A stretch of DNA of 64,000 bases from Onchidella celtica (Eukaryota > Mollusca > Gastropoda > Systellommatophora > Onchidiidae): contig OZ007579.1 of the NCBI GenBank assembly GCA_963931925.1, positions 27,803,981 through 27,867,980 of the forward strand, read 5' to 3'. The translations under genes were made by a program, and so were the position numbers. Positions 1 through 64,000 of the stretch are shown piece after piece (position 1 is the stretch's first letter; every line of letters starts with the position of its first letter). The notes beneath the pieces were generated by a model. The model did no database searches. It was not told where the DNA came from and was given only the letters and a program-made list of their open reading frames with translations.

Positions 1-600
1 GGCTCGCCAGAGGAAGTATGCGGCCTGGGACCCGATGACCTAACTGAAAATCACAAATGACCTCTTATATGGACACAGGTAGAGCATGAGAATAGAACGT
101 GTTACGCATAGATATAGTACATATCTATGGTGTTACGTGCCGTGGGGAGGGGAGGGGGTGAGGTGGGGAAAAAGGTCACCAGTACTGGCCAACGGCCTTC
201 ATAACGGCGGCCTCACTATAACTCATAATCCATTGGTTAGGGTAACACTTACCGGCAAATCTGGTTTATGCCGTCGATCGGTTATACCGGGACGCTTGAA
301 ATCAGTTTTTGGAATGCTGTATTAACTGTTCAAATATATCCTGTTGCGGTCTTTTTGGTTCTCTTAACCTCATCTGTTATTTTCAGATTTATTTTTTTAA
401 AAAACAGATAATTATTTCACAGTTAATTGCAAGTCTTTTTAATGGAAAGAATAACATGTCTGGTTTCCTAGTTTGTTTGTTGCCCGTTAAGTGACATGAC
501 CATGACATAACAGTAACGGAAGTGAGTTCTCAAGAACAAATTATTGAAATCCACACTGTTATGAAATTTTTACAGACTGCGGCATTTACATGTATTCATC
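1..600. other. Unannotated flanking DNA
   Basis: I see no supportable gene here. Short open frames have no recognisable domain. The stretch is AT-rich in its second half and runs into a GA-rich block. Confidence 0.5.
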
Positions 601-618
601 CCCCATTTTACATAGAAA

Positions 619-684
619 CACAGAGAGAGAGGGGGAAACAGAGAGAGAGAGAGAGAGAGGGGGAGAGACAGAGAGAGAGAGAGA
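619..684. repeat. GA-rich microsatellite
   Basis: Interrupted (GA)n with GGGG interruptions, directly abutting the left end of dispersed repeat family A. Confidence 0.85.
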
Positions 685-905
685 GTTTTGAGTTTAAGTT
701 TCAATTTGGGTTTTGCGGCGCGTAGGCATGATAACGGCCACTTTGCGCCCTCCGCGGTCCTTTGGTACATTCTTTATATTTGGTATTCAGAGCTTCATTA
801 ACTTAAATTTCACTAATATAGTTATATAGTTCCGTATAAATAAATTTTATTACACTGGCAAAGTCTCAAAAAAGCGTTTTGTATTGATCTGAACAGAACG
901 AGACA
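685..905 (+). repeat. Dispersed repeat family A, copy 1
   Basis: About 220 bp that aligns with 21786-21938 plus 25861-25920. Shared landmarks are GAGTTTAAGTTT at the left, CATGATAACGGCCACTTT (CACGATAACTGTCACTTT in copy 2), TTCATTAACTTAAATTTCAC, and TTTTGTATTGATCTGAA at the right. The right end runs into a GACA/CAGC microsatellite. A non-autonomous transposon with a microsatellite end is inferred; no transposase or terminal repeat is visible. Confidence 0.6.
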
Positions 906-1005
906 GACACACAGCCAGCCACCCAGCCAGCCAGCCAGACAGACAGGCAGATAGACAGACAGACAGAGAGTTAAAGGGACGGACAGACAGACAGAAAGAA
1001 AATGG
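900..1005. repeat. Degenerate GACA/CAGC microsatellite
   Basis: Tetranucleotide array dominated by GACA with CAGC and GATA variants, attached to the right end of family A copy 1. Confidence 0.8.
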
Positions 1006-1950
1006 AAAGAATGTAAAAGTTACACAGAAGGAAGACGGGTTTTCAGCTGGAAAAGACGTCAGAACAAATTAGCATGATTAAAGATAACAAAATGAGCAAA
1101 CAGTTGAACTGAACATTGTGAAATACTGACCGAATAGCGCAACTGTGTCATTTAAGCGAGTTTTCAATAAAACGGAAAAGAAGGTAATGTACTTATGTGA
1201 TTGCCTCATTGCACTAACGTACCTCACCTTGTTGCGAATTACTTAATCGAAGTGTTAGTCGATAAGATCAATGGTTACCGCCGTAATCAGGGCCGTGGTT
1301 ACGTTGAGAAAGGGGCGGCGCCGGTAGGTGGAAGAATGGGGGGGGGGGGGGTGATTAAAATGTCATTTGACCTGTTGCTGTTAAAACAAAATTATGGTTC
1401 GTTTCGTGTTCTGTCTCAAAAATGACGAAGGTGGGGAGTAGAAAGAGGGGGGGGGGGTGGGAGAGAGTGAGAAAATAGAAGATTCGTCATTGGACAAGAA
1501 AGGCGCTGGAGTTAGGGGATTATACAGGGGAAGTAATTGTCCACATTCCAACACAATAGATCAATAATAGGGCAAGGGAGTGAATGCCCTGGATTTATTG
1601 GAATTATCTTTCCCGGATCTATAGGAAAGTTTTTTTGTCTAATCACTGTGTAAACGTTTCTTAAGAAATTCGATCTTTAGACTTTGGTCAAATTCATTTG
1701 AAGTTTCAAAGCTAAGTCAATTGAATATGTATGCCTTGGAGTGGGATATCTATTGCTGCCTTTTTTATAAGCTTCATTCTCTAATTTATCTTCTTTCGAT
1801 CTGTTTCTTACATACGTCCTTTTGCAAGGAATTGTGTTGTCGCTCAGTATTTAATTTTTAGAATTTTTTTTCCTTATTCTGAATACGAAATACGAAATAC
1901 TACTTTTGAATAGGTGAGTAATCGGTGAATTTCTCTTAACTTTTCAAATG
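1006..1950. other. Unannotated stretch with poly-G runs
   Basis: No gene is visible. Two G homopolymer runs occur near 1338-1351 and 1449-1457. Confidence 0.5.
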
Positions 1951-2553
<603 letters not shown>

Positions 2554-4340
2554 TCTCTACATTATAAGTACCGCCTTTATCACTTTGTCCCTTCTTCTCC
2601 GAACCCCAACCCTCCCGCCCTCCACCCCTACTCCCACCCCCACGTCCACACACACATACACATACACACACCCACATACACTCAACTTCACACACAAACA
2701 AGGAGATTTCCCCCATATGACAAATGAGACCACTCCAACAGTTTATGTCAGTGTGACTTAAGACCGGCTCATGTTTACCACAAAAGCCCTTTATCAAACC
2801 GGCGTGCCATAAGGTCTAAACTTCAAGTATGATCTTAAGAATTTATAAGTCTGTATATCTTATGGCTGATGTCAGTTTGACCGAAAAAGTGATCATATGG
2901 TGATTTTTGGTGTTGCTGTTCACTGTTATCCGTTTGTACTATTATGTCCTCTACTTATTACTGTAAGCAGTAGATGATGTGTCTTTATTTCAATAACAAT
3001 TGCTCTTTTCGCACCATATTTATTAATAGTAATAGGTGTATTTTATTGTTTTGAAATTTCGCACCGTTATGTTGTTTTGTTTGTTGTTGTTGTTGTTATT
3101 GTTTTCTTGTCTGTGTTTTGTGGTTTTGAGTTTTGTACTTTTCAGTATTTTATTTATTTATGTATTTATTTATTATTATTAATAATATTTTTGTTTCGTC
3201 ATAGTTATCTTATTTATCATTCACATTTGCAAAAGTTGTCGTTAACATTATTTACGCCTTGATAGACTTCTTATCCTGATATGATATTTTCATGTGGAAA
3301 TCTCCTTCTTTGTTGGCCAGAATAACTACACAGCCAGTTAAGATATTCTGACATTACTCCTCCCCCCCCCCAACCCCCAACCCCTTCCCCCTCCACCCAT
3401 TTTTAAATCGATGTGGATATCCTCCCAGCGCTCCTGAATTTAACTGTTTTACAAATAGCTTGATCGGCGATTTTCGATCGTATTGAATTTAAAGAGGGAA
3501 CTTCAATGTGTAAATGGATCAATATCTGTTTCATCCGTGATGAAACATCGTCTAACCACAGATCGATTGGAACACAATGTCAGTCAGTTAGGAAGATCAG
3601 TAACCGTCCATCCGTGTATCAGCAAGAACGACCAGTGAGTGGAGCAATAGATATAGATCTAATTATGATGTCTTTCTGAGTAATTAATTATCAAATATCA
3701 ACAATGAGTACATTGTGCACAATCCACAGGTATTTCGTGAAAAGTGCTAGTGACTGGATCATTAAGCATTTGTTCTGCGTTGTGACTATAATAATTTAAT
3801 CATTAATTAGTAAATCTCATACAGTCTATAGGCCGATGAATTTTGATATTTAAATGGTAAAATTATCTAGTAGTTGTTTGATAACTAAAATAACTGAACC
3901 CGGCTGCCGCTTACGCTCAGTTTTTCACGAAGTATCATAAAAACCACAGAAAAACTGTGGGGTCGCAGCAGGGCTATAGGCAAAGTCAATTTTGGCTCAG
4001 TTTTTCAGTGCTGTATTAAGGAAATATGTCAGTATATTGTGTAGGGAAAATAGCCGTTATAATGCTTGACGCTGTAATATCCAAATTTACTAACAAAGAA
4101 CATCGGGCAAAGGACGAGGCTATTCCGAAAATAAAAATAGAAAAATGAACAGGTGTTACAATTTGATATTACACTATTCACAACAACCAATATTTGTACG
4201 GAGTATGTCAGATTGCTAATGCTCCTCCAGTGTTACTATGTGGGTTGTCCACTAGAGGAAAACCCTTTCGCCCGGAAAGTGAATTCTATTTTTCATCCCG
4301 TCTAAATAGAATGACCAGCTATTTGGTGCAGTTATTTTCC
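2554..4340. other. Unannotated intergenic stretch
   Basis: Contains a CA/CCCCAC-rich strip (2600-2690), a TTG/TTA-rich strip (3080-3190), a C-rich run (3361-3400) and a 9-bp-arm hairpin near 3527-3547. No gene is supportable. Confidence 0.5.
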
Positions 4341-4429
4341 TTTGTTCTTTTTTTTTTCCCCTTCCAGCTGTGAACAGGTTCCGTTGAGTTTAATCACTCT
4401 GGGTTGGTTTTTTTCTGCTCCACAGAACA

Positions 4430-4560
4430 CGAACGACCAAGGTATCGAGGGGGGGGGGCAGACCAGAGCAGTGACAGAACGCTGTGCCCACCTTCACAGA
4501 GGACAGAGTGGTTCCGCTCATAGATCACGGTGTTTGCACGCACCAACAAAGCGGCTAACG
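4430..4560 (+). other. Possible 5' untranslated exon
   Basis: A donor-like site (ACG|GTACGT) lies at 4560/4561. A good acceptor (pyrimidine tract, then ACAAAACAG) ends at 4735, just before the coding exon. This would give a 175-bp 5'-UTR intron. The left limit is unknown, and a transcript would be needed to confirm it. Confidence 0.3.
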
Positions 4561-4761
4561 GTACGTGGAAAGACAAGCTGCGCAGCTGTTAAGTGATTGG
4601 GCAGTGTGATCAGTATTTGCGGAAGCCTTTGACGCTACGCTTTTTATTCTCCTCTCTCTCGTTAATAACACTGTAAAGCGTGTAAATCTCCCTTGTGGTT
4701 TTTTTCTCTTCTTTTCTCCGACGATTACAAAACAGTGCCAGAGGTAGAGGTAATATTGCGC

Positions 4762-5680
4762 ATGCGTGAACGACCCCAAGCAAGCGCCGTGGCTCGGCGG
4801 GTGTCAGTAGAAGCCTACCCGTCGCCCGGGAAAGGTGACGCTGACGATGGCTATTACAGACAGCAACAGCGACAACGACCACAACCGGAACGGCCCCACA
4901 GCTTCATTGGTTTCTCTAGAGCCGACAGCTACGGGGATGGTCTAGACTTCTACTCCAGCAAGTATAACAGAGGCTTGAACAGAAATACCAGTTACGGCAA
5001 TACAACTGGACGAAGTGGGGCTCTCGGCAGAGGTGTCCTTCGACCTAACAAATCTTCAAACGATCTACTTACAGCTGACTCTGGTGACCTTTGTCCAGTG
5101 CCTTCGCTGTATCGAGACCTGTTCAATGGAAGTCCATCTCCATCCATTTTCAGAGATTTCATCAACCAAAGTCCAGCTCCAGGCTACGGCGGACGCCTGA
5201 ACTCTGGAGAAGTTTCCCCGCTTCGATCGCAGTCGGTCTTGAGCAACAGAAGTTACCTGAATTCTAAAAATAACCGTGACATCGCGTCCAACTTGAACAG
5301 TGACAGTGTGCCAGATAAGAACAGCATAACTACTAAACGAAATCTGTACAATACACGGTTCTACAACCCTCAGGCTAGCAACAACAGCAATAACAGCAGT
5401 GGAAACAAACATTTGGACGAGTCCAGTTTGGGTCTCAACGCAGAAAAACAAAGGCGCAAAAGTAGCAACGGCGTCACCTTTGCCCTGCCGGAGGATGAGA
5501 ACTCTTCCGACGAGCAAGCTTCGGTATATGGTCAGTTTTCTATCAGCGCAGCTGCGTATCGAAGGATGAGCGCTCCAGAGTTGCCTCCCATCAATACGGA
5601 TCATAGCAAAAAGGGCGGTAATTCCAAAACACCAAGGGGAGACAAACGGAAGACATCAGTGAACAGTGTGCACTCCACAG
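4762..5680 (+). CDS. Disordered Ser/Asn/Arg-rich protein, coding exon 1
   Basis: This exon encodes residues 1-306 and the first base of codon 307 of a predicted 705-residue protein that I do not recognise. The chosen ATG (4762) is the first in-frame methionine after a likely splice acceptor at 4734-4735. The frame stays open upstream, so an earlier start on another exon is possible. The product is rich in Ser, Asn, Arg and Tyr, with no signal peptide or membrane segment. RRVS (12-15), RRKSS (231-235), RRMS (267-270) and RKTS (296-299) fit the PKA/basophilic-kinase consensus. The exon ends CACTCCACAG followed by GTAAGT, a consensus donor. The phase matches the exon at 10365 exactly (G|GC codon). 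Complex codon use and an open frame support real coding. Function is unknown. Confidence 0.75.
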
Positions 5681-5749
5681 GTAAGTAGTGCATTTTCTTC
5701 GGACAATTTCAATTAAATTATTCTTATGTTTCTTCTTCTTAGGGTGGTT

Positions 5750-6106
5750 ATTTTCAAATTTCTACATAGGAAGACAAGATCCTCGATTACCGTGACATAG
5801 TGTCTTCCGAAACAATGTTTTTGATTTCTTGTTTTGTTTTTGTTTGTTGTGTTTTGTTGTTGTTGTTGTTGTTGTTGTTTGTTGTTTGTTGTTAGTTGTT
5901 GTTTTTTCTTACAAAATGTAAACCGTACTGTTACAAAAATGTAAACAGATGATCAATTTCATTACTTCATTGCTTCATTCAATAAAAAGTCTAACATGAA
6001 TTAGTGTAGGATACCTTTTTTTTTTTTTTGTGCCGAGACAAATCAAGCAGAAATCTATCCATTTCGTCATAAATCAGTGATTTTCTGCCAGAGCCCTTCC
6101 TCCTAT
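5750..6106 (+). repeat. Dispersed repeat family C, copy 1
   Basis: Aligns with 7856-8158 in the same orientation. The left end shares TTTTCAAATTTCTA(C/A)ATAGGAAGA, the centre a TTG/GTTT microsatellite, and the right end AGTGATTTTCTGCC(A/G)GAG. No coding capacity. Class unknown. Confidence 0.6.
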
Positions 6107-6837
6107 TCACTGATTTACCATTCTGCTTGTTACGTACGTATGCAATAATACAATATGACTACAGAATTGAGAGAGAAAATAATTGTGTAAAATTTAGTGT
6201 CGCCACTTTAGTTCTTGTTTGTTCCAAGTCCACTTTTTGCACAACTGAGAAATTCATCGTTAAACTTTCGCGTCTTTAGTAGTTAGAAAAAACTGAGAAT
6301 TGTGAAACAGCTTGATATGTGCTGCAAGACATTTTAAACAAGTGCCAAAGTGTGCATCTATTATTTATACCTCTTCTTCATACTAAAAGCTCTCCAGTTT
6401 TTGAGAAAATAGAGATAGAACAAACAACTACCAAAAGTCGCAGTGTATTTGAGATAATATACATTTTTCCAATCAGACTCCCAGATGGAGGAAAACTTAA
6501 TGTCCGGCTCGAGGTGACAGAGTGTTCAATAGCCGGACTGTCCGGCCGAAAGCCAGATGTTTTTTTCTTCCGTCTATTTTCCTCGTTATATTAAACAATC
6601 GTAAGTTCGAGCACAGAAAAGAGATATTACAAAGCGATTTCGACGACCGGGCTGAGAACTATTTGACCTGCCAGATTTCTTGCAATTTGTGGAATTTTTC
6701 ATCACAATTTAATGTTTGCTTATTAAGATGGCGGTCGCTTCGTTTCCAGCATTTTTTTTTTTCTTTCTTGTTTCTGCCTTCTTTTTCTATTTTTTTTTTC
6801 TTTCTTTTTTCTTTTTTTTTTGGTGTCAATCTTTCTT

Positions 6838-6930
6838 TCTTTGTGTCATTTTGATCCTTTTTTCTTTCTTTCTTTGTGTCATTTTGATCCTTTTTTCTTT
6901 CTTTCTTTGTGTCATTTTGATCCTTTTTTC
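6838..6930 (+). repeat. 30-bp tandem repeat, three copies
   Basis: Three successive units containing TTTGTGTCATTTTGATCC followed by a T/C-rich run, within a longer pyrimidine-rich strip (6760-6975). Confidence 0.85.
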
Positions 6931-7264
6931 TTTACCGTCTTTTTTTGTTGTTGTTGTTGTTGTTGTTTTAGTCTTTTTTTTTATTAAATGGCCGTCTTAG
7001 AGCACGACCAGGCTATACCACATTCGCTGTTTTGAGAAAATGAGACCCGAGGCCTTCGCCACTGAAGGCTTAAATGACTCGTAAAAATTAAAGGTATTTT
7101 TAGCAAGACTGAGTCAATGTCTATTTTTAGAACCAATTATTTGGAAATAGCAAAAATTTGGGATGGCCCAGACTTGCTCTATCGTGTCCAAATGTTTCTA
7201 GCCCCGGGGTTCAGGTTTTTGGGTTTCGGTAAGATAAGACCGAATACTTCCTTTCATCTTAGCA

Positions 7265-7700
7265 TTAAAAAAAAGTGGCGGGAGCAATTCATTGTGTTGC
7301 AATGTTGGCCCTTGTTTTCGCATGACGTTACAGCCTAAATGACAGTTTCAAAAATTATAAAGTTGATTTTCTTCAGTGTTAACTAATCCAGCCCAATCGC
7401 TTTTGTAACGACCGATTGTGTTAATTCAGCTTTTAAGTATTTTTAAATAAAAACGTGTAAAGCTGTAAGAAACAATTATCTTTGTTTTGGCTCCTTGCAA
7501 TAAGCCCACCGCATCGGAAACGATATGAATACGCGCGCAATTTCGCTACCAGAAATGAGTGCATAATGCTCTGGTGCACACGAAATCTCTAGTAAGACTG
7601 TAGAAAATGGGAAGCTTTCTACAGCAGAAAGAGAGAGAGAGAGAGATGAAACGGTGGGTTCACAGATTTGTCCCGGATAATGCCGAGTACCTCAACTAGT
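7265..7700 (+). repeat. Dispersed repeat family B, copy 1
   Basis: Aligns with 8930-9405 and 32520-32765. Shared landmarks are a GTGGC(G/A)(G/A)GAG start, ATGACAGTTTCAAAAATTAT, TGATTTTCTT, ATAAGCC, an internal microsatellite (GA here, GACA in copy 2) and the end TGCCGAGTACCTCAACTAGT. A microsatellite near the 3' end with a fixed terminal sequence resembles Helentron-associated (HINE/pearl-type) elements of molluscs; this class call is inference. Confidence 0.65.
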
Positions 7701-7855
7701 AATATAAAATATCCAACATGTTGTAAGTCTTCCATTCTTGTACTGGTATCTTATAGGACTAGAGTGGCCGTCCTGTCAGGATAAATGTTTCCATTATGTT
7801 ATCCTCACCGCTTTGGAGCAAGCATTTGGATTACTCTTCCAAATATATAGTTGTC

Positions 7856-8158
7856 TATTTTCAAATTTCTAAATAGGAAGATATGCCACAGATTACTATG
7901 GCACATGCCTTTCAAAAAAAGATTTTTTTTTCCCCTCTATCTTGTTTATTTGTTTTTGGGATTTTTTTGTTTGTTTTTTTGTTGTTGTTGTTTACTGTTT
8001 GTTTTTGTTTTTTAGAAAGTGTGCATCGTGTAATAAAAATTACAATTGCAAACAATTTACTAATTTAATTTGTGTGAGATATCTTTTTTTGTGCCTATAT
8101 AAAACCAGCAAAAATTTAGGTGTTTCAGTATTAATTAGTGATTTTCTGCCGGAGTCGT
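7856..8158 (+). repeat. Dispersed repeat family C, copy 2
   Basis: Second copy of the family at 5750, in the same orientation and the same intron. See copy 1 for shared landmarks. Confidence 0.6.
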
Positions 8159-8187
8159 AGGGTGTGAGGACCATCTATTTTCTATTG

Positions 8188-8355
8188 ATGTCTGTCTGTC
8201 TATCTGTCTGTCTGTCTGTCAGCCCATCTGTCAGTTTATGACTATCTGCCTACAAATGTTTCTTTTTTTTTTGGTCTGTATACTCCTCAATCTCTTTTCC
8301 TGTCTACTAGTCTGTCCGTTTTACTCTTTCTTACTATCATTTCTCTGTCTGTGGA

Positions 8356-8389
<34 letters not shown>

Positions 8390-8515
8390 TTCACTTCTTC
8401 CCCCTCCCCCCACTCTCTCTTCCCCTCTCTCTCTCTCTCTCTTGTACTCTCTCTCTTTCTCCCCTTTACTTCTCCCCCACGTCCTCTCTCTTTCTCTCCC
8501 TCCCTCCCTCCCACC
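8188..8515. repeat. CTGT and CT-rich microsatellite
   Basis: TGTC repeats followed by a polypyrimidine CT/CCCT strip. Open frames here are repeat artefacts. Confidence 0.9.
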
Positions 8516-8929
8516 CATAATCAGCTCAAATCAATGGTTTAGACTGACCTAGTCACCCTAACACCATTTGAAAACGCGGACTATGAAAAGTCAACCTCAC
8601 ACAGTTTGCAGGAGCATTCAATGTCAGTGTACAAAGTGTCCTGAGTTGTTCAGGGGGACCCCAGTGAGTGCCAAGTGGTCTTATCATTGTTCAAACTGCC
8701 AGTGCTTCAGTCCTGTGACCCCCAGACTCATATTTACGTACACATGAACGCCACAGATTCTAGTCTCACCTTCGTAACTAGTAGGGAACACTTCTGAATC
8801 TTAGAAAACCATATTTAAAATTACCAACATGCAATAAATAAATGATTATTACATAACTAAACTAACTAATAAATAAATAAACAATAAATAAATGAATAAA
8901 TACGTAAATACATTAAACCCATTATAGAA

Positions 8930-9405
8930 AGAAAAAGTGGCAAGAGTATTTCACTGGGCTGCAGTTTCGGTCGTTTTTGCTCAGTGCCACAGCTTGAATG
9001 ACGGTTTCAAAAATTATAACATTGATTTTCTCAGATGTCAACTGATCTAACCTAGTCTTCGGTGTATTGACCTGTTGTGTTTATTCCTGTGTTTACCCAA
9101 GTTGCAGGCAATCTTTTCAAAATGTTGTCATGGTGGTAAAATACAGCGATATTTGTTTTTGCTCCCTTTGATAAGCCGGGCGCATGGAAGACTGTGTTTG
9201 AAATGCATTCAATCTGGTTCAGTTTCCCTGCTTAGAAACGAGACAGACAGACAGACAGACAGGAAAAAAGACAGATAGACAGAAAGGCAGATAGACAGAC
9301 AGAACGACAGACAGGCGGACAGAAAGACAGACAGTCAGACAAAGGGAGAGAGATAGAAGGGCAGGGGCACAGCTTTACCCAGGCATTGCCGGGTATCTCA
9401 GCTAG
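8930..9405 (+). repeat. Dispersed repeat family B, copy 2
   Basis: Aligns with copy 1. The GACA array (about 9239-9345) occupies the internal microsatellite position, and the copy ends ATTGCCGGGTATCTCAGCTAGT. Confidence 0.65.
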
Positions 9406-9998
9406 TGTGCAAAAAAATGCACAATGCTGTTGAACAGAGAAAGCATTTATTATTTTCTTTTTCATTGTTTAATGTCGGTAACCATTCACATCAGTTAGTC
9501 ATAACGAGCGTGAAACAGTTTCAGCCTGATACAATGAATGTTTGCATAAGTATCCAACGATCGTTTCAGTTCCCAGCCTAGTCCCTGAATGGTGCTGTCA
9601 ATGTGCTTGCTACAGTGAAACTTCTAACTTCAATTTTATTCATTTAATAATGCCTTCTTCAGCTATTACAATGTATTAAATTAAGACTAAATCTGATAAA
9701 GTGTTTAAATAAGTGGCTGACCAAATGTTTCATTATTTTACCAGTTTCCTACACAGGATTAGATAGATCTGTTTTCATGTGTAGATCTATGTTTTGGAGT
9801 TATGTGAAGCTTGATTTACCGTCTTTTCTGGAGTATTCGCTCACACAAGAGCTGTTCTTTGGTATGATGGATAATGTGAACAATGCCTTTTATAACATTT
9901 TTGCTTTCGGTTTTTGAGGCGCTAACTCTCTTTTCTTGTCAAATTTTGAAGAGATAAGGGAAGAGCTGGGGGCCTGCACAGATTACGTTAGGCAAAGA

Positions 9999-10035
9999 TG
10001 ACACTTACGATGACACTTACGATGACACTTACGAT
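9999..10035 (+). repeat. 12-bp tandem repeat
   Basis: About three copies of GATGACACTTAC just upstream of exon 2, in intronic sequence. Confidence 0.8.
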
Positions 10036-10364
10036 GCTAAAAAAAATGAAAAAGAAAAAAGAGGGGACGGAGAGTGGGGAGAGAGGGGGAAGGAGGGAGG
10101 GAGGTCGCAGAAAGTAGTCATGTCTACCAAAGAAAAAGGAGAGACTGGCTGCGACTGAAAGCGCAAGAAAGGGGGGAGTTACACACCAGTTATTCTACGT
10201 CCATCTTAACTTAAACCTTTCACAACTGCCTTTCGTATACATTTGCATATAGTAAATTTCATTATTAATTTAACAGAAATATTAAAATGAATGTCTGATC
10301 ATTAATCTCTCAAATTACATGTTCTGTTATAAATAATAAGACACTTTGCTTGAATTTTACACAG

Positions 10365-11563
10365 GCACCAAGGCATCCATAAACCAACTTGCTGCAGCCG
10401 TCAACAGTAAGACTTTCTACAACCGTAAGGTCAGTACTACAAGTGTCGAGGGCGGCACCGCCACTGTGACCAAGAGGGGTAAGAAGAAAAAATTGCCTAT
10501 CCCCAGAAACCACAGCGACTCTTCCCTCAAGAATCTTGTGGCTTCTAGTCAAAGTCAGGAGTCGGGGTCCACCGTCAACTCCTACCCAACCGCCACAGCT
10601 GAAGGAGGAGGAAGCAGGAGTAGCGGAGGAGGAGGAGGAGGTAGTGGTGGTGGTGGAGGTCCCAGACAAGTCAAATATCTGGCTAATGGTCATCGGGCGT
10701 TGTCTTGGTGCGCCACTGAAAACAGCGGTTCCCAAACGAAGTTAGAGACTTTGTTTGAAGGGCAGAACGCTAACGGTAACGCCAGTGTTGCCAACAACAA
10801 TAACAACAACAACAACAACACCATTTTCAACAACAACAACATAATCGCTAGTAGTACGTACACCTACAGCCCCCTCGGCAACCCCATCCATAAGACCAAC
10901 AGCAGTAACAGCATCAGCAATCTTGTCAACAACAACAAAGACATAGATATGCCTTCCATTATTGGCCCCAGATCTGTCTCCGTCAACGGCATCAGAAATA
11001 AAGAAGACGCCCTACGTCTTGCAGTCTTGAATAAGACGTTAATGAGCGAGAATGGCGATGGAGAAATCGAGACCGTGGACGAGTTTGCAAATCGTGGCAG
11101 AATGCGACGATCCAACTCGGAAAACAAACTAGGTGTCAAGTCCAACCGTAGCAATAGTAACGTCGGTCACTCGAAACAGCCACAGAAACAGACTCATCGC
11201 TCACTGTCTAGAAATCTTTCTGTGGACAGAATAGACAAACTGACGTCAAATTCCAAACCTCAACGCAAGAACATGACGTCAGCAAAACCCAATCACGGTG
11301 CTAACTCCAAAATGAGGCGGGTGAGCTCGATGGCTAATTTACCCAACAAAACCAACCGTGACGCTCTGAACGATGTCATTAATCAGGACGAGGTCTTCGA
11401 TGACGAGGAAAGTGTCGAAGCCAGTACTAGGCTTGTGGAATGGCTGAACGTGGTGAACAATGTTGAAGAATACGACACAGATCCGAAAGATCAGGTAGTC
11501 GATTACCCCGACGAACCGCCACAGACAGATACCGCCCTTCATTTAGTGTACGAAGGCGAATGA
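10365..11563 (+). CDS. Disordered Ser/Asn/Arg-rich protein, coding exon 2
   Basis: Terminal coding exon, residues 307-705, with the stop at 11561-11563. The acceptor TTTTACACAG lies at 10364, and the split Gly codon (G|GC) keeps the frame with exon 1. In order it shows a Lys-rich patch (KRGKKKK), a Gly/Ser run (about 387-405), an Asn run (about 449-465), RRSNS (554-558), MRRVSSM (623-629), and an acidic C-terminal block with a short hydrophobic stretch around RLVEWLNVV. That last segment looks least like low-complexity filler and is the best query for homologues. No enzyme or known domain is visible. A scaffold or kinase-substrate role is possible but is only inference. Confidence 0.78.
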
Positions 11564-13267
11564 GTGACAAACACTTGAGGTCAGCTAGAGTAATCGGGTA
11601 ACTGTACACATACAACCTATCCAAACGATTATGTAAAGTACACAGTGGAGCCTACACTCGTCTGTAAAGGGTTGGAAAATTGCCAAAAAGAACCGAGCTT
11701 CTACGATCCTCACGACGACTGAACCCTCCGAGTAAACGCTCTGTTCAATATTTGTCTCAAAACTGTGCAGTGACACACACTGCCCAAATATGACGCGATC
11801 TTCTGTCTCTTTCTCTGGTATTCCAGCTGCCACATGCCCTGGGCCTCTCAATATAAAATTTTTTACATGTATATCTGCTTTCAAAACGACGACTACAGTA
11901 TATAATCTTTCCCATGCAAATTTCACACAAGTTTCGCATTACCTGGGAATGCTAAAAATTCGTTTTCCTGTCTTTCTCTTTTTTTAACTCAGACTGCGTT
12001 TGGAATTTTTTTATATTTTTTTTTTATGAGGTGCTTTAGATACTAAAAGAGCCTTGAACTGTTTAAATGGCACCACTTATGAAAATAGAAATTATCAATT
12101 TTCATAAAACAATTATTAACGATAATATGATGTATATTACTTTTCTTTAAAATCAATACCTTAGCAGGCAATCGGGAAGTATTTGTAAATTGATATATGA
12201 TTGTAATTAATCTCATACGTGCCGGATAGCCAAATTTTCTCTGTGCACCAGTTGAAGATTAAATGGACAGTGTGAGTGTGTGTATAGTTGCATATATATG
12301 TAGTTTGTTGGGTGTTGTTGTTGTTGTTGTTGTTTTGGGGGGGGGGGGGGTATTTTAATCATAGAAAAAGAAATGTTCTGGCCATAATTTCATAAGCAAA
12401 ACAGATGCATCAAGCAGCTGGTATACACGTGTAGTAATGCAAGCAAATTTTGTTGTGGTAGATATATGAATTGTTGGTGAATGCTTTCGAATAGTATGAA
12501 ATTAGTTTCTATTTTTCTCTTCAGTGTTTTTTGTTTTGTTTTGTTTTAATTTCAATATGTACACAAACTCACCATTAGTAATTATGTTCATCTTATAGAG
12601 TAGAAGATTTACACCTTCATTCTTTATTTTGCAAATGTATGCTTCATTATCTGAGACCAAGACGACAGAGTCTGTTCATTTCCACTGTAATATCATTCCA
12701 CATTGTGATGTTCAGATTTTGTATTGATTCCTTTTCAAACCACTCGCCTACATATCTTACACCGGTATTGATTACAGTTACTGAAAAGATGTTAAAACTT
12801 ATAGCATATAGACATCTACTTATGTTTATCTGTCGAAGACTGCTGAACAAAATGGGATTTTTTTTGTTTTTTTTTTGTTACATTTGCATTGCCACATTTG
12901 ATACAACAAACATTTTGAGACAGTCATTGAAATCCTGCTGATCTAGACTGCTGTTTGTTTTCTTATCATTTGGTTCCCATTGCAGCTTTCAACCGGAACA
13001 TCTTTTCTGAGCTCTGTTACAGTTTTTTCAAATAGTCGTACTATTTTCGTTCGCAGTCATAACAGCAAGATTTTGCAGACAAACACCCCCCCCCCCTTTT
13101 TTTTTTTTAAAACTATTGCATGTTTCTCGTATTTTTTTTCTTCTGGCCAAAAATTTGATACATGTACAAAATCAGTCCTAGAAAATATTCTACTCTTTTA
13201 CTGTGTCCATTGCATTATCTTTCATCCGGCACTCACAAAATTTCTCCAGGATGTAATTTTTTATATG
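11564..13267. other. Probable 3' UTR and intergenic DNA
   Basis: Apart from the ATTAAA signal, I see TTG repeats and a 13-bp G run near 12336-12350, and no gene. Confidence 0.5.
12258..12263 (+). promoter_or_regulatory. Candidate polyadenylation signal ATTAAA
   Basis: ATTAAA is followed within 15 bp by a GT-rich stretch, about 700 bp after the stop at 11563. It is the best candidate 3' end for the two-exon gene. Confidence 0.4.
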
Positions 13268-13272
13268 TCTTC

Positions 13273-14513
13273 TGTCACGAGCAGAGTTAGGGTCTTGGGG
13301 AGCATTCGACTGCACGAGAGGCAGCTAACTCACACTCGGACACAACCACACAAGAAAAGTATCAAACAACTAGAGTATCTATATATGTCAGGCCGGTCAG
13401 GCCATGTTTTACATAAATATTAATAAACAAAACAAAAGACAATAGAGGTATATTCAAAGCAATAAATTCTAATTACTAACTTAATCTATGATATTCATGT
13501 AATTATGGATCCTTATTGGATGTACTGCAATCAATAGCAAATGGTATATTATACGAAACTAGATATCAATTTAAAGTGTCAGTTGAGTCGCCACTGGCCA
13601 GTCGCCAGGCAAACTCTCCCTAAATCATATGGGCTTGAATGTTAGGAGAGCCCAGTACGTTCCAAGCCTACAGAAGCACACTTCGGCTTGTAGGTAATTA
13701 TGCAGTTGCAAAAAAAACTATTTATATATATGCACAATCATTATTCAATTCATCAACAATGTGCTATATTACTTCAATCATACTATGGAAATAATTCTAT
13801 AACACAGGCCACTCGTCGTCGAGCGCCAGCTGGGGTTTCCCTAGACTTCCTATGAGGCTGTGGTTCTCTCTCTATCTCTGATCTTCTATTATGCTTGAAC
13901 AAATAAGATATATTACCATTGGTCACGCCTACTGGTAGGCGCGAACATCAAAATAGCGCAGCGTGGGCTTTCAAAGGTCAGCCCACTCAGACCTTTCTTT
14001 CTAGAGCTCAGTCAGTCCGTTAGCAAGGACTTCTAGTCTTCAAATCACAGTTCAGGTACTGGCCAACCGGATATACATCACGACACGATGCTTCTGCTCG
14101 TCTGTATTCAATAAATCTGAACGTTACACGATGTTTTATACTATCTGGCTACCCAGCAGTGCTAGTCCGCTGGCCCAATTAGTTCAGCTATCTCATTGGT
14201 CGAAACCTCCCACCATTTTACTTGTAGTAATACGTCTGCACTATTCTACCAGCCAGTTAACGTGCAAAAACTTGTCTAGTCATACTTAACAATGTCAACT
14301 ATCCCCACCTTGTTTCACCCCTACTCCATTACTTATTAATCACGAACATTAAAACCGACAAGCGTGACTCTAACAGTTTAACTTTACATTTATTTACTCA
14401 CCAACTATAATTCGCGAGGGCCGTTCAAGGCCACCAGCCAATTTCTCATGGCCCTGGTAAAACAACAACAACTTACTCTCTGCGTGAGTTTTAACAACAT
14501 CCGAATCATGACA
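13273..14513. mobile_element. Solo LTR, 1241 bp
   Basis: The block starts TGTCACGAG and ends TCATGACA, the TG...CA ends of an LTR. The flanks are TCTTC and ACTTC, a 4/5-match target-site duplication. There is no gag or pol. ATTGG (reverse CCAAT) motifs at 13918 and 14193 hint at minus-strand orientation. Family unassigned. Confidence 0.6.
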
Positions 14514-14518
14514 ACTTC

Positions 14519-14985
14519 CAACCAGTGGAGTGCAGAAAGTGGGGCAGAGGAAACAGCGGACCCGGGCGTCCATTTCAACGAGTAAAATTTAAATTAAATT
14601 ATTTGAAACTTGAAATTTATTGCTCCTAATCTGGTTGTACACAATAAGAATTTTGTTTCCTCTAACTTTTACATATTTAAAATTTCGTTCATTTCTCAGT
14701 ATTAAGCCCTATACTTGAGATTTGGGGTTTACAATCAAAGAGTTGGCCCTGGGCATCATCAAACCTCTGCACGCCACCGTTTTCAACATAACTTTTAGAC
14801 GTCATTTGGGGCATAAATCTTAGGCTGGTAGGGCACTGCGTGTAGTCTGTATTTACTCGCTTTTAGTGTGAGATGTGAACCTTGGAGTGCAATGGGACCC
14901 CTCGCACTGGCGAGACTGAATCATGTATGTCTCACTACTTCAGATGTATCAAAGTGTCTTGAGCCAGTTGGTGGAAAGAGAGACC
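14519..14985. other. Unannotated stretch
   Basis: No gene, repeat array or element end is recognised between the solo LTR and the 33-bp minisatellite. Confidence 0.5.
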
Positions 14986-14986
14986 T

Positions 14987-15386
14987 CTGTGGGGTTTGGA
15001 TAGCTCGCTTTGGTTAGTTCTGTGGGGTTTGGATAGCTCGCTTTGGTTAGTTCTGTGGGGTTTGGATAGCTCGCTTTGGTTAGTTCTGTGGGGTTTGGAT
15101 AGCTCGCTTTGGTTAGTTCTGTGGGGTTTGGATAGCTCGCCTTGGTTAGTTCTGTGGGGTTTGGATAGCTCGCTTTGGTTAGTTCTGTGAGGTTTGGATA
15201 GCCCGCTTTGGTTAGTTCTGTGGGGTTTGGATAGCTCGCTTTGGTTAGTTCTGTGAGGTTTGGATAGCTTGCTTTGTTTAGTTCTGTGGAGTTTGGATAG
15301 CTCGCTTTGGTTAGTTCTGTGGGGTTTGGATAGCTCGCTTTGGTTAGTTCTATGGAGTTTGGATAGCTCGTTTTGGTTAGTTCTGT
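14987..15386 (-). repeat. 33-bp minisatellite, about 12 units
   Basis: Twelve near-identical 33-bp units containing TTTGGATAGCTCGCTTTGG. Because 33 is a multiple of three, the minus strand reads as a repeated 11-residue unit (HRTNQSELSKP) inside a 156-codon open frame at 14935-15405. Unit changes are few and do not show the synonymous bias expected of a selected protein, so I call it a minisatellite, with a small chance of a short repetitive peptide gene. Confidence 0.85.
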
Positions 15387-17640
15387 CGTCTTCAGTAAAA
15401 TTCAATATTTGTTCTTTTCGTCTTCTAGCTGCATTGTCTTATACATGTACGTATAGAGTTAGCTCTAGATTTAATGGCACTAATTTTGCTAGTGAATGCA
15501 GAGCAGCATGTCTAATTTTCAGTTGCAAAACTTTCTGCTCAAACAAGGAAAAGCGTACAGGATTTGCATTAGAAGAAATTGTCTTAGTATTTGAATGCCA
15601 TCATTATTGTTATCATTATCAGAGTTATCATTGTTATCGACAGTCTCCTTGTCATGATATCATAGTCATTATCAGCATCATCACCATTGTCATCGGCATC
15701 ACGCCATGTACTGCTGGCTGACGTGTTCAACGGATAGGAGCTCTCTTCCACTGAAGATCTCTTTTTCTCCTACGAATTTAAACAAACATTTACTGAAATC
15801 AGACAGATTGGATTCAGGTTGTGAAATACATGTATACTGCTGAATGAAGAAACAAGGGGAGAACGGTCTCAGTGCTATCCGCCCTTTACTAATCTACTGG
15901 CTATGTCTCAAGTTCTATATATATATTGTATTATTTAATGCTGTATGTTTACAATCTTTTTTCAGTGACATCTGACTCTTGTCATAATGACAGATCTATA
16001 TAACATTTGACCTTTGACACATGTACAGTGAACGTGCAATGCATTAATTATTGAAAGGACTACAACCACATTTGCCCTCGGGTGGGTGCCTGGTGATATG
16101 TTTTGTATAATTTTGAATACACTTTTTTTTTTTTTCCGGTACATGATTCCAAAATTGAAAAAGAATTCCCAAATCTATTGTAAATTTTTCCGTAGAGCCA
16201 AATTTCTGTGATACAGATTTTTAATGAAGTGTAAAAATGAACTTGGTATGTGTAAATGCCATTGTATTTAGAGCAAAGTACGAAAATTGAAAACAAAGTT
16301 TGTCTCACTTAATGAAAAACTTCTATAATTTGCGACAACTTCTACAACACTAGTACTGAGTGATAACTTTGACGAGCCTCGAGAGTAAAAAGTTCACGGG
16401 TCGCATAAGTAGGGAGGAAGTTTACAATTTGTGGGGGAAATAAAAACTTATGGCTAACAAGTTTTGTAAACTTTAGTAACAGCCAGAGCAAATTTTTAAT
16501 ACAGAAGGATTTGTCATCTCTGCCTCAGCAACTGAGTAACTCGTTGTAACAGATTTCCATTTTGTTATTACGGTACTCTGGGTAAGTTAGATATGTCGCA
16601 TGGACGATTCAAGATAATGGGCTGTTTGTTTCACCTAGTGTAAGCTTGACCGTGCACCAACAGAATAAGTTGAAGCATAGACTTCAGTGGTTACTTAACG
16701 TGTGTTCGACATGTTGGTTTTAGTGTAGGCCCAGATTAAGGACGAGGTGCATGCGGTCTGGACTTGTGCATTAATCACATAAGATCTAGCTTGGTCTGCC
16801 ACTTGGCCACTTGCAAAATAAAATCCGGTCAAGCCGCTGTGCCGTGCAAAGTGGCCAAGTAAGCAATGTTGACGGGCACAAAGTGCGGGGTGTAAACTAG
16901 GCAGTGTACAAATGCCCAGATATGGCAGCGTGCCAGATTTTCGGTGCTGGGCGAAACAAAGATTTTATAACAATGCCAGGTTGCCGTTATTGCAGCATTA
17001 CTGGGTCCACACTAATGCTGAATGTCAGTGCAAAACCAAACCATTTTGAAGTACTGCTAAAAGCCCAGAACACCGAACCATTTCCTCAGGTGATAGTAAT
17101 AATCATTCGTACTATTGTCCTATAAATTGTGGTATTAAACTATAAGGCCATTTTTTAGGTTTCAATCTATGCAGCTCTAAGAAAATACAGTGTATTCAAT
17201 TTCCTCATTAGGTTTGGGTGAAGAAACAGGGCAGACTTATTACTGTTACCTTTAAGGAGATTAAATTTCGTCATTAGTTCTTGATTAATGTTCCTAAGTC
17301 GATAATGTAATGATTGACATACCCATGTATAGCACTCAGTTTCAACACTTCAGGGTGGTAATGGAAGTCTTGATAGAGCCGTGAACAGAAATGTAAAGAA
17401 ATATGATGGTTTGAGCATTTTTATGGAATCTTCCTGCCAGAATGGCACAACCAGGGCTGGAAACTGGAAACTGTGTCAATAACCTGTTGTATAATTTGTG
17501 AACAAGTTCATGCTTGTTTAACATTGTGTGAATATGCGCCAGTTGCTATGATGTTATTTGGATCTTTATATGTGTTAATTTGCTTTTGGATCTGTGCCCG
17601 TAAAGCGAGCGAATGACTGATTTTAACCTGACGGTACACA
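15387..17640. other. Unannotated intergenic stretch
   Basis: A TCAT/TTAT-rich strip lies at 15598-15690 and a T run at 16124-16137. No gene is supportable. Confidence 0.5.
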
Positions 17641-17693
17641 GAGGCGACTCACAAGGAGATGAAAAGGGAGAGAGAGAGAAAGGGTGTGTGTTC

Positions 17694-17724
<31 letters not shown>

Positions 17725-17785
17725 AAAGACAGAGAGAGAGAGAGAGAAGAAAGAGAGAGAGAGAGACAGAGACAGAGAACGTGTA
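17640..17785. repeat. GA-rich microsatellite
   Basis: (GA)n with GACA interruptions. The open frames on both strands are low-complexity artefacts. Confidence 0.9.
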
Positions 17786-18977
17786 TGCCAAAAATGATTT
17801 TCTTTTCCATTTTGAATTAGCGTGTGTATCTAAACGTCAACTGTTTTTATACTGAATATTCTGATATTTTCTATGAACACAAATATGCCATAAACCGACC
17901 TCTTGTTCCTTGCTTGACCCTTGTGCAAGAAAAAAGAAAAACATCTAACTCATACTATGATCACAGCGGGCTGTACGCCTGGTCTTATAAGTTATAACTC
18001 ATATCTTACGTGTAATCTCAAGGACAGGAGACATAAGAGGCCATCCTTAAAATATTTATGCTCGATTTTAGCCATTTTCACCCCATAGCCCCCTCCCCCA
18101 TGTAACTTTCCAGGTGGGGTAGTGGGATCCCTCCTCCGTCCATATACAAGAGTACGGCCATTAAAATGTTGAGTGTCCATGATAATGTCTTGATATTCCA
18201 AAACTATTGAGTGACATTTGGCAGGCTCTATTTGACTATTTGACCAATTCTTTCGAAACATTTTACATTATAAGGTCGTTTTTTTTTTTTTTTAACAAAA
18301 ACAGCAAGAAAAAAACACTTCATACACATTTCACTTCTATAACCGAAAAGCGTGTGAACGGCCCCTAGAAGCACACCCCCCACCCCAACCTCCGAGAATA
18401 CGTACTTTAAGGATGGCATCAAATCCCAAATTGTCCCCCTTTAGTTTACGAGTCAAGGGCCTTAAACTTCGCCTTGTGTCCCTTTTAATTAGATATAGCA
18501 AACTTTGTTATATATCATACTACATGTACTTAGTCTAGATTTTTTTTTCTTATCCAACTTTGCATTTTGAATTCTTATTCATTTAATATTATAAGTCACT
18601 GATATATCATGGCCATGGCAAGGAAGAAGGAATGGCATCAGTTATGATATTCAAAAAGCCATAATGATTGTTTTCGTTATGATCATCAAAATCATCTTCA
18701 TCGTTATCATAACTGCTCGTGTTACAAGTGTTGTTACTGACAATGTGACAAAGAATAAGACTGCTGCTGCTGTTTATTATCATAATTATCAGATATAATG
18801 TTATCACTACAATTAATGTTATCTGGATATTGTGTTATATTGCACTGTATCTTTGTTCATATGACGAACATGAATTGGTATAATATGACATCTTCTTGCG
18901 CTTTTGTATTGTTACATTTATATGGAAATAAAAAATTAACTGTGATATTTCAAATACTGGTACGCTGTATTTCTTTC
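17786..18977. other. Unannotated intergenic stretch
   Basis: No gene recognised. A TCAT/ATCA-rich strip lies at 18640-18790. Confidence 0.5.
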
Positions 18978-20092
18978 TTGTTGTTGTTGTTGTTGTTGTG
19001 TTGGTGGTGGTGGTCGCGGTGGTGGTGGTCGTGGTGATGGTGGTGGTGGTGGTGGTCGTGGTCATGGTGGTGGTGGTGGTCGTGGTGATGGTGGTGGTCG
19101 TGGTGATGGTGGTGGTCGTGGTGATGGTGGTCGTGGTCGTGGTGATGGTGGTGGTCGTGGTGATGGTGGTGGTGGTGGTGGTCGTCGTGGTGGTGGTGGT
19201 GGTCGTGGTGATGGTGGTGGTCGTGGTGGTGGTGGTCGTGGTGATGGTGGTGGTGGTGGTGGTCGTGGTCGTGGTGGTGGTGGTGGTCGTGGTGATGGTG
19301 GTGGTGGTGGTGGTCGTGGTGATGGTGGTGGTTGTGGTGGTCGTGGTGGTGGTGGTGGTTGTGGTGATGGTGGTGGTTGTGGTGATGGTGGTGGTCGTGG
19401 TGGTGGTGGTGGTCGTGGTGGTCGTGGTGATGGTGGTGGTTGTGGTGGTGGTGGTTGTGGTGTTGGTGGTGGTTGTGGTGATGGTGGTGGTTGTGGTGAT
19501 GGTGGTGATCGTGGTGATGGTGGTGGTCGTGGTGATGGTGGTGATGGTGGTGGTCGTGGTGATGGTGGTGGTCGTGGTGATGGTGGTGGTGGTGGTGGTC
19601 GTGGTGATGGTGGTGGTGGTGGTCGTGGTGATGGTGGTGGTGGTGGTGGTCGTGGTGGTGATGGTGGTGGTGGTGGTGGTGGTGGTGGTGGTGGTGGTGG
19701 TGGTGGTGGTGGTGGTGGTGGTGGTGGTGGTCGTGGTGATGGTGGTGGTGGTGGTGGTCGTGGTGATGGTGGTGGTCGTGGTGATGGTGGTGGTGGTGGT
19801 GGTCGTGGTGATGGTGGTGGTGGTGGTCGTGGTGATGCTGGTGGTGGTGGTGGTCGTGGTGATGGTGGTGGTGGTGGTGGTTGTGGTGGTGGTGGTGGTG
19901 GTGGTGATGGTGGTGGTGGTGGTGGTTGTGGTGGTGGTGGTGATGGTGGTGATGGTGGTGGTTGTGGTGTTGGTGTTGATTTTATTGTTGTTGGTGGTGT
20001 TGATGTTCGTGTTGTTTTTGTTGGTGGTGGTAGTGTTGGTGTTGTTGTTGCTGCTGCTGTTGCTGTTGTTGTTGTTGTTGTTGCTGTATTTG
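18978..20092. repeat. GGT-based minisatellite, 1.1 kb
   Basis: Trinucleotide GGT/GTC/GAT array with repeated GGTCGTGGTGATGGT modules, bounded by GTT repeats. The apparent poly-Val, poly-Thr and Pro-rich frames are a consequence of a stop-free trinucleotide array. The plus strand has a strong G-quadruplex-type composition (runs of GG every third base). Confidence 0.97.
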
Positions 20093-20640
20093 TTAAATGA
20101 CAACAAGTGATCAAGCGTCTTCTTGATTTTGTTTTTCTTCTTCCCATTACCGTTCCCTCCTCCTCGTAGTTCTTTCTCTGTTTCTCCCCTCTCTCCGTCT
20201 TTTTCTTTCTTCTTCTAATCCTCCCTATCTTCCTCCTCCTTCTTCTTTCTTGTTTTTCTTCTTCTTCCTTTTCTTCTGTTCCTTGGTTGAACGTAGGCAT
20301 GTTCTACAGGCCGAGCAGAGTAAGTGAAGAACAAACAAATCATGAACACTGGTATAAATACAGTCCATGACAAACATTAGGCTACTGGTGGATTCACAAT
20401 GTATGCTGAACACTTCAAAGAGACTAAGGCGAAGAAAAGACACAGATGTGTATAAAATCTTTCAGAACCAAGTGGTTGGGACTCAGGTCAAACAAACTGG
20501 CCGAAATTGGGATGCAGTACACTAATGTTCTAGAGTGAACAGCAGTAGTGTACTGGGACTTAAAAACTGTTCTGGTTAGGCTTAGCGCTAACGATGAAAA
20601 CATAGTGTTTATATGGTACATCGTAGTGTCAAATTCGTGA
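20093..20640. other. Pyrimidine-rich then unannotated stretch
   Basis: 20120-20280 is TTC/CTTCTT-rich. The remainder shows no feature. Confidence 0.5.
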
Positions 20641-20679
20641 CTTTTGCTGTGCGGACGATGGCCTTCCATAGGTCTGTTT

Positions 20680-20858
20680 GACTGTCTTGTGCGTCTGTCT
20701 CTCGTGTCTGTCCGTCTGTCTGTCCTACTGTCTGCCTGGTTATCTGTCTGTCTGCTGCATGGCAGTCTGGCTGTCTGTCTGTCTGGCCGCCAGTCTGTCT
20801 GCCCATCTGTATCAGCCTGTCTGTTTGTTTGCCTGCCTGCCCGCGTGCCTGCCTGAAT
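20680..20858. repeat. Degenerate CTGT microsatellite
   Basis: Imperfect CTGT/CTGC repeats. The overlapping Cys/Arg-rich frames are artefacts. Confidence 0.85.
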
Positions 20859-21785
20859 GCAAATTTTCTCAAGAACAAGGAGAACACCATACATCTAATC
20901 TCCTCGCTCATGTTGGGACGAAATCTCAATTTGACAAGCTCTCTTAATGTTATCTTCGTCTTTCCAGAAAATACAGGTCTCCTAGTGTTCCTGGAACTGT
21001 TCCACTGTTCTTCACCGAGCACGGATGTTCTCTATCCTTAGCGTTTATCGAAATTCACCGAAGACATTATTCCTGAAAAGCCGAGGGCTACCCGAACTTG
21101 GTCAGCGCCAATCCCTTTTCCTGGACACTTGCACGTTTACAAAACATTTCACAGCAATTGTGGGTTTATCAGCTTGATTTCTATCCCACATTCAGAGATC
21201 GAGTGCAGCCATTTTGTTTTTCTTTCGTTATCGATTACTCCCCTCCTGGGCGTTAATCCTCACACTTCTGACATTTCCTCCTCAGACGTTGCAAACAAAA
21301 TGTGGGCCGCAATTAAAACATTATCAGGCAAGGGCTAGAACAGACCAGGGATTCTCAACCCATAGTAAATTTACCTATAAATTCTACCTTCACCCGGAGA
21401 GGGGGTTGTTAGGGGGTTAAATTTGTCAATTCCAGATTTGATTTTTTTTTTTATTCCTTTAATAAACTATAATTCAAAACAAAAACAAATACATAAAACT
21501 GAAGATGAGAAAATTTGACGTACGTCTTGGGGGCGGGGGAGGGGGGGGGGGCGTCGTCAAAATTGGGCAAAAAGATAAAGTTGTGTGTGGGGAGAGAGTG
21601 TAGTACATGTAGCCTACATAATCTATAATTATTGTTCCTTTTATCTCGTTTTGGGCTTCACGAAATTTGTTTTGTACTTCATCTTACCATGTTGCTAAAG
21701 TAGTACAAATTGTGTAGCCTACTAGGCAAGTATAATCTAATTTCCTTTCTGTTGGCTGCTTTATTACGACAGAATTAGTATTCTG
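20859..21785. other. Unannotated stretch
   Basis: No gene visible. A G run lies at 21534-21551. Confidence 0.5.
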
Positions 21786-21943
21786 GAGTTTAAGTTTGAG
21801 GTTGGATTTTACGGTGCGTCGGCACGATAACTGTCACTTTACTCCTACCACGGTCTGTTTGAGTACTTTACTTATGCATGTTGTTCAAAGCTTCATGAAT
21901 TAAATTTCACGAATAGAATTAAATACAGCTCAGTATGAATTTG

Positions 21944-21945
<2 letters not shown>
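21786..21945 (+). repeat. Dispersed repeat family A, copy 2, left part
   Basis: Matches 685-840. It is split from its right part (25861-25920) by the retroposon/minisatellite insertion, and ends in AATTTGAT, which is repeated at 25869-25876. Confidence 0.6.

Positions 21946-21999
<54 letters not shown>
21944..21999 (-). repeat. (ATT)n tail of a non-LTR retroposon
   Basis: About 18 ATT units. Read on the minus strand, this simple repeat directly follows the reverse-transcriptase C-terminal remnant, as the short-repeat 3' tails of RTE/CR1-type elements do. Confidence 0.7.
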
Positions 22000-22000
<1 letters not shown>

Positions 22001-22105
22001 CTAGGCGCTGTCCTGCAGGATGTAGCCCCCTCCGACAACGCTTTCCATTCTGTTCTGTCTGTTGTTTTCCTCATCCATGTTGTTCCCCCTCTCTTTGTAA
22101 TGTCT
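22000..22105 (-). pseudogene. C-terminal remnant of a non-LTR retrotransposon ORF
   Basis: On the minus strand the reading frame leaving the minisatellite continues as GRPGRRWK, DITKRGGTTW and DRTEWKAL. These correspond to the conserved tail that follows the reverse-transcriptase domain in many RTE/Jockey/CR1-type elements (typically R-x-R-W-x-D-D-I ... W ... A-x-D-R-x-x-W). Everything upstream, including the catalytic domain, is absent: the copy is 5'-truncated. A (ATT)n tail follows. The family call is from remembered motif similarity. A protein search with this segment would settle it. Confidence 0.6.
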
Positions 22106-25100
22106 TCCTTCCATCTTCTTCCTGGTCGTCCTTCCATCTTCTTCCTGGTCGTCCTTCCATCTTCTTCCTGGTCGTCCTTCCATCTTCTTCCTGGTCGTCC
22201 TTCCATCTTCTTCCTGGTCTTCCTTCCATCTTCTTCCTGGTCTTCCTTCCATCTTCTTCCTGGTCGTCCTTCCATCTTCTTCCTGGTCTTCCTTCCATCT
22301 TCTTCCTGGTCGTCCGTCCATCTTCTTCCTGGTCGTCCTTCCATCTTCTTCCTGGTCGTCCTTCCATCTTCTTCCTGGTCGTCCTTCCATCTTCTTCCTG
22401 GTCGTCCTTCCATCTTCTTCCTGGTCGTCCTTCCATCTTCTTCCTGGTCGTCCTTCCATCTTCTTCCTGGCCGTCCTTCCATCTTCTTCCTGGTCTTCCT
22501 TCCATCTTCTTCCTGGTCTTCCTTCCATCTTCTTCCTGGTCGTCCTTCCATCTTCTTCCTGGTCTTCCTTCCATCTTCTTCCTGGTCGTCCTTCCATCTT
22601 CTTCCTGGTCGTCCTTCCATCTTCTTCCTGGTCGTCCTTCCATCTTCTTCCTGGTCGTCCTTCCATCTTCTTCCTGGTCGTCCTTCCATCTTCTTCCTGG
22701 TCGTCCTTCCATCTTCCTCCTGGTCTTCCTTCCATCTTCTTCCTGGTCGTCCTTCCATCTTCTTCCTGGTCGTCCTTCCATCTTCTTCCTGGTCGTCCTT
22801 CCATCTTCTTCCTGGTCGTCCTTCCATCTTCTTCCTGGTCGTCCTTCCATCTTCTTCCTGGTCTTCCTTCCATCTTCTTCCTGGTCTTCCTTCCATCTTC
22901 TTCCTGGTCTTCCTTCCATCTTCTTCCTGGTCTTCCTTCCATCTTCTTCCTGGTCGTCCTTCCATCTTCTTCCTGGTCGTCCTTCCATCTTCTTCCTGGT
23001 CCTCCTTCCATCTTCTTCCTGGTCCTCCTTCCATCTTCTTCCTGGTCGTCCTTCCATCTTCTTCCTGGTCGTCCTTCCATCTTCTTCCTGGTCGTCCTTC
23101 CATCTTCTTCCTGGTCGTCCTTCCATCTTCTTCCTGGCCGTCCTTCCATCTTCTTCCTGGTCTTCCTTCCATCTTCTTCCTGGTCGTCCTTCCATCTTCT
23201 TCCTGGTCGTCCTTCCATCTTCTTCCTGGTCTTCCTTCCATCTTCTTCCTGGTCGTCCTTCCATCTTCTTCCTGGTCGTCCTTCCATCTTCTTCCTGGTC
23301 GTCCTTCCATCTTCTTCCTGGTCGTCCTTCCATCTTCTTCCTGGTCGTCCTTCCATCTTCTTCCTGGTCGTCCTTCCATCTTCCTCCTGGTCTTCCTTCC
23401 ATCTTCTTCCTGGTCGTCCTTCCATCTTCTTCCTGGTCCTCCTTCCATCTTCTTCCTGGTCGTCCTTCCATCTTCTTCCTGGTCGTCCTTCCATCTTCTT
23501 CCTGGTCGTCCTTCCATCTTCTTCCTGGTCCTCCTTCCATCTTCTTCCTGGTCGTCCTTCCATCTTCTTCCTGGTCGTCCTTCCATCTTCTTCCTGGTCC
23601 TCCTTCCATCTTCTTCCTGGTCGTCCTTCCATCTTCTTCCTGGTCGTTCTTCCATCTTCTTCCTGGTCGTCCTTCCATCTTCTTCCTGGTCGTCCTTCCA
23701 TCTTCTTCCTGGTCCTCCTTCCATCTTCTTCCTGGTCGTCCTTCCATCTTCTTCCTGGTCCTCCTTCCATCTTCTTCCTGGTCGTCCTTCCATCTTCTTC
23801 CTGGTCGTTCTTCCATCTTCTTCCTGGTCGTCCTTCCATCTTCTTCCTGGTCGTCCTTCCATCTTCTTCCTGGTCGTCCTTCCATCTTCTTCCTGGTCGT
23901 CCTTCCATCTTCTTCCTGGTCGTCCTTCCATCTTCTTCCTGGTCGTCCTTCCATCTTCTTCCTGGTCGTCCTTCCATCTTCTTCCTGGTCGTCCTTCCAT
24001 CTTCTTCCTGGTCGTCCTTCCATCTTCTTCCTGGTCGTCCTTCCATCTTCTTCCTGGTCGTCCTTCCATCTTCTTCCTGGTCGTCCTTCCATCTTCTTCC
24101 TGGTCGTCCTTCCATCTTCTTCCTGGTCGTCCTTCCATCTTCTTCCTGGTCGTCCTTCCATCTTCTTCCTGGTCGTCCTTCCATCTTCTTCCTGGTCGTC
24201 CTTCCATCTTCCTCCTGGTCTTCCTTCCATCTTCCTCCTGGTCGTCCTTCCATCTTCTTCCTGGTCGTCCTTCCATCTTCTTCCTGGTCGTCCTTCCATC
24301 TTCTTCCTGGTCGTCCTTCCATCTTCTTCCTGGTCGTCCTTCCATCTTCTTCCTGGTCGTCCTTCCATCTTCTTCCTGGTCGTCCTTCCATCTTCTTCCT
24401 GGTCTTCCTTCCATCTTCTTCCTGGTCTTCCTTCCATCTTCTTCTTGGTCTTCCTTCCATCTTCTTCCTGGTCGTCCTTCCATCTTCTTCCTGGTCGTCC
24501 TTCCATCTTCTTCCTGGTCGTCCTTCCATCTTCTTCCTGGTCCTCCTTCCATCTTCTTCCTGGTCGTCCTTCCATCTTCTTCCTGGTCCTCCTTCCATCT
24601 TCTTCCTGGTCGTCCTTCCATCTTCTTCCTGGTCCTCCTTCCATCTTCTTCCTGGTCGTCCTTCCATCTTCTTCCTGGTCCTCCTTCCATCTTCTTCCTG
24701 GTCGTCCTTCCATCTTCTTCCTGGTCCTCCTTCCATCTTCTTCCTGGTCGTCCTTCCATCTTCTTCCTGGTCGTTCTTCCATCTTCTTCCTGGTCGTCCT
24801 TCCATCTTCTTCCTGGTCGTCCTTCCATCTTCTTCCTGGTCGTCCTTCCATCTTCTTCCTGGTCGTCCTTCCATCTTCTTCCTGGTCGTCCTTCCATCTT
24901 CTTCCTGGTCGTCCTTCCATCTTCTTCCTGGTCGTCCTTCCATCTTCTTCCTGGTCGTCCTTCCATCTTCTTCCTGGTCGTCCTTCCATCTTCTTCCTGG
25001 TCGTCCTTCCATCTTCTTCCTGGTCGTCCTTCCATCTTCTTCCTGGTCGTCCTTCCATCTTCTTCCTGGTCGTCCTTCCATCTTCTTCCTGGTCGTCCTT

Positions 25101-25832
25101 CCATCTTCTTCCTGGTCGTCCTTCCATCTTCTTCCTGGTCGTCCTTCCATCTTCTTCCTGGTCGTCCTTCCATCTTCTTCCCGGTCGTCCTTCCATCTTC
25201 TTCCTGGTCCTCCTTCCATCTTCTTCCTGGTCGTCCTTCCATCTTCTTCCTGGTCGTCCTTCCATCTTCTTCCTGGTCGTCCTTCCATCTTCTTCCTGGT
25301 CGTCCTTCCATCTTCTTCCTGGTCGTCCTTCCATCTTCTTCCTGGTCCTCCTTCCATCTTCTTCCTGGTCCTCCTTCCATCTTCTTCCTGGTCGTCCTTC
25401 CATCTTCTTCCTGGTCGTTCTTCCATCTTCTTCCTGGTCGTCCTTCCATCTTCTTCCTGGTCGTCCTTCCATCTTCTTCCTGGTCGTCCTTCCATCTTCT
25501 TCCTGGTCGTTCTTCCATCTTCTTCCTGGTCGTCCTTCCATCTTCTTCCTGGTCGTTCTTCCATCTTCTTCCTGGTCGTCCTTCCATCTTCTTCCTGGTC
25601 GTCCTTCCATCTTCTTCCTGGTCGTCCTTCCATCTTCTTCCTGGTCGTCCTTCCATCTTCTTCCTGGTCGTCCGTCCATCTTCTTCCTGGTCGTCCTTCC
25701 ATCTTCTTCCTGGTCGTCCTTCCATCTTCTTCCTGGTCGTCCTTCCATCTTCTTCCTGGTCGTCCGTCCATCTTCTTCCTGGTCGTCCTTCCATCTTCTT
25801 CCTGGTCGTTCTTCCATCTTCTTCCTGGTCGA
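22105..25832. repeat. 23-bp minisatellite, about 162 units
   Basis: Tandem 23-bp units containing CTTCTTCCTGGTCGTC. Variation is concentrated at one base (GTCGTC, GTCTTC or GTCCTC), with rarer GTTC, GGCC and CCTCC variants. The unit is not a multiple of three and has no stop in any frame, so 1250-1325-codon open frames exist on both strands; they are not genes. On the minus strand one phase reads GRPGRRWK, the same motif as the adjoining retroposon remnant, indicating the array's origin. Rare variants GGCC (22471, 23138) and CCTCC (22716, 23383) recur exactly 667 bp (29 units) apart, showing higher-order duplication. Confidence 0.97.
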
Positions 25833-25860
25833 CCTCTTGTTCTTTTTCCTGTCCCTGGCT

Positions 25861-25920
25861 GCCATATAAATTTGATGACATTTGTAAAATTCTCAAAAAT
25901 TGTTTTGTATAGATCTGAAA
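25861..25920 (+). repeat. Dispersed repeat family A, copy 2, right part
   Basis: Matches 838-903, including TTTTGTATAGATCTGAA. It includes the second AATTTGAT at 25869-25876, the likely target-site duplication of the inserted retroposon. Confidence 0.6.
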
Positions 25921-27324
25921 GGAAGTTAGTAACTGTGTATAAAACTATAGTCTTTAAATCAAGTTGTAGATCGTAACCGCTTTCAGAAAGGGCAAGACAA
26001 GCTGTGGGTCCAGGTCTTTATGGATCTGCAGGGATAGAGCTTTCTCCGGATATTATTATGCATGAAATCTTGACATTCAGTTATATATGCTTTACCGATA
26101 GTCGGCAATTGCATGCCACACATTAGGACATATCCCCCCCCCCCCCACCCGAGTAGAAAACGGTGTGTGAGGTCGATATGAACCAGACGGGGTCTATAAG
26201 TATAAAGGACAGTTTAACCTCTCCGATTTCACTGAGACAAGAGTGGGCATGAGAGGCGTGAGCCCACTGATCTTGGACAAAGTGTAGTTTATTTGTTGTT
26301 TTTCTTTCCATTTTGCCGCCGTCTCGATTTAGTGAATTTATTAACAGCAGGGTTTAAATGCGCTATGGGGTATTTTCAGATTTGATCTAGCGAAGAGAGA
26401 GAGAGACACAGAGAGAGAGGGAGGGAGAGAGAAAGAAGAAGAGAGAGAGGGGGAGAGAGAGAGAGAAGAACGCACTACAGAAAGAAAGAAGAAGAGAAAA
26501 AAAAGCAAGCAGACATTAACGTTGACAATCCTGTTGTGGACCCTAGGTGTGTCCTGACGTCACAGACTAGCACATTATGATTGGTTAATCCGCTGGTCTG
26601 CTGCTTTTCACGGGCTACTGGTTAAAGACACTGTCAGCGTTAGTGGGTGCATGAAGGGCATCGCAGTGATGTGTAGTAACACTGCCATTGTAATTACATT
26701 GTATTTCATTTTTTTTTTTTTGGTACAGGCCAGATCTAAAGAATGGGTTTTGGAGGATACGAAGGGCCAGATACTCTCCCCTCATCTTCTAGGAAAGTGT
26801 GGCTTATTTGGGATGATTTTTCAATAACAACAGTAACAACAATAGTAATAACAATAATGGTAATAAAAATAAGGATTTTGTTTTGTTTTTTTTTGGGGGG
26901 GGGGGGGGGGGGAAGTGGGGTTGCATGTGTGTTAATGTAGGCGTACACGAATTACATTGTAATTATATTTCATAGCTCAATGACCGGCGTGTATACAAGA
27001 TAGTGATTTTCAATCAACCTCGGGTGCCCACCAAACCTGAGTGGTAGATTGGTGATGTCTGGCAATATCCAAGCACTGTTAGAGAGACATGCATAGATCT
27101 GCCCAAACAGGCAAGTTACGCAAGTTCCTCCCCTTAGAATGTCAAGGTTTTATCTCCACTTTTTGTCTGAACTGAGTTACACACTACACACTCACTGCTT
27201 CTGCGGGCTTTCTCCATTGTGTGTCAGAGTATCAAGCGAATTCGGTGTGTAATTTGTCTACACGCATTACTAAAAAAAAAAAAAAAAGTGAAGTCGTGCC
27301 ATCAAAATGCTATTGAGCATATTA

Positions 27325-27405
27325 TGAAACTTCAATCATCAATTTCTGAAAAGTTGATACTTGATGGAAGGGAGTTGGAATCTGTTCATTCTAAGGGGAC
27401 GATTT
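27325..27405 (+). repeat. Diverged direct repeat, unit 1
   Basis: CATCAATTTCT...AGTTGAT...GATGGAAG...TAAGGGGAC aligns with 27903-27963. The intervening sequence also shows weak similarity. Confidence 0.45.
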
Positions 27406-27902
27406 ATCTAGGTACATTTTGGTTCTTTTCTTTTCCTCTTTCCTGAAAATTCTGCAGGCCCGTATAACACGGTACATATAATCTATAACTAGACGTACAT
27501 GTAATTATGTTATCCTAAAATGAGCTTTTCTCATACATATTTATTATGGGTGTGAATTTAATCTAATAAAAAGACAACACCAAACCGGTATCAAATTTAT
27601 ACAGTCTTCCCTGCACTTTGGTGCTTTTATTTGTTCATTTATTTTTTCTTAATCTTGGACCACCGGAAAAACAAAATTACGGGATATATAAAATTATTTT
27701 TCTACAAATTCGTAGACAGCACATGGGGCAGCCAGATTTCCAAAGAATCATCTTCAGTTTGAAAGTGAGCGGTTTCGAAAATTTCAAGTGAATCGGAGCA
27801 CGCCATGCGAGACAACAGTTTGGAAATTGAATAGCTTACATGTACTCAAAAGACAAAAAAAAAGTCATATCTCAAAAGCTGTGATGGGCACATAAAAATT
27901 CA

Positions 27903-27963
27903 GCCATCAATTTCTCAGAAGTTGATGGAAGATATTTAGAACCTTGTCGTTGTAAGGGGACAA
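27903..27963 (+). repeat. Diverged direct repeat, unit 2
   Basis: Partner of 27325-27405, about 575 bp downstream. Confidence 0.45.
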
Positions 27964-28904
27964 CTTGTTTGATTTAATCATATCGTATTTTTGTTCGAGA
28001 GTTCAATTTTGTATTTCACTCAGTTCTCACCATCCCTTTACCACCTGGACGTCTATCACTACAATTGTCTGTGACGTCAAAGACTCAAACACGGCCACAC
28101 TCATCAGCCACACCTCGGCGACAACCGACCCCCTACCACTAACTTAATACGATCAGTCGGTCTCTCTGTCCGTCTATAGATCGGCTTTGCCAGCCATTGC
28201 AAAATTGTTTTGCGAGCACGAATTCAGTTTTTCTCGTTGTTGTTGTTGCTGTTTTATATCGTTGGATGTTGGCCATATTGTTTTATGTGTATTTTTGCTT
28301 TTCGAGAAAATGAGGATTAAAGTTTGGTCGGGATCGAAAACGCATAAAACATTACGTCACAAGCAAATATCTCGAAAAGTTTTTAACCGTTTGGAATGAC
28401 ACTTATACATGATGAAATTAGGAGCGAGAGAACCACTTTCATGACAAAACCTCAAAATCGGCAAAATTTCGCATACAACAATATCATGGCGCCCCTTGAT
28501 TTATACATTGTGTGTACTTTCATCGCAAATACCATGTATATCATTAGATTCACTATCATTCAGCCTTTCAGAAGGAATTTAACGATATATCGGAATACAA
28601 GATAATATATAGACTATGCACATGTACAAGACTTTGGTAAAAAATGTGTACTCTTCTCTCCATTGACTGTTCACGGCAATGTTTGAAAGTCCGCCCCTGC
28701 TAGTATGTCATTGCATGATGCAATTTTTCAAATAATGAGAGAAATTACAACTGGTAGTCTGAAAATGAAAAGCGAAGGAAAGGAAAGCTAGATTGATATG
28801 CGACCGAGGGAGAACGGTCGAAAAACGACGAAAGAGTGAAAGTATTTTATGACCAATATAATTTATAAACATACAAATACGTGTATTACAATACATGAGA
28901 TATC

Positions 28905-29505
28905 TTTCCTTCCCCCACTTTTTCTCTATCTACCCTCCTCCTTCTCTCTCTTTCTCTGTATCTACCATCCTCTCTTTCTCAATCTCCGTATCTACCATCC
29001 TCTATCTTTCTCAATCTCTGTATCTACCAATCTCTCTCTTTTCTCAATCTCTGTATCTACCATCCTCTCTCTTTCTCAATCTCTGTATCTACCATCTTCC
29101 TCCTCCGCTCTCTCTACCATCCTCCTCCTCCGCTCTCTCTCTCTCTCTCTCTACCATCGTCCTTCTCCTCCACTCTCTTTCTATGCATATACATGTACCA
29201 TCCTCGTCTCTCTGTATCTACAATCCTCGCCACCCACTCTCTCTCTCTAGCTACTATCCCCCTCATCCCCTCTCTTTCTCTATCTACAATCTTCCTCCTC
29301 CTCCCTCTTCCTTTGCACCTGCTATCTTCCTCCTCCACTCTCTCTCTACCACCACCCCCTCCACTCTATCTACCATGCACCTCCTCCTCCCTAATATTTA
29401 CATGTACCATCCTGCTCGCCCTCCGTCCACTCTATCTACCATCCACCTCCTACTCTCTCTGCCTATGATCCTCCTCCTCTCTTTCTCTCTCTCTCTCTCT
29501 CTGTG
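28905..29505. repeat. CT-rich degenerate minisatellite
   Basis: Recurring modules of TCTGTATCTACCATCCTC (about 36 bp) pass into CT/CCTCCT microsatellite. Leu/Ser/Pro-rich open frames across it are artefacts. Confidence 0.85.
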
Positions 29506-30461
29506 CACCAATAGAATTATGCCTTTGCTTATAGATATCTCTACCACCATGGTACCAGACGCTCGCTACAATTCTAGTTTTCTACTGCTGCAAAAAGTAC
29601 GACTGACTCAACTTCTTTATTCTGTCTGTCACTCCAGCAGTCACCAATCAATAAATCAATAAACCAGGACACAGATCGATAGTTTTAGCGCTTTGCCAGC
29701 ACGCCGTTGGCAAATCAAAGGTAATTATTTTGGCAGCCGCAATTGTCTTAACCTTATGTTTTGTAATTTCTCTCGCCTGGTCGAGAACTGTCCCCGCTCT
29801 CTCACTCGACCTTACACCTGATCAAGGTCTGGAATTTGCCATCGGAATTTACCAACAAAACAGAAGTGGACAAATCAATCCTTCCTCTCCGTTTTAGCGA
29901 GAGGTCATTTAAATACATGTACCTTTGAATTTGTCAATTTTCCATGTCTGCTGCTAAATGTTCTCGCTCTATTTAGTCTATTGAGCTATGGAACAAAAAA
30001 ATGAAATTTACGACAAGTTATGCGGGCTACATGAGTAACCCCGTGACCCTCCATCTGCAAGCAAAAGAAATAACAACCAAAAAAATTATACGAGTCTATA
30101 CAAAACTTTTCCCAGTATGGTTTTATTTCCTTTTTTTTCTTTGTTATTCAACAAAATGACTTATAACAATTTATAAAAAGCGAATCTTATATACACTGTA
30201 CGTCATGTATTTCATGAAACCATCGAATAATCCAAGCAAAATGGCACTCAAAGTTTTAGTACGTCATGAACACTGGCCAGTAAGCTCCGTATATGATAGT
30301 ATATCACTATATGTGGGAAGTGGCAACTGAAGCCAAAAGGTAAGAGAATCGAACACACATGGGGAGAGGAGGGATTTTAAAAAATTTACTAAAATCGAGC
30401 GTAAGTATGTACTTCATAGATGGCCCCTAACTCACTGGATGTAGGCTATGTGTTGTCTGTA
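29506..30461. other. Unannotated stretch
   Basis: No gene or element end recognised. Confidence 0.5.
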
Positions 30462-30520
30462 CTGGGTTTGAGTTTGAGTTTGGCGAAAACACGTGGACAC
30501 GATAACGACCGCATTGTAAT
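30462..30520 (+). repeat. Family A-like fragment
   Basis: GTTTGAGTTTGAGTTTGGCG...GGACACGATAACGACCGC resembles the left part of family A (685-750). Short and diverged. Confidence 0.35.
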
Positions 30521-30536
30521 AAAATGTCATGTATAC

Positions 30537-31697
30537 TGTAACAAATCCCAGACTGGGAAATGTAATAATTATGACAGGACAACAATCACGAACGAACAAG
30601 TATAACACTTAACAGAACAACCAAACAGACTCACACATTTATTATATATAGAAATAAGATATCTATGCAATTACATACATTACATTAACTCAATTCAAAT
30701 ACCATTCAACGGTCAGCATTCCCCACATTCATTCTTCTCTGAGTCCACAACCCGATAGTTACTTTCTAACTATGCTCTGGCCTCAGCCTCACATCTATAT
30801 ATATATATTACTTGCTGGCCTCTCTTATTGGCTCCGGCTCAACCTAATCTCCGTATCTCAATCTCCCCTCGAGGTCTTAACAGCACATTACGATTTCAAT
30901 ACCACATTATATTCTCAATGGCACATTAACATCGTAATAGCACATTAACATTTGAATAGCAATAAGGACAATAACAACGTCCCTGTCTGTGGCCAGACTG
31001 CCACGACTCATGTGCTCCCGCTGTCCTGCGCGACAGCTTCACTCAGGCGGCCTGTGGGTAGCCTTTTGCCCAACCCCGGCACAAGTCCGCTCACCGCGGG
31101 TGGCTTCTCTGCCCGACCCCGGCACCTATAAGAATAACATTACATTTCGATAACACCATACAATTACTATCCACTTCACCACTCATTACGAACTATCAAG
31201 CGTACTCACAATAGTCCACATTTCACTCACCACACATCTTACGGTAACACACCTCCACCGTGTTACCCCGTACTCAGACTCGCTACGAATCCATGATCCT
31301 AACTTACATCTATCGCTCATTGCGCACATCTCTATACACAGTAATCAATAACTTTCACAGTCCTCACATATAACTTATTTACATCATGGTCATCGGAGAA
31401 TCTAGTACATCAATCATCATAATTATCAATCACAGTTCAACCTACCAGTCATCACTGGAAAACACACAATCTCCCGACTGCCTCTGATCTCACGTCTGTC
31501 CCCTTGGACCTCTTAACTTGCAGTGATCTGACTATTCAGATTTTGCCTCTACTACGCCTCAACTTCACTCACAACATGCACGCTTCAACGTTAACTAACA
31601 GAAGTCAATATAAGTGAGCAGCCTCACTATCCCGTGAGTCAATCCTACACTTCCATGCCCCCGTAATCCTTGAATCTCGCTCACTCCACTCGTGACA
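30537..31697. mobile_element. Solo LTR, 1161 bp, TSD TATAC
   Basis: Begins TGTAACAAATCC and ends CTCGTGACA, flanked by a perfect 5-bp duplication TATAC at 30532-30536 and 31698-31702. There is no internal coding region, so the element has been reduced to one LTR. It carries an internal imperfect direct repeat around CCCCGGCAC (31071-31131). The family is unassigned; an ATTGG motif suggests minus orientation. Confidence 0.75.
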
Positions 31698-31702
31698 TAT
31701 AC

Positions 31703-32519
31703 ATGTAATTCAGAAAAAGCAAGACGATTGCCAGAATATGAACAGAATGACACACTACAGAAGTGCTCACCTTGTATTACTATTAGATTTAGACTAAGAC
31801 CAGAACGGGGATTTCCCCACTAAATTTAGATTTTTTAAAATCTTTTTTTAAAGACACCTAGCCTACATGGAGGCCTATTTTATACTTGGGGAAAAAATTG
31901 CAATAACTACTACATATAAGTTTTTACAAAGTAGGCCGACCAATGGTGACACCAGTGACAGTCCAAAATCCGTGCACTTACTTTCAGGACTTCGAATGAA
32001 GGTCTCTTATGCAATCTCAGTGGCTTTCACTACCCACAGTGACTTGTCATTGTGAAATCAAGAGCTGTAAATCTTTTTAACCGCGCCTTTTAAAAATTAC
32101 CCAGACCTACATCTGCTCCGTATATAATAAACCTAGCACAATGTGATATGGTAGCACCAGTGACTAAAGATTAAAAGACATTTTACATGTTACATGTATT
32201 TGAGTCATGTTTTGATCTAAGGCCGGAAAGAATTCGCATTTGCCATTTCTTAACAAAGTACATGTAGATATCATGCAATTAAAACAAAAAGGACCGGTAC
32301 CGCAATTTTGAAATCAAAACTATTTGGACTAATAGAGAAGCTTTGAAACATGAAGCGGATATCACATACTGATAAATTTTCAACATTTAAAAATTTCGAA
32401 AAAAATTAAACCAAATCTTGTCAACAGATGTTATTCCTTGTTTTATCAAACCACACTCTTCTGTAACATAAAAATAGCAGCTCATACCTGAAAGGAGTAC
32501 TGGTATCTTATTATCAAAA
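31703..32519. other. Unannotated stretch
   Basis: No gene, no array and no element end recognised. Confidence 0.5.
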
Positions 32520-32765
32520 TAAATAGTGGCAGGTGTAATTCATTGTGGTGCAATTTTGGCCCTTATTTTGCTCCACGCTTCAGCCTAAATGACAGTTTCA
32601 AATACTGTATTATAAAGTTAATTTTCTTAAGTGTCATGTTAACTTATCTAACCCAATCGCTTTTGTAGCTACTGGTTGTGTGTTTTCAAGTTTCAGGCAT
32701 TCTCTTTACAAAGTTGTGAAAATGTAAAATATAAAAACTTGTTCATGATAAGCCAGTGCCAGGTA
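32520..32765 (+). repeat. Dispersed repeat family B, copy 3
   Basis: Aligns with 7265-7510: AGTGGCAGG, ATTCATTGTG(G/T)TGCAAT, GCCTAAATGACAGTTTCAAA, AACCCAATCGCTTTTGTA, GATAAGCC. It lacks the microsatellite and the CTAGT terminus, so it is truncated on the right. Confidence 0.65.
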
Positions 32766-34195
32766 TAGATACTGAAGTGCCAATAATTCACTATATATAT
32801 GAAAGTACATGTATTTCAAATTTCTCACGCGTTTGCACATGTGAGTACACATAGATACATGTATCAGTGTGTCATATGTATTACTAAATAAATCAGCAAT
32901 TTGTATTTAGTTTCTGAATTTGTAGTGTGTTGGCAAAAAAATCTGGACTGCCAGTCCACACGAATCACTGAACACACTGCATTACTTCACATGACGTACG
33001 TGTGTTATGTGAGCGTGCACAATGGTGTGCGCTTATTATACTTTTTAGCACCCTCTACACATCCCCTCCCCCTTTTTTTTCTGGATATAATGCAACCTAC
33101 AAAAATAGACGTGTACGTGATAATTTAATATACAATATAAATATTATTTCTCCAACAGATTCAGTGTGTGAGGTTTTTCTTCTTCGGGGATCTCTGCTTA
33201 TGGCATTTGCACCTACCAACAGATTCAGTAAAGAGATAGTCAGGAGTTAAGTACTTCTTAGAAATTATAAACATGCAGTTGCACAATCCATTTCACACAT
33301 ACATGTACATCTACTTTTTTAGATGCAGAACCGGAAACAATGGCCATTTTTTCGACCAAACTTTTCAAAAGAAGACAGCAAGTCAACCAATGTGAACATA
33401 TTGAATTTATTAAGCTTTTCTCAATACATATATTTCATGTACACAATATTTATAATGTAACAGACACTGTACACGATGCATAAATAATGATACAGGATAA
33501 AGTCAGTTTTCTTACATCACCTATTTAAGCTAAAGCTTTTAGTCCATACATGTATACGTGTATGTACATGTACAAGGAATCTGAGTTTGGGTTTGGCACA
33601 TGAAACTGGAAGACATGACTAGTGCATTTTCTTTGGTACACAGTCTCATGGCATTTAATTTTTGTGACCAAAAAAAAAAAAAAATCATGGCAAAGTAGCT
33701 ACATGTATTGTAAAATTTACATTCAAATGCCCTGAAATTCAAAGTTAAAAAAGCAATGAATAAAAATTCATAACATTACACATGTACTGTATATCACATG
33801 TACGAAAATATGTCAACACCACTTCCAACAGTATTTTGAATATTCCTATATACTGGGTGTAAGTTACATGACATACATGTAATTTCTACATGACCATTAC
33901 CCATTTACTGTCTTAATTTATGATATATTCATACATTCATACAAATGCCGCCAAAGGCAAGTTGGCAAGTCATGATAGCAATCAAAATGTATCAAGAAAT
34001 GTAGGCCTACATGCACAACAACTGAAATTGCTCCCTACAGCTAGAGCTACAAGCATATAATACATGTACATACTAACTAAATGACATCTGGGCTTACATT
34101 TAACAGCATCAGCAGTTTATGATAACTGCTCATTGTTACTTTTCGTCTTTCTAATTTCTATGATTTCAAGTGGATTCTTATTTAGTGATCTATAA
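32766..34195. other. Unannotated stretch rich in ACATGTA words
   Basis: ACATGTA/TACATGT occurs repeatedly (for example 32870, 33303, 33548, 33570, 33783, 33878). No gene supported. Confidence 0.5.
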
Positions 34196-34223
34196 TGAAT
34201 GGTTCAGGTTGCTTTTGTTTCAC

Positions 34224-34520
34224 AGTTGTGCCAAAACCTCCTATGTATGAGTATGAACAAAAGGAAGACCAATGCAAAAAAGTGCCGGGAACGCAAACAA
34301 ATTACAAAGGCTTAAACTTGATCCTGTCCAGGCATGAAGAGGAGGATCAGAAGGAGTCTTCAGACAAAAGACAGAACAAATCCCTATGGAGCAGAGCTGA
34401 CTGATGAACAGAAGGAACAAAAACGAGAATTAAACAGACTTGCAAAGCAGAGAAGTTCCAAGATGGGGCTCCTTCCTGACAAAAAAAAATCAGATTACTA
34501 TGTAAGCCGAAAGCAAGAAA
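34224..34520 (+). pseudogene. Decayed basic protein gene, segment 1
   Basis: A splice-acceptor-like TTTGTTTCACAG precedes an open segment. One frame reads KRKTNAKKCRERK, a basic region. A shifted frame then reads ELTDEQKEQKRELNRLAKQR and KMGLLPDKKK. The frame breaks after a TAA at about 34314, and the coding sense moves to another frame, so the copy is damaged. Together with segments at 37.2 kb and 38.0-45.3 kb it looks like one Lys/Arg-rich gene of a multicopy, transposon-like family. I recognise the style of the family but cannot name a function. Confidence 0.4.
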
Positions 34521-34684
34521 ACTGTCTTGATTCTAGTGTCCCACCTGCCCGGTGGGCATGCATCAAACTTGTGAGCTACTGTTCCCCCATTCACGATTCA
34601 TTCAGAAACGTGCGACAAAGAGGACTGCTACAAATGACAACTAATCTTACAAAATCACAGTATGTACTTACAGTGGAAATCTGA

Positions 34685-36510
34685 TATAAAGAAATCAACT
34701 TTTCTTTCCTAATATCAGAATTTCTTAATATCCAACAGAGACCATAACACAAGGGGGGCGACCCATACATTGACACATCGTTACTGTTAATTAATTATTA
34801 TTTCCCCTGATAAGCGTTTCCTCACAAAGCCTGTGCACGCGTTTTTCAAAAATTATAACAATATTTCAATAACAAATTTTACCAATGAAATATTGAAACA
34901 GGTAGGCCTGATTCAAACGATACGTTTTACTCTGCGCTGTGAAAGCTAGAGTAATGTGCTGCAGTGTGTAGGCCAAGCAATAAACACGATTTAATTGATG
35001 ACCACTCCCAGACCATTGTCTATGCGTGTTACGATTTCCCAGAAAATTCGGTAAAGATTACTCCTCGTCTCCCCCACCCGGCACGCCCTGCCCAAACCAC
35101 TTTACTTCCACCTGCATGCATATAGTCGTAGATACACCGCCCCCACCCCACTTTGGTTTACCTGGGCCTAGCCTATTGCATAAGTCATTAAGTATCATGC
35201 AAAGGTTGTCTCGCCTTTAACCATCAGTGTGTAATCAGAGCCGGCGGGCATTGATAGGAGTGATTGAACAAACGAAAAGCTGGTCGCGTGCATAGTTTAA
35301 CCATCTTCGGCACGCCGCCACGTGGTTTTACTCGTCATTTTCTGGAAAAATTACATGTATTTCTTTACAAGCAAGATCGGGAGGACTGATATTTCACAAA
35401 TTCCAAGATCTTATTAGAAGAAAGAAAGAAATAAAACGGGACTGCATATTCTTTTCTTTATTACCAAAATTCCGCAATATCCGATTTTGTAATATCAGAG
35501 TACCACTATATAAATAATATGAATAAAGCAAATGGCCAGATGCGACCTCAAATACATTTTGAGACCCTGTTAAAAGGAAAAAGGTCTGCTCTTAAAAAAT
35601 CGAGATCGAAGCTTGCCCTGTTCCTGCTTGCAAGGCGGGAATAAAAAAGAACAATTTCATTACAGGTTGAAATTATACATGTTTACAGGTCTATTGTTTT
35701 TAATGGGGGTTTTGTTGTGATCTGGTAGCCACCAAATTACAGCTGTACAGAGGCTAAACCAATCAGGTTGTGTTTAGCACCGTGCATTCTAGATGGACAA
35801 GGTCGCGTGTGCCATTTTTTTCATGATCTTTTTGTGTTCTTTTTTACTGAAGGTTACTCTTGGTAGCACTTCATTATAATAAATATGACGTCATAGAAAC
35901 CACTGAAGATGAGAATGGCCAGCCATAAGATGATCATGGTATCCTCAAGAGCAAAAAAAGGTGATGCCACTCTACGTTCGTTTTGCCAAACAACTAGCAC
36001 TTATGGTAAAAAAAAAAAAGGGCTGCTATCTTTGCTACCATAAGGCAGTCACGGCACTTGACCAAGGTGAAATGCCATGAAACCTCATTAGCACTTACCG
36101 ACCAAAAGACAAGGACAGCATAAAACCTAGGTAACCTATATCACGCTCTGGATAAAGCTTTGAAAGGCTGCATTTGGTTGGTACACAAGAAATTTAAAAC
36201 ATTTTTCAGTCCTTCAAAACCTAGATACTTTGACCACATAAAATGTATAACAACAAAGTGGAAAAGTTTACACAGAATGTTGGCTGCTTTCAAAGGAAAA
36301 ATGTTAAGAAAAAAAAAAACAAGCTGAGATGCTTTAAACAGTTGGGTGTTTTTCAACTTTTTGGTTGGGGATTCTTGAAGCCACATTATTCACTATTCTC
36401 ATGAGGACATGCCTGCCTGATTTTAGTAACCACACATGCTGGTAAAATGAAAAGCCTCTTCTTGCCCACCACATGGCAAATCTATGTAACGAAATTCCGA
36501 CAGGCACTGT
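34685..36510. other. Unannotated stretch
   Basis: Probably intronic or intergenic to the decayed gene. No feature is supportable. Confidence 0.5.
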
Positions 36511-36513
36511 GAC

Positions 36514-36625
36514 TTGTCTGAGGAAAAAAGAACAATAAATCCTGTTACCTTTGTTATTAGCGAAGGAAAAAGAACACTAACATTTCCTGTTAACTTTGTT
36601 ATTTGTGAAGAAAAAAGAACGGAGA
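36514..36625 (+). repeat. 42-45-bp tandem repeat, about 2.5 units
   Basis: Units of GAGGAAAAAAGAAC...CCTGTTA(A/C)CTTTGTTATT. A diverged further unit lies at 36856-36892. Confidence 0.65.
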
Positions 36626-37197
36626 CTGAGGTCTTTGTTTTTGCAGGTTTCACTGCAGGTTGCATTTACGCCTCCTGTTTCTTGTTCTTATTCTTGTTGG
36701 GTTGTTGACTCCTCGTCCTTTGGCTTTCTCAGCCCTCAAAAGGGCTCCCTTATGGGCATCTTCTTCCTTCTATGACTTCCTCTCCTTTCTGTCCGGGCTG
36801 CTTTCTTTTTTGTGTCTTACTGGTTGGCGCCAAAAAAAAACAAAAAAACAGAGAGTAAAGAACAATAACATTTCCTATTCATATTGTTATTCCAACTTAA
36901 TCCATTACGTTTTAAATAGCCTATCAATATTATCAAAAAGAGGTTTTAAGCTGCTAGATTAGCTGGATTTTCCTGTCTGGAATTGGACTCTGGTTTTAAT
37001 AATTTAAAATCATAAAAATGAGAGAAATATAACATGGACACAAATGTATGACATTACGTACATTAGCTGTTATGAAATTAATTGTCTCATATTCTTTTGA
37101 TACGGTATCCATTTTCACTGAACTAATGGTTTTCTATCAGTTCATAAATTAGTGAGGATATTTATTCGTATAAGCCTTTTCTTATTTGATCTCACTT

Positions 37198-37660
37198 AGA
37201 ATGTTTGAGAAAGTGCCAGTGTGCTGAAGAGGTACCTGCTGCTTTGCTACCACCCGAAAGAAAGCAGCCAAAATCGGGGGTCCAGAGAGCAGGAGAGCAT
37301 TATGCCAGGCTGCAGACTGAACGTCCAGACGAGTACAGGACAGACCGAAAGTTATCAACTTGGAAAGGAAGAAAGCGTTCAAGTTAAATGCAATGGAAGA
37401 ACAAAAGGAGTGGGAGCGGGAAAAACATTGTGAGCAAGTCAGGAAATGGAGGCAGATCAAAAAGCAGCAGTCAGAGAGAAACATAAAAGAAAGAGTTGCA
37501 CCAAAGCAAATGACAAGGCAGGATGTTGAAAAGGCAGAGATGAAGAAAAAGAAAGACAGGGAAAGAAAGCAATGAGAAAGAGCAGCATGACCGTCACAGA
37601 AAGAGACTGCAGAAATAAAAAAAAGGCAAGGGAGAGGTACTATCAGTGAGGATAGATGTA
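37198..37660 (+). pseudogene. Decayed basic protein gene, segment 2
   Basis: Lys/Arg/Glu-rich coding-like sequence in which the frame switches near 37345-37385: LQTERPDEYRTDRK in one frame, then KLNAMEEQKEWEREKHCEQV in another. The second frame ends at a TGA (37573) while recognisable basic sequence continues. Predicted helical/coiled coil. At least one frameshift and one stop mark it as a pseudogene. Confidence 0.4.
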
Positions 37661-37981
37661 TGGAGAGGTTTCGCTACTGGTCGATTTGCACTGCAAGACA
37701 TGGGAGGCTCTGCAAAACCATGGTAAGCATGAAGCAGAAAGTAGGTCACTGCGGTAAACAATATCCCTTTGTGCATTTCCACGGGGTGTAAGAACTTACA
37801 AACGGCTCTAAATAGTTTGTCAGCCCAAAAAAATGAACAAACCACAGCAAACAGATATGCACATTATACATGTATTTGGTGAAGACGGTCTTTTTCAATT
37901 CATCAATTTCTTGTTTACCACAGCGACCTAGTTTCGCCATTTGGCAGAACTGAGATCTCTCTATACATCCATACTCTCTGG

Positions 37982-38025
37982 TACCATCAGAAAAAGGACA
38001 AGCAGCAAGGTCAGGAAGATAGTAG
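37982..38025 (+). pseudogene. Decayed gene, segment 3a (left of solo LTR)
   Basis: A short open frame (KRTSSKVRKI) that continues in phase at 39243 once the solo LTR and one GTAG copy are disregarded. Confidence 0.45.
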
Positions 38026-39238
38026 TGTCACGATTAAGGTTGATGACCTTGTACGCCACGAGTATAGAGGGGGTAAACTTAGTAGGGGAGAAGGGGAGTT
38101 TTTTTTAAGTTGTTGACTAGCATGAAAGATTACTATCACGAGGAAGGTCGGTGGCCTTGTGCGCCACGAGTCTAGGGGGGTGAGCTTAGCAGGGGAAAAC
38201 ACGGTTTTTAACATTGTTGACGAGCGTGAATAGATACACACGACTCGCTTTAAAGTAGTCGCGTGTGCAAAAACCTCGGGAGTATAAGTAGAGGAGAAGC
38301 TCGACACACGTGGTTCCCAAATTATTCGTTCCTAAAGGAAGACGCAGCGAGAAGTGGTCCGGGCGACAAGTGGAAGGTCGTGCCATGGGGACCAGGGGTG
38401 TTATGTATGTGAGGAATCTATGAAGGTTCCCAAGTTATTCATTCCTAAAAGGAAGACGCAGAATTTATCGGTCCGGGCGACAAGTGGAAGGTCGTGCCAG
38501 TGGGGACCAGAAGTGTTAGGTGTGTGAGGGATCCATGATGTTCACATGTATTTCCCAATAAGAAGAATTTAATCGGTCCGGGCGACAAGTGGAAGGTCGT
38601 GCCATGGGGACCAGAAGTTGAGGAGTTCTGATGATAGGATGGGAACCCATCAGAAGCTCGTGATTTGCGATGGCGGGTGTGAACCGTCGATGTGCTGTGT
38701 GTGTTTGCAGAAGAAGAGTCTTTGAGGACGGGCTGATAACCCCTCAAGGAGCTAGTAATCTACGCTGGCGGGTGTGAACTGTGTGTTCTTATTTGTGTGA
38801 AGCCAGGGACGTCTGTTTCCCCTTTTATCGTCGAAGTTAGAGATCTAGAAAGGATCGTGTGAACTCTGGAGACGTGAAACTGCATCAACGAAGAGGGCAG
38901 CTGTTGACAGAGACTGTTAAGTATACGTAGTTAAGCTTAGAGACAGAGGGATTAGATCTAGATGTGAAACGGGGAATAGATAATAGCCATGATCCCCAAG
39001 AGTAAATTTGAAGTATCTCTGTTTTTGTGATTATGTATGTGATTATCATGAGTTGAATGTTTTGACATAAGTTTTGTCATGCATTTATAATTAAATATCG
39101 TTTAATTTAAATCTCACTCCATGTGTCCGTTGATCGCTGGTCTGCTTGCTTGGCTTGTTAGCTGGGTTTGAAAGGTAAATAAGTTAGGTACTCATCACAC
39201 ACGTGGTCGTGACCATCTTCACGCACGTGATCGTGACA
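38026..39238 (+). mobile_element. Solo LTR, 1213 bp, TSD GTAG
   Basis: Bounded by TGTCACGAT and its perfect inverse ATCGTGACA, with GTAG at 38022-38025 and 39239-39242. TATAAGTA (38283-38290) is a candidate LTR promoter element. It contains two direct-repeat systems: a roughly 110-bp pair (about 38036-38230) sharing CCACGAGT(A/C)TAG, and three roughly 120-bp units (38310-38625) sharing GTCCGGGCGACAAGTGGAAG. No internal coding region. Orientation plus is inferred from the TATA-like box. Confidence 0.75.
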
Positions 39239-39638
39239 GTAGGCATACTTGATACTGCTGAAACTGAAAGATCTTACAAGGCAAGACAGCAGGCAGTCTA
39301 CAGACTGAACAAATCTCTCCCAAGGGATGACACTGCCAAGCAGCAAACTATTCAGGATTTTTTTTTTAAAAAGGTATGGACACATCAAGCTCAAAGCCAA
39401 CAAGCATAACCAATATGCTTCTTACCTCAACAGCAAGCTCAAAAGAAGAAATGGCTTTTAAGCGACTAATGAGTAAAAAGCTTCAGCATGCGCCAATTGG
39501 CCCATCAACTCAGTTGAGGAAAGAGATGAGGATGAAAACGAACCATCTCAAACAAAAGCAGACAAGGCAATTTCTACATATAATACAAAACTGGCAAGAT
39601 ACATTCAAATGGCAAAGGAGGCCAGCAGATTTTTTAAT
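39239..39638 (+). pseudogene. Decayed gene, segment 3b
   Basis: Begins with the phase-continuing ETERSYKARQQAVYRLNK frame and has a frameshift near the T run at 39358-39367. Later it reads KADKAISTYNTKLARYIQMA up to the TAAT where the next element inserted. Confidence 0.45.
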
Positions 39639-40309
39639 TGATACAGGTCGGGATCGGGTACTTCCCAACCCTGGTAATGATACCCGGAATTGAGCAGTCT
39701 ATCTCACACAGTTGTAACTATCAATACATAAAACGTGACTACCCACCAGTAAAGCTAGAAACACCACAAATACTAATACCTAAACGTGTACGACAGTTAA
39801 ACGTGCAAACAAAACTATCAGGTTATGACAGGACAATCTAAATTTTATTAAAAAACAATCAAATAATAAGAGCAACAAAACAACAATACAATTCAGGTAA
39901 AATAAAAACACTACAATAACTCGATCCGATACAAGACAATAAACAATAAACAATGAACCATAGACAAACAAGAGAGACAATATATAAACCCAACCGATAG
40001 GCGCGCTGATAAGGATCAAAAAAAGGAATTAAAAGCACGTCTCATCAGTTAATCATTACATCATAATAAAATAAGAGAATGCATCAAAAGAAAACATACA
40101 AGTTATTAATAATAATGATATTCACATTGTAAACTAAATATGGGGAAGGCCTAGTATGCCTATCAAACAGTAATGTATCAGTGAAGTTAACCGTGAAAAT
40201 GTGGAGACAAATAGAAATAATACCCTACTATGTGAGCACTTCAGAGGAGACAACTCGAGTCCGGGTATTATTACCAGGGTTGGGAAGTACCCGATCCCGT
40301 CCTGTATCA
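39639..40309 (+). mobile_element. 5' LTR with ~55-bp inverted ends (671 bp)
   Basis: Starts TGATACAGG and ends CCTGTATCA. The first and last roughly 55 bp are inverted copies of each other, far longer than normal LTR end inversions. It is followed at 40310 by ATTGGTGTCAGAAGTGGGAT, a typical Ty3/gypsy primer-binding region. TAAT (39635-39638) is the left target duplication. Confidence 0.7.
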
Positions 40310-40311
40310 AT

Positions 40312-40328
40312 TGGTGTCAGAAGTGGGA
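40312..40328 (+). promoter_or_regulatory. Primer-binding site
   Basis: TGGTGTCAGAAGTGGGA begins 2 bp after the LTR end, the usual position and sequence style of gypsy-class PBS sites. Confidence 0.65.
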
Positions 40329-40355
40329 TAGGTTAGAGGACTTACTTTTGTCGAG

Positions 40356-41219
40356 ATGGCGTCAAAAAGATCAGCGGCAGCTCCAGTTGTGGTGATGGCA
40401 CCCCGGGAAGTACACTTATGTAGATTCTACGGTGGTGGGGTGTCATGGACACACGTCGGTTCGTGGAAGAAGTGGAGGCTGCGTGGGAAACAGTTGGCTA
40501 CGAGACGCCATCAGCTGAGCGTGCGTTGCTGTGGGCGCACATTAGCGAGGAGGTGAGGCAGGAGCTTCATGTACTGAGCTATGGAAACTCCCGGGATCCA
40601 CAGCACATGCTGAATCTGCTGGTGACAAGTTATGGTGAAAAACAGAGTGTATCAACACTCATGGGGGTATTTTAAAACACCAGACAACGCCCTGGAGAGA
40701 GTTGTAAATCGTTCTCCCACCGACTCAGTTGGCATTTGACACTCTGGTTAACAGACAAAGGGAGACCGGAGTTACAGTCACGGATGACCACCTTTTAAGG
40801 GGACACTTTGCTGAAAATATAAGGGATTCTTTTTCACGGAAGAACCTTCGTCAGTAACTCGGGCAAAACCCAGAGCTCACTTTTGACAATCTGCGGAAGA
40901 TAGCCGAAAGGTGGGAAGAAGATGATAGAAGTGGGGATACTGTGGAAGGTGGGGAGGTAAGAGCGGTGACCTTCACACCAAGTCAGCCGTTATCAGTACC
41001 AGCAGATGCAGCAAATTCGAGTAGCGAGCCATCAGAGATAGCGCTCTTAGCAAGAGAGGTAGCAACGATCAGTGCAAGGTTGGCCGCACTGGAGAGCAAA
41101 AGGAAAACTCCATTTGCATCAACGATACAATGCTATGCTTGCGGGAGGGTGGGGCATTTTGCCTGGGAGTGCCGTAAATCAAGGTACACGAAGCAGGGAA
41201 ACAGCGCCCCCAAGCAGTA
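40356..41219 (+). pseudogene. gag: gag remnant of Ty3/gypsy element
   Basis: An ATG at 40356 opens a frame (MASKRSAAAPVVV). The frame shifts near 40440, has a TAA at about 40672, and returns in the frame starting near 40900. A capsid-like segment (VEEVEAAWETVGYETPS) and a C-terminal CCHC zinc knuckle (C-x2-C-x4-H-x4-C at about 41131-41172) identify it as Gag. At least one frameshift and two stops make it non-functional. Confidence 0.7.
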
Positions 41220-41738
41220 ATGAGTCGATCTGCAGTTGGAAGAGAGCAAAACTCTCTGCTGAAGCGAACAATCGGGGAAAGCCCTGTCATCAGATTGGAT
41301 TTGTTGGGGGTGCCTTTGTTGGCTGTCATGGATACTGGGTCACAAGTTAGCACTGTGACGGAGAGCTGGTTTCATCGACACCTTCAATCTCGATGTCAGG
41401 AACTAAAGAACGATCTGTATCTGCAGCTGACGGCGGCCAACGGGCTGGAAATTCCATATTGTGGATACTTATGTCAGACATCACCATCGCTAGACAGTGC
41501 ATCAAGGACAGAGTTTTCCTGGTGGTTCGGGACGCACCAGTGGGTATACCACCAGCCTTGTCTGCTTGGCATGAACATTCTATTGGAGTTTTCTTCGTGG
41601 GCTGAGCCCACATTGCAGTCGTCACATGCAGAGACAGCGGTGAGCTCCTGCCGAGGAAGCATGGGGAGGTTTGCGAGTCTTACCAAAAGGGTCTCTCTTC
41701 CTCCTCGGACTATGATTTTTGGTGGGCGTCACTGGTAG
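41220..41738 (+). pseudogene. Aspartic protease region of pol, frameshifted
   Basis: VMDTGSQVSTVT around 41325-41362 is the retropepsin DTG active-site motif. Sense then moves to another frame near 41465 (SDITIARQCIKDRVF), so the protease-linker region is broken. Confidence 0.65.
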
Positions 41739-41804
41739 CGGGCCAAACTGCGATGGTGAGCTTTTAGTGGAGCCTCTGGAGAACCCAATCAGGGTTGTGT
41801 TTAT

Positions 41805-42986
41805 ATGGCGGTGCCAGGCGTAAGCTCGGCGAAAGAAAGATCCTTCACTATCATGCTCACAAACACTAGTGATGAGGCTATATCCATCAGCAAAAGGACA
41901 GTGGTTGGCAGAGTGTTCACAGCAGATATTGTACCACCACAGATTCAGCTGCAGGCCACTGCTGGTGGCATTGAGGTGTCAACGATGTCGTCGCCAGCCA
42001 CTGGGCAGATAAATGTGTCATCAGTTAGCCGTGAACAGATGGGGGAGATGCTACCTGATGAGCTCACAACAGCAGAGAAAGAGGCACTTTTGTGTTTGTT
42101 AACATTAAATGCTGACGTGTTTGCATGGAACGATATGGACCTGGGATTTACTGATCGGGTTCGCCACCAAATTCCTATCACAAGTGACAATCCTATTAGA
42201 CAACCATATAGATGTATTTCTCCATGCCAATTTGAAGATGTCAGAAACCATATACAGGAGTTGGCAGATAAAGGAATTATTACACCCAGCATAAGCCCGT
42301 ATGCATCGCCTATCGTTATTGTAAAGAAGAAGAATGGAACGATTCGTCTGTGTGTTGACTATAGGAAGCTTAATGCTATCATTAGGCGGGATGCTTTTCC
42401 GCTTCCTCGAATTGACGAAACGTTGGATGCCCTTGATGGAGCCAAATATTTTTCAACCCTCGACCTGGCGAGCGGCTACCATCAGGTGGCAATGGCGGAG
42501 GATGGTCAAGAGAAGACAGTCTTCACAACACCATTCAGACTGTGGGAATACACTAGGAGGCCCTTCAGATTGACAGGAGCTCCTGCAACGTTTCAGCGCC
42601 TTATGCAGTTGCCGATGAATGACTTGGTGTTTAGGATTCTCCTGGTTTATCTGGAAAATGTCTTGGTGTACTCTGGCGAATTTACAGAGCATCTGGCAAG
42701 GTTCCAGGTGGTGCTTGATCGAGTTAGAGAATTAGGGTTAAAGCTGAATCCCTCTAAGTGTCGCCTGGCAGCGAAGTCAGTCAGCTACCTTGGTCATGTC
42801 GTTTCAGACCAGGGCATTGCAACCGACCCAGAGAAGGTCAAAGCTGTAAGCAACTGGCCTACTCCCAAGACTACACGAGAGCTGCGTTCAATCCTAGGCC
42901 TGGCAAGTTATTATCGATGCTTCATTAAAAGATTTTGCACAGACGGCAAAGCCACTACATCACATCACACATCAGGTGTATGCTGA
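41805..42986 (+). pseudogene. pol: Ty3/gypsy reverse transcriptase, catalytic motif lost
   Basis: Continuous 393-codon frame with fingers/palm motifs SPYASPIVIVKKKNGT, LCVDYRKLN and STLDLASGYHQV, plus the thumb region SYLGHVVSDQGI. The usual YxDD catalytic box is YLEN here (about 42649-42660), replacing both aspartates, so the enzyme is dead. A one-base insertion near 42925 shifts the frame just before the RNase H junction. Sequence then stops within 65 bp at an inverted LTR fragment; RNase H and integrase are missing. Conventional protease-RT order. Confidence 0.8.
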
Positions 42987-42988
42987 TC

Positions 42989-43147
42989 ACTGTCGTACAC
43001 GTTTAGGTATTAGTATTTGTGCCGTTTCTAGCTTTACTCGTGGGTAGTCACGTTTTGTGTATTGATAGTTAGAACTGTGTGAGATAGACTGCTCGAGTCC
43101 GGGTATTATTACCAGGGTTGGGAAGTACCCGATCCCGTCCTGTATCA
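42989..43147 (-). mobile_element. Inverted LTR-start fragment closing the gypsy element
   Basis: These 159 bp are the reverse complement of 39639-39797 with about nine mismatches (roughly 94%). The element therefore ends in an inverted partial LTR instead of a direct 3' LTR. TAAT at 43148-43151 repeats the left flank. Confidence 0.8.
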
Positions 43148-43398
43148 TAATGATGCCGCGAGAATCCTGCAAGGCAAAAAAGGGGCTGCCAGAGGTGCTC
43201 CAGGAGTCCTAGACAAGTCACTTGGGGAGCTACACATGGAATACCAAAGTTTTGCCTTTTTCGCCAAGAACTGCCCAAGATACGTCAAAACACGTGGTTT
43301 TTATGAAACTGAACCAGGCATTATGCAAAATATGTGAAAATATTATGCTCAGACTCAAGGCACTTAATAATGTTGAAATTGGAAAGAAAGTATCAGAG
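43148..43398 (+). pseudogene. Decayed gene, segment 3c
   Basis: Continues in phase from 39638 (ASRFF|NDAARILQGKKGAARG), shifts frame near 43255, then reads TSKHVVFMKLNQALCKICEN, including a C-x2-C pair. Interrupted at CAGAG by the inverted solo LTR. Confidence 0.45.
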
Positions 43399-44846
43399 TG
43401 TTACGAATCTGGTCTGGGTGATAGTGCCCTCCAGTGTTAGGGTTCTGGACTAAAGTCCCCTCTAGGTGTTATGAAGAGGGTCTTCTCAATGATGGTATTA
43501 TGACTGCATTTTAAATCGAGAGGTATTTACTATTTAATCTTTCGTACCATGCCACACACTAAGAACAATCTGAATAAGTTTCATAAACAGACCTGCAGGG
43601 CCACAAATTTAATTACATTAAATTTCCTAACAATTTTGTCTAGATCTATTACATACTAAAGACAACATCAGCAGCATCAAATGAAAATTCAATAATATGT
43701 CACTAGAAGTCTTCTCTAGATTCCTATAATGTTATGATCATTCTGACTCACTAACAATTTAAGTACTAGTTATATATCTCTCAGATATAGTCTGCCTACT
43801 ATCTATCAAGCAATATACTAATATCGTCTCTGGCGACGATGTCATCTCAGCTATTTGTGCCTACCGCTTATAATGGATCAAGCTCGTCAATATAAACTGA
43901 CGTAGTTAAGTCTATTGGATCTACTCTAGGATGGGCTGGCAATCCCCAGCCTCATCCAGACAAATCAGTCCCAATTCACAGATGTGTATGCTATACATTC
44001 ATACTAATTGCAAGTCAATATAAGTCTTTGTCTTGCATTCTTGGGTAGCACTCCTAGTATATGCGGCAATCCTGTCCTACTGGATAACTTATGTTCAGCT
44101 CCTCGTTCATTGTTGAGTCATCAATGGACAAACACTTACGCTTGGTCCCTGGTGTTAGAAACAACCAGGGAACAGTGGACAATAGCAGTGGGCATATCTC
44201 ATTCAAGCATATGGCTTCATCTCAAATGTCTATAGTGGACTAGACATGATATCGAACAGACTTAGGATTCTTCAGGCAGAATCGTGCCGACGCCTGCACA
44301 GATTGGAGTTTTCTGTATGGAGTAATGGACATAGGTATGGCTACACTTTTATACTGTGCAGCCACCTGCAAATTACCGTCCAAATCCCTAGATTTGATTG
44401 GTGCATCCATGCGAGCTCATCTCGCAGTATTAATATATTCTACGTGGGAGTTGGTCACGGCCTTGTACTAAAACAGACAAGGTCAATTTAAAATGTCAAA
44501 ACAATTACTGAAATCTTTAAACCCTCGTGCTTTCTACATTTTATGTACGAATTTCTGAACGCGACTAAGCGTCTTAAACTATCTATCCTTATTCACCCCT
44601 TCTCTTCCCTTCTAAGTGTTCATCAAAATCACGGGGTCGAGAATTGCACTGTCACTCCTAACTTATACATTTATTCTATCTCGCCCCACTTTCTTTCCAT
44701 CTCTAAGAAAAAGTGTTTCAAAAACAAACTGTTCACGAGAACAGTTCAAGGACAAATTACGCTGGTTATAATCAACGAGACCGTGAAAAATCAACTCCTT
44801 GCAAGTCGTGACCCAGCACGGCATTTATAGCACTTAAACCATGACA
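43399..44846 (-). mobile_element. Solo LTR of the Gmr1-like family, TSD CAGAG
   Basis: Starts TGTTACG and ends CCATGACA, with perfect CAGAG duplications at 43394-43398 and 44847-44851. Read on the minus strand it aligns along its length with the LTRs of the complete element at 51382: GACAACATCAGCAGCATCAA, GGATGGGCTGGCAATCCCCAG and CCACTTTCTTTCCATCTCTA are shared. Clear divergence indicates an older insertion. The CTTATAA box region is conserved near 43868. Confidence 0.85.
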
Positions 44847-44905
44847 CAGAGGTCCTCGGATAGATGATATGCTGAGAAGGAGTGTATTACAAGAAAGCTT
44901 GTTTT
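44847..44905 (+). pseudogene. Decayed gene, segment 3d
   Basis: A short open segment (IDDMLRRSVLQESLF) between the solo LTR and the foldback element. Confidence 0.3.
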
Positions 44906-45150
44906 CAGGGCTCCCACTCAACTGAAAAAAAATAATTTGAAATCTATGTGCGGCGCCTATGCGGAGCGTAAATTTTAAATGATTGACCATATTCTGCGCA
45001 TAATTTGATATAATGGACCATACAATACACCTACACACAGAAATACACAGCAACATACTTAAATAATAGTAATAAATGGACATTGGAAAAATTACCGCTG
45101 ATCTCTTCCATCGCGGATTTCCGCGTTTCCGCAGAAGAGTGGGAGCCCTG
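44906..45150. mobile_element. CAGGG-ended foldback element (245 bp), hAT-like MITE
   Basis: Perfect 13-bp terminal inverted repeats CAGGGCTCCCACT / AGTGGGAGCCCTG, partly extending to 19 bp. CAGGG termini are typical of hAT transposons. I could not see the expected 8-bp target duplication. Confidence 0.6.
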
Positions 45151-45334
45151 GTATTGAGGGTAAATGTTGTTTATGTGGACCAGAGAAACTGAAAGAATGT
45201 GACAAGGATGATGATCTGAAGAAGGAGGTGCAATTAAAGCAGTGGGCGATGAAGGAAGTTCAAAAGGATGGGAAGGCAATTAAGGCATGTGCAAAATTTG
45301 GGAGCAATTGTGCTCTAGTTGGGGAGAAATATTA
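45151..45334 (+). pseudogene. Decayed gene, segment 3e (Cys-rich exon remnant)
   Basis: An open frame reads IEGKCCLCGPEKLKECDKDD, then KEVQLKQWAMKEVQ, ending at a stop at 45332-45334. The CxxC-plus-Cys pattern suggests a small zinc-binding module. It probably belongs to the same basic gene as the 34-43-kb segments. Confidence 0.4.
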
Positions 45335-46418
45335 ATTAAAATTGTAAACCCAATTTTAACTATCTAGTCCCAATGGTCAATATTTTGACCCGCTCCTCCC
45401 CTTAACATTATGAACTACAGTTTAGTTGTACTGTATGAAGCCTACTGTTATAAATAACATTATGACATGCAGTTCAGTCCTCCCTCAAAAGTTCCTTGTA
45501 CGAAGTCCAATAATATCACACAGCTCAGCTCTGTTGACTGACGCTCTTTCAAAAGTTTCTTGCATGAAGATTGCTACTGCTGCTGAGCTTTGCTACTAGC
45601 ACTATTGTGTAAATGCAATGCGTTACTGGTCACTGTGTATCAATTATCAAGTGGACAATTGGAAGATTTAAATCTCAAATTTTTCACTTGAAACACACAT
45701 TTTGAGGAATTTTTAAGGACTTTGACATCATTCTCAGAATTTAGGACTTTTGAGTACTTATTTTTTCTTTTATGAAAACTAAGGACTTTAAGGACTTTTA
45801 AGTACCTGTGCAAAGCCTGGTTTGTGGTCCCTAGGCCCTTCATGGATATCAGGCTGAAAAACTTTTGGGAAAGAACCCTTCATCAGGAGTCAGTTTCTTC
45901 TGGGTGTTTCTGCGAAATGAAAGGATAAGCATAAGTATTTTCATATTTAGTAGTTAGTACATTACACAAAATGAAATTTGTTCAGATCTGGTTTGTTTTA
46001 TAAAAATAAAAAAGTCTTGATATCCTAGGTTTGTATGAACATAATTTATGTGTAACCCCCCCCCCCCTTGTTTTTTCTCCCTACATACTCGTACGCATAA
46101 AATCATCAGTTGAGTGAGCAGATTAATTTTTTGTCAATCTTGAGAATTATTTTCAATACCAGGCTATTGTAAACCTGAGCAAATTATTTGTAGTTTGTGG
46201 TCTAAATCTACAGAGCAATCTCTCAAGTTTCAAAAATTCTAAAACTACCGGTAGTTTTTCTGGTTGTTGTTGTTTGAAGAATTTCCATACATTACAATGT
46301 TTTGTGGTGACAGCCCACCCAATGACTAAGGATGGCTCTTTCTAGTGCTTTTTAAAGAAAATGGCAATTCTACAACATAGTATAGATTTAGGCCTAAATC
46401 TTGATGTCAGAATAAATC
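45335..46418. other. Unannotated stretch
   Basis: Repeated AAGGACTTT-like words (45710-45800) suggest an old dispersed-repeat fragment; no gene. Confidence 0.4.
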
Positions 46419-46422
46419 TTAA

Positions 46423-47193
46423 CCCTCACCCTGCGCGGGGCGGCAATAGTCGGTATTGACTTGCAAGCGCTCACGCCACACGGGCGGCAAAAGTCGCCCA
46501 GGTCAAGCTGACCGCGCCACGCGCAAGCCGTATTTTCAGGCGTCGGGTCACTGACCTTTTTGAGATGTAACCACCGTGGTATTGTTCACTGTATCTCTTC
46601 TAAATCAAAGACATTGTGACATGGACATGTTAACCAGTGAACCACTGGTCGGAATCACAAAGACGAAGCTTTCAAAGGCTCTCCCCACACTTTCAAAAGA
46701 TGTAACATCGACATGTGAACTGTTGCTCAACAAATTTGCAATATTATCTCATTTTCTCACAAGCTGACCACCATCTGGAGTTGTCTGTATCTAAGAACCA
46801 ATCAGAAACAAGCTCTGAAATAATCTTTGCCCCAAATGCCCACATTGGTTTATTAGTATGTGTCAATCAGGATGAAACCATTTGTGTAGGGCTTGGGAGG
46901 GCGTGGCTAGTTATCATGCTTCGTTCTCACGAAAACTACAGCTGTCAGTTTGGAATCATAAGTCAGATCATTGGTTAGAGACTGACAGACTAAGGTTTTG
47001 CTGGTTAATTCATTATCAAGCGTGATAAGGCATAGCAGCGAATGTTTTCATACCGATCAATAAAAACCGAACCACGTGGACAGCGTATGTGGTCATCGTC
47101 TAGCGGCACGGGTCAGTGACCCCAGATAAGATTCTCCGTGAGTAAGGTCACTGACGGGGCAGCGGGCTTTACAGGTAACGCGCAGGGTGAGTG
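46423..47193. mobile_element. Non-autonomous piggyBac-like element (771 bp)
   Basis: Flanked by TTAA at 46419-46422 and 47194-47197. Its ends are CCCTCACCCTGCGCG and, inverted, CACTCACCCTGCGCG (14/15 match). Subterminal GGTCA(C/G)TGACC palindromes occur on both sides (46544-46556 and 47110-47121). TTAA targets, CCC-type ends and subterminal inverted motifs fit piggyBac. There is no transposase; the open frames inside show no domain. Confidence 0.75.
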
Positions 47194-47197
47194 TTAA

Positions 47198-48322
47198 CAC
47201 AATGTCTTACCCTATCCCTGACACACCACAAATTTTTTATCAACACCCTAACCTAGAGACCTAGAGTCAAAATCACCTCCCAAACACCCCCCCCCCCCAA
47301 TATTCTTTAAAATGGCACTAGATTTATTTAAGGGAAAGTTAATTGTTCATGGATTTTTTTTCATTGTTAATCACACACACACACGCTTGGGTCGAAAGAA
47401 TTACTTATGTCCCTATCACATAGAATTCACACAAATTTTTAAGAGACTGTTTAATTTTCAGGTTGAAAGGATGAGAGATAGATCTAGACTAGGTTTAGGT
47501 TGCGAGATATGATTAGGTTTGGGGTTAGGGGAAAAAGGACAGGTTCAGAAATAGTTTTAAGGTTAGGAGTTGACAAGGTTGTCAGGCCATACAGAACTCT
47601 TCCCGTTTTGGTAATGCATCCAGATCTAGAGCTTGGCTAGACTACTTACTTCTCCATGCTGATGTCGATGAATCCACAAAGTCATCTTCATTGAAGTGTT
47701 TCGCACATACCACAGAATGGGGAGTCCAGCTCCATCCCTTTCTTTTCCTGTTGATGAATGCAATCCATTTTCTTTACTTTTTCATCTTTGAGGAAGCGAT
47801 ATCCACCCTTTGACAGAGAGATACAACCTAGTAGTTCACCATTCTGTGTTGGAATAAAAAATGGCTATTAAACCCCTCTTTTGCTCACACAAATCAGGGG
47901 AGATAATTGGAGGTTACGATCAATTCCTATTCTCTCTGCAAATAGGTCCAGAAGAGAAATTCGTGAAGCTTTTGCGAACCAGATTAGATGTTATAAATTG
48001 GTCAGAAATGCTATGCAGTTAACCGTGACAGTATCTTTAGACGATATGGGCAGAGTTAAAGCTTATTTTCAATAAATACATTGTGTTCTTTGACTCATTC
48101 CATGCCACGGCTGTGCCAATCAATGACATCATTTATCATATCCTGAGTTTATTTCATTTCTCGGGTCCATTCATGACCATTTTTAGGTTCATAAAGTAAC
48201 AGTAGCCTAACTCTCACTGAAGATTCCACCCCAGAAAAGAGTGTTAGTTTCAATTCCCAATGTATCTTTTCTCCATTTTCGGTGATTTTTTTCCATAAAC
48301 AAATACATGTAATCAGCTGATC
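47198..48322. other. Unannotated stretch
   Basis: A GTTAGG-like run (47512-47570) is too irregular to be telomeric. No gene found. Confidence 0.45.
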
Positions 48323-49560
48323 ATGGATGCATCCTTATGTTGTATGTCTGGTGTTCCTAGATGTAGAATGTCTGGTAGGCAGGCAAGTGAGCTGTTTATA
48401 CGGCTGTTAGAAGAGAAGTCGACTGATAGTGACAATGACATGAGTGAGGAGGAATTCAGGCTGTCAGAGTCTGATAATGAAATTAGTTCAAGATCTAACA
48501 GTGATCATTCTGACAGTGCCACGCCCCTCGTTCCAGCGAAGAGGCCTAGACAAATTGGGAAGAGGAAAGAGAAAGGTCAAACTAGCTCGAGGCCAAATTT
48601 GACAACTACAGTCCCCACTGGACAGGATGGTGATGATGAATTTGATTTGAATGGCTAGAGACAGGCACACAAGAATGAGCAGGTGGGCAGATTGGTGTTC
48701 CGAGAAACGAACAATGGATTGCTTCTTGAGCTGGGAGATGACAGTACACCGCTGATTTTTTCCTCTCAATATTCACTGATGAAGTTCTCAAATTGTTAGT
48801 GGGTCAGATCAATGGTTACAGTGAAGTTGTTCTTCAGAGGAACAACACCTCACTAAACATTCACGTCTGCATCAGTGGAAACCCGTCACTCTACATGAAC
48901 TCCTGCAATTTCTCGTCATTGACTTACATGTATAAACATTGATGGATCAGACGCCAAAAATCAGTGACTACTGGTCCACAAAGCCTTTCAAGAACACCCC
49001 CTGGTACGGCCAGATCATGTCTAGAAATCATTTTCAGCTGCTCCTTCATACAATGCTGCATGCTTCCCTGCCCGATGCTCAAGGCAGAACAAAAATTGAA
49101 CCTTTTAATTTATCAATAAGCTCCTGGACAAATTCCAGAAACGTTTTTACCCCTACGAGTGTTTGAGCACTGATGAAATGGTGATTGGTTACAAAGGACG
49201 TTTCCAACACAAGCAGTTCAATGCATCAGCTGTCAAACCTGGATCCAACACCTGGGCAAGCCATCAAAGTGTTTGAATCTCTTCTACAACCACTACAAAA
49301 ACACCACCACATATTTGCAGATAGATAGTAGACAACATCAGCACTGCAATACCTGCAGACAGGGGGACACCATTTCACTGGGACAGTACAAGTGAACTGC
49401 AAGGGCTTCCCAGTGGATTGGGAAAACTCATCGTCTTGCTCACGTGGTAACAGTGTGGCACGTCAAGGAGAATGACGGTATTCTTTCAGTTACATGGAAG
49501 GACAAAAAGGCCAAGAAGCCCTATCATGCTGCAACAACATATGGGAAGGTTGCCTCCGTC
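48323..49560 (+). pseudogene. piggyBac transposase pseudogene (PGBD-like)
   Basis: The N-terminal part is an acidic Ser/Asp/Glu region (EEFRLSESDNEISSRS), as in piggyBac transposases. The DDE-domain start reads ISDYWSTKPFKNTPWYGQIM and SRNHFQLLL (48965-49050). After a frameshift at about 49107 it continues LLDKFQKRFYP and CLSTDEMVIGYKGR (49110-49205). A late piece reads TWKDKKAKKPYHA (about 49488-49530), the piggyBac W-x-D-x-(K/R) region. Multiple frameshifts and stops show it is inactive. The product would be a cut-and-paste transposase acting at TTAA. It lies 1.1 kb from a TTAA-flanked non-autonomous element, but a source relationship is not shown. Confidence 0.75.
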
Positions 49561-51376
49561 CCTCGAGTGGAATGTCACCGGGAAGTGACCTTCCACCATT
49601 GATCACTATAACATGAAGGCTGGGTGGAAAATTCAATTTTCCCAAACAAAAAAAAATGGCACATTTTTGGCTGATCAGTAAAATGGTCACAACTTCCTTA
49701 ACTTCCAATATTGTCGCATTGAACTAAATTTGGCATCAAATTAATCAGCAAAAAAAAATAATCTTTTTAATGATGTAATTTATGAGGGGTTGGAATTCTT
49801 TTAAGTAAATTTGGCTTTGGGACTGGGCTGCCTACTGTCAGTTTACAATGCAGCTCTATTGATGGATACTGACAAGTACACAAATCAAGATCTATAGGCA
49901 ATTATTCACTAGAATTCCCAGGTATTCACAAATGTACATTCAAACTGTGTGTGTGTATCCATGTATATTTTGGTATAACCGTATTACAGAAATGCTAAAA
50001 TAATAGTTCTGATGAGGGGAGCGCCAGACAACTCCAAATGTAAGCCCATCGGCCTGCAATGCAGAGTAGCTGTGATAATCCCCAACTCCCCATAAGCCAC
50101 CACGCTTGGCTCAGAGCATTAGCACACTGTTAGTATGTTTTCCCATGGGGAATGCTTGACCACCCCAAATGCCAGCCCTCCCAGCTCGCAATACAGGGTT
50201 TTTAGCAATGCCCTCTGAAGACCAGCCTCGCTGTTTGGTATGATTTTCAATGAGCGCAGCTTACACCCAACACTTTAAATACATCCCCATCAGCCTGCAA
50301 TATAGAGAGCTGGGTGATGAGTAGCTCTATTTGATGAAGTCATCTGTGGCTACTTGCTACCCATGTCTTAACTGTATTGAAAGGACAATTCTGAGAGCAC
50401 ACTCTTCAGCTTACTATACAGAGTTGCCAATTACCATGCACAGTTGCTCAAGTCATTCAGTTCTTTTCTTTTCCAGGCTGTATGCTTTAAAGTGTTACAT
50501 ATTGTTCTGAAATTAGCCCGCCTACAACGCTTGCCAGAATCTTGACAAATCTTTCTGAAAGGTAACTCTGAAAGCACACTCTTCAGTTTACCATACAGAG
50601 TTGGCCATGACATTCAGTTCTTTTCCTTGATGCTAAATAAGGTGCTACAGAGTGTTTTGAAACTGGCCTTCCTATTCTTGTTTGAACTGCATGTCATCTG
50701 ACAACAATTGAATTACTCACTGAGAACTAAAAAAATAAGTGTCAGTAGCTTTTATTGTCAATGGATCTTGATAATTTTCTCTGCAAACGAGAGGAAAATG
50801 AAGGCTTTACTTAATACACTATGGGTATAAAATGAATAGATCTTTGACTAATTATAAGGTAAAGTTGATGTAAAATTTCACCCATTTGTGGCATAAAATA
50901 TGGCAGGTTTTAACCTGTCGAATGTTTAAGAATACGAGAATTCCAATAGATCACCTTAAAACTTGCCTGACTGGTTAGGCGTTCAAGGCCTTTTCCTGTT
51001 ATGTATAGTTTTGTGGTGCTTGGGTTTCAAACAACAGAGACATCTTAATTTTCCGAGGCAACCTCATAACATCTTAACTCAGGCTGACCAGTTTTTTCTC
51101 TCACTTTTACCGACAGTATCTGTTTACCCAGAGAATAGAATTCAAAGATTACAGCCTTGGTGGCGTCCAAGATTCCTAAAAACTAACTGCGACAACATAC
51201 ATGTAAATATATTGCGCATTGTCCATGGATGTACATAACCCTACAAGGAAATTAAATGGGCATAGCTGTGAGATGAGTGACAATGACGTGATATGGATGT
51301 ATTGCTACAGAAGACTAGGGATGTGTGTAGATTCACGAAGGTTGGTGTGAATAAGGACAGTCTGACAGGAAGCGTG
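49561..51376. other. Unannotated stretch with degenerate direct repeats
   Basis: Two units of about 178 bp (50381 and 50558 onward) share GAAAGCACACTCTTCAG-type and CATTCAGTTCTTTTC words. GCCTGCAAT-type words recur at about 125-bp steps from 50050 to 50305. No gene found. Confidence 0.5.
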
Positions 51377-52223
51377 ATCCCTGTCAGGATTAGGATTTGA
51401 ATTGCCGTGCTAGGTCACGCATTGTTTATTACATGGCATCATTGATTTTAGCCAGTCCAGACGTCCTTGAACTATTCCCGTGGACGGTTTGTTTTTGTAG
51501 CGCTTTTCTTAGAGATGGAAAGAAAGTGGGTCAGGATAGAACGAATGGATAAATTAACAGTGACGACGCAGTTTGCAACCCCGTAGTTTGGGTGTACTTT
51601 AACAGGGAAAGACGGGGCGAATAAGGGGTGAATAAATTCGTACATAAAACGTTTAGGGTGTAGAGACTTTGCGAAGGGTTTTGATAGACTTTAGTAACTT
51701 TGTCTGTTACTATTAATAGAATCTAGTGGCGCTGCGAGCTGGGCTCGGGATGGATGCACCAATCAAATTTGAGCAGTCACGTGGACTTGCAGAAGATAAG
51801 CGAAGCCATCTTGAGATTTGATCACTTCCATGTAGATCCTTCAATCTACGAGGGCGGTCGGCTAAGGTCCAGCCAGAGGGAACCATAAGACTGTTAAGGT
51901 CATGTCTATGTCCTGGATAGACAATGAAATAATCCACAGCTATTTTCTCCAGTTCCCTGAAATTGTTCAGGGAACCAATCGTAAGTGTCATCACAATGAT
52001 TCGAGATGATGTGAATCTGACCCTAATGTTCCAGTAGAAGTGCTACCAAAGGAATGCAAGACCATAAAGTTTTACTTGCAATTAAGATCTAGAATGAGTG
52101 ACTGATATACACATTTTGTAAATTGTAATTGATGTGTCTGGATGAGGCTGGGGATTGCCAGCCCATCCTAGAGCAGATCTAGATCTATCTTAACTACGTC
52201 AGTGTGTCTTGACGGTTTGATCC

Positions 52224-52230
52224 TTTATAA
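52224..52230 (+). promoter_or_regulatory. TATA box of the 5' LTR
   Basis: CCTTTATAAGCAG. The same motif is kept in the 3' LTR (60083-60089) and, diverged, in the inverted solo LTR near 43868. Confidence 0.6.
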
Positions 52231-52477
52231 GCAGTTGACTGAGTTAATATTGTCGTCTGAGACATAAGAATATCATTTGTGAGATAGTAGGTAGTCTATA
52301 TTTCTGAAGATAAATAATTACTAAGTAAACTGTGAATGAGTCAGAATGATATAGAGTTTCTAATCTTTTAAGAAGCTAGGGGAGTCTTATAGTTATGTAT
52401 GTTAGTATGTTCATTTGATGCTGCTGATGTTGTCTTTTAATATGTAAACGATAGACGAAATTGTTAGGTATTTAGGT

Positions 52478-52483
52478 AATAAA
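52478..52483 (+). promoter_or_regulatory. LTR polyadenylation signal AATAAA
   Basis: GGTAATAAATTTGTGG, about 250 bp after the TATA box. The equivalent in the 3' LTR is at about 60337. Confidence 0.5.
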
Positions 52484-52668
52484 TTTGTGGCCCTACAAGG
52501 TCCTTGATATAACTTACTCGAAATTGTTATTAGTGTATGTGGCATGGTATGGCAGAGTAATTGTAAAACCTCTCGATATTAGTAAATGCAGTCGAACACC
52601 TAAATTCTATAATTAACCAATCCCCATCGTAACACTCGAGGGCACGCCCTTCTTTGAACCCGTAACAC

Positions 52669-52681
52669 TGGAGAGGGACCC
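52669..52681 (+). promoter_or_regulatory. Candidate primer-binding site
   Basis: TGGAGAGGGACCC starts one base after the 5' LTR, the position of a tRNA primer site. The matching tRNA was not determined. Confidence 0.5.
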
Positions 52682-54084
52682 TTAAAGAACCTTAGATAAC
52701 GCCATGCCACTTAGATAAATTATTTAACACCTATTGTATTTTTATTCCATTATTTGATATTGTACTGTTCTAATATTATGTTTTCAGGTCTTTTATTATC
52801 GATTTTAGGCAATTTGTACTAATTTAATTTTGTATTTCAATTTCATATGGTGAATTCAACATCCCATTGACCCGTGGACACCGGCGAGGGAACCCTTTCA
52901 CCTTCCAGATCTACCTCAGACAGAAATACAGTTTTGGGCTTGGAGCTATGGATTGAGGATATTTAACATCTGAATTCCTCAAAAATAAAGATAAGTGATC
53001 CATCTTACTAACAGTCTTGGGGAGGGCGACGTACTTTCCGCTCTGTGTGTATATTCCAGGCCATTTTTCTTTTTACTATATGTTTAGTTTAAGTGCGGGA
53101 GGTTGGTTGGGATCATAGGTTAGCATATCTTCTTTGCCATTACGAAGGATATTGGAGGCCTTGGTGGCTATGTAAAATAACTCGGGGGGATTTGCTTCTC
53201 TGTGAATAGTTCTATTAGGGTTCCATTATTCGTATAGATTGTGGCGTTCTTTTCCTTCCTCACTTTTCTTTAGGAAGATGTCTCTCCTGTTTTCTTCTCA
53301 AACTTTCTGTAATATAAGTTAGGACTTGTAGGGTCTGTTATCGTTCGTTTTACTTGTCAGTATACCGTCCTGTTTATTGTATTTCTTTTTGCTTAATGAC
53401 CTTTAAACTACTATACTAACATTGATATGTTTACAATATATGCCTGAGGTGTTTCACGTGCTAAAACCACGTTGAATTGTAATCTGGTATTGACATATGA
53501 GAGAGAGATATAATAAAGTTTTGTTCACGTGACAATTTCACGTTGGAGATAAAGAGAATAATTTTGCAGTGGTAACAGAAGACACTGCGTGTGCGTGTTT
53601 TGAGAAGAGAGAGATTTTTGAGAGTGTTTTGAGAACACAGAGATATTTCAAATTTGTCGTGTTGAGAGAGAGATATATTTTTGATTCATCGCATTGAGAG
53701 AGCGATTCGTTTTGACAGTGATAACAGAGGACACTGATTCTTGCGTTGAGAGAGACGTAAAATTCTGAGAGTGATCACTCGAGACATTAATTTATCGCAG
53801 TAAAGGCGATATAGTATAGTATTTTATTGCAGTGGGATCAACGGATAGACGGCACTGCCTTACCAGAATTTATATTGAGAGAGAGAGAGAGATAAAGTGT
53901 TTGCAGTTTAAGTGATACTGCCTGTAATTTTCAGAGAGAGATAGAACGTTCTTTTCGCGAAGCAGTGCTAACATAAGACACTGAATTAATATTAACAGTC
54001 AATAACTGTTCATATAATATAATTGACACCGCGATATACCTTAATAGTAGGTAAATACTTACTATTTACAGACTTTAACATATC
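52682..54084 (+). other. Long 5' leader of the Gmr1-like element
   Basis: A noncoding leader. From 53490 onward it repeats GAGAGAGA(T/G)AT blocks alternating with GACACTG-type words (53580, 53731, 53853, 53981). It may hold packaging or translation signals; this is inference. Confidence 0.6.
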
Positions 54085-55362
54085 ATGGCTGAGTTTCTTA
54101 AATATTTAGAATCTGCCAAAGTTCTGGGCATACCAGAGGAAAAACGCGCCGCGTGGTGCGAACGACACGTACAACAAGACCAAGAGCGCGAGGATCGAAA
54201 AGAAGCAAGAGAAAGAGAAAGAGAAAAAGAAGAAAGAGAAAGAGAAAGAGAAAAAGAAGCAAGAGAGCGAGAAAAAGAGGCTGTAGAGAGAGAAAAAAGA
54301 GAGCATGAACTCGCAATGAAAAAATTAGAGCAACAATCGCTTGTAAGCCCCTCTACTGCCAGCAATACTTATGCTCAGAAACCAAAACTACCCACATTTA
54401 ATGAAAAACTCGACCGGATCGACGCATATTTACATCGGTTCGAGTTACACGCTAAATGCGTCGGATGGCAGCAGGCGATGTACAGTTCATGCCTGTCTAA
54501 TTTATTAACCGGAAAGGCTTTAGAAGTATTTCACAGCCTTAAAGTAGAAGATGCCAACGATTATGACAAGCTTAAAACAGCACTGCTTAAGCGATTCCAG
54601 CATACCGAGGATGGCTTCCATCAGCGATTTCGCGCATGTAAACCTGAGCCATCTGAAAATTTCTCAACTTATGTGAATCGGCTGAAACATTATTTAGATC
54701 GCTGGATAGAGCTCGCGAACGTAACTACCGGAAATTATTCCCAACTTTACGATTTGGTCTTAAAGGACCAAATCTATACGGCATGTCATTCCGATTTGGT
54801 TGCCCACCTTAAAGAGAGGGCACCGACATCCTCTGAAGAAATCACATCGTGCGCCGAACGATACGCGTCCGCCCACCCAAATCGTCCTTTGGCAAAGCCT
54901 TCAACTACAACACCGTGTTATGCCAACGTAGGCAAAGGAGCGCCAACCGGACACGATCGTTCAAGGCCGACTCGTCGTCAGGCCCCAAATCCGCGCTCTC
55001 AATCAGAGCCGCCTTTTTGTAGACAGAGAGATTTTCCGAATCGAGGTAATGCATCCCCGCGTCGAGGATATCAGACTTATTCTTTTTACGAGCCTCGCCC
55101 ATATTATCGTGGCAACTATCCAGGCCAACAATATCACCGGCCTCAGGGACCGCCGCGACGAGTGCATTTTGATGATAATCATAATTATAATAGACCGCAG
55201 AGTCTTTCTTATCGTGGAAACGATCCTAATCGTACAATATGTTATAAGTGTAATAGGGTAGGCCACATACAGAGATTTTGTAACGTGAAATTGGAATCCG
55301 CAAATGCCTGCTCGGTTAAATCTACACCTTATGAGACTGACGGTCATTCTGAATCTTCATGA
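54085..55362 (+). CDS. gag: Gag polyprotein of the Gmr1-like element
   Basis: A 425-residue structural protein that would form the virus-like particle and bind element RNA. The N-terminus has a Glu/Arg/Lys-rich coiled-coil segment (about 30-85). A retrotransposon-gag capsid-like domain follows (about 100-280; NLLTGKALEVFHSL, LKRFQHTEDGFHQRF). A basic Pro/Arg/Tyr-rich region (about 285-380) leads to a CCHC zinc knuckle (C386, C389, H394, C399). The start is the first ATG in the open frame (ATCATGGCT). The frame ends at a UGA (55360-55362) followed by CAA TCA, after which pol continues in the same frame. There are no internal stops or frameshifts, consistent with a recent, functional copy. Confidence 0.93.
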   Translation: MAEFLKYLESAKVLGIPEEKRAAWCERHVQQDQEREDRKEAREREREKEEREREREKEAREREKEAVEREKREHELAMKKLEQQSLVSPSTASNTYAQKPKLPTFNEKLDRIDAYLHRFELHAKCVGWQQAMYSSCLSNLLTGKALEVFHSLKVEDANDYDKLKTALLKRFQHTEDGFHQRFRACKPEPSENFSTYVNRLKHYLDRWIELANVTTGNYSQLYDLVLKDQIYTACHSDLVAHLKERAPTSSEEITSCAERYASAHPNRPLAKPSTTTPCYANVGKGAPTGHDRSRPTRRQAPNPRSQSEPPFCRQRDFPNRGNASPRRGYQTYSFYEPRPYYRGNYPGQQYHRPQGPPRRVHFDDNHNYNRPQSLSYRGNDPNRTICYKCNRVGHIQRFCNVKLESANACSVKSTPYETDGHSESS

Positions 55363-55368
55363 CAATCA
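55360..55368 (+). promoter_or_regulatory. Putative gag-pol stop-codon readthrough site
   Basis: TGA CAA TCA: the gag stop is followed by CAR-YYA, the type-I (tobacco mosaic virus type) readthrough context. Seven sense codons then lead to the pol ATG (55384) in the same frame, with no other stop. Confidence 0.65.
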
Positions 55369-55383
55369 AAGACTATCCCAGTC

Positions 55384-58300
55384 ATGTCCGCCCTACATGA
55401 ACTGGGCGAATTAACATTTTACCAGGGCCGCGTGAACGCGATTCGCGCTTCTGTTCTACGTGACTCCGGATGCACGACTATCGGCGTTCGACAGTCACTA
55501 GTCCGTCCAACACAATTTTTGGATAAAGAGGTAACTTGTATTACTTTTGGCGGATCTGTAGAGCGATTCCGTCTTGCAGAAGTTTATATTGATACACCTT
55601 TTCTCACAGGTATTGTTACTGCATGTGTTCTGCCTAATCCAGTGGCTGATGTAATCATAGGTAATGTACCTCAAGTAAATAAGTTTCCTATCGGTAACTT
55701 GGAAATTTGGACTGAGGATGAGAGTGTTGCTTGTGCGACAACACGCCTACAATCGAGTCGACGAGCACACAGTCCATTGAGTAATCCTACTATTGAAGTG
55801 AACATAACGTCTAGTGCATTTCATGATGAGCAACATTCAGATCCCACATTGAAACATTTGTTTGCTAAGGTTGATTCTACCGCACCGGATACCTCTAAGT
55901 TTCTTATGAAAGATGACTTATTATATCGTAATTTTCGGAATAAGCGAGAGGCCGTTATGCAACTTGTAGTACCGAGATCTTTTCGTCGCGACATTATTCG
56001 TCTCGCGCATGACACTTCCTTGGCGGGTCACCAGGGAAAGGCCAGAACTAAGTCTCGAATACTATCGCAATTTTTTTGGCCCAGTATTTACGCAGATGTA
56101 AACCGGTTCGTATCAACATGTGACGTATGTCAGAGACGTACTCCTAAAGGAAGAGCATCGCGAGCTCCTCTGCAGGAGATGCCTATGGTCTCCAGACCAT
56201 TTGAGCGCGTTGCCGTAGATATAGTTGGTCCTCTACACAAGTCAGACAGAGGACATCGTTTTATACTTTCTGTCATTGACTACGCAACCCGGTGGCCAGA
56301 GGCCATTCCGCTAAAAGACATTTCAGCTGATCATATCGCTGAAGCTCTTATTACTATTTTTTCGCGTCTTGGGTTTCCGGTTGAAATTTTATCGGACAGA
56401 GGTCCACAGTTTACCTCTGAGCTTTTTAAGAAAGTCTTGGAGTTGGTCGGGATTAAACAAAGATTAACATCTCCATATCACCCACAGTCTAATGGCTGCT
56501 GTGAACGTTGGAATGCTACCATGAAAAGTATGCTTGCACGAGTTTCCGCCGACAAACCGAGTGATTGGGATCGACAACTCCCCGCTATTCTTTTTGCATA
56601 CCGAGAACTACCGAACGCATCGACGGGTTTTTCCCCCTTCGAATTATTGTATGGTCGTAAGCCGCGTGGTCCAATGGCCATACTCCATGATTTATTCGCC
56701 GGATCAGACACCGACGACAATGATACGCGGTCTGCATATCAATACGTTGTAGACTTGCGCCAGCGAATTCTTAACGCATGTCACCTCGCACAAAAATCTT
56801 CAGCTGCGCATGCGAGTCTTTATAAACAATATCGTGATCAAGGTAGCCGATTGCGAACCTTGGCCGTCGGAGACCAAACTCTTGTTCTCCTTCCGGAAAC
56901 GAAAAATAAACTCCTTCTTACATGGAAAGGACCTTTCAAAGTTCTAAAGAGACTTTCTCGAGTAAATTATCTTATCAAGATTCGAGGACAGGACAAGGTC
57001 TTCCATATAAATATGTTAAAGCAGTACCTGTCCGACGATGATAATCGACAGAATAATCGCCGAAATGTGATTGCACAGGCCAATGCGGCCTTGGTTTCAG
57101 TTGACGATGATGATCCTATCAAGATAGAGAATTCAATACCCGCACTTCGATCTTCTGAAAACACTTCGGATGTGAATATAAATCCAGATTTATCTGAATC
57201 GCAAAGACAAGATATAAAAGATTTGCTTAACGAGTTTACAACAGTCTTTACTGATCTACCAGGTAATACTTCTTTGGTACAGCATGTTATAAGATTAAAG
57301 ACGGATATACCAGTCTTTGTTAAACCATACCCGCGTCCGCTGCACGCACAGGAGACTATAATATCCGAGGTACGTAACATGTTTCACCTGGGAGTGATAG
57401 AGCGATCGACGAGCCCATATAACTCACCCATCGTCTTAGTGAAAAAAAAAGATGATACAGTGCGTTTTTGTATTGACTATCGTAAACTTAATGAGGTTAC
57501 GATATATGACGCGGAACCGATTCCCAACCAGGAGAATCTTTTTGCTCAGTTAGCTAGGGCAACGATTTTTTCTAAAATTGATCTTTCCAAAGGCTATTGG
57601 CAAATTCCGCTTGATGAGAATAGCAAGCAATATACCGCCTTTCAGACTCCGTTGGGTCTTATGCAGTGGCGCTATATGCCTTTCGGGTTAGTTACAGCCC
57701 CTGCTACTTTCGCCCGTATGATGACAATATTACTCCAGGGTATGAGTTCCGTATTGTCGTATTTTGACGACATTTGTATTTATGAAACCGATTGGTCGGG
57801 CCACCTCGCAGCCCTACGACAAGTTTTTATTGCTCTTCGTCGAGCTGGCCTTACGGCGAAACCCAGTAAGGTATTTTTAGGATATAATGAAATTAATTTT
57901 CTGGGCCATACAATTGCCCACGGCGTTCAGACTCCTGATGACAAGAAGATAACTACCATCTTAAAGCTCCAACCACCTCGAACTAAGAAAGAAGTTCGTA
58001 GTTTATTGGGCTTTCTTAACTATTATAGGAAATTCATTCCAAATTTTTCTTCGCTTACAGCTCCGTTATCGGACCTCACAAGAAAGAATTTTCCTAATAA
58101 AGTTAAATGGACAACCGAATGTGCTGATACACTTCGTACCGTTCAACAATTGTTTTCCACTTCCCCCATTCTCATACTGCCAGATATTAACCAAATATTT
58201 ATTGTCCGCACTGATGCGTCGGACAAGGGATTGGGAGCTGTGTTGTTACAGGAACGAGACGATACCTTGCGGCCATGTCTATACGCCAGCCGCAAGTTGC

Positions 58301-58563
58301 TAGATAGGGAATGCCGCTATGCAATTATCGAGCGAGAGTGCCTCGCTATCATTTTTGCTGTAAACGCATTTTCGCGATATCTATTCATGTCTGAATTTAT
58401 AATTGAAACGGACCATCGTCCGTTGTTATTCTTAAAGACTAACAGGGCTAAAAATGCTCGATTAACGAGGTGGAGTCTTGCACTCCAGGAATACCGGTTT
58501 GTAATCCGTGCTGTCCCTGGCGGTGACAATTCCCAAGCTGATATTTTGTCACGTCTCATTTAA
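55384..58563 (+). CDS. pol: Pol polyprotein: PR-IN-RT-RNase H
   Basis: 1059 residues from the first ATG; the frame is open back to the gag stop, so the true N-terminus is probably a readthrough fusion. Domains in order: aspartic protease with a DSG active site (D27), in place of the common DTG; integrase zinc finger (H209, H216, C246, C249) and DD35E core (D279, D338, E374); a GPY/F-type module (WKGPFKVL at 514); reverse transcriptase with FCIDYRKLN, motif-A D733 and YFDD (793-796); RNase H with D944, E985 and D1010, ending GGDNSQADILSRL. All catalytic residues are present. Integrase before RT is diagnostic of Gmr1-like elements. The protein copies element RNA and inserts the cDNA. Confidence 0.95.
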   Translation: MSALHELGELTFYQGRVNAIRASVLRDSGCTTIGVRQSLVRPTQFLDKEVTCITFGGSVERFRLAEVYIDTPFLTGIVTACVLPNPVADVIIGNVPQVNKFPIGNLEIWTEDESVACATTRLQSSRRAHSPLSNPTIEVNITSSAFHDEQHSDPTLKHLFAKVDSTAPDTSKFLMKDDLLYRNFRNKREAVMQLVVPRSFRRDIIRLAHDTSLAGHQGKARTKSRILSQFFWPSIYADVNRFVSTCDVCQRRTPKGRASRAPLQEMPMVSRPFERVAVDIVGPLHKSDRGHRFILSVIDYATRWPEAIPLKDISADHIAEALITIFSRLGFPVEILSDRGPQFTSELFKKVLELVGIKQRLTSPYHPQSNGCCERWNATMKSMLARVSADKPSDWDRQLPAILFAYRELPNASTGFSPFELLYGRKPRGPMAILHDLFAGSDTDDNDTRSAYQYVVDLRQRILNACHLAQKSSAAHASLYKQYRDQGSRLRTLAVGDQTLVLLPETKNKLLLTWKGPFKVLKRLSRVNYLIKIRGQDKVFHINMLKQYLSDDDNRQNNRRNVIAQANAALVSVDDDDPIKIENSIPALRSSENTSDVNINPDLSESQRQDIKDLLNEFTTVFTDLPGNTSLVQHVIRLKTDIPVFVKPYPRPLHAQETIISEVRNMFHLGVIERSTSPYNSPIVLVKKKDDTVRFCIDYRKLNEVTIYDAEPIPNQENLFAQLARATIFSKIDLSKGYWQIPLDENSKQYTAFQTPLGLMQWRYMPFGLVTAPATFARMMTILLQGMSSVLSYFDDICIYETDWSGHLAALRQVFIALRRAGLTAKPSKVFLGYNEINFLGHTIAHGVQTPDDKKITTILKLQPPRTKKEVRSLLGFLNYYRKFIPNFSSLTAPLSDLTRKNFPNKVKWTTECADTLRTVQQLFSTSPILILPDINQIFIVRTDASDKGLGAVLLQERDDTLRPCLYASRKLLDRECRYAIIERECLAIIFAVNAFSRYLFMSEFIIETDHRPLLFLKTNRAKNARLTRWSLALQEYRFVIRAVPGGDNSQADILSRLI

Positions 58564-59225
58564 TTTCCTATTAAAGAGTGTTGTGTCTTGTATTGGGGTT
58601 GGATAGTGCTTGTCCCCCTCAATTCTAGACGGTGGATGGATTCACATTTATCTTGTTCATTACTTTATGAACCATTTTTACAATCCTTTTTTTTGAATAT
58701 CCTCTTTCCACCAGCGTCATTCCTGACTGTGACCTGAACTTCTGGCAAACCTGACGCCCTTGTCAGCGGGTCAATGAGATGAAGACATGGCAAACCAAGC
58801 TACCAGAGCTACTGCTGCCATTGGATACCACAGTATTTTAATTAACAATATATTGTGTGTGAATGTGTATATAAGCAGCCATTCTGTGTGTTGACTAGAT
58901 AGTTATAAGCCTATTTCTTCAGTAAGGCTTCATTATTTGATAATAGTTATACTTTAACCCAGCAGTATACAGTGATATACTCATTATTATTATAGATGTT
59001 CTGAGAATTTTGATTGTGTGCAGTAAGAATGTTTAAATAGAATAAATTCTATAGAACGTGGCATCAATAATTGTATGCTTTTTGTCCATCCAATATGCAC
59101 GTTCTTAATTGGATTTTTCTTCTCAAGCTTAAGACTCATTTTTCTACAGTACTACTTAGGCCCCTACCACAATAACTTTGGGATTTCTTGGATCTTATCG
59201 TGTAAATTTTTCTTAAAATTTTCAC
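58564..59225 (+). other. 3' noncoding region of the Gmr1-like element
   Basis: Between the pol stop and the polypurine tract. No env-like or other ORF is visible. Confidence 0.7.
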
Positions 59226-59239
59226 TGGGGTGGGGGATA
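59226..59239 (+). promoter_or_regulatory. Polypurine tract
   Basis: GGGGTGGGGGATA directly precedes the TG of the 3' LTR. The same tract occurs inverted at 63933-63945 beside another LTR. Confidence 0.8.
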
Positions 59240-60526
59240 TGTCAGGATTAGGATTTGAATTGCCGTGCTAGGTCACGCATTGTTTATTACATGGCATCAT
59301 TGATTTTAGCCAGTCCAGACGTCCTTGAACTATTCCCGTGGACGGTTTGTTTTTGTAGCGCTTTTCTTAGAGATGGAAAGAAAGTGGGTCAGGATAGAAC
59401 GAATGGATAAATTAACAGTGACGACGCAGTTTGCAACCCCGTAGTTTGGGTGTACTTTAACAGGGAAAGACGGGGCGAATAAGGGGTGAATAAATTCGTA
59501 CATAAAACGTTTAGGGTGTAGAGACTTTGCGAAGGGTTTTGATAGACTTTAGTAACTTTGTCTGTTACTATTAATAGAATCTAGTGGCGCTGCGAGCTGG
59601 GCTCGGGATGGATGCACCAATCAAATTTGAGCAGTCACGTGGACTTGCAGAAGATAAGCGAAGCCATCTTGAGATTTGATCACTTCCATGTAGATCCTTC
59701 CATCTACGAGGGCGGTCGGCTAAGGTCCAGCCAGAGGGAACCATAAGACTGTTAAGGTCATGTCTATGTCCTGGATAGACAATGAAATAATCCACAGCTA
59801 TTTTCTCCAGTTCCCTGAAATTGTTTCAGGGAACCAATCGTAAGTGTCATCACAATGATTCGAGATGATGTGAATCTGACCCTAATGTTCCAGTAGAAGT
59901 GCTACCAAAGGAATGCAAGACCATAAAGTTTTACTTGCAATTAAGATCTAGAATGAGTGACTGATATACACATTTTGTAAATTGTAATTGATGTGTCTGG
60001 ATGAGGCTGGGGATTGCCAGCCCATCCTAGAGCAGATCTAGATCTATCTTAACTACGTCAGTGTGTCTTGACGGTTTGATCCTTTATAAGCAGTTGACTG
60101 AGTTAATATTGTCGTCTGAGACATAAGAATATCATTTGTGAGATAGTAGGTAGTCTATATTTCTGAAGATAAATAATTACTAAGTAAACTGTGAATGAGT
60201 CAGAATGATATAGAGTTTCTAATCTTTTAAGAAGCTAGGGGAGTCTTATAGTTATGTATGTTAGTATGTTCATTTGATGCTGCTGATGTTGTCTTTTAAT
60301 ATGTAAACGATAGACGAAATTGTTAGGTATTTAGGTAATAAATTTGTGGCCCTACAAGGTCCTTGATATAACTTACTCGAAATTGTTATTAGTGTATGTG
60401 GCATGGTATGGCAGAGTAATTGTAAAACCTCTCGATATTAGTAAATGCAGTCGAACACCTAAATTCTATAATTAACCAATCCCCATCGTAACACTCGAGG
60501 GCACGCCCTTCTTTGAACCCGTAACA
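59240..60526 (+). repeat. 3' LTR of the Gmr1-like element
   Basis: Matches the 5' LTR except for one A/C change (51839 versus 59701) and one extra T near 59825. Confidence 0.95.
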
Positions 60527-60531
60527 ATCCC

Positions 60532-61132
60532 GATAGAATTTGTAACCTCTTTATAAATAATGGATGCAACTTATAAAGTCAGTTGTTATTTTTATCCTCT
60601 TGTCAACGAAATTTGTGTGGATGGAGAAGGGAGTGATCATCTGGTTTTGCATGGGGTGAAAGGCATGAGACTGTGGTGTCCTGTGTCAGTTTTCTCAAGT
60701 TTGTGATGTCTGATGATGTGTGTGGTCCTTCAGTCTTTTTATTAATTTAACAAAGACTTTCCAGAGATAGCAGCTTGCTGTATATGATATCTTTCCTGCC
60801 TGCTCTTTTCATGCGACCACTGTTGTGAAGAATACCTTGCATGGTCAGGGCTCAACTTCACAAGAGGTCTGGCCCCGCGGTAAATTGCAATTTTAAAAGA
60901 AAAAAAATGCAATGTTATCACCCTAAAAATTGCAAAAAAATTGCAACCTCTCTAGGTGCATACAAACAAACATCCATCACAAAAATGAAACATTTTTTCC
61001 TGTTTCAGCACATTTAATAAAACAAAATACACAGTTGCAATGTATTGTGTTACATTGTAAAGAACAAACAATCATAAAATTCTCACAAATGAACATCGAA
61101 CGTCCGGACCAGATTTCATTAAATCATTACAT
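60532..61132 (-). other. Probable 3' flank/UTR of the hAT-like gene
   Basis: Noncoding. TTTATT at 60738-60743 is AATAAA on the minus strand, a candidate polyadenylation signal about 390 bp after the stop. Confidence 0.4.
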
Positions 61133-61723
61133 CTAAAAATCTGGGCCAACAAACTGATTGTAAGCAAGAAAACAAAGACGCTTCATATTCTCCTCATTAA
61201 GACTTCGTCTTCTGGGGGAAAGAATTAAGTTATAAAGAGAGAAACTGCGTTCGGCATCAGCTGAATTCACAGTTGAACAAATAAGTGGCTTGGCAAGAGC
61301 AGCCAGGTTAGGAAGGTCATCGGTCACTGATGCCCAGAACAGATGAGGGTTCACTGATGATATTGACATTTGAACAGCATTTGGACCAAGCTTGGTCATG
61401 TACTTCTTGATTTCATCTTCTGGAATATTCTGAAGTTCTTTGATTGCAATTGATGAAGTTACATCTTCTGCTCCTGAAAAAAAAATTAATCTGTTAGGAT
61501 TGAAGAACTGGATATCCTTCAGAAATTGGATTCTAGGCTGTTCTTCAGGAGTCAAGTATTTCACTAGCTTTGCCTCTGCAAGGGCAAAGGCCTGCCCAAA
61601 CAAGTCTTGAAGCTCCACTTTTTCAGCATGGGTGAAGTCGTCCAGGTAGAATTGGGAGCATTCTCTTTGGGATATGCACCCGCCATAAAAGCGACTTTGC
61701 AAGACCTCCAACATTGGCCATGC
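61133..61723 (-). CDS. hAT transposase-like protein, last exon
   Basis: C-terminal exon. The acceptor CATCTTTTCTAG precedes GCATGG at 61723, and the frame is phase 0 with the upstream exon. It encodes the hAT C-terminal dimerisation region: LAALAKPLICSTVNSADAER and SFSLYNLILSPRRRSLNEEN, ending after AYNQFVGPDF. The S-A-D-A-E-R-S-F-S signature is characteristic of hAT transposases and host genes derived from them. With the two exons to the right, 422 codons (including the stop) are uninterrupted, so this is either a recent intron-bearing transposon or a domesticated gene. The N-terminal part lies beyond a disrupting LTR or outside the window. Confidence 0.8.
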   Translation of the reverse strand, partial: AWPMLEVLQSRFYGGCISQRECSQFYLDDFTHAEKVELQDLFGQAFALAEAKLVKYLTPEEQPRIQFLKDIQFFNPNRLIFFSGAEDVTSSIAIKELQNIPEDEIKKYMTKLGPNAVQMSISSVNPHLFWASVTDDLPNLAALAKPLICSTVNSADAERSFSLYNLILSPRRRSLNEENMKRLCFLAYNQFVGPDF

Positions 61724-62008
61724 CTAGAAAAGATGTAGAAAAAAGCAAAGGTGTTGGAGTGGGACCATAACAATAATGAACATTAGTATTATGTATGGAA
61801 AAGAATGTATAAATTATGTTCAATGTCATTAAAATGTCAGACCCAAGTTGTGAAAAAGTTCTAGTAGGCATGCAGTAGTAAAAGTATTATATAAAAAGCA
61901 TTAATAAGAGTGAAAAATGGAAAGGCATACATAACAAAAACTCAAAAACAAATCAATAATATTACCGGTATATTATAATGTGAAGTAATCTTTGAACAAA
62001 AATCACAC

Positions 62009-62258
62009 CTTTAATGCCAATGGCTGTTGACTTTGAAAAACATTCAATGCTTGAACAAACATTTCACTTTTCTCAGTGATAAATTTCATTTTCTGGAGGA
62101 GTAGGACCGAAGTCTTGTTATCCAGGAACAGTTCTTTCAGGTCCTTCAAGGAATCTGGCGCTGCAGATTTTGCCAAATCCATCTCTCTCTCCATAAATGT
62201 CTTGTAAGCAGAAAAGTGCTCCACATGGTAAGCAACAGCGTCGTACCAACAATTCCAT
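62009..62258 (-). CDS. hAT transposase-like protein, middle exon
   Basis: The acceptor AAAATTTTCAG precedes ATGGAATTG (62258), and the donor AAAG|GTGTGA lies at 62009. Splicing to the upstream exon rebuilds a TRWN...WYDA motif, the S/T-R-W signature seen in hAT transposases, across the junction. It also encodes LAKSAAPDSLKDLKELF. 250 bp, keeping the frame on both sides. Confidence 0.78.
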
Positions 62259-62683
62259 CTGAAAATTTTGACAAAACAAATTAAATGGCTTTATTGTAGT
62301 AAATTTACTGGTAAATTAAATGCAGGAGACAAGGACAAAGTTCTGAAAGTGAAAAGACAATCACATTAACATATAATATAGTCAAAGTCAAAATCTACAA
62401 ACCCAGTGGAGGAAAAATGCAAAGAATAACAAGAATCCACACATGAAGAACAATTCAAATTAAATAATTTATTTTTAAGACGATTTTTCAAGCAAGACCA
62501 ATAAACTCTCAAAATACATGTATTGAGAACAGAAGATATTATAAAGGGTGAGCTAAAAATGACTACCACTATCACATGTTAAGAGTCTATAATGCCGGGT
62601 AATAAATATGAAAAAGTAAACAGAGACAGATACAAAAACAACACCAAAGCTGTTTCACTACTTTCAGACAAACTCAAACTAAC

Positions 62684-63135
62684 CTTGTAGAAATTGGATT
62701 TGGAGGCATAGTGGCTTTTTTCTTCATCACAGAAGCAATGTGGCTCTGATATCTTGCTTTCCTGGCATTGGCATGAAAGAATAGCGCATTCATATTCTTC
62801 ACAAATTTAGTCACTTGTTTGAATGGTTTTTTGAATGCATCTCCAAGTAAGTTCATTACAGGTGCTAAGCAGGTAATGTGTACAGAATTTGGAAAGACTG
62901 AATGTAAGGTAGTGAATGCTTTGTGCATATATGATGCATTGTCTGTGTTTATCACTCTTACATTGTCAAACTGGATGTCAAATTGTTGAACAGTCTTCAA
63001 AACACTTTGAGTCACAGTGATGTGATTTGTTGCTTCTAGATAAACAGTGTCCAGAAGGTATGTTTTGATTTTGATTTGACACGCCATGGAGAATGCTTGT
63101 ACAACCATGCGTTGTCTGGCGGTAGCTCTGAAACT
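62684..63135 (-). CDS. hAT transposase-like protein, upstream exon
   Basis: RNase H-fold core of the transposase: VRVINTDNASYMHKAF (a D-N-A-x-Y motif), then a HITCLAPVMNL segment where related proteins usually carry C-x-x-H (here Pro replaces His), then SVMKKKATMPPNPISTR up to the donor AG|GTTAGT. The upstream limit is uncertain: the frame stays open to about 63157, and a possible acceptor lies near 63130-63142. Immediately further upstream on this strand lies an LTR, so earlier exons are displaced or lost. No BED finger is visible. Confidence 0.72.
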
Positions 63136-63179
63136 GTCTTCAAAAGTAAGTAGAACGGTTCACTTTCATCATTACAAAT

Positions 63180-63932
63180 TAGTATGGACTCTCACCATGC
63201 GGCCCTCACTGGGAGTGAGAGCGCTGGATGTAAACGCTGTGGTTTTATATCAAACCAAGTAGCTTAGGCTCTGGAGCTTTAAATCAGGCTCCTCACAATG
63301 GACTGCTCAACTGCGTCTCTATGTCTCTCATCTGGCTGAGGACTATCGCCGACCACCTCGTAAATGGATTGTCTACATGTGGCCCAGAACTAAGTTCTGT
63401 ATGGCCTTAAATACTGGTCTGCATCTGCAGCTTACCGTCTAATTCCTGGATTGTGATTGGTGCAACCACTTCTAGCTCAGCTGCCGAACTGAGTTATTTT
63501 AAGTAACAGCCCTACGCAACGACCTTGGGTCGACATCAAAGGTCGAATTACTTCATACAATATAATGTAATTTTATAGCAATAAATTCTTAACATGTTCA
63601 AAACCCCGAGCTTTTACTCTGGATCACGGTATTTTCTGTACGTCAACAGACGTCTCAATAACATTTAATTCCTACTCACCCCTTCCCTCTTTACTAACCC
63701 TAGTTCAAAACACGAGATACAACAAGTGCTCAGTCATGCACACCTACGCTGTCCGTCTATCCTTCCCCACATCTTCTGTCTATCTATTATAAAAAAAACT
63801 GTTCAAAACAAATTGCCCACGAGACCAAGTTATGCTGGCTCGCACAATAATTACGTTTGTAAAAATTACTCACTGCTCTCTCACAAAAATTTAGTCAGTG
63901 GAAACATTTATGAATTAAATCTGTTCTTGACA
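63180..63932 (-). mobile_element. LTR of a second Gmr1-like element (partial)
   Basis: On the minus strand it begins TGTCAAGAACAG right after a polypurine tract (the inverse of CATCCCCCACCCCAGTG, 63933-63949) that matches the one at 59226. Stretches such as TACTCACCCCTTCCCT and GTGATTGGTGCAACCA align with the inverted solo LTR at 43399. The far end (towards 63180) is not clearly defined and may be truncated. Confidence 0.65.
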
Positions 63933-64000
63933 CATCCCCCACCCCAGTGAAAACTTAGGGTTTGAACGACATAACTGTCTACTAACGTTGCTATGTAATA
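63933..64000 (-). mobile_element. Internal 3' end of the second Gmr1-like element
   Basis: Polypurine tract and adjoining internal sequence, running off the window. The body of this element should lie to the right. Confidence 0.55.

Follow-up and report, generated by a model that had tools for sequence, protein, structure and literature searches.

An apparently young Gmr1-like retrotransposon of Onchidella celtica, with probable UGA readthrough between gag and pol

Structure of the element

The DNA analysed here (the window) is a stretch of 64,000 nucleotides from Onchidella celtica, in which an LTR retrotransposon extends from position 51382 to 60526 (9145 bp). The LTRs begin with TG and end with CA in the window sequence, and the 5-bp target site duplications reported in the initial annotation are present and identical on the two sides (Table 1). 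The two LTR differences mentioned there correspond to a single substitution, A at 51843 against C at 59701, and to an indel of one base, a T at 59824, giving a divergence K of about 1/1286 = 0.00078 substitutions per site. Neutral rates lie between 1e-9 and 1e-8 per site per year, and the host's own rate may differ. Very roughly, LTR divergence and these rates date the insertion to 0.04–0.4 million years ago. Such near-identity of the LTRs fits the earlier proposal of recent activity; the element would have been active recently and may be active still.

In the 5′ LTR, the likeliest promoter and poly(A) signals are TATAA at 52226 and AATAAA at 52478, respectively, other matches to each being present. 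The position and the TGG start of TGGAGAGGGACCC make it a candidate primer-binding site. At a diverged LTR, located at 44846–43435, the sequence that follows is a different one (TGGAG...), unlike TGGAGAGGGACCC. The 11-mer GGGGTGGGGGA, which adjoins the 3′ LTR and resembles a polypurine tract, recurs on the minus strand at 63945–63935, beside the start of a diverged LTR.

Table 1. Coordinates of the element's features in the window
Feature	Position	Strand	Remarks
Target site duplication, left copy	51377-51381	.	ATCCC; same 5-mer on both flanks
5′ LTR	51382-52667	+	1286 bp; TGTCAGG...GTAACA
Candidate primer-binding site	52669-52681	+	TGGAGAGGGACCC; 1 nt past 5′ LTR
Long leader ahead of gag	52668-54084	+	between 5′ LTR and gag
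gag	54085-55362	+	425 aa
UGA followed by CAAUCA	55360-55368	+	sole stop between gag and pol; fits stop-CARYYA
pol	55384-58563	+	1059 aa counted from first ATG; same frame as gag
Protease region	55411-55692	+	aa 10-103; DSG aa 27-29; from alignment
Integrase, H2C2 zinc binding and DDE core	55969-56505	+	D279, D338, E374; Pfam, alignment
Integrase C-terminal SH3/p58-like module	56890-57027	+	aa 503-548; WKGPF
Reverse transcriptase	57439-57915	+	RVT_1 aa 686-844; YFDD aa 793-796
RNase H	58183-58494	+	Pfam, aa 934-1037
Polypurine-tract-like sequence	59227-59237	+	GGGGTGGGGGA; adjoins 3′ LTR
3′ LTR	59240-60526	+	1287 bp
Target site duplication, right copy	60527-60531	.	ATCCC

Both gag and pol had been described as intact, and neither contains an internal stop. 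Gag carries a SCAN match (aa 177–264) barely over the Pfam cut-off, a PNMA match under the cut-off and, as read from the sequence, one zinc knuckle of the type CX2CX4HX4C (aa 386–399). The domains of Pol follow each other in the order protease, integrase, reverse transcriptase, RNase H (PR-IN-RT-RH), as annotated: IN (H2C2, aa 196–254; rve, aa 270–367), RT and RH were located with Pfam, and the protease, for which the Pfam search of pol gave no match, was placed by alignment instead. In the C-terminal integrase module, PF22938 scores over its cut-off (aa 516–546) and PF24626 under its own. Protease residues L25, R26, D27 and G29 are invariant across all 20 aligned proteins. The same holds in this alignment for D279, D338, E374, D733, D795, D796, D944, E985 and D1010, which we take to be the catalytic residues, in line with the complete catalytic set claimed initially. 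A further gene was sought between pol and the 3′ LTR, and no ORF of at least 100 aa was found in that interval.

Integrase-first order and relationship to Gmr1-like elements

The Gmr1-like clade of Ty3/gypsy elements reportedly goes back to Goodwin and Poulter (2002), Gmr1 itself being said to come from Atlantic cod. As the initial annotation noted, the usual domain order of gypsy elements has its exception in this group, which is stated in the available parts of four papers (PMC6238403, PMC3587641, PMC8220671, PMC2582038).

To place the element, a protein search was carried out with pol, in which the 7986 candidates sharing most words were scored; it yielded 2955 homologues, the best 120 of which were listed. 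The ten top homologues among these show 48–52% identity over 99% of pol. Domains were then located by a profile search, the profiles being built from an alignment of the element's pol with 19 homologues, and IN lies ahead of RT in all of the best 120 of 2955. Like the Gmr1-like clade, the element has IN before RT together with gypsy-type RT-RH and IN. The named hosts of such IN-first members, among the matches listed, include molluscs (Littorina, Plakobranchus, scallops), echinoderms (Lytechinus, Patiria, Diadema, Holothuria) and a brachiopod (Lingula).

The same 120 homologues differ in what precedes the protease. Its profile starts at residue 160–530 in 105 of them (again the best 120 of 2955), before residue 30 in 13, and at residue 39 in one; it is absent from one. 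From its position, with at least 159 residues preceding the protease, we read these 105 as carrying Gag, or part of Gag, fused to Pol ('fused', the 13 being 'split'). Many of the listed homologues have gag domains on record (SCAN, zinc knuckle or others), and the SCAN match in the element's gag agrees with this.

A scan of genome contigs for relatives provided eight loci (L001–L008). L001 is an IN-first relative with one 1476-aa frame, found in a 'Thiodubiliella' bin where it is probably host contamination, and L002, L003, L004 and L006 have the canonical order. No DNA of relatives was found by scanning viral contigs, and none of the 132 records from the plasmid search spans 80% of pol, all being below 60% identity. 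In a search seeded with L002, RT precedes IN in 114 of the best 120 proteins listed. The remaining six score as IN-RT, with each domain in two or three copies; these are fused gene models and their order is therefore uninformative. Repeated domains occur in 36 of the 120 proteins of this list.

As proposed in advance to check Gmr1-like identity, one tree was built for RT-RH (420 columns) and another for IN (251 columns), each from 55 proteins, of which 38, including the element, are IN-first. The IN-first rows comprise all 13 split and 23 of the 105 fused proteins from the 120 listed, with L001 added; P0049 (no protease match), P0059 (protease profile from residue 39), L005, L007 and L008 were left out. 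For the canonical order, 20 rows were chosen and three (P0247, P0241, P0252), having a domain present more than once, were dropped, leaving 17. Both trees come from short tree searches, were rooted on the canonical-order rows and contain no copia references. In the RT-RH tree a branch with SH-aLRT 100 parts the 38 IN-first rows from the 17 canonical gypsy rows, and the IN tree gives the same division with the same support; the outcome that would have told against the annotation, RT and IN both falling in ordinary gypsy clades, did not occur. RT and IN thus share one history, and in that respect the element is an ordinary Gmr1-like member. As far as these sequences go, the trees are in keeping with one change of domain order among the sampled elements.

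Membership of the Gmr1-like group is supported by the IN-first order and by echinoderm IN-first proteins (Lytechinus, Patiria, Holothuria, Diadema), which served as deuterostome stand-ins for Gmr1 references; the family name rests on these two because the matches listed include no Gmr1-labelled sequence. The IN-first order of Gmr1-like elements is already known, and the element is a further member. Ty1/copia membership was rejected on other grounds than the trees: in a comparison with solved structures Ty3 is the top match for RT-RH and for IN alike, and the Pfam matches of pol for RT and RNase H are RVT_1 and RT_RNaseH.

The in-frame UGA between gag and pol

From the gag start at 54085 to the end of pol there is a single frame, interrupted by only one TGA (55360), which is followed by CAATCA. 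This shared frame with its lone stop is absent from the initial annotation. Stop-CARYYA is known from the readthrough of tobacco mosaic virus. It is a published readthrough motif (PMC4132726, PMC3542737) which, according to the accessible part of the former paper, yields readthrough of about 15% when set in the OPRL1 context, UGA and UAG being about equally efficient and both much better than UAA (PMC4132726); natural cases are given in the accessible part of the latter as generally UAG, with plant viruses named (PMC3542737). Three features expected of a programmed readthrough site are present at the gag-pol border: a shared frame, one stop and a stimulatory-type context.

We estimated how often the motif follows a stop by chance. 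Of the 3021 stop triplets on the plus strand of the window, 7 have CARYYA after them, the gag stop counted in; an order-1 model of the element gives 207 among 113981, and the chance rate is thus about 0.2%. Within the element it follows 2 of 544 stop triplets, the gag stop and a site in the leader (53993); the latter means that the motif can occur without a readthrough role. When the RNA 3′ of the UGA was folded without pseudoknots the signal was weak (z −1.68, 10 of 200 shuffles equally good), and a pseudoknot like that of murine leukaemia virus was not retained as a candidate on this weak signal.

The locus is a complete, young and structurally intact Gmr1-like Ty3/gypsy element of PR-IN-RT-RH order, and we consider it probable that it makes Gag-Pol by UGA readthrough. 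On sequence grounds, such readthrough would probably be programmed, unlike the situation in most relatives examined. Transcription would start in the LTR, 3′ of the TATA-like site, and Gag would be translated from the AUG at 54085, which has A at −3 and G at +4. A minority of ribosomes would insert an amino acid at the in-frame UGA-CAAUCA and continue, producing a Gag-Pol precursor, so that Gag would be expected to outnumber Gag-Pol. The protease would then release IN and RT-RH from Gag-Pol, cDNA would be synthesized inside Gag particles, and IN would insert it with formation of the 5-bp duplication.

Alternatively, Pol could be made separately, by re-start at the pol AUG after the UGA or from a spliced or internally initiated RNA. 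The pol AUG, only 21 nt 3′ of the gag stop and with a G at −3, would suit such a scheme. So would the 23 upstream ATGs of the leader (52250–54084), none of which opens a frame longer than 14 codons; with so many, unusual initiation or splicing is possibly in use anyway. Yet the two genes have kept a shared frame, their lone stop lies within a motif that favours readthrough, and 105 of the 120 homologues listed carry the pre-protease part and Pol on a single ORF. We regard separate synthesis of Pol as unlikely.

Less probable again is that the UGA arose by chance, as a nonsense mutation of a normally one-ORF element, the copy being dead or helped in trans. This reading draws on the same 105 of 120 listed homologues, with at least 159 pre-protease residues in the ORF of Pol, and on four split proteins (P0013, P0048, P0057, P0063) that stand apart from the element's nine nearest split relatives, among fused ones, and could be broken or mis-called. 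Against it, the stop falls exactly at the Gag-protease border and is followed by a motif expected after only about 0.2% of stops, gag and pol are without any other in-frame stop, and the nine close relatives, one clade with the element, also lack a fused Gag. Finally, a chimera or an assembly error uniting two elements within pol, a caveat of the initial annotation for which no support was found, is practically excluded, since full-length homologues share the order in 120 of the 120 listed (hence not a local assembly join), the RT-RH and IN trees agree on placement, and LTRs and target site duplications match at both ends.

Split and fused Gag-Pol among relatives

Readthrough in the element, the preferred reading, can be compared with the organization of its closest relatives. 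Nine homologues from metagenome-type sources (P0001–P0007, P0009, P0010), with 49–52% identity over 99% of pol, have a pol frame apart from gag as the element does, their protease profile beginning at residue 6–19 (residue 10 in the element). A concatenated tree with 43 rows places them as its sister group: the element and the nine are a clade with ultrafast bootstrap 98 / SH-aLRT 88, and the nine alone have 100/96 and are nested among fused proteins. The grouping of the element with the nine has a support of 40 in the RT-RH tree and 80 in the IN tree. The longest contig measures 4.8–8.8 kb for eight of the nine and 3.9 kb for P0004, sizes that make truncation alone an unlikely cause of the split for most of them. 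The nine are known as proteins, and an in-frame stop in their DNA is a prediction. Five changes are required on the concatenated tree to account for the split state. The four other split proteins are placed elsewhere, among fused ones, and may be broken or mis-called copies.

A further proposal, which we make tentatively and rate as possible rather than probable, is that the subclade of the element and at least its nine nearest split relatives swapped a one-ORF Gag-Pol for UGA-CARYYA readthrough, an animal retroelement converging on a tobamovirus-type signal. If so, CARYYA, otherwise described mainly in plant viruses, would have been reached convergently by an animal retroelement. The split Gag and Pol with UGA-CARYYA would also be a recoding strategy unmentioned for the Gmr1-like group in the consulted portions of the literature: gag-pol readthrough in a Gmr1-like element had no mention in the titles and abstract openings searched. 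Fused and split sister clades would then offer a natural pair for following how the Gag to Gag-Pol ratio changes, a pair that parallels Tf1 versus Tj1 of fission yeasts.

In fission yeasts, according to the available part of PMC10085805, five Ty3/gypsy elements (Tj1, Tosmo1-3 and Tcry1) have an in-frame TGA parting gag and pol; the Tj1 stop is reported there to be essential for transposition, and Tf1 and Tf2, kin of Tj1, have one ORF, a precedent for a switch between fused and split states. These five belong to the Tf1/sushi group and, as described in that part, have the order PR, RT, IN and a TGA-CT context, in contrast to TGA-CARYYA in the element. Moloney murine leukaemia virus, compared for mechanism and not for kinship, likewise has a single frame for Gag and Pol, interrupted by one stop; in the sources as available this is a UAG with a stimulatory pseudoknot, whereas the element has a UGA with CARYYA and a weak fold.

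The element also differs from the Gmr1-like families of fish. The four tetraodontiform Gmr families in the accessible text of PMC11117352 have a single Gag-Pol frame of 1506–1634 aa; this organization, typical of those families but not diagnostic of the Gmr1-like group, is not found here, where gag and pol are separate in the same frame with a UGA between them. The LTRs of these families are given in that text as 337–518 bp and their overall length as 6.1–6.5 kb, so that by this comparison the element, 9.1 kb in total, has LTRs about 2.5–4 times longer.

Older relatives of the element within the window

The window holds remains of two older relatives of the complete Gmr1-like retrotransposon. 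The first is a diverged LTR on the minus strand, which shares 77.7% identity with the LTR of the element over ungapped columns, 228 of the 1463 alignment columns being gaps. It is followed by a stretch resembling a primer-binding site, TGGAGGGCAC, preceded by a C, and no 5-bp duplication is evident around this LTR. LTR and PBS-like stretch together are a remnant of an older relative. The second, a polypurine tract with an LTR start beyond which the LTR body does not match that of the element, is likewise older, a third Gmr1-like remnant.

Transposon remains and repeats in the window
Feature	Position	Strand	Basis
Broken gypsy-type element	40858-42986	+	zinc knuckle, RVT_1 match
Diverged LTR, same kind as the element's	44846-43435	-	alignment, TG...CA ends
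Polypurine tract and LTR start resembling the element's	about 63953-63913	-	86% over 43 bp
hAT transposase remains	61133-63159	-	C-terminal dimerisation domain, plus a weak hit to DUF659 that falls short of the cut-off
23-bp unit in tandem	22102-25835		about 162 copies, 97% match

Several frames are open on both strands of the tandem array.

Leader of the element

Ahead of gag, the leader region 52250-54084 carries 23 ATGs, each opening a frame of at most 14 codons.

Gypsy elements in bacterial bins

L001, a Gmr1-like element with a single ORF, comes from a bin of the bacterial symbiont 'Candidatus Thiodubiliella' and is most likely contamination from the animal host. Two nearly identical gypsy elements of canonical order (L004 and L006; Erythrobacter and Deltaproteobacteria bins) are probably eukaryotic contamination; both match SH3_Tf2-1, and L004 carries a Chromo domain.
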